Source: Paracoccaceae bacterium
GTDB taxonomy: Bacteria; Pseudomonadota; Alphaproteobacteria; Rhodobacterales; Rhodobacteraceae
Length of the DNA stretch: 33,042 bases
NCBI GenBank assembly: GCA_011389955.1
Contig: JAABTI010000008.1
Span: forward strand, 1 to 33,042
Reading direction: 5' to 3'
Shown here: piece by piece, positions 1 through 33,042 of the stretch
Layout: every line of letters starts with the position of its first letter
Position numbering within the stretch: position 1 is the stretch's first letter
The notes under the pieces: generated by a model
What the model was told of the DNA's origin: nothing
The model's input: the letters and a program-made list of their open reading frames with translations, nothing else
The model's database searches: none
Translations under genes and position numbers: made by a program

Positions 1-116
1 GCCATGCGAAACCCGCGCGGGTCCGCGAACAGCGTGGTCACGTCACGGAACATGATACCCTCATGGGGGAAATCGACAATGGTGCGGATGTAATCGTGAA
101 CGGTCTTGTTGTTCAT
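1..116 (-). CDS. apt: adenine phosphoribosyltransferase, N-terminal part (truncated by window edge)
   Basis: Minus-strand translation from ATG at 116: [38 protein letters not shown]..., the canonical Apt N-terminus. Confidence 0.9.
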
Positions 117-183
117 GCTGGCCCTTTTGACGAATGCTGCGGCTTGGCGTTCCGCATAGGCCAGACCGTGTGAGGCTGCAAGT

Positions 184-573
184 TCATTGCCGCATGGAGC
201 CGAACCGGTAGTGCGCCACGCCTTCGGCCAGCTCGTTGATTCCCCACATCAGGACCAGGAACGCGCCGACGCAAATCAGGAAATTGAAGGTGGACTGAAG
301 CAGCTTGCACCAGAAGGAGCGGGTTCCCGGAAAGATCTCGATCTCGGGACGCAGCAGCAACCGCGAGGCGATGTAGCCGAACAGAAGCGCTGACAGTATC
401 CAGTGGATCAGCGCGAACTGCCAGCCGGGCGCATGGAGCGACAGGTACCGCGCCAGCCCGACCACCAGGCTCCATCGGATGACGTGGAACGCTTCTTCGG
501 TGAAGGCCTCGAACCGGCGCCCCATCTTGTAGCGCCAGTCCTGGTCGGTGATGCGCGCGAGCAATGTTTTCAT
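184..573 (-). CDS. small hydrophobic membrane protein, function unknown
   Basis: ORF with internal ATG at 573 ([29 protein letters not shown]...), several hydrophobic segments, lying between mtnP and apt on the same strand. Confidence 0.65.
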
Positions 574-711
574 GGCCAAGTGGTGGCGCAGGCCGGTTCC
601 CGCGTCCAGCCCTGCGCCGCGCGGATCGCGCGGGTTTGTGCGACCGTGAACAGCAGTGCGCGCCCTCACGTCAAGCGACAGGGCAGGCGCGATACATGCA
701 ATGCAGCCGGG

Positions 712-1581
712 CTAGAGGACGCGGCCGGCCACCGCGTCGAGCTTGCCGACCATGGCGGGGTCGCGCGCCTCGGGGGCGGTCAGCAGCGCGAATTCCAGGG
801 CCCGGTCGCAGCCATGCGCACAAGGATCGCGCGCCTCGCCCAGAATCGCGGGCAGGCGCGAGACCAGCGCGCGCCCCTTGTCGGCGTTGCCGGTCAGTGT
901 TGCGATGATCTGGCCGATGTCCACCTCGCCGTGATCGGGGTGCCAACTGTCATAGTCCGTGATCATGGCGACGGACGCGTAGCAGATTTCGGCCTCGCGG
1001 GCGAGCTTGGCTTCGGGCATGCCGGTCATGCCGATCACGTCGGCGCCCCAAGCCTCGCGATACATGCGCGACTCGGCCAGTGATGAAAACTGCGGCCCCT
1101 CCATGGCAAGGTAGGTGCCGGAGTCGTGCACGTTTATTCCGGCGTCGCGCGCGGCGGCGAGGCAGGCCGCCGACAGGCGCTTGCAGGTCGGGTATGCCAT
1201 GCTGACATGGCCGACACAGCCGGCGCCGAAAAAGCTGCTGTCGCGGTTGATGGTGCGGTCGATGAACTGATCGACGATCACGAACTCTCCCGGCGCCATG
1301 TCCTCGCGGAACGACCCGCAGGCACTGACACTGATGATGTCGGTGACGCCGAGCCTCTTGAGCGCATCGATATTGGCGCGATAGGGCACGCTGGAAGGCG
1401 AGTGCACATGCCCGCGTCCGTGTCGCGGCAGAAACGCCATTTGAACGCCGTTCATCCGCCCGGTCAGGATCTGGTCCGATGGCGCGCCCCACGGGCCGCT
1501 TGTCGTGACCCATTCGGCACCTTCCAGGCCGTCGATCTGGTACAGGCCCGAGCCGCCGATAACCCCGATACAGGTGGTCAT
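712..1581 (-). CDS. mtnP: S-methyl-5'-thioadenosine phosphorylase
   Basis: MTTCIGVIGGSGLYQIDGLEGAEWV..., PRHGRGHVHSPSSVPYRANIDALK, MEGPQFSSLAESRMYR: PNP/MTAP family signatures. Confidence 0.93.
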   Translation of the reverse strand: MTTCIGVIGGSGLYQIDGLEGAEWVTTSGPWGAPSDQILTGRMNGVQMAFLPRHGRGHVHSPSSVPYRANIDALKRLGVTDIISVSACGSFREDMAPGEFVIVDQFIDRTINRDSSFFGAGCVGHVSMAYPTCKRLSAACLAAARDAGINVHDSGTYLAMEGPQFSSLAESRMYREAWGADVIGMTGMPEAKLAREAEICYASVAMITDYDSWHPDHGEVDIGQIIATLTGNADKGRALVSRLPAILGEARDPCAHGCDRALEFALLTAPEARDPAMVGKLDAVAGRVL

Positions 1582-1666
1582 GTTGCCATTCCCCTTGCTA
1601 CATGTCGTTGCGCGATTCTTGTGTCAATGCCGCCTTGCGCACAAGCCCAAAGGCCCCGTGAGGCGG

Positions 1667-2272
1667 TCAATCATCTGGGCGGGACAGGGTGAACAGCTTG
1701 TCGATCACCGTGTAGTCGCGGTATCCGAGCCGCGAAAGGGGTTGGTAGCGGGTAATGTCGAACAGCCCGTCGATCAGGCAATCGTCACGCATGTGCACGC
1801 CCGTGACCTCGCCGAACACGACGAAGTTGCTTTCCCCCTCGATCTGCACGACCTGCGTCATGCGGCATTCCAGTGCCGCAGGGGTACCGGCCACCCGGGC
1901 GCAGGCGACCGTTTCACATTCGAGTTTTTCAAGTCCGGCATGGGCGAATTCGTCCACGTCGCCCGGCAGCGACGCCGAGGAGGCGTTCATCTGGTGGCGC
2001 ATGTCGTAGCCGACGATGTTACAGCAGAACACGCCGGTTTCGCGGATATTGGCGACCGAATCCTTGGTACCGTCACGATCGACCTTGATTCCGGTCGAGG
2101 CGAACATGACCTGCGGTGGCGTGTAGGCGACCGCGTTGAAGAATGAATAGGGCGCCAGGTTGTCGTGCCCGTCCACGCTCCTGCTCGAGATCCAGCCGAT
2201 CGGCCGCGGTGTGACAATGGCATTGAACGGGTTGTGCGGAAGGCCGTGGCCATCCTCGGGCTGATAGAACAT
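1667..2272 (-). CDS. flavin reductase family protein (FMN-binding split barrel)
   Basis: MFYQPEDGHGLPHNPFNAIVTPRPIGWISSRSVDGHDNLAPYSFFNAVAYTPPQVMFAS: flavin reductase-like family pattern; internal ATG at 2272 preferred over the upstream ORF start. Confidence 0.85.
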   Translation of the reverse strand: MFYQPEDGHGLPHNPFNAIVTPRPIGWISSRSVDGHDNLAPYSFFNAVAYTPPQVMFASTGIKVDRDGTKDSVANIRETGVFCCNIVGYDMRHQMNASSASLPGDVDEFAHAGLEKLECETVACARVAGTPAALECRMTQVVQIEGESNFVVFGEVTGVHMRDDCLIDGLFDITRYQPLSRLGYRDYTVIDKLFTLSRPDD

Positions 2273-2428
2273 GCGCGTACTCCTTTGCGGCGCATCTAGC
2301 CTGCGTGGCACTGAAAAACCAGTCTCGCCGCGTCGAATTATTCGGATCATCACCGCGATAGCGCATGGCGGGCACGGCTGTCGGGGCGGGCTGAGATCTG
2401 CGCACCGCGTTGCCCATGCCCCCGCCGC

Positions 2429-2965
2429 ATGCTAGGCGCAAGACCACCGGAATTCTGCAAAGGCGTGTCGCTGGTGTTGCAGCTGCAAGAGGAAACCGAG
2501 GCCGACTGGTGGGAGGTCGAGGCATTGTTCGACCTGTGTTTCGCGCCGGGGCGCGAGGCATTGTCGTCGTACCGCCTGCGCGATGGCGTTGCGCCAGTGG
2601 CCGCGTTGTGCCTTGTCGCGCGCGATGACGAGGATGGCGTGCTGGGCGGCGCGATCCGCTATTGGCCGGTGCAGGTGGGTGACCGGCGCGCCTTGTTGCT
2701 GGGACCGGTGGCGGTTCACCCGACGCGGCAGGGCGAGGGGCTGGGCGCCTGGCTGATCCGCGACAGCCTGCACCGGGCCACGGATGCGGGTTGGTCCCGG
2801 GCCATGCTGGTGGGGGATGCACCCTATTACGGCCGGTTCGGGTTCGACCGTTTGACCGCGGTGGACATGCCGCCGCCCACCAACCCCGAGCGGGTTCTGG
2901 GCCGGGCCCTGATCCCGGGGGCCTGGGAAGGGGTGCGCGGCGCCGTCACCCGTGCCCGGCCTTGA
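2429..2965 (+). CDS. GNAT family N-acetyltransferase
   Basis: LLLGPVAVHPTRQGEGLGAWLIRDSLHRATDAGWSRAMLVGDAPYYGRFGF: GNAT acetyl-CoA binding motif and the usual C-terminal 'YYGRFGF'. Exact start uncertain. Confidence 0.88.
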   Translation: MLGARPPEFCKGVSLVLQLQEETEADWWEVEALFDLCFAPGREALSSYRLRDGVAPVAALCLVARDDEDGVLGGAIRYWPVQVGDRRALLLGPVAVHPTRQGEGLGAWLIRDSLHRATDAGWSRAMLVGDAPYYGRFGFDRLTAVDMPPPTNPERVLGRALIPGAWEGVRGAVTRARP

Positions 2966-3016
2966 CAGGGACCGGCGAATGCCCAAGCTGTCGGGGATGA
3001 CCCGGATGACTGTGCG

Positions 3017-3796
3017 ATGACCGAAATCCTGCCCCCCGTTCCAACCACGGCACCAGACCTGGAGGCCGAACTGGCCGCGCTGGCGCGCCGATACCGCAAT
3101 GCGGACGGGGCGGCGATGCGCCTGCTGGCGCAGCTGGGCACGCAGGCCGAATCGCTGCTGGAGCGGTTGCCCGACGATCTGCGCGGCCGGCTGAACGGGC
3201 TGACAAGCCATGCCCTGGAACAGGCAATGGGCGCCGCGTATTCCAGCCGCGGCTGGTTCGGCGATCACCCGGCCTGGGCCAAGACCGCGATGGCGACGGC
3301 GCTTGGCGGTATTGGCGGGGCCGGTGGGCTGCCCGGCGCGATGATCGAGTTGCCGGTGACAACGACGCTGCTGTTGCGCGCGATACAGGATGTGGCGGCC
3401 GAAAACGGTTTTGATCCATCCGCCGAAAACGTGCGCTTTGACTGTCTGGAGGTGTTCGCCGCCGCCGGCCCGCTGACGGCGCGCGACGACGGGGCAGACC
3501 TGGCGTTCCTGTCCACGCGGCTGGCCTTGCGCGGTGCGACGGTGCAGGCGCTGATCGCACGGGTCGCGCCGCGACTGGCAACGGTTCTGGGCCAGAAACT
3601 GGCCGCGCAGACAGTTCCGGTACTGGGCGCGGTGGCGGGCGCGACCGTCAACTATGCCTTCACCTCCTATTACCAGGAGATGGCACAGGTTCATTTCGGG
3701 CTGCGGCGGCTGGCAATCACGGCGGACAGGCCGCACGCCGCGCTGGTGGAGGACTTGCGCGCGCGGATTGCCGAACGCTCACCCGCACGAGGCTGA
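3017..3796 (+). CDS. EcsC family protein
   Basis: LEQAMGAAYSSRG...KTAMATALGGIGGAGGLPGAMIELPVTTTLLLRAIQDVAAENGFDP...: EcsC family pattern. Confidence 0.85.
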   Translation: MTEILPPVPTTAPDLEAELAALARRYRNADGAAMRLLAQLGTQAESLLERLPDDLRGRLNGLTSHALEQAMGAAYSSRGWFGDHPAWAKTAMATALGGIGGAGGLPGAMIELPVTTTLLLRAIQDVAAENGFDPSAENVRFDCLEVFAAAGPLTARDDGADLAFLSTRLALRGATVQALIARVAPRLATVLGQKLAAQTVPVLGAVAGATVNYAFTSYYQEMAQVHFGLRRLAITADRPHAALVEDLRARIAERSPARG

Positions 3797-5095
3797 AGCA
3801 TCTCGCTGGTGCGCCAGCCTTCCGCCGATCCAGGTGGCGCGAACGGCCCGGTCATCGCCCATCATGATGGTCGGAAACACCGCCTCCCACAGATCATCCG
3901 CCCGCTCGGCGCGCTGTGCGATCGCCGGGGTCGAGGCAAGGTCGAGAACAGTGATATCGGCCTCCATCCCCGGTGCGAGGTTGCCGATACGCTCCCCCAT
4001 GTGAAGCGTTCGCGCCGATCCCGCGGTGGCCAGCCACAGCAACTGCGCGGGGTGCAGGGCGGCCCCGGTCAGCTGGCCGATCTCGTAGGCGGCGGCCATG
4101 GTGCGCAGCATCGAGAAACTGGAGCCGCCGCCGGTGTCGGTGGCAAGGCCGACGCGCTGTCCCTCGGCCATGCGCGCGGCCATGTCGAACAGGCCCGACC
4201 CGATGAAGGTGTTGGATGTCGGGCAATGGATCAGCGCCGCCCCCACCTCGGCCAGGCGGGCACGCTCGCGCGGTTCCAGGTGAATGGCGTGACCATAGAG
4301 GCCCCGCGCGCCCAGCAGGCCATGCGCCTCGTAGGTGTCGAGGTAGTCGCGCGCCTCGGGGTGAAGGGTTCTGACCCAGGCGATTTCATCGGTCTGTTCG
4401 GACAGGTGGGTTTGCATGAGGCAATCGGGATGCTCGGACCAGAGCGCGCCGAGGGCCGAAAGCTGCTCCGGCGTCGAGGTCGGCGAGAAACGCGGTGTGA
4501 TTGCATAGGACAGGCGATCGACACCGTGCCATTTTTCCAGCAACGCCTTGCTGTCGTCGTAGGCCGATCGCGCCGTGTCGCGCAGCCCGTCGGGCGCGTT
4601 GCGGTTCATGCAGGTCTTGCCCGCGACCACCCGTTGCCCGCGCGCCTGCGCCTGCGCGAACAGGGCGTCGACGCTGGCGGGGTGGATGGTGCAGTAGCTG
4701 CACATCGTGGTGGTGCCGTGCGATGCCGTCAGGTCCAGGTAGCGTGCCGCGATGCGCGCCGCATAACCGGGGTCTTCAAATCGCGCCTCTTCGGGGAAGG
4801 TATAGGCGTTCAGCCAGTCGATCAGCCGCTTGCCCCAACTGGCGATGATCGCGGTCTGCGGATAGTGTACATGCGCGTCCACGAACCCGGCCAGGAGCAG
4901 CGCATCGCCGTAATCGACGACGCGCGCGCCGGGATGGGCGCGGCGCAGATCCGGGCCCGGCCCCGCGGCCGCAATGCGCCCGCCCGCGACCAGCACGCCG
5001 CCAGCGCCGTCATGGCGCGCGGCGGAAGGACCATGCGTGAACGGATCGTCGTCGAAGGTCAGCGTCTGACCGAGAAGAAGCGTTTGTTGCGGCAT
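3779..5095 (-). CDS. guaD: guanine deaminase
   Basis: ATG at 5095: MPQQTLLLGQTLTFDDDPFT...; GFVDAHVHYPQTAIIASWGKRLIDWLNAYTFPEE is a guanine deaminase signature of the amidohydrolase superfamily. Confidence 0.9.
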   Translation of the reverse strand: MPQQTLLLGQTLTFDDDPFTHGPSAARHDGAGGVLVAGGRIAAAGPGPDLRRAHPGARVVDYGDALLLAGFVDAHVHYPQTAIIASWGKRLIDWLNAYTFPEEARFEDPGYAARIAARYLDLTASHGTTTMCSYCTIHPASVDALFAQAQARGQRVVAGKTCMNRNAPDGLRDTARSAYDDSKALLEKWHGVDRLSYAITPRFSPTSTPEQLSALGALWSEHPDCLMQTHLSEQTDEIAWVRTLHPEARDYLDTYEAHGLLGARGLYGHAIHLEPRERARLAEVGAALIHCPTSNTFIGSGLFDMAARMAEGQRVGLATDTGGGSSFSMLRTMAAAYEIGQLTGAALHPAQLLWLATAGSARTLHMGERIGNLAPGMEADITVLDLASTPAIAQRAERADDLWEAVFPTIMMGDDRAVRATWIGGRLAHQRDASASCG

Positions 5096-5216
5096 GTATC
5101 GGTCCTTTCCGGCCTGTGGTTGTAGTCTGGTGCCGCTGCAAGGTAAATCACTGCTTGGCATTGTTTCCCGCTGGCATCATCCGCTATGACGGGTCACGGT
5201 GGCAGGAGGGTCTGAC

Positions 5217-6623
5217 ATGCTGGACGATCACGAAGACAACGACATGCAGACCGAAGTGCCAGAGGCGGCCGAGGAAGGTTCCTACAGGCTGGATAGGCGC
5301 GCGGTGCAGGCCATTCTGGAAGCGGTCCAGGCGGGGGACGCATCCCGACTGACCGCGTTGATGGAGCCGTTGCACCCGGCCGACATCGCCGACCTTCTGG
5401 AACAGATCAGCAGCCCGGACCGCGCCGACCTGATCCGGCTCTATGGCCTGGAATTCGATGGCGACATCCTGTCGGAACTCGATGAGAGCATCCGCGAAGA
5501 GGTGATTGCGCTGCTGTCGCCGGACGTGCTGGCCGATGCCGTGCGCGACCTGGAAAGCGACGATGTCGTGGATCTGCTGGAGGATCTGGACGAGCCGCGC
5601 CATGGCGTTATCCTGGACGCGCTCGAGGACGCGGACCGCGTCGCGGTGCAACAGGCGCTGTCCTATCCCGAATACTCCGCCGGTCGCTTGATGCAGCGCG
5701 AGGTCGTCGCCGCGCCCGAGCACTGGACGGTTGGCGATGCGATAGACTACCTGCGCGGCTCTGATGACCTGCCCGACCAGTTCTACCACATGGTTCTGGT
5801 CGATCCGCGGATGCATCCGGTGGGCAACGTGACCCTGGGCAAGATCATGCGCTCGGGGCGCGACGTCAAGTTGACCGAGATCGTCGAGGACGTGTTCCAG
5901 GTCGTCCCGGCAACGCAGGACGAAGGCGATGTCGCCTATGCCTTCAACCAGTATCACCTGATCTCGGCCCCCGTGGTGGATGAGGACGACCGTCTGGTCG
6001 GGGTCATCACCATTGATGATGCCATGTCGGTGCTGGACGAGGAACACGAGGAAGACATCCTGCGCCTGGCTGGTGTGAGCGAGGAATCCAGCCTGTCGGA
6101 CACCATTTTCGAGGCGGCCAAGGGCCGCGCGGTATGGCTGTTCGTGAACCTGCTGACGGCGATCCTGGCGTCGATGGTCATCAACATGTATGCCGACACC
6201 ATCGACCAGATGGTCGCGCTGGCGGTGCTGATGCCGATCGTGGCATCGATGGGCGGCAACGCCGGCACCCAGACGATGACGGTGGCCGTGCGGGCCATCG
6301 CCACGCGCGACCTGACGGCGCAGAACGCGATGCGTGTGGTGGGGCGCGAACTGTCGGTGGGGGCGCTGAATGGCGCGGCGTTCGGCCTGTTGATGGCGCT
6401 TGTCGCGGGGCTGTGGTTCGGGGTGCCGATGCTGGCGGCGGTGATCGGGCTGGCGATGCTGCTGACGCAAGTGGCGGCTGCGCTTGGCGGCATCGTCATT
6501 CCCATGCTGCTGGACCGCATGAAAATCGATCCCGCGCTGGCGTCGGGGCCGTTCGTGACGACGATCACCGATGTTGTGGGGTTCTTCGCCTTCCTGGGGC
6601 TGGCAGCGGCGGTGCTTCTATGA
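5217..6623 (+). CDS. mgtE: magnesium transporter MgtE
   Basis: MgtE N domain, CBS repeats, and C-terminal membrane domain with ILASMVINMYADTIDQMVALAVLMPIVASMGGNAGTQTMTVAVRA. Confidence 0.95.
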   Translation: MLDDHEDNDMQTEVPEAAEEGSYRLDRRAVQAILEAVQAGDASRLTALMEPLHPADIADLLEQISSPDRADLIRLYGLEFDGDILSELDESIREEVIALLSPDVLADAVRDLESDDVVDLLEDLDEPRHGVILDALEDADRVAVQQALSYPEYSAGRLMQREVVAAPEHWTVGDAIDYLRGSDDLPDQFYHMVLVDPRMHPVGNVTLGKIMRSGRDVKLTEIVEDVFQVVPATQDEGDVAYAFNQYHLISAPVVDEDDRLVGVITIDDAMSVLDEEHEEDILRLAGVSEESSLSDTIFEAAKGRAVWLFVNLLTAILASMVINMYADTIDQMVALAVLMPIVASMGGNAGTQTMTVAVRAIATRDLTAQNAMRVVGRELSVGALNGAAFGLLMALVAGLWFGVPMLAAVIGLAMLLTQVAAALGGIVIPMLLDRMKIDPALASGPFVTTITDVVGFFAFLGLAAAVLL

Positions 6624-7180
6624 ACCCGGTGGAAGAGGTCAAGGCCGAGGCGCGCCACGCGGCGTTCGTCCGCCGCAAGGTGGCGCATGGTGCGCTCGGC
6701 CCGGACCGGAGCGAATACCTGACGCAGGTGCTGGCAAGGTATCGCGGGCGTCCGGTGGCGGGCTACATGCCGATCCGAACCGAGATCAGCCCGCTGGCGG
6801 CGATGGCGCAGGCATCCCGGTATGGACCGGTCGGGGTGCCGGTGATCGAATGTCCCGGCCTGCCGTTGCGGTTCTCGCGGTGGCGGCCCGGTTGCGCCCT
6901 GCGCGAGGGGCCGTTCGGGGCCATGGTGCCGGTTGTCGATGACTGGATCGAGCCCGAGGTGGTGATCGTGCCGCTGGTCGCGTTCGACCGGGCCGGCGGG
7001 CGGTTGGGATATGGCGGGGGGTTTTACGACCGCACGCTGGAGCAGTTGCGTGCGAAACAGCCCGATACATTGGCGATCGGCTTTGCCTACAGTGCGCAGC
7101 AGGCCGAGGGCTTGCCGCTGGAGCCGACCGATCAGCCGCTGGACATGGTCGTGACCGAAGCCGGTATCGTGACGTTCTGA
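6620..7180 (+). CDS. 5-formyltetrahydrofolate cyclo-ligase
   Basis: MNPVEEVKAEARHAAFVRRKVAHG...VVIVPLVAFDRAGGRLGYGGGFYDRTLEQLR: 5-FTHF cyclo-ligase motif. Start overlaps the mgtE stop (ATGA). Confidence 0.93.
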   Translation: MNPVEEVKAEARHAAFVRRKVAHGALGPDRSEYLTQVLARYRGRPVAGYMPIRTEISPLAAMAQASRYGPVGVPVIECPGLPLRFSRWRPGCALREGPFGAMVPVVDDWIEPEVVIVPLVAFDRAGGRLGYGGGFYDRTLEQLRAKQPDTLAIGFAYSAQQAEGLPLEPTDQPLDMVVTEAGIVTF

Positions 7181-7229
7181 AAGTGCAAATCCCCTTGTCG
7201 ACCCGCGTGATCCGGCATAGCCAAGGGGT

Positions 7230-8042
7230 ATGAGAATACTGTTTCTGGGTGATGTCATGGGCCGGGCCGGGCGGCAGGCCGTGATCGAGGCGCTGCCACG
7301 ACTGCGCAGTGACTGGCGGTTGGATTTCGTCGTTGTGAATGCTGACAACGCGACGGGCGGCATGGGGTGCAACGCGGCACATGCCAAGGCCCTTCTGGAG
7401 GCCGGGGCTGATTGCCTGACCCTTGGCGATCATTGTTTCGACCAGAAAGACATGCTTCAGGCGGTCGAGGGGGATGCGCGCCTGCTCAGGCCGATCAACT
7501 TTGCCAAGGCGGCGCCGGGGCGCGGGGCGCGGGTGTTTCAGGACCGGCGCGGGCGCAAGGTGCTGGTGGCGCATGTGCTGGGTAACGTGTTCATGAAGCG
7601 TGCGTTCGATGATCCGTTCTCGGCGATCGATTCGGTGCTGCGCACCCATCCGATGGGCGGCGCGGTGCAGGCGGCGGTAGTCGATGTGCATTGCGAGGCC
7701 ACCAGCGAGAAGATGGCGATGGGTCATTTCTGCGACGGGCGCGCCAGCGTGGTGGTGGGCACGCACACCCATTCCCCGACGGCGGATGCGCAGATCCTGC
7801 CGGGCGGAACCGCGTTTCAGACCGACACCGGCATGTGCGGCGACTATCTCAGCGTGATCGGCATGGACAAGGCCGAACCGATGCGCCGCTTCGTCACCGG
7901 CATGGGCAAGACGCGGTTCAACCCCGCCATGGGCGAGGTGACGCTGTCGGGATTGCTGGTGGAAACAGACGACGCGACCGGCAAGGCGCGCGAGTTGCGG
8001 ATGATCCGCCAGGGCGGGCGGCTGGAGCCATCCGCCCCCTGA
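7230..8042 (+). CDS. TIGR00282/YmdB family metallophosphoesterase
   Basis: MRILFLGDVMGRAGRQAVIEALPRLR...VVNADNATGGMGCN...GDHCFDQKDM: YmdB-like phosphoesterase family. Confidence 0.92.
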   Translation: MRILFLGDVMGRAGRQAVIEALPRLRSDWRLDFVVVNADNATGGMGCNAAHAKALLEAGADCLTLGDHCFDQKDMLQAVEGDARLLRPINFAKAAPGRGARVFQDRRGRKVLVAHVLGNVFMKRAFDDPFSAIDSVLRTHPMGGAVQAAVVDVHCEATSEKMAMGHFCDGRASVVVGTHTHSPTADAQILPGGTAFQTDTGMCGDYLSVIGMDKAEPMRRFVTGMGKTRFNPAMGEVTLSGLLVETDDATGKARELRMIRQGGRLEPSAP

Positions 8043-8061
8043 TGCGCGACGCCTGGCCGCG

Positions 8062-9834
8062 CTAGAGGGGCCAGACCACCAGTATGAGCGGGATTCCCAC
8101 GGCCAGGACCAGGATTTCGAGCGGCAGGCCCATGTGCCAGTAATCCCCGAAGCGATAGCCGCCGGGGCCGAGGATCACGGTGTTGTTCTGGTGCCCGATC
8201 GGCGTGAGAAAGGCGCAGGACGCCGCCACGGCAACGGCCATCAGGAAGGTGTCGGGGTTGACCTGCAACTGCTCGGCGACACGGATGCCCACCGGGGCGG
8301 CGATGATCGTGGTGGCGTTGTTGTTGAGGATATCCGACATCGTCATCGTCACCACCATCAGCACCAGAATGCTGACCCAGGCGGGCAGTCCGCTGGTCAG
8401 CGACGTCAGGCCCGAGGCTATCAGCTGCGTACCGCCGGTGCTGTCGAGCGCCAGTCCCAGCGGAATCACCGACCCCAGAAGCACGATGACCGGCCAGTCC
8501 ACGTGCGAATACAGCTCTTTCGTGGGCAGGATGCGGGCCAGCACGAATGCCACCACCAGCAGCCCCAATGCCACCGGCATGGAGACCAGCCCGAACGAGG
8601 CCGACAGGATCGCCACGGCGAAAAGCGAGATCGCCAACGGTGCCTTGGTTTCGTCGGTGATCGGGTGGGCGCGGCTTGCCAGCGGCAGGCAGCCCAGCCA
8701 TTCGACCACGTGTTCGGCGGTGTCTTCGGGCGCCAGCAACAGAAGTATATCGCCCGCCTCGATGGTGGTGCGGCGCGCGCGGTCGCGAATGGTACGCCCG
8801 CGGCGAGAAATGCCCATCAGGATGGTTTGTTGGCGCCAGCCCAGCCCGATGGCCTGCGCGGTGCGCCCGGTGATCCGACTGTCTTCGCGGGCCACGGCCT
8901 CGACCAGGATCTGGCCTTCGTCAGTAGGGATTCGGGCCTTGTCGCTGGGGCTTTCGGGAAACGCCAGCCCGGTTTCTTGGCGGAATTCCTCGAGTCTGGC
9001 GGGGGACGCCTCGATCAGCAGGATGTCGTCGGCCTCGAGGATGGCGTTGCGCGATGGTCCGCGCCGGCGTTTGCCGTCACGCAGTAGCGACAGGATCGCC
9101 ACATCGGCATCTTCGGCGGCGGGGTCGAGGCTACCGAGCCGCTTGCCGATCAGCTTGCTGCCCTCGGGCACAAGCAGTTCGGCCACGTAATCGGCCAGGT
9201 CTTCGGCCTGGCCGACGCCTTCTTCGCGTTGCGGGATCAGACGCCAGCCGATGAACGTGACGTAGATCAACCCGGCGAGCGCCACGCCCAAGCCCACGGG
9301 GGTGAAATCGAACATCGCGAAAGAGCTGCCCAGTTCCTGTTTGCGGATGGAGGCGACGATGATGTTGGGCGGCGTGCCGATCATCGTTATCATGCCGCCC
9401 AGAATGGTGGCAAAAGCCAATGGCATCAATGTCTTGCCTGCTGCACGCTTGGCCTTGGCGGCGATCTGGGTATCTACCGGCATCAGCAGGGCAAGCGCGG
9501 CAATGTTGTTTATGAACCCCGACAGCACGGCGCTGAAGCCGCCCAGGGTGAGGATATGTGACGTAATCCCGCGATCCGAGCGAACCAGGTGGCGGCTGAC
9601 TATGCCCACGGCGCCGGACCGCGTCAGCCCCGCCGAGGCGATCAGCACCATCGCAACGATGATCGTGGCGGGGTGTCCGAAGCCGGAAAACGTCTCGTCC
9701 GAGGGAACGACGCCCAGCACGACGCCGATGAGCAAGCCGCCCAGGGCCACGATATCAAAGCGCACGCGTCCCCAGGCGAACATGCTGAACATTGCCACGA
9801 AAATAGCGAATAGAATCAACTGATCTATGGTCAT
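8062..9834 (-). CDS. SLC13 family permease with tandem TrkA-C domains
   Basis: ATG at 9834: [33 protein letters not shown]...; [15 protein letters not shown] and [12 protein letters not shown] motifs; central TrkA-C-like soluble region. Confidence 0.9.
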
Positions 9835-9954
9835 CGCGGAAGGCCCTTTCGTCGAACACACAAGCGCAGAGACGATGTAATGGCAAGCACCTTGCAGCAT
9901 AAGGGGGGGCTGAGTATAGAGACGCCACACCAGACACGCAGAACGGAGGCACGC

Positions 9955-10695
9955 ATGGCCGGGCACTCGAAATGGGCCAATATCCAGCATCGCAAGAATC
10001 GCCAGGACGCGGTGCGCTCCAAGCTGTTCTCGAAGCTGTCCAAGGAAATTACCGTCGCGGCCAAGATGGGCGACCCGGACCCCGAGAAGAACCCGCGCCT
10101 GCGGTTGGCGGTGAAGGAGGCGAAATCACAGTCGGTTCCCAAGGATGTCATTGAAAGGGCTATCAAAAAATCCCAGGCCGGGGATGCCGAGGATTACGAG
10201 GAAATCCGTTACGAGGGCTACGGGCCCAACGGCGTGGCGGTGATCGTCGAGGCGATGACCGATAACCGCAACCGCACGGCGTCGTCGGTTCGCTCGACCT
10301 TTGCCAAGAGTGGCGGCAACCTGGGCGAGCCGGGGTCGGTGCAGTTCATGTTCGAGCGCAAGGGCGAGGTCGTCTATCCCGCCGCTGTGGGCGATGCCGA
10401 CACGGTGATGATGGCCGCGATCGAGGCGGGCGCGGAAGATGTGGAAAGCAGCGAGGATGGTCACACCATATGGTGTGCCGATACTGACCTGAACGACGTG
10501 GCGAGCGCGCTGGAGCAGGAGCTGGGCGAATCCGAATCGACCAAGCTGGTCTGGCGCCCGACGACGACGACGGAGTTGGACCTGGAGGGCATGCAGAAGC
10601 TGATGAAGCTGGTGGATGCGCTGGAGGATGACGACGACGTGCAGCGCGTGACCACCAATTTCGAAGCCTCGGACGAGGTGATGGCGCAGCTGTAG
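9955..10695 (+). CDS. YebC/PmpR family transcriptional regulator
   Basis: [53 protein letters not shown]: hallmark YebC N-terminus. Confidence 0.97.
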
Positions 10696-10795
10696 TGTTA
10701 CCGCTGCGCGCGCGGGACCGTGCGCCGCGTCAAGGATTGGCGGACCGCCCGGAAGGGACGTTTCGGCGCCTGAAACGAACGATTCGCACGGTGGC

Positions 10796-11503
10796 TCAGA
10801 TCGTGGTCCGAAGCCGGTAGCCGGCATGGTAGGTCAGCGCGGCGGCGGTCACGATCCGCGCGCCGTCGGCGGTGGTCCGGTCCAGCCGCAGCAGCGGCGT
10901 GCCGGATGCGCAGTCCAGCAGCGCGGCGAGCTGGTCGTCGGCGCAGACGGCGCCGAACGAGAGGGTGCCGGCGGTGAAGGGGGCATTGCGCACCAGCCAT
11001 TCGTTGGCAGAGACCTGCGACAGGTCGGCATCGAGAATGCCCGGCGCGGCGGCGGGGGTGATCCAGCGATCCTCGATCACGAAGGGATGCGCGCCGGACA
11101 GGTGCAGGGCGCGCACGTGCAGGGCGGCCTCGCCCGTTGGCAGCGACAGGGTGGCGGCCACGGTCGGGGGCGGCGCGGCCATTTCGCGCGACAGCAGCCG
11201 GTAGCCGTAGGGCTGGCCGAGGGCGGCGACCTCGTCGCGGATCACGGGGATTTGCAGCACGGCGCGGCGCACCGGGGTGGCGGCAACGCGGGTGCCGGCG
11301 CGGCGGCGGCGATCCAGCACGCCGGCCTCGGCAAGGTCGCGCAGGGCGCGGTTGACGGTGGCGCGGGCGCAGCCCAGCTCGATCGCCAGGTCGGCCTCGT
11401 TCGGGATCATGCTGCCGGGCGGCCATTCGCGCGACCGGATGCGGCGCAGAACCTCGGCCCGGATGCTTTGCCAGGTGTGCGCGCTCTGTGTTGGCTGGTT
11501 CAT
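10796..11503 (-). CDS. hutC: GntR-family histidine utilization repressor
   Basis: MNQPTQSAHTWQSIRAEVLRRIRSREWPPGSMIPNEADLAIELGCARATVNRALRDLAEAGVLDRRRRAGTRVA: GntR wHTH plus UTRA-type effector domain, adjacent to hutF. Confidence 0.88.
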   Translation of the reverse strand: MNQPTQSAHTWQSIRAEVLRRIRSREWPPGSMIPNEADLAIELGCARATVNRALRDLAEAGVLDRRRRAGTRVAATPVRRAVLQIPVIRDEVAALGQPYGYRLLSREMAAPPPTVAATLSLPTGEAALHVRALHLSGAHPFVIEDRWITPAAAPGILDADLSQVSANEWLVRNAPFTAGTLSFGAVCADDQLAALLDCASGTPLLRLDRTTADGARIVTAAALTYHAGYRLRTTI

Positions 11504-12867
11504 AGGATGTCCTTCAGACGGGTGAGCGTCGCGCGGTAGGCACGGGTGATGGCGTCGCGACCGGGATGGGCGCCGTTCTCCACCACGTGGCGGCCGGCCG
11601 ACCAGACATGCGCGACCATGCGCGCGTCGCCATTGGTCATGAACGTGTCCAGAAGCGTGTCGCCGCTGCGTCCGATCAGGTCGGTCGCGTCCGCGTCCAG
11701 CGCCAGCAGATCGGCCCATTGCCCCGGCGCGAGGTGCCCCGTGCCGCGCCCGGTGGCCTGGGCGCCGCCGGCGGCGGCGATGTCGAAGATGCGCCGCCCG
11801 GTCGAGTGATCGGCGCTGGCCAGCATGGCGCGGCCACGGTCGCGCAGGCGCTGCGAATATTCCAGTGTGCGCATTTCCTCGGGCAGGGAGATGCGGATGT
11901 TGCTGTCGGAGCCAAACCCGAACCGCCCGCCTGCATCTGCGTAGGCGACGCCGTCGAAGATACCGTCGCCCAGGCTGGATTCGGTGATCGGGCACAGGCC
12001 CGCCACCGCGCCGGAGGCGGCCAGCATGTCGCGTTCATGCGGTTGCATTTGCGTGCAGTGGATCAGGCACCAGCGGTCATCGACATCCATCTGCGCGAAC
12101 AGGTATTCGGCCGGGCGCGCGCCGGTGGCGCAGAGCAGTTCATCGACCTCGGCGGTCTGCTCGGCCAGGTGCATGTGTATGGGGCCGTCACCGGCCATTC
12201 CGGCGGCGGCGCGCAGCCCGTCATCGGTGACCGCGCGCAGGCTGTGGGGGGCGACGCCCATGCGCGCGTCCTGCGGCAGGGCATCGAGCGCGGGTTGTGC
12301 GGCGGCCATCAGCCGAGCGAAGCCGTCCGTCTCGTTGCCGAAGCGCACCTGGCCGGGGCCGAGTGCGCGGCCGTCGCGCCCGCCCACCTGGTAGAGCACC
12401 GGCAGCAGGGTCAGGCCGATGCCGGTTTGCGCGGCGGCGGCGCAGATGCGCGCGGCCATTTCGGCGGGGTCATCGTAGCCGACACCGCCGGGCGCGTGGT
12501 GGAGGTAATGGAACTCGGCCACCGAGGCAAAGCCGGATTCCAGCATTTCCATCTGCACGTAGGCGGCGATCGCCTGCACGTCGTCTGGGGTGAGTTGATC
12601 GAGAAAGCGGAACATCAGGCTGCGCCACGTCCAGAAACTGTCGCGCGGATCGGGGCCGCGCCGTTCGCTCAGCCCGGCCATGGCGCGTTGAAAGGCGTGG
12701 CTGTGCAGGTTGGCAGGCGCGGGCAGGGCCGGACCGATGCGCAACCCTTCGGCAGGGGCGCCCGGGGTGACGGCGGCGATGCGTCCGTCGGTGCCGATCT
12801 CGATACGGACATCGGTGTGCCAGCCATCGTGCAGCAGGGCGGTCGTGGCGTGCAGGATGTGATTCAT
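11500..12867 (-). CDS. hutF: formimidoylglutamate deiminase
   Basis: ATG at 12867: MNHILHATTALLHDGWHTDVRIEIGTDGRI...NLHSHAFQRAMAGLSERRG...DSFWTWRSLMFRFLDQLTPDD: HutF signature. Its stop overlaps the hutC start (ATGA). Confidence 0.93.
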   Translation of the reverse strand: MNHILHATTALLHDGWHTDVRIEIGTDGRIAAVTPGAPAEGLRIGPALPAPANLHSHAFQRAMAGLSERRGPDPRDSFWTWRSLMFRFLDQLTPDDVQAIAAYVQMEMLESGFASVAEFHYLHHAPGGVGYDDPAEMAARICAAAAQTGIGLTLLPVLYQVGGRDGRALGPGQVRFGNETDGFARLMAAAQPALDALPQDARMGVAPHSLRAVTDDGLRAAAGMAGDGPIHMHLAEQTAEVDELLCATGARPAEYLFAQMDVDDRWCLIHCTQMQPHERDMLAASGAVAGLCPITESSLGDGIFDGVAYADAGGRFGFGSDSNIRISLPEEMRTLEYSQRLRDRGRAMLASADHSTGRRIFDIAAAGGAQATGRGTGHLAPGQWADLLALDADATDLIGRSGDTLLDTFMTNGDARMVAHVWSAGRHVVENGAHPGRDAITRAYRATLTRLKDIL

Positions 12868-12883
12868 GCTTGACTCGAGAAAA

Positions 12884-12899
12884 ATATGTATAGACATAT
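12884..12899. promoter_or_regulatory. candidate HutC operator in the hutF/hutI divergent promoter region
   Basis: ATATGT-ATAG-ACATAT: perfect 6-bp inverted arms around a 4-nt spacer in an unusually AT-rich patch between divergent hutF and hutI. Confidence 0.65.
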
Positions 12900-12935
12900 A
12901 TACCATAAGCGCAGACGAAACAGGAATCAATCGCC

Positions 12936-14129
12936 ATGAACCGGGTTTTGTTGACGGAGTTGAACGCCGCCACGATGGAGGAGGGCTATGGCCTGATCCG
13001 CGATGCGGCGATCCTGATCGAGAACGGGCGCGTGGCCTGGGTCGGCCCGCGCGCGGACGCGCCCGAGGCGGAACGGCGCCGCGCCATGGGCGGGAGCCTG
13101 GTGACGCCGGCGCTGATCGATTGTCACAGTCACATCGTTTTCGGCGGCGACCGCGCGGGCGAGTTCGAGATGCGCCTCGAGGGCGCGAGCTATGAAGAGG
13201 TGGCGCGCGCGGGGGGCGGCATCGTGTCCACGGTGCGCGACACCCGCGCCGCCAGCGAGGCGGAGTTGCTGTCCGGTGCGCTGACGCGGGTGGACGCGAT
13301 GATCGCCGAGGGCGTGGGCACGATCGAGGTGAAGTCGGGCTATGGCCTGGATATCGACACCGAGATGCGGATGCTGCGCGTGGCGCGCCGCATCGCCGAG
13401 GTGCGTCCGGTGCATATCCGCACTACCTGGCTTGCCGCCCATGCCTTGCCGCCCGAATACGAGGGCCGCGCCGATGCCTATATCGACGAGGTTTGCATCG
13501 CGGGCCTGCGCGCCGCGCACGCGGCGGGTCTGGTGGATGCGGTGGACGGGTTTTGCGAATCCATCGCCTTTGACGCGGCGCAGATCGCGCGCGTGTTCGA
13601 CGCGGCGGCGGCGCTGAACCTGCCGGTGAAGCTCCATGCCGAGCAGCTCAGCCATATGGGCGGCGCGGCGATGGCGGCGCGCCACGGGGCGCTGTCGGCC
13701 GATCACGTGGAATATGCGACGGTCGAGGATGCCCGCGAGATGGCGCGGGCGGGCACGGTGGCGGTGATCCTGCCGGGGGCCTTCTATACCCTGCGCGAGA
13801 CGCAGGCGCCGCCGATCGAGGCGTTCCGCGCGGCGGGCGTGGAAATGGCGCTGGCGACGGATTGCAACCCGGGCTCGTCGCCGCTGGCCTCGCCGCTTCT
13901 GGCGATGAACATGGGCTGCACCCTGTTTCGCATGACGCCCGCCGAGGCGCTGGCGGGGGTGACGCGGGTCGCGGCGCGGGCGCTGGGCCTGTCGGACCGG
14001 GGGCAGCTGCGCCCCGGTCTGCGTGCCGACCTGTTGGTTCTGGACCCGTCCGGGCGCGTCGGGCTGACCATGGCGGGCGGGCGCATCACCCATGCCAGCG
14101 GCGAAGTGGCGCGGCGGCTGTTGGGTTAG
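12936..14129 (+). CDS. hutI: imidazolonepropionase
   Basis: [37 protein letters not shown]...[41 protein letters not shown]: HutI signature. Confidence 0.95.
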
Positions 14130-14268
14130 GGGATACAGCGACCCGGACGCGGGTAAGGCCGGATGGTGGGCGGCCACCGCGCGCGTCCTGCAAAAACCGC
14201 TGGAAAAACGCCAGTGCAGGCCATATTCACTTCAAAGCCTTATCAGTGTGACCCGAAGGGGACGAGCC

Positions 14269-15516
<1,248 letters not shown>

Positions 15517-15537
15517 CGCGCCGGCAAGGCGGCCCGC

Positions 15538-16509
15538 TCAGGCGCGGAAATCGTCCTGGTGGTCGAGAAACCAGCGGTAGGTCTGCGCGATCCCGTCTTC
15601 GAGGTCGATGGAGGCGCGCCAGCCCATTTCGGCCAGGCGCTGCACGTCCATAAGTTTGCGCATGGTGCCGTCGGGCATGTCGGGATCGGTGACGATGCGG
15701 CCGGCGTAGCCGGTGGCCTGCGCCACCATCTGCGCAAGTTGCAGGATGGTCACATCCTTGCCGGTGCCGATATTGATATGGCTGAGCATGGGCAGGGTGT
15801 TCGCGTCATAGGTGGCCTTGTCGAGATCGAGCACGAACAGCGATGCCTCGGCCATGTCGTCGACGTGCAGGAATTCGCGCCGGGGCTTGCCCGACCCCCA
15901 AATGGTGACCTCTGCGCGCCCGTCCTGAACCGCCTCGTGAAAGCGGCGGACGAGGGCGGGCAGGACGTGGGAATTCTCGGGGTGGAAATTGTCGCCCGGC
16001 CCATACAGGTTCGTCGGCATGACCGAGCGGTAATCGGTGCCGTATTGCCGGTTGTAGCTTTCGCACAGCTTGATGCCGGCGATCTTGGCGATGGCGTAAG
16101 GCTCGTTCGTGGGCTCCAGCGGCCCCGTCAGAAGCGCATCCTCGCGCATCGGCTGCGGCGCGGCCCTGGGGTAGATGCAGCTTGATCCGAGTTGCAGCAG
16201 CCGCTGCACGCCCGCCTGATAGGCCTGGTGGATCACGTTGCATTCGATCATCAGGTTGTCGTGGATGAAGTCGGCCGGATAGGTGTTGTTGGCGTGAATG
16301 CCCCCCACCCTGGCCGCGGCCAGGATCACCACGTCGGGGCGGGTGGCCTGCATGAAGTCGCGCACCGCGGCCTGATCGGTCAGGTCAAGCTCGGCATGGG
16401 TGGCGGTGACGAGATCAAGATCCCGGCCCGCTGCGCGCCGTGCCTGCAAGCGGCGCAGGATCGCGCCGCCCACCATGCCGCGATGTCCGGCCAGATAGAT
16501 GCGGGTCAT
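15538..16509 (-). CDS. fcl: GDP-L-fucose synthase
   Basis: ATG at 16509: [25 protein letters not shown]...; [87 protein letters not shown]: Fcl/WcaG signature. Confidence 0.95.
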
Positions 16510-16513
16510 TGCC

Positions 16514-17635
16514 TCACCCCTCCAGCGAAACCGGCAGGTCCATGCCGTGCGCCTTGAGGAGCGCATGTCGGCGCGCGGTGCGCAGGTCTTCCGCGACCAT
16601 CTCGGCGCACATCTCCTGCGCGGTGATTTCGGGTTCCCAGCCCAGTTCGGCCTTGGCCTTGGAGGGGTCTCCGAGGAGGGTCTCGACCTCGGCTGGGCGG
16701 AAATAGCGCGGGTCGATCCGCAAGATCACGTCGCCCGGTTTGACCGTCGGGGCCAAGTCGCCCGTGACGCTGGCGACGGCGGCGGTTTCGCCTACCCCTT
16801 CGCCGGAGAATTCCAGCGTGATCCCGAGTTCCGCCGCCGTCCAGGTGATGAATTCGCGGACCGAATACTGCTTGCCGGTGGCGATCACGAAATCGTCGGG
16901 CGCGTCCTGTTGCAGCATCATCCACTGCATCCGCACGTAATCCCTGGCGTGACCCCAGTCGCGCAGCGCGTCGATATTGCCCATTTACAGGCACTGTTCC
17001 AGACCCTGCGCGATATTGGCCAGACCGCGCGTGATCTTGCGTGTGACGAAGGTTTCGCCGCGCCGCGGGCTCTCGTGGTTGAACAGGATTCCGTTGCAGG
17101 CATACATGCCGTAGGCTTCGCGGTAGTTCACGGTTATCCAGTAGGCATAAAGCTTGGCCACGGCATAGGGGCTGCGGGGGTGAAACGGTGTTGTTTCGCG
17201 CTGCGGGGTTTCCTGGACCAGGCCGAAAAGTTCGGAGGTGGACGCCTGGTAGAAGCGGGTGGTCTTCTCCAACCCGAGGAAGCGGATGGCTTCGAGCAGG
17301 CGCAGGGTGCCCATGGCATCCACGTCGGCGGTATATTCCGGCGCGTCGAAGCTGACCGCGACATGGCTTTGCGCGCCGAGGTGATAGACCTCGTCGGGCT
17401 TCACCTCGCTTAGAATGCGGGTGAGGTTGGAACTATCGGTCAGATCGCCGTAATGCAGCTTGAGCCATTGATGATTGCTGTGCGGATCCTGGTAGATGTG
17501 ATCGATTCGCTGGGTGTTGAACAGCGACGCGCGGCGCTTGATCCCGTGTACTTCGTAGCCCTTTTCGAGAAGGAACTCGGCCAGGTAGCTGCCGTCCTGA
17601 CCGGTAATGCCGGTGATAAGGGCGCGTTTGGTCAT
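16514..17635 (-). pseudogene. gmd: GDP-mannose 4,6-dehydratase interrupted by one in-frame TAA (or a split/recoded gene)
   Basis: [50 protein letters not shown]...[32 protein letters not shown]...[43 protein letters not shown]. Both ORFs share one frame, separated only by TAA at 16985-16987. The total matches a full-length Gmd of about 372 aa. Confidence 0.93.
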
Positions 17636-18066
17636 CGGGATCGTCTCCACTTTCTGAAATCATGTTCCGCCGTGGCATATGGCGCAACGGATAGTGTCAT
17701 GTGCAGGCAGGTCGCAATCAATTTCCAGACCGGCTTTGGCGAGAGTTTCTGCCACTCTGTCCCGGGCTGCAAGGAGGTCTTTGATCCGGCCCGCCGGATG
17801 CGGCAAGGATCGAGGCTTGCATGTGCCGCCGCGTGTCGCAGAGGCCACGCATTTTCATTGTGATCGCGCCAATGGCTTGCGTAGCCAGACGATATTGCCG
17901 CATCCTGCGGGACGGCGCCAACATGCCGGGCGCTTGTGCTGCGGAAGGGACCAGGTGACGGCAACCGGGCGTGACATCGTGGTCATCTCGTCGTGTTCAG
18001 CCAGGCCGGGGATGACGGTCCGGGCCCAGTGCGGGCAGGCGTGACTTGGAGGGAACGGGAAATTTC

Positions 18067-18756
18067 ATGCTGATTTGTCGCGACCCCGGGCTTTTGTTCG
18101 TCAAGACGATGAAAACGGCGGGATCATCCATCGAAATCGCTCTCGGGGCGTTGTTGCGCGAGGGCGACCTGGCGACGCCGCTTGATCCGTCGGAAGAGAG
18201 GCAGCGACCCGGAAAGAACGTGCGGCGCGCGGTTCGGAGCATGGTGCAGACGTTGCGCGCGCGTAGCGACGGGGCCGTGAGGGCGCGCTATCCTCACCAC
18301 GGCTACGAGGTTGCCGCCACGTACCTGGCGAACGAGATCGAGGGATGCCGCGCCTTCTGCGTGGAACGCAACCCGTACGACAAGGCCGTCTCGGCGTTTC
18401 ATTTCGTCTATGACCGCCACAACCGGCGCATTACCGATCCCGGCCAGCAGTTCGAGGAATTCTGCAAGTCCGCGCGGCTGCCTTCGTTTTCCAATTTCGA
18501 CATGTATACACGCGATGGCGAACTGGTGGTCGAGCGGGTGCTGCAATATGACCGGCTTGACCGCGAGTTTTCCGATGTCATGGGTTCGTTCGGGATCACG
18601 GGTGTTTCGCTGGGCGACAAGAAGGCCAAGGCGGGTGTGCGGCCGAAACTGGATCTGAGCACCTATTACGGGGCCGATTACGAGCGGCCGGCGGCACGAC
18701 TGGTCGAAGGCACCTTCGCGCGGGAGTTCGCGTTCTTCGGCTATCAGCGGCCCTGA
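18067..18756 (+). CDS. sulfotransferase family protein
   Basis: MLICRDPGLLFVKTMKTAGSSIEIALG (PAPS 5'-phosphosulfate loop-like KTMKTAGSS) and CVERNPYDKAVSAFHF (3'-phosphate binding-like RNPYDKAVS). Confidence 0.75.
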   Translation: MLICRDPGLLFVKTMKTAGSSIEIALGALLREGDLATPLDPSEERQRPGKNVRRAVRSMVQTLRARSDGAVRARYPHHGYEVAATYLANEIEGCRAFCVERNPYDKAVSAFHFVYDRHNRRITDPGQQFEEFCKSARLPSFSNFDMYTRDGELVVERVLQYDRLDREFSDVMGSFGITGVSLGDKKAKAGVRPKLDLSTYYGADYERPAARLVEGTFAREFAFFGYQRP

Positions 18757-18780
18757 GCGCGCCCACGCGGCGTCGGGCGG

Positions 18781-19584
18781 TCATGGCATCAGGTTGTGTT
18801 TTCTCGCCAGTTCCGCGAGCACGGAGTTGTCCGGCGGGATCCCGGCATGGCGGCGGGCGAGCCGGTCGCGGCATCGCCGACCGTAGAAGTGTATCGAGAC
18901 GGTGTCATCCTTGACCAGTTGCCAGACGCGCCTTGCATGCAGGAAGTAGTAACGGCGATCACGGAAGGACACCGGGTAAAGCACATGCGGCTCCAGCGCG
19001 TGCCCGAACTCGTCGTGCTTGTGCAGGAAGTGAGACAGGGCACGTGGCCCCCACGCCCCCCAGGGCATTTCCGATGCGTGCATGGGATCGTTGCTGGCCG
19101 CGCGTTCGCGCATTTCGGCCACCTTTTTGGCGTCGAACCAGACCGGGATGGCGTATTCGTCTTCGCAGAACTCGATCAGGTCGCGCAGTGTCGGCGAGGT
19201 CGCGGGCAGCGCCAGAACGCCGTTGGCGACGATGTCGGCGCTTTCGCGTCCGAAAAAATAGCCATCCTTCGGTTCGAAAGGCTTCAGGCAATAGGCATCG
19301 GTATCGGCCCAGACCAGCCCGTCATGGCGCGCGAGCAGGTTATAGCGGAACCTGTCGGAATAGGGCGCGGGGCTGCCCGTTCGCTCGTGGCGGATCATCG
19401 TGGCCGGAGACGGCAGGATGTCCGATGCCGGTGCCTCTTCCACCCCCTCGGGCAGACCGCCGACCCGATCGTAGGAAAACATCACCACCCGGTGACCGGC
19501 ATCGATAAAGGATTTCGTGCACAGACGTTCGATGAAGCCCAGGTCGGGCCCTTCCCAGAACATGGCGATTGTCGGTAGCGACAT
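18781..19584 (-). CDS. glycosyltransferase with DXD motif (GT32/capsular polysaccharide synthesis-like)
   Basis: MSLPTIAMFWEGPDLGFIERLCTKSFIDAGHRVVMFSYD...RFRYNLLARHDGLVWADTDAYCLKPF: DXD with upstream 'SDRFRYNLL', typical of GT32-like enzymes. Confidence 0.75.
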   Translation of the reverse strand: MSLPTIAMFWEGPDLGFIERLCTKSFIDAGHRVVMFSYDRVGGLPEGVEEAPASDILPSPATMIRHERTGSPAPYSDRFRYNLLARHDGLVWADTDAYCLKPFEPKDGYFFGRESADIVANGVLALPATSPTLRDLIEFCEDEYAIPVWFDAKKVAEMRERAASNDPMHASEMPWGAWGPRALSHFLHKHDEFGHALEPHVLYPVSFRDRRYYFLHARRVWQLVKDDTVSIHFYGRRCRDRLARRHAGIPPDNSVLAELARKHNLMP

Positions 19585-19616
19585 TGTTGACTCCGTCGTT
19601 TGCATTGGCGCCGACC

Positions 19617-20360
19617 TTAGCGCGGGCTGGGCAGTCTGGTCTTGCGAAATGTGTCGGATATGAAAACGGCATCACCGAAGCGGAGCTGACCGTTGGGAAA
19701 CCGCCGGGACGGGAACAGGTCGTAGAGCGTGTAGCCATGTTCACGCAGAAGGCCCCAGATCCTGTCGAGCAGCGGAACCCCGTCATAGTGCGGCGTGGCG
19801 AACCATTCCAGCATCACGATGTCGATGGCGTCTTTCCCGAGCATCCGCGCGCTGCCTTCGAGGATATCGTATTCGCTGCCCTGGGCGTCGATCTTCAGGC
19901 ACGAGATGTGGTTGACATCGTTGCGCGAGCACCATGTGTCCAGCCGCATGGTGTCCACGGTGATGATATCCTCGGTGGTGTGGCCGGAGTGCGCTGCGGC
20001 TTCCTCGCCGGTGTTGCTGAACAGCGATGAGCTTTCGTCGTGGTCGGCGACGCGGAACCTGGCCTTGCCGGTCGAGTCCGACATTGCCATCTGGTGCACC
20101 TTGACCGTGGGAAACCGGCTCAGCTTGCGCGTGACGAACTCGCAGTTGGACGCGATCGGTTCGATCAGGTGGATGGGCATGTCGCAGAACAGCCGACACA
20201 GGAAAAGCGCGATCTGACCGCGGTTGGCGCCGATATCGACGACCGCGCCGGAGCGGTCCGAATACTGCGACAACCGGCCAACGGCGCCGACCGGTCCCTC
20301 CATTTGCCTGATCTGGTTCAGATGCCATTTCTTGGGGGCAAGCGGGGTGGCTACGTCCAT
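19617..20360 (-). CDS. FkbM family methyltransferase
   Basis: GAVVDIGANRGQIALFLCRLF...HLIEPIASNCEFVTRKL...ISCLKIDAQGSEYDILEGSARML...VMLEWF: FkbM SAM-dependent methyltransferase motifs. Confidence 0.88.
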   Translation of the reverse strand: MDVATPLAPKKWHLNQIRQMEGPVGAVGRLSQYSDRSGAVVDIGANRGQIALFLCRLFCDMPIHLIEPIASNCEFVTRKLSRFPTVKVHQMAMSDSTGKARFRVADHDESSSLFSNTGEEAAAHSGHTTEDIITVDTMRLDTWCSRNDVNHISCLKIDAQGSEYDILEGSARMLGKDAIDIVMLEWFATPHYDGVPLLDRIWGLLREHGYTLYDLFPSRRFPNGQLRFGDAVFISDTFRKTRLPSPR

Positions 20361-20451
20361 GGATCGTCCTTTTGCAATGTCATGACAAACGGGGGCCCTC
20401 GAAAAGGCATTCGGATACTCGCTGGCGGGGTGTGGCCGCGCGGGGATGTCA

Positions 20452-21495
20452 TCAGCCCTCGCCCGCGACGGCATTGTCGGCTCGTATCTTGTTGCGACGC
20501 AACCAGTCGAGGAACCGGTCCCAGCCGGGGCGCTCTTTCAATTCGGTGATCTTTGCGCGGTGCCAGTCGCAGGCTTCGGCATGGAGCCTGCCCAGGACCG
20601 GATCGGACTTGAGCGCATCGAGCACCGGCCGGGCGCGTTCGGCATGGGGCAGGATCGAGCGATCCCTGGTCCGGTTGACGTTCATGTCCGCCCAGTAATG
20701 CTCTGTCTGTTCGCTGGCGATGTGGTTGGTCCGGCCCCGGTCGCGCTTGACCAAAAAGCTTTCGAGCGAGCGGACGGAATAGTGGTGCAGCCGTGCATGG
20801 CGGTTGCTGAATCCGGGCCATGCGCGCCAGCCGATCTTGTCCATCGGGCGCAGGTTGCCGCCGCAATCGGACCAGCGCACCTGCCCCTCGCGCCCCTCGG
20901 GCACCCCCTTGGGTCGGTGCGGATTGTATTTCTGGAACAGCCCGTTGTTGCGGAACAGGGTCTTGAACCCGATCGCGCGTCCGTTGGCCGGATCGTCCTC
21001 TTCATCGGCAAGGAGAAACTGTTCGGTCACGGGCCGGTCGGCATATGCCTCGATCCCGCCACAACCAAAGAGTTTCCATACGAAGGACACCGCATCGCAA
21101 TCGCCCATGGCCGCGATCATCTGGTCCAGCGTTTCGGCTCCTTCGCGCAGGTTGATGAATTCGTCCACGTCGAGACAGATCAGCCAGTCCGCCCCCTCCA
21201 CCCACGGATGGACGGTGGCGCGGCGCAGCGCCTTGTGTTGCGGCGACGCGCCGTCCGAGACATCGTTGGGCCGGTGGCTGCAATAACCCAGCTCCTCCAG
21301 CCGCTCGGCCATGAGATCGGTGCCATCCTCGCAATTGTTGGTGAAGATCACGAAGCCGGTGAAACCTATGGTCAGGTTATGGGCGATCCATTCCAGCAGG
21401 AACGGACCCTCGTTCTTCATCGTTGTCATGATGACGTGGCTGCCGCCGCATGCCGGAGCGGGCAGGGCGGCTGTGTGCGTTGCGCGCTGGTTCAT
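20452..21495 (-). CDS. glycosyltransferase family 2-like protein
   Basis: ATG at 21495: MNQRATHTAALPAPACGGSHVIMTTMKNEGPFLLEWIAHNLTIGFTGFVIFTNNCEDGTDLM...DWLICLDVDEFINL: Glyco_tranf_2_4-type with an intact D-x-D. Confidence 0.85.
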   Translation of the reverse strand: MNQRATHTAALPAPACGGSHVIMTTMKNEGPFLLEWIAHNLTIGFTGFVIFTNNCEDGTDLMAERLEELGYCSHRPNDVSDGASPQHKALRRATVHPWVEGADWLICLDVDEFINLREGAETLDQMIAAMGDCDAVSFVWKLFGCGGIEAYADRPVTEQFLLADEEDDPANGRAIGFKTLFRNNGLFQKYNPHRPKGVPEGREGQVRWSDCGGNLRPMDKIGWRAWPGFSNRHARLHHYSVRSLESFLVKRDRGRTNHIASEQTEHYWADMNVNRTRDRSILPHAERARPVLDALKSDPVLGRLHAEACDWHRAKITELKERPGWDRFLDWLRRNKIRADNAVAGEG

Positions 21496-23390
21496 TCGGC
21501 GGCCTGCTTCTTGAGTTTGTGAAAGGCGGGCCCCACGCGCTGCGCCAGGCTGGCGTGACCGCGTTCTTCCAGGTTGCTCTGTAGCGCCTTGCGATACCAC
21601 GGCAGGAAACGGCGCTGGCGGAACATCGCGTAGAACACCTGCGGCGTCAGCGTGTCGTCGAGCGCATGTTGCATGAGTGGCTTGAGAAGCCCCGCCCGGC
21701 GCAGGGCCACGGGCGAGAAATGCCCCGCGCACCACGTCTTGAGACGGATCACGTTGTCGCCATCCAGCCGGTCGACGTGGCGACGGTCGGGTTCGAAAAA
21801 CGGATCATACAGCACGAAGGCCTTTTCCACGTCGTCGATTTCGAACGCGCAATCGCTGTGGGCCAGCGACCAGTCGCGCGCGCGCCCCATGCGGAACCGC
21901 CGTTCCCAGGGCACGAGCGCCTCGTCGAGCGTGGTCTGGGGGTTGAAACTGACGACGGTGGAGCCGGGCGCGAGCGACGAAAAGGCGAGCGCGGCGAAGC
22001 CTCCCATCGAGGTGCCGGTCAGAATGACCCTGTCGAACTCCGCGAAGAAGCCATCGGTGGCCAGCTTTCCCAGATGGGATATGAGTTGCGGATCGCGGTA
22101 CCAATCCTTGCGCCGTGCCATCACCGACAGGTGCGACCAGCGGTTTTCGCGCACGAACTTGTATGCCCAGGGTTCGCGCTCCGGGGTGGTGTCGTTGACA
22201 TTCGACAGGTTGTCGAATGTCACGACCAGCCGCGCGGGATCGCGCCGGATGCACATGACCGCGTGGTTCCTGAGCCGGGTGTAGAAGCCCTCGTTTTCGC
22301 CGCCGGTGTGGATTTCGCCGAACCACGGCGGCAGGGCGGCGTTGTTAGCGGGCGGAGCTGGCTCTGCTTCGGGGGCGACAGGCACCGGTTCCGTTTTCGG
22401 CTGCGGGGGCGCGACCGGCGCGATCGGTTCGCCCTTGAGCGTGGCAAGCACCTGCTGCGCATCAGTCGAGGAGGCGCGCAACCGGTCCAGCATGGCGCGT
22501 TCCAGGTCGCACAGCGCCTCCTGCGCGGCGCGCACGCCGGGCAGGGCCATCAGCATGTCCATTTCCCGCGCCGTGTCCCCCATCCGCGCGGACAGGTCCA
22601 CGGGCGGCCCGTCGCCCGCGCCGCAGCCTTGCAGCCACGCGATCAGCGTCTCGGCATCAGGGCGCTGCTTTTCCGGCAGCACCTCGCGCCGCAACAGGCT
22701 TGTCTCCACGCTTGGCGCGGGGATTTTCACGATCACGGCCTTGGCGCTACCCCGCGCCGCCATGTCGCCGGCCCAGGTGATGCGGCTATGCGGTTGCGGC
22801 ATCGGCGTGCCGTCGCCGTTCATCCATCTGACAGCCGTCCTGCCCCGCGCAGGCGCGGCGGGAACCTCGGCGGTGCGCGAGGCGAAGAGGCCCAGCCGCA
22901 CCGCGCTTCGCAGCGGCGACTCGTCTGTCACCGGGGCGACCGGGCGCGCGCCGAACAGGATGGCGCCGGGCTGGAACGGTTGCGACGGGCCGCAACCGGC
23001 AACCCGCAGCGGCGCCGACATGACATCCGCGCCACCACAGGCGCGCATCAGCGACTGCACGCTTCTGGCGCCGCTTTGAATGCAGAAATATTCATCCGAT
23101 CCGAGGTAAAGGCCATACCCGCCGCTTTCTTCCACCTCGGCGCGTGCCGCGCAAATGGCGGAATTGCGGATTTCCTCGTCCATGTCCCAATCGATCGTAA
23201 CCGGCACGAGCGTCACCGCCCCCTGCGCCGCAAGGGCATCGAACAGCGGCTGTTTGCCCGATTGCCTGCGATCCGTGAACAGAACCACGTCCGTCGCCCC
23301 GATCGCGCGATGATATGCCAGCCATTCCAGGAAACTCGATTCAGGCTGTGCCACGAAGGCGCTCAGCAAGAGTTTCGGTCCTTTTGTCAT
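21492..23390 (-). CDS. bimodular protein: N-terminal GT2-like domain, Pro/Ala-rich linker, C-terminal alpha/beta-hydrolase domain
   Basis: N-term: MTKGPKLLLSAFVAQPESSFLEWLAYHRAIGATDVVLFTDRRQSGKQPLFDAL. Linker: PIAPVAPPQPKTEPVPVAPEAEPAPPANN. C-term: RVILTGTSMGGFAALAFSSLAPGSTVV (nucleophile elbow), downstream YDPFFEPD and CAGHFSP as likely Asp/His. ATGA overlap with the next gene. Confidence 0.75.
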   Translation of the reverse strand: MTKGPKLLLSAFVAQPESSFLEWLAYHRAIGATDVVLFTDRRQSGKQPLFDALAAQGAVTLVPVTIDWDMDEEIRNSAICAARAEVEESGGYGLYLGSDEYFCIQSGARSVQSLMRACGGADVMSAPLRVAGCGPSQPFQPGAILFGARPVAPVTDESPLRSAVRLGLFASRTAEVPAAPARGRTAVRWMNGDGTPMPQPHSRITWAGDMAARGSAKAVIVKIPAPSVETSLLRREVLPEKQRPDAETLIAWLQGCGAGDGPPVDLSARMGDTAREMDMLMALPGVRAAQEALCDLERAMLDRLRASSTDAQQVLATLKGEPIAPVAPPQPKTEPVPVAPEAEPAPPANNAALPPWFGEIHTGGENEGFYTRLRNHAVMCIRRDPARLVVTFDNLSNVNDTTPEREPWAYKFVRENRWSHLSVMARRKDWYRDPQLISHLGKLATDGFFAEFDRVILTGTSMGGFAALAFSSLAPGSTVVSFNPQTTLDEALVPWERRFRMGRARDWSLAHSDCAFEIDDVEKAFVLYDPFFEPDRRHVDRLDGDNVIRLKTWCAGHFSPVALRRAGLLKPLMQHALDDTLTPQVFYAMFRQRRFLPWYRKALQSNLEERGHASLAQRVGPAFHKLKKQAAE

Positions 23391-23465
23391 AACTCACCTT
23401 GTCATGAACGTACCAATTCATTTGCCATTATGCACCTGCGGGAGCGCTTGCGACTATTGTCGAGA

Positions 23466-23477
23466 AGCATATATGCT
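23466..23477. promoter_or_regulatory. 12-bp perfect palindrome AGCATATATGCT in a divergent intergenic region
   Basis: Self-complementary AGCATATATGCT about 26 bp upstream of the 23504 start codon, overlapping a possible -10 box. Confidence 0.35.
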
Positions 23478-23503
23478 CCGGATTGCGTAAGAAAGGTTGA
23501 TTT

Positions 23504-25510
23504 ATGTCGTCGGGTGCCAGCAAAGGGCGCGGATTCTTCATCGGTCTGCGCAAGGACCAGTTGGGCGCGCGCCTGCTGATGATGCTCAACAGCATCCGCC
23601 TGGCCGAGGACTACAAGACCGATTTTCGCATCAACTGGTTCCCGCGCGGTGCTATGGCGCCGAAACTCGACACGCCCGCGGACTTGTTCGACCAGGCGTT
23701 CATCGAACGGCATTTCATCGAGAACGATGAATTCGAGGCGCTTGAAAGCATCACCAAGCCGATATGGGCCTTTCTGAAGGACAAGACGCCCGATCGGCTC
23801 GAGGCACATCTGGCCGGTGGCGGGCATGTCCTGCTGGCCGAAGGTTTCGATATCGTCGAATTCCCGTGGGAGGACAGCGGAGATCTGCGCGGGCGGTTTC
23901 GGGGCTTCATCTCGCATATCGCGTTCAATCCGGTGGTGCAGGGGCATATCACGGCGATCGAAAACGCGATGTCGCAGGGCAGCGGCCGTGTCATCGCCTA
24001 TCACATCCGGCGCGGCGACATCCTCAACGAAGATCCGTGGAAGCACAAGGACTGGCCCGCCAAGATCGAGCCGGACGAACTGTATTCGGCATATCTCGAA
24101 AAGAACCCTGATGCGGCCGCGCTGGTGTTTTCCGACCAGGCCGAAAGCATCACGCGCTTTACCTCCACCCATCCCCAGGTGCGCAGGATAACCGACCTGG
24201 TCGATCTCGACGGCTGCAAGCCGGTGCAGCGCGATTTCCTGGAGCTTTTCGCCATGTCGCGCGCCTCCGAGATCGTGGCGCCGCCGATCAGCGCCTTCAG
24301 CCGCGCCGCCGCGCGGCTGAGCGGACAGGAGCGCAAGTGTTTCCACGAGGTGATGAGCCTGGAGGAACGCGATGGCGCCTATGAGAACGTCACCGCGCGT
24401 TTCCTCAACGGCGTTTCCAATTTCATCACGCCAAGCGAAGCGGCCCATGTTTACGTCAAGGTCGCCCGCAGGTTGCAGGAAAACGGGCGCGACGCCGAGG
24501 CGTGGGAAATCGGGCAGAAGATCCTGGAAGCCGGCGCCGACAACGCGTTTCTGCCGCTGATACAGGCCACCAACGGGATCTACCTGCACAAATGGGAAGA
24601 GGCGTTGCGCCATGTGGACGCGGCGCTGGCGCATCCCGACCAGTGGCAGCAGAACTACATATCGGCGCTTGCTATCCGGGCGCATATCCTTGGCGCGCTG
24701 GGCAAGCGTTTCGATGCGCGGCGAACTTTTTTGCGCGCGTTCTGGCAAAAGCCGATGCTGCCCGACGTGACGGTGATCGGCTCTTTCATGATCAAGCGCC
24801 GGCGCTTGCGCCCCGGTGCGACATTGCCGTTCGACATCGACACCCTCGCCGCCCTGCCGGTGCGTTTTCAGCAGACCAACATCGTCGTGCAGCAGGGCAA
24901 GATCCTGCGCCGGCGCGCCCTGGACCTTTCCGCGATCGCGATCGAATGGCCCTGGTTCGCGCTGGATGGCAAGACCGAACGCCTGCTCGGGGCGAGCAGC
25001 GACCTGCAGGCGATCCATGCGCGGCTTCTCGCGCATGAACGCTGTGTGCCGGGGGGCGGACCGTTCAGCTTCTGCGCGCTGCTCGATGCGCGGTTGGGGC
25101 GGCTCGATGCGGCGCTGGAGCGCAACTCCGAGGCGGTTTTTTACGCGCCGGACGATCCCATGGTGCGCAAGCGACAGGCGGAAATCCTGATGATGCGGGG
25201 CGATCATGACGCGGCACTCGCGGAGATGGAGATATGCGTGGCCTGCGCCCCGGCGCATGCGTTCTGGTATTTCCTGACCGGGATGATCCACGAACAGGCT
25301 GGCAACATGCCGATGGCGCGCAGCCGCTATGAAGAGGCCGCCGCGATGGATGACAGCACCGCGGGACTGCATGCGCACTTGGCGCAGGTCTGTCGCGACA
25401 TGGGTGATGACGCGGCAGCGGTGGCCGCGCTTGACCGCGCCGCCGAGATTGCGCCCAACCAGCAACGCTATCGCAAGCGCCGCGACCGGGTGGCGCGCAA
25501 GAGCGCGTGA
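23504..25510 (+). CDS. putative fucosyltransferase-like (HxRRGD) domain fused to C-terminal TPR-like repeats
   Basis: RVIAYHIRRGDILNEDPWKHKDW (HxRRGD at 24002-24019), ALVFSDQAESI, FLELFAMSRASEIVAPPISAFSRAAARLSG resemble fucosyltransferase motifs. The C-terminal half has TPR-like helices (AFWYFLTGMIHEQAGNMPMARSRYEEAAAMDDSTAGLHAHLAQVCRDMGDDAAAVAALDRAAEIAP). Confidence 0.65.
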   Translation: MSSGASKGRGFFIGLRKDQLGARLLMMLNSIRLAEDYKTDFRINWFPRGAMAPKLDTPADLFDQAFIERHFIENDEFEALESITKPIWAFLKDKTPDRLEAHLAGGGHVLLAEGFDIVEFPWEDSGDLRGRFRGFISHIAFNPVVQGHITAIENAMSQGSGRVIAYHIRRGDILNEDPWKHKDWPAKIEPDELYSAYLEKNPDAAALVFSDQAESITRFTSTHPQVRRITDLVDLDGCKPVQRDFLELFAMSRASEIVAPPISAFSRAAARLSGQERKCFHEVMSLEERDGAYENVTARFLNGVSNFITPSEAAHVYVKVARRLQENGRDAEAWEIGQKILEAGADNAFLPLIQATNGIYLHKWEEALRHVDAALAHPDQWQQNYISALAIRAHILGALGKRFDARRTFLRAFWQKPMLPDVTVIGSFMIKRRRLRPGATLPFDIDTLAALPVRFQQTNIVVQQGKILRRRALDLSAIAIEWPWFALDGKTERLLGASSDLQAIHARLLAHERCVPGGGPFSFCALLDARLGRLDAALERNSEAVFYAPDDPMVRKRQAEILMMRGDHDAALAEMEICVACAPAHAFWYFLTGMIHEQAGNMPMARSRYEEAAAMDDSTAGLHAHLAQVCRDMGDDAAAVAALDRAAEIAPNQQRYRKRRDRVARKSA

Positions 25511-25583
25511 GAAAACCGCCGGGCGGTCATGACGCCTGGGGGCGCAAGTCCGCCGCTGCCCCGGCGTGCCGGGTGCGGCCGGT

Positions 25584-26681
25584 TCAGGTGTTTGACAAGA
25601 AGTGCAGCACGTCGCCATCCTTGACGATATATGCCTTGCCCTCGGCGCGCATGCGGCCGGCTTCCTTGGCGCCCTGTTCGCCCTCATGGGCGACGAAATC
25701 GTCGTATGAAATGGTTTCGGCACGGATGAAGCCGCGTTCGAAATCGCCGTGGATCACGCCGGCGGCCTTGGGTGCGGGGGTGCCGGTGGGCACGGTCCAC
25801 GCGCGGGCCTCCTTGGGGCCTACGGTAAAGAACGTCTCGAGGTGCAGCAGTTCGTAGCCCGCGCGAATCAGGCGATCCAGCCCCGGCTCCTGCAGACCCA
25901 TCTCCTCGAGGAACATCGCCGCCTCCTCGGCGTCGAGCTGCGATAGCTCCTCCTCGATGCGGGCCGAGATCACGACATGGGCGTTGCCCTGTGCGGCGGC
26001 CATTTCGGCGACGCGCGCGGACTGGGCGTTCCCCGCGGCGGCGTCGGACTCGGGCACGTTGCACACATAGAGTACCGGCTTGGCCGTCAGCAGTTGCAGC
26101 ATCCGCCATGCCTTGGCGTCGTCCTCGTCCACCGCGACGGTGCGGGCGGGGCGGCCATCCTCGAGCGCGGCAAGCGCGGCGCGCAGCAGGCGGTCCTGCT
26201 GCACGGCGTCCTTGTCGCCGCCCTTGATCTTGCGGGCCAGCCCTGCGAGGCGCTTCTCGATGCTTTCCATGTCCGACAGCATCAGTTCCGTCTCGATGGT
26301 GTCGGCATCGGCCACCGGATCGACGCGGCCTTCGACATGGGTGACATCGCCATCCTCGAAGCAGCGCAGCACGTGGGCGATGGCGTCGACCTCGCGGATA
26401 TTGGCCAGGAACTGGTTGCCCAGCCCCTCGCCGCGGCTGGCGCCTTTGACCAGGCCGGCGATGTCGACGAAGGTCATGCGCGTGGGGATGGTGGTTTTCG
26501 AGCTGGCGATGCGGGCCAGCGTGTCAAGGCGCGCGTCGGGCACGGCGACCTCTCCGACGTTGGGTTCGATCGTGCAGAAGGGGAAATTCGCGGCCTGCGC
26601 GGCCGCGGTGCGCGTCAGCGCGTTGAACAATGTGGACTTGCCCACGTTCGGCAACCCGACGATGCCCATCTTGAAACCCAT
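25584..26681 (-). CDS. ychF: redox-regulated ATPase YchF
   Basis: ATG at 26681: [43 protein letters not shown]...C-terminal [20 protein letters not shown]...[18 protein letters not shown]: YchF/OLA1. Confidence 0.97.
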
Positions 26682-26820
26682 TTCGCGCCCTCCTTGGTTT
26701 GCGCCGCTCTTAAAGCGGGGGGCGCGGCGTGACAAGGGCGACGCAGGGCTGCATCAGCGATTGAGTTCGGCGCGCTTTTGCGGCACATCGGGGCAATCCG
26801 ATCAGCAAGGACGCAGCATC

Positions 26821-27612
26821 ATGACCCGTATCGACGCCAAATTCGCCGACCTGCGCGCGCAGGGCAAGAAAGCCTTTGTCGCCTATGTGATGGCGGGAGA
26901 CCCCGATTACGACACCTCCATGGAGCTGGTGAAGGGATTGCCGGAAGCGGGCGTGGACGTGATCGAGCTGGGTATGCCGTTCACCGACCCGATGGCCGAC
27001 GGGCCGACCATCCAGCTGGCCGGTCAGCGGGCGCTGGCCGCGGGGCAGACCCTGCAAAAGACGCTGGACATGGCCACCGAGTTCCGCAAGGGCGACGACG
27101 TGACCCCGATCGTGATGATGGGCTATTACAATCCGATCTACAATCGCGGCGTGGAGCGTTTCGTGGCGGATGCGAAAGCGGCCGGTATCGACGGGCTGAT
27201 CGTGGTGGACCTGCCGCCCGAAGAGGATGACGAACTGTGCATTCCGGCGGCGAATGCGGGGTTGAACTTCATCCGGCTGGCGACGCCCACGACCGATAAC
27301 AAGCGCCTGCCCAAGGTGCTGGAGAACACCAGCGGCTTCGTCTATTACGTCTCGATCACGGGGATCACCGGATCGGCCGAGGCGGAGGCCGAAGACGTGG
27401 CCCCGGAAGTCGCGCGCATCAAGTCGCAGACCGAGCTGCCGGTGATCGTGGGATTCGGCATCAACTCGCCCGACAAGGCCGAGGCGATCGCGGCTGTCGC
27501 CGATGGCTGCGTCGTGGGCAGCGCCATCGTGGGCGAGCTGGCCAAGGGCCGCCCGGTGGCGCAGGTGCTGGACTTCGTCGCGGGGCTGGCGGGCGGCGCG
27601 CATCGCGCCTGA
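26821..27612 (+). CDS. trpA: tryptophan synthase alpha subunit
   Basis: [65 protein letters not shown]: TrpA signature. Confidence 0.97.
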
Positions 27613-27640
27613 GCCGGGTCGCGTCACGCGGACGATTTCC

Positions 27641-27665
27641 CGCTGTCGCCCCCCGGGCGACGGCG
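27641..27665. terminator. strong hairpin between convergent trpA and ZIP transporter genes; possible terminator without a U-tract
   Basis: CGCTGTCGCCC-ccc-GGGCGACGGCG: 11-bp stem with one G-T wobble and a 3-nt loop. Confidence 0.4.
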
Positions 27666-27673
27666 AGACCGAG

Positions 27674-28447
27674 TCAGCCCAGCGTCACGTCCAGCAGCAT
27701 CATCAGGATCAGCCCGGTAATCAGGCCGGTGGTCGCCCATTTCTGGTGGCCGTAGCGGTGGGTTTCGGGAATGATCTCGTGGCTGATGATGTAGAGCATC
27801 GCGCCGGCGGCGAAGGTCAGCCCCAGCGGCAGCACGTAGACCGACACGTTGATCATCGCGATTCCGAGAAGCCCGCCCACCGGCTCCACCAGGCCGGTGG
27901 CCAGCGCGATCAGGAACGATGACAGCTTGGCGTAGCCCTGCCCCCGCAGGGCCAGCGCCACGGCCAGGCCCTCGGGGGCGTTTTGCAGCCCGATACCGGT
28001 GGCCAGCGACAGTCCGTTGGACACGTTGCCGCCGCCGAAACCGATGCCGACGGCCATGCCCTCGGGGAAATTGTGGATGGTGATGGCGATGATGAACAGC
28101 CAGATCCGGGGCAGCGCGCCTGGATCGGCGCCTTCGGGGCCGACGATGAAATGCTCATGCGGCAGCGTTTCGTTGAGCAAGGCGACGAAGGCCGCGCCGG
28201 CGGCTATCCCGGCCGCGGCCAGCAGCGCCGCCACGAAAACCGTGCCGTAGATGACCTTGGCCGCCTCGATGCCCGGTATGATAAGCGAAAAGAACGAGGC
28301 CGAAATCATCACCCCGGCGGCGAAGCCCAGCATCATGTCGTTGTTGCGGCGCGAGACATGCTTGCCGAACAGCACCGGAATGGCGCCGACCCCCGTCATC
28401 AGCCCCGCGCCGAGGCTGGCCAGAACGCCGATCACGATGATGCTCAT
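27674..28447 (-). CDS. ZIP family metal transporter
   Basis: IIVIGVLASLGAGLMTGVGAIPVLF...IITITIHNFPEGMAVGIGFGGG-like HNFPEG motif...GIGLQNAPEGLAVALALRGQGYAK: ZIP TM4/TM5 motifs. Confidence 0.93.
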   Translation of the reverse strand: MSIIVIGVLASLGAGLMTGVGAIPVLFGKHVSRRNNDMMLGFAAGVMISASFFSLIIPGIEAAKVIYGTVFVAALLAAAGIAAGAAFVALLNETLPHEHFIVGPEGADPGALPRIWLFIIAITIHNFPEGMAVGIGFGGGNVSNGLSLATGIGLQNAPEGLAVALALRGQGYAKLSSFLIALATGLVEPVGGLLGIAMINVSVYVLPLGLTFAAGAMLYIISHEIIPETHRYGHQKWATTGLITGLILMMLLDVTLG

Positions 28448-28513
28448 GCTGGGGTGCCTTTCGCGGTGGTGGGGGTGACGGCACGCTCGATCATTGCGGG
28501 CGCGGTTTCAAGG

Positions 28514-28966
28514 TCAGGGCGCGTGTTTTTCCGGATTGCGCCGCAGGATATGGGTTGCGGTGAACTGCATGACCAGCGCGTCCTCCTGGTTGAGCACATC
28601 GTAGCGGATGGTTGTGCGCCCGCGGTCGGGACGCGAGGCCGAGGCGTTGGCGTCGACCACCTCGGCGCGCACGCGCAGGTTGTCGCCGGGGCGCACGGGC
28701 TGGCGCCAGCGGATCTCGTCCATGCCGGGCGAGCCCATCGACGCCTCGTTCCAGATATCCGCCTCAAGCGTCAGGGTGAAGGCGGTCAGCAGCGTGTGAA
28801 ATCCGCTGGCGATGATCCCGCCGTAGGGCGAGGCGGCGGCGGCCTCGGCATCCACGTGGAAGGGCTGCGGATCCCATGTGCCGGCAAAGCCGGTGATCCC
28901 GGCCAGGTCGAGGGTGCGCGCGCCGGTCTCGAAGCTGTAGCCAACCGGCAGATCGTCGAAATACAT
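28514..28966 (-). CDS. MaoC family dehydratase
   Basis: MYFDDLPVGYSFETGARTLDLAGITGFAGTWDPQPFHVDAEAAAASPYGGIIASGFHTL: MaoC hot-dog hydratase motif. Confidence 0.92.
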   Translation of the reverse strand: MYFDDLPVGYSFETGARTLDLAGITGFAGTWDPQPFHVDAEAAAASPYGGIIASGFHTLLTAFTLTLEADIWNEASMGSPGMDEIRWRQPVRPGDNLRVRAEVVDANASASRPDRGRTTIRYDVLNQEDALVMQFTATHILRRNPEKHAP

Positions 28967-29105
28967 CGCTGGGCCTTTCGGTGCGGTGAGCGGGTGCGCT
29001 CATGCTAGCGTCTGGCGGGGCGGGTGCAACGGCGTTTTCGCGTTGCGGCAAAGCCCCCGAACGGGTAACAAATTCAGACCAGTTCAGCCGGAAAAGGCCC
29101 GTGAC

Positions 29106-30269
29106 ATGCCCGTGATTACCAATATCGACGACCTCAAGCGCCTGTATCAGCGCCGCGTGCCGCGCATGTTCTACGACTATGCCGAAAGCGGTAGCTGGAC
29201 CGAGCAAACGTTCCGCGACAATACGAGCGATTTCGACAATATCCGTCTGCGGCAGCGTGTGGCGGTGGACATGTCGGGCCGCTCGACCGCGACGCAGATG
29301 GTCGGGCAGGACGTGGCGATGCCGGTCGCGCTGGCGCCGGTGGGGCTGACCGGGATGCAATGCGCCGACGGCGAGATCAAGGCCGCCCGCGCCGTCGAGG
29401 CGTTCGGCGTGCCCTTCACCCTGTCGACCATGTCCATCAACTCGATCGAGGAGGTGGCCGAGGCCACCAGCGTGCCGTTCTGGTTCCAGCTCTACACGAT
29501 GAAGGACCAGGATTACCTGAGCCGATTGATAGAGCGCGCCCGCGCGGCGAATTGTTCGGCGCTGGTGATCACGCTGGATCTGCAGGTGCTCGGGCAGCGG
29601 CACAAGGATCTGAAGAACGGGTTGTCGGCGCCGCCCAAGCTGACCCTGCCGACGATGCTGAACCTTGCGACCAAGTGGCGCTGGGGCCTCGGGATGCTGG
29701 GCGCAAAGCGGCGTGATTTCGGTAATATCGTGGGCCATGTACAGGGCGTCTCCGATCCCTCGTCGCTGATGGCGTGGACCGCCGAGCAGTTCGACCCGAC
29801 GCTGGATTGGGACAAGGTCGCCAAGCTGAAGGAACAATGGGGCGGCAAGGTGATCCTGAAAGGTATCCTGGATGCCGAGGATGCGCGCATGGCGATGAAG
29901 GTCGGCGCCGACGCGATCGTGGTGTCGAACCATGGTGGACGGCAACTGGACGGGGCGCTCAGCTCGATCCGGGCGCTGCCGTCGATCCTGGACGCGGTGG
30001 GCGACCAGGTGGAGGTGCATCTCGATAGCGGCATCCGCTCCGGGCAGGATGTGCTCAAGGCGATGGCGATGGGGGCGAAGGGCACCTATATCGGTCGCGC
30101 CTTTACCTACGGTCTGGGCGCGATGGGCCAAGCCGGCGTGACCCGCGCGCTGGAGGTAATTCACAAGGAACTGGACGTGTCCATGGCGCTGTGCGGACGG
30201 CGGCGGATCGATGAGTTGGACCGCGATATCCTGTTGGTGCCGGAGGATTTCGAGGGGCGCTGGCAGTAG
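29106..30269 (+). CDS. FMN-dependent alpha-hydroxy acid dehydrogenase (L-lactate dehydrogenase-like)
   Basis: MPVITNIDDLKRLYQRRVPRMFYDYAESGSWTEQTFRDN...DAIVVSNHGGRQLDGALSSI...DSGIRSGQDVLKAMAMGAKGTYIGRAF: FMN_dh family. Confidence 0.93.
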   Translation: MPVITNIDDLKRLYQRRVPRMFYDYAESGSWTEQTFRDNTSDFDNIRLRQRVAVDMSGRSTATQMVGQDVAMPVALAPVGLTGMQCADGEIKAARAVEAFGVPFTLSTMSINSIEEVAEATSVPFWFQLYTMKDQDYLSRLIERARAANCSALVITLDLQVLGQRHKDLKNGLSAPPKLTLPTMLNLATKWRWGLGMLGAKRRDFGNIVGHVQGVSDPSSLMAWTAEQFDPTLDWDKVAKLKEQWGGKVILKGILDAEDARMAMKVGADAIVVSNHGGRQLDGALSSIRALPSILDAVGDQVEVHLDSGIRSGQDVLKAMAMGAKGTYIGRAFTYGLGAMGQAGVTRALEVIHKELDVSMALCGRRRIDELDRDILLVPEDFEGRWQ

Positions 30270-30398
30270 CCGCGCCGCCCGGCGCCGGGCATCGCGCGAA
30301 TTTTCGGGCCGCAAGCGGCGACAGAGCGATTTTGAGGGCTTGATGCCTTGGTGCGTGGGCGGCACTCTGTGCCGGATATCCTGAAAGGCCGATCCGCG

Positions 30399-31016
30399 AT
30401 GCTTGTGTTTGTCGATGCCAACCTGACGCTGTTCGCGGTGCCCAAGACCGGCAGCACGGCCTACCACGTCTCGATGCGTTCGCGCGCCGATATCGTGCTT
30501 GCGCACAAGGCGCATCTAAAGCACATGAACCTGCGCACCTACGAGCGGCATTTCGCGCCCTACCTTGCGCAGGTGCACGGGCTCCGGCCCGAGCGCGCGG
30601 CGGTGATGCGCGACCCGCTGGAGCATTTGCGGAGTTGGTACAGGTATCGCCAGCGCCCCGAGCGCCGCGGCACCCCGCGTAGCGCCGCGGGTATGGATTT
30701 CGACGATTTCGTCCTAGCCTCGATCGCCGATGATCCGCCGACCTGTGCCGATATCGGCAGCCAGCACGGGTTCTTGTGTTCGGACGATGGCGCGGTACAC
30801 GTCGAGCATCTGTTCGCCTACGAGAAACTACAGGTGTTCCACCGCTTCCTGGAGGAGCGCACCGGCCGCCGGATCGAGGTGTCGCAGCGCAACGTCTCGC
30901 CCGAGGCGGAGGCGCCAATCAGCCCCGAGGTGGAGGCGCGCCTGCGCGCCGCGCGAGCCGATGATTTTGCCCTGCACGCGCGGATCATGGCGGCTGGCGG
31001 GCACCTGTTGACCTGA
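30399..31016 (+). CDS. sulfotransferase-like protein
   Basis: MLVFVDANLTLFAVPKTGSTAYHVSM (PKTGST loop) and AAVMRDPLEHLRSWYRYRQRPE (RDPxxxxxSWY): PAPS-binding motifs. Confidence 0.7.
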   Translation: MLVFVDANLTLFAVPKTGSTAYHVSMRSRADIVLAHKAHLKHMNLRTYERHFAPYLAQVHGLRPERAAVMRDPLEHLRSWYRYRQRPERRGTPRSAAGMDFDDFVLASIADDPPTCADIGSQHGFLCSDDGAVHVEHLFAYEKLQVFHRFLEERTGRRIEVSQRNVSPEAEAPISPEVEARLRAARADDFALHARIMAAGGHLLT

Positions 31017-31142
31017 GCGCCGGGGCGCGCGAAAAAACCGGCTGCGCCCTCTTTCCAATGGCGGTGGTCTGGTCTATACGCGCAGGCCTTAACGCGGGCA
31101 TACAGCCTTGGAGGATGCCCGCCCCAATATATGGAGACTGAC

Positions 31143-31793
31143 ATGGCTGGAGAAATTCCTGATCTTCACGCCCAGGAACGCACGGGGACGGGCAAGGGCG
31201 CCGCTCGTGCAGCGCGCCGCGCGCACATGGTTCCGGGTATCGTATTCGGCGGGGACAAAGACCCTCTGCCGATCAACATCCCTTACAACGCGCTGATCAA
31301 GCGGCTGAAGGATGGGCGGTTCAAGTCCACCCTGTTCAACCTCAAGGTTGACGGCCACGAGGACGTGCGCGTGATCTGCCGCGACGTGCAGCGCGACGTG
31401 GTCAAGGACCTGCCGACGCACCTGGACCTGATGCGCCTGCGCCGCACCACGAAGATCAACCTGTTCATCCATGTCGATTTCGTCGGCGAGGAAGATTGCC
31501 CCGGCCTGCGTGCGGGTGGGGTTCTGACCGTCGTGCGCCCCGAGGTGGAACTGCGCGTGACTGCCGGGGATATCCCCGACAGCATCACCGTGGATCTGTC
31601 CAAGCTCCAGATCGGCGATACCGTCACCATCTCCGACGTGGACCTGCCCAAGGGCTCCAAGCCGACCATTGACCGCGATTTCGTGATCGCGAATGTGTCG
31701 GCGCCGTCCAGCCTGCGTTCGGCAGGGGACGAAGAGGAAGAAGGCGAAGAAGCCGAAGCCGCCGAAGACACCGGCGAGAGCAGCGAAGACTGA
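31143..31793 (+). CDS. rplY: 50S ribosomal protein L25/general stress protein Ctc
   Basis: [51 protein letters not shown]...; acidic C-terminal tail; followed by pth. Confidence 0.95.
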
Positions 31794-31826
31794 TCTCCGC
31801 CGATCCCCGTTGGCGGGGGACAGTGA

Positions 31827-31862
31827 GGGGGCGCGGCGCCGCATGGGCCGCGCCCCCTTTTT
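31827..31862 (+). terminator. Rho-independent terminator after rplY
   Basis: GGGGGCGCGGC (31827-31837), 9-nt loop, GCCGCGCCCCC (31847-31857), then TTTTT (31858-31862): perfect 11-bp stem. Confidence 0.92.
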
Positions 31863-31940
31863 CATGCGTGGCGCGAGGTGGTTCAAAACCGCGACGAAAC
31901 GCGCTAGGACGGCATCGGGTTCAGGCAGGGGAATGTGCGC

Positions 31941-32651
31941 ATGCTGATATTCGTGGGGTTGGGCAATCCGGGGGCCAAATATGCGGCCAACCGTCACAAT
32001 ATCGGGTTCATGGCCGTGGACCGGATCGCAGCGGATCACGGCTTCGGCCCGTGGCGCGCGCGGTTTCAGGGCCATGTCGCCGAGGGGCGGCTGGGCGGCG
32101 AGAAAGTGGTGCTGCTCAAGCCCGCGACCTTCATGAACCTTTCGGGCCAATCGGTGGGCGAGGCAGTTCGGTTCTACAAGCTGACGCCGGCGGAAGTGAC
32201 CGTGTTCCACGATGAACTGGATCTTGCTCCCGGCAAGGTGCGGGTCAAGCGCGGTGGCGGGCATGCGGGCCATAACGGGCTGCGGTCGATCCAGTCGCAT
32301 ATCGGGGCCGAGTTCGCGCGTGTTCGCCTTGGCATCGGCCATCCCGGGCACAAGGACGCGGTGGCGCAATACGTGCTGCGCGATTTCGCCCGCGCCGACC
32401 AGGATTGGCTGGATGATCTGCTGCGCGGGATCAGCGATGGCGCGCCGGACCTGGCGTCGGGAGAGGCGCCGAAATTTCTCAACGCGGTGCCGCGCCGCAC
32501 GGCGCCGGCACGTTCGGGCGGGGGCGATCGGCCGAAACAGCCCGCCGCGCCGCAGCCCGGTCCCGCGCCGCAGGCCGACCCCGCCCCGGACCCCGAGCCA
32601 AAGCCGGATCGCCGCAGCCCGCTGGAAAGGCTGCGCGACAGATTCCGCTGA
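31941..32651 (+). CDS. pth: peptidyl-tRNA hydrolase with Pro-rich C-terminal tail
   Basis: MLIFVGLGNPGAKYAANRHNIGFMAVDRIA...FMNLSGQSVGEAVRFYKL...HDELDLAPGKVRVKRGGGHAGHNGLRSI. Confidence 0.97.
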   Translation: MLIFVGLGNPGAKYAANRHNIGFMAVDRIAADHGFGPWRARFQGHVAEGRLGGEKVVLLKPATFMNLSGQSVGEAVRFYKLTPAEVTVFHDELDLAPGKVRVKRGGGHAGHNGLRSIQSHIGAEFARVRLGIGHPGHKDAVAQYVLRDFARADQDWLDDLLRGISDGAPDLASGEAPKFLNAVPRRTAPARSGGGDRPKQPAAPQPGPAPQADPAPDPEPKPDRRSPLERLRDRFR

Positions 32652-32728
32652 TTTTCGTCACCCTCGTCATGGCCGACGCGATCGCCTAGACTACCTGTGC
32701 AACGCACGATCAAAGGCGGAGTCAGTCG

Positions 32729-33042
32729 ATGGATATTCAGAAGTTCGAGTCGGTCAACGTGCTGGGCGAGGCCCTGAGCCCGTGTTCCGGCGACCCGGTG
32801 ACGGGGTTTTTCCGCGACGGGTACTGCAACACCTGCGTCGAGGATACCGGCAGTCACACCGTCTGCGCCGTGTTGACGGCGGAATTCCTGGCCTACTCGA
32901 AATATGTCGGCAACGACCTGAGCACGCCACGCCCCGAATTCGGGTTCGCGGGCCTGTCGGAAGGGGATCGCTGGTGCCTTTGCGCGGCGCGTTTCCTGCA
33001 AGCGCATGATGAGGGTTGCGCGCCGCGCGTGGTGCTGTCGGC
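32729..33042 (+). CDS. DUF2237 family protein (truncated by window edge)
   Basis: Manual translation from ATG at 32729: MDIQKFESVNVLGEALSPCSGDPVTGFFRDGYCNTCVEDTGSHTVCAVLTAEFLAYSKYVGNDLSTPRPEFGFAGLSEGDRWCLCAARFLQAHDEGCAPRVVLS. Confidence 0.92.
   Translation, partial: MDIQKFESVNVLGEALSPCSGDPVTGFFRDGYCNTCVEDTGSHTVCAVLTAEFLAYSKYVGNDLSTPRPEFGFAGLSEGDRWCLCAARFLQAHDEGCAPRVVLS

Follow-up and report, generated by a model that had tools for sequence, protein, structure and literature searches.

The window, the whole 33,042-nucleotide stretch of contig JAABTI010000008.1 that was analysed, carries on its plus strand an open reading frame with an ATG start at 23504-25510 (stop codon included), exactly where the first-pass annotation had placed it, encoding a protein of 668 amino acids. 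An antisense open reading frame of 773 amino acids (23402-25723, minus strand) overlaps the gene, and the conservation among homologues follows the plus-strand frame. The AlphaFold2 model calculated with the family alignment has a mean pLDDT of 92 for the whole protein and 90.5 for the N-terminal domain, and comprises a GT-B-like catalytic domain of about residues 1-285 (23504-24358) followed by a helical solenoid of residues 286-668 (24359-25507), the last part of which consists of four tetratricopeptide repeats (TPRs) and a capping helix. No transmembrane segment is evident in the 668-residue protein, the highest 19-residue hydropathy value being 1.5. The catalytic domain contains the sequence RKDQLGAR (RxDxxGAR, residues 16-23, 23549-23572) as well as YHIRRGD (residues 166-172, 23999-24019), VFSDQ (residues 208-212, 24125-24139) and ELFAMSRASEIVAPPISAFSRAAA (residues 247-270, 24242-24313), which correspond to motif I (HxRxGD) and to the second and third motifs of the alpha-1,2/alpha-1,6/O-fucosyltransferase superfamily. 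The motifs named in the first-pass annotation are thus all present, and only the location of the first needed adjustment, as the span 24002-24019 given for YHIRRGD covers HIRRGD alone. Their key residues are invariant across the full-length Rhodobacteraceae homologues. Throughout 36 homologues, with identities down to 22-25%, Arg-16, Asp-18, Gly-21, Arg-23, His-167, Arg-169, Arg-170, Gly-171, Asp-172, Phe-209, Asp-211, Asp-244, Pro-260, Ser-263 and Ser-266 do not vary, and Ala-269 of the third motif is likewise invariant. Because these key positions are retained over the whole family, a chance origin of the motifs is ruled out.

Full-length homologues with 67-81% identity are found in Roseovarius and Loktanella, and a strong homologue is present in 32 of the 296 sampled genomes of the order, with more distant ones going down to 22-25% identity over the full length and further homologues carried on Paracoccus plasmids. 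The homologue of Roseovarius tolerans is 81% identical. The family amounts to about 14 effective sequences, and annotated records label the proteins as 'tetratricopeptide repeat protein' or 'hypothetical'. Outside the family there is one remote homologue (G350, E 5e-19), a protein of 492 amino acids whose C-terminal part is weakly TPR-like and whose gene has fcl directly upstream. Enzymes of family GT11 co-occur with the family in only 1 of 22 sampled genomes, so that the two are nearly mutually exclusive, and the window's own incomplete genome has no GT11 match. In one genome that lacks a gmd over the cut-off, the gene survives as a broken remnant with two internal TGA codons (G033:C18:142800-142898), which would fit a joint loss. 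At two Paracoccus loci (L080:12150-16947 and L067:8008-12417) two adjacent open reading frames both cluster with the family; these may be tandem copies or an artefact of open reading frame calling.

The gene stands at the end of a glycan island of about 10 kb (15523-25583) inserted between trpB and ychF. Its nearest neighbour (21492-23390, minus strand), which adjoins the gene in Roseovarius loci too, encodes a fusion protein with a GT2_4-type glycosyltransferase at the N-terminus and an alpha/beta-hydrolase-like domain at the C-terminus (both Pfam matches weak to moderate), an arrangement that could serve sugar acylation or deacylation. Beyond it lie genes for a second glycosyltransferase of the Glyco_tranf_2_4 type (20452-21525, minus strand), conserved beside the gene by tblastn and with a Roseovarius homologue matching this Pfam family at E 9e-22, an FkbM-type methyltransferase (19617-20474, minus strand; Pfam Methyltransf_21, E 9e-21), a putative sugar transferase with a DXD-type region (18781-19605, minus strand; weak match to Pfam Gly_transf_sug, E 0.12, with homologues in other islands) and a putative sulfotransferase (18046-18756, plus strand; weak match to Pfam Sulfotransfer_1, E 0.08). 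The start of the second glycosyltransferase near 21525 is deduced from its homologues, the mechanical open reading frame running to 21735. The far end is occupied by gmd, encoding GDP-mannose 4,6-dehydratase (16514-17650, minus strand; TIGR01472, E 9e-173, the match being interrupted by one stop), and fcl, encoding GDP-L-fucose synthase (15538-16566, minus strand, first start codon uncertain; Pfam Epimerase, E 6e-66), the latter 79% identical to the fcl beside the gene in Roseovarius. No flippase, polymerase or polysaccharide exporter was recognised among the island genes. The island is a discrete insertion, since the same site is empty in a genome of the same genus (G882, with about 20 bases between trpB and ychF; empty site L131), and is filled with other DNA in G217, where both flanks are 92% identical to the window. 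The trpB-ychF junction is thus an insertion hotspot (window 15523-25583; L130; L131), and the DNA that fills it in G217 resembles a thiamine gene cluster on reading. Elsewhere the gene sits in different glycan islands, often with GT2_4 genes and a putative sulfotransferase adjoining. Some Paracoccus genomes have it in a compact unit of gmd, fcl, the gene and a hypothetical gene without other polysaccharide genes, and in others it is solitary among unrelated metabolic genes.

The first-pass annotation had proposed a fucosyltransferase-like catalytic domain, a claim tied to the presence of a GT-B fucosyltransferase-like fold. Such a fold is found in the model: the best 50 Foldseek matches of the N-terminal domain in the PDB are all NodZ, FUT8, POFUT1, POFUT2 or Arabidopsis FUT1, that is, GDP-fucose transferases of families GT23, GT37, GT65 and GT68. 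The top match is NodZ, the alpha-1,6-fucosyltransferase of rhizobia from family GT23 (PDB IDs 2HHC, 2HLH, and 3SIX), with E 1e-7. The TM-scores, at 0.37-0.52 when normalised by query length, are modest and the root mean square deviations large, which may reflect a different arrangement of the lobes in the predicted structure. Several fucosyltransferases are also among its named matches in predicted structures of viral proteins. Profile comparison by hhalign agrees with the fold, the family profile matching NodZ at E 3.8e-10 and GT11 nearly equally at E 6.5e-10, with a score of 76, whereas profiles that had been shuffled or reversed scored 21 at most. Generic GT-B similarity is ruled out as the source of these matches, as a GT9 control profile of three sequences only gave E 0.05 and a score of 22. 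In the alignments RxDxxGAR pairs with the N-terminal loop (RRxGFG in NodZ, GxLGNQ in GT11), YHIRRGD with HVRHG of NodZ and HVRRGD of GT11, VFSDQ with CTDS and FSDD, respectively, and the third motif (PPxSAFS) with PPTSAFTRYA of NodZ and NSSFSWW of GT11. The fold and the alignment to the GDP-fucose motifs of NodZ and GT11 thus bear out the proposed domain. The superfamily comprising GT11, GT23, GT37, GT65, GT68 and GT74 has been described (PMC8439653), and the protein has its GT-B fold, near NodZ, FUT8 and POFUT, together with motif I (HxRxxD/HxRRGD) with its essential arginine and the two downstream motifs. Both GDP binding and activity of POFUT1 depend on the corresponding arginine, Arg-240 (PMC3180450). 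In the window protein, the N-terminal domain matches no Pfam family at all; the gathering score of Pfam NodZ is not reached by it, and of the 36 family members a single one reaches this model (E 8e-5), and for Pfam Glyco_transf_11 the window protein again has no match and two family members have matches, the best at E 0.012. The protein is a variant, TPR-fused and so far without annotation, within the known HxRxGD fucosyltransferase superfamily and not a new kind of enzyme.

In NodZ the superfamily motifs, PPxSAF among them, follow one another as they do in the window protein, and nodZ, like the gene, often adjoins gmd, but NodZ is only about 15-19% identical, lacks a TPR region and has a chito-oligosaccharide as its acceptor. 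The GT11 alpha-1,2-fucosyltransferases, which also use GDP-fucose, share the HxRRGD, FSD and SxFS motifs but are without TPRs. The fold is common to FUT8 (GT23), AtFUT1 (GT37), POFUT1 (GT65) and POFUT2 (GT68); these are, however, eukaryotic enzymes of the secretory pathway lacking TPRs.

The C-terminal half had been noted to look like TPR. Repeats of this kind are indeed present, as Pfam TPR_2 matches residues 622-652 (E 6e-8) and the model shows four pairs of helices at residues 519-649 followed by a cap, in keeping with the 34-residue helical hairpins that define TPR proteins. The helical part extends beyond the C-terminal half, with mostly helices from about residue 286 to residue 667, and TPRs are recognisable in sequence at about residues 519-667. 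Mean column conservation is 0.36 in this part compared with 0.49 in the N-terminal domain. Trp-482 and Arg-557 are invariant and Lys-556 nearly so, and in our own alignment Lys-556 and Arg-557 fall at TPR consensus positions 5-6, on the concave, ligand-facing side. The TPRs of OGT and SPINDLY are among the best sequence matches of the protein, and SPINDLY also uses GDP-fucose. The analogy drawn in the first-pass annotation extends only to the presence of TPRs. The matches cover the TPRs only, which rules out homology of the whole protein to OGT and family GT41, and a GT41 catalytic domain does not appear among the best 50 structural matches of the N-terminal domain. The catalytic family differs and, as that annotation had allowed, so does the order: in GT41 the catalytic domain follows N-terminal TPRs, whereas here it is N-terminal, belongs to another family, and is followed by the TPRs. 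OGT and SPINDLY bind their substrates through an asparagine ladder (PMC9715652), which is not evident in the C-terminal half here. FlmG of Caulobacter is, like the window protein, an alphaproteobacterial, cytoplasmic protein combining TPRs with a GT-B-like domain, but has its TPRs at the N-terminus and uses pseudaminic acid as donor, with flagellin as its target (PMC7591256).

A plausible GDP-fucose donor had been proposed from the proximity of fcl and gmd in the window, and across genomes this link is statistically strong. Each of the 32 genomes that have a strong homologue also has a gmd match over the curated cut-off, compared with 122 of the 264 without one (p 1.6e-10). Relatedness alone is rejected as the cause, as the association persists within genera when stratified by genus (p 1e-5, from a table counted by eye in which only two genera were informative). 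The gene and gmd are no more than 10 kb apart in 14 of the 32 genomes, against about 0.5% per genome expected by chance, and the order gmd-fcl-gene recurs in Paracoccus. The linked genes are gmd and fcl in the window and at L035-L038, L053-L055, L059 and L066, and gmd with ColD and an fcl-like gene at L056 and, by homology, L058. At L056 the ColD (E 3.5e-131 to PDB ID 2GMS), fcl-like and gmd genes adjoin the gene itself, and relatives of the same three genes are near a family member at L058; the ColD-type dehydratase genes next to these distant members lie at L056:4797-5969 and L058:11772-13016. Such sets probably constitute a GDP-colitose pathway in Rhodobacteraceae, and, given the established biosynthesis of colitose, their position beside relatives of the gene indicates GDP-L-colitose. 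From the gmd co-occurrence and the fcl linkage we infer a donor of the GDP-L-fucose type. Fold and profile matches, co-occurrence and proximity of gmd, and the ColD neighbourhoods together make the enzyme class, a GDP-L-fucose-type transferase, well supported. In the window, gmd (17650-16514, minus strand) has an in-frame TAA at 16985-16987 where its relatives have a sense codon, and this interrupted copy is the only gmd found in the incomplete genome. The stop is either an assembly error or a real loss, and unless it is the former, the supply of GDP-fucose in this strain is in doubt because of it.

The reading we favour, and consider rather probable, is a cytoplasmic GT-B transferase, presumably inverting, with a GDP-activated 6-deoxy-L-galactose as donor, a surface glycan as the most likely acceptor and the TPR solenoid serving in docking. 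The donor would be GDP-L-fucose in the window organism and probably the 3-deoxy form, GDP-L-colitose, in some relatives. The arginines of HIRRGD and the FSD and PPxSAFS loops would hold GDP as they do in NodZ, FUT8 and the GT11 enzymes, and the C-terminal solenoid with its TPRs may dock the acceptor or a partner enzyme. The enzyme most likely attaches fucose, or else the closely related sugar colitose, to some molecule inside this marine-type alphaproteobacterium. In the window genome this is most likely a surface glycan assembled in the cytoplasm by the island enzymes, namely the two GT2_4-type and the DXD-type transferases, the FkbM methyltransferase and the putative sulfotransferase. Fold, motifs, the gmd/fcl or gmd/ColD link and the island are computed here; the glycan acceptor, favoured because of the island context, is the least certain part of this explanation and somewhat better than an even prospect. 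The island genes, with no recognised flippase, polymerase or exporter, speak against it, as do the Paracoccus copies that are solitary or in the compact unit free of other polysaccharide genes.

Protein fucosylation is a serious rival to a surface-glycan acceptor. The same catalytic domain would then act as a protein O-fucosyltransferase, with the solenoid binding a cytoplasmic or to-be-exported protein in the manner of OGT, SPINDLY or FlmG, a reading that we hold as less probable than the glycan. It stays in play because of the TPR tail, the copies outside any glycan locus in several Paracoccus genomes, and the structural nearness to POFUT1 and POFUT2. SPINDLY (PMC9715652) and FlmG (PMC7591256) target proteins through their TPR regions, and the conserved Lys-556 and Arg-557 on the concave face would suit such a role. 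On the other hand, the gene stands amid glycan-building genes in Roseovarius and other genera, no asparagine ladder like that of OGT and SPINDLY is evident in the C-terminal half, and no conserved neighbour resembles an acceptor protein. Flagellin, the target of FlmG, is rejected as a universal acceptor because at least five of the near-complete genomes that carry the gene (G008, G010, G090, G123 and G142) have no flagellin match. A bolder version, in which a NodZ/GT11-type domain with C-terminal, substrate-recognising TPRs carries out bacterial protein fucosylation independently of SPINDLY, in the opposite order and with a colitose branch, we regard as doubtful.

Use of a different GDP-activated sugar, for instance GDP-D-rhamnose or GDP-perosamine, by a superfamily member that is neither a fucosyl- nor a colitosyltransferase is unlikely. 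The gmd product is a common step to several GDP-6-deoxy sugars, and some genomes lack fcl near the gene, but the linked pathways, gmd with fcl or gmd with ColD and an fcl-like gene, both lead to L-galacto-configured sugars, and the structural neighbours among the matches listed all use GDP-fucose. That a fucosyltransferase has here become a non-catalytic scaffold or sensor, which binds GDP-fucose and organises the other transferases in the scaffolding role that TPR proteins often have, is very improbable given the invariance of the donor-site residues over about 14 effective sequences and the higher conservation of the N-terminal domain than of the TPR part.

Our literature search found no TPR-linked enzyme of the NodZ/GT11 type. 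Both the catalytic superfamily and the concept of a TPR-bearing transferase are already known; their combination in this order, with a presumed helical docking tail joined to the enzyme, was met neither in the literature searched nor in any of the related enzymes that we examined. A Rhodobacteraceae group so far called 'tetratricopeptide repeat protein' or 'hypothetical' can accordingly be named as probable GDP-fucose/colitose transferases, and the domain order, reversed relative to OGT, SPINDLY and FlmG, offers a direct test of the role of a TPR tail in a glycosyltransferase. To our knowledge, protein fucosylation within the superfamily has been described only for the eukaryotic POFUTs, and a protein acceptor would mean cytoplasmic protein fucosylation in bacteria by this superfamily.

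Two further proteins were noticed. In several genomes a protein of 483-492 amino acids with a GAGYWLWKP motif is encoded directly 3' of the gene (L078:17240-18688 and L059:6728-8206). Its 483-residue form, beside the gene in Paracoccus and in G003, could not be assigned to a known family, having no Pfam or PDB match, and it is possibly an undescribed glycosyltransferase. At L075:277-3177 (minus strand) a protein of 967 amino acids contains FkbM methyltransferase domains together with a domain that weakly resembles GT11.
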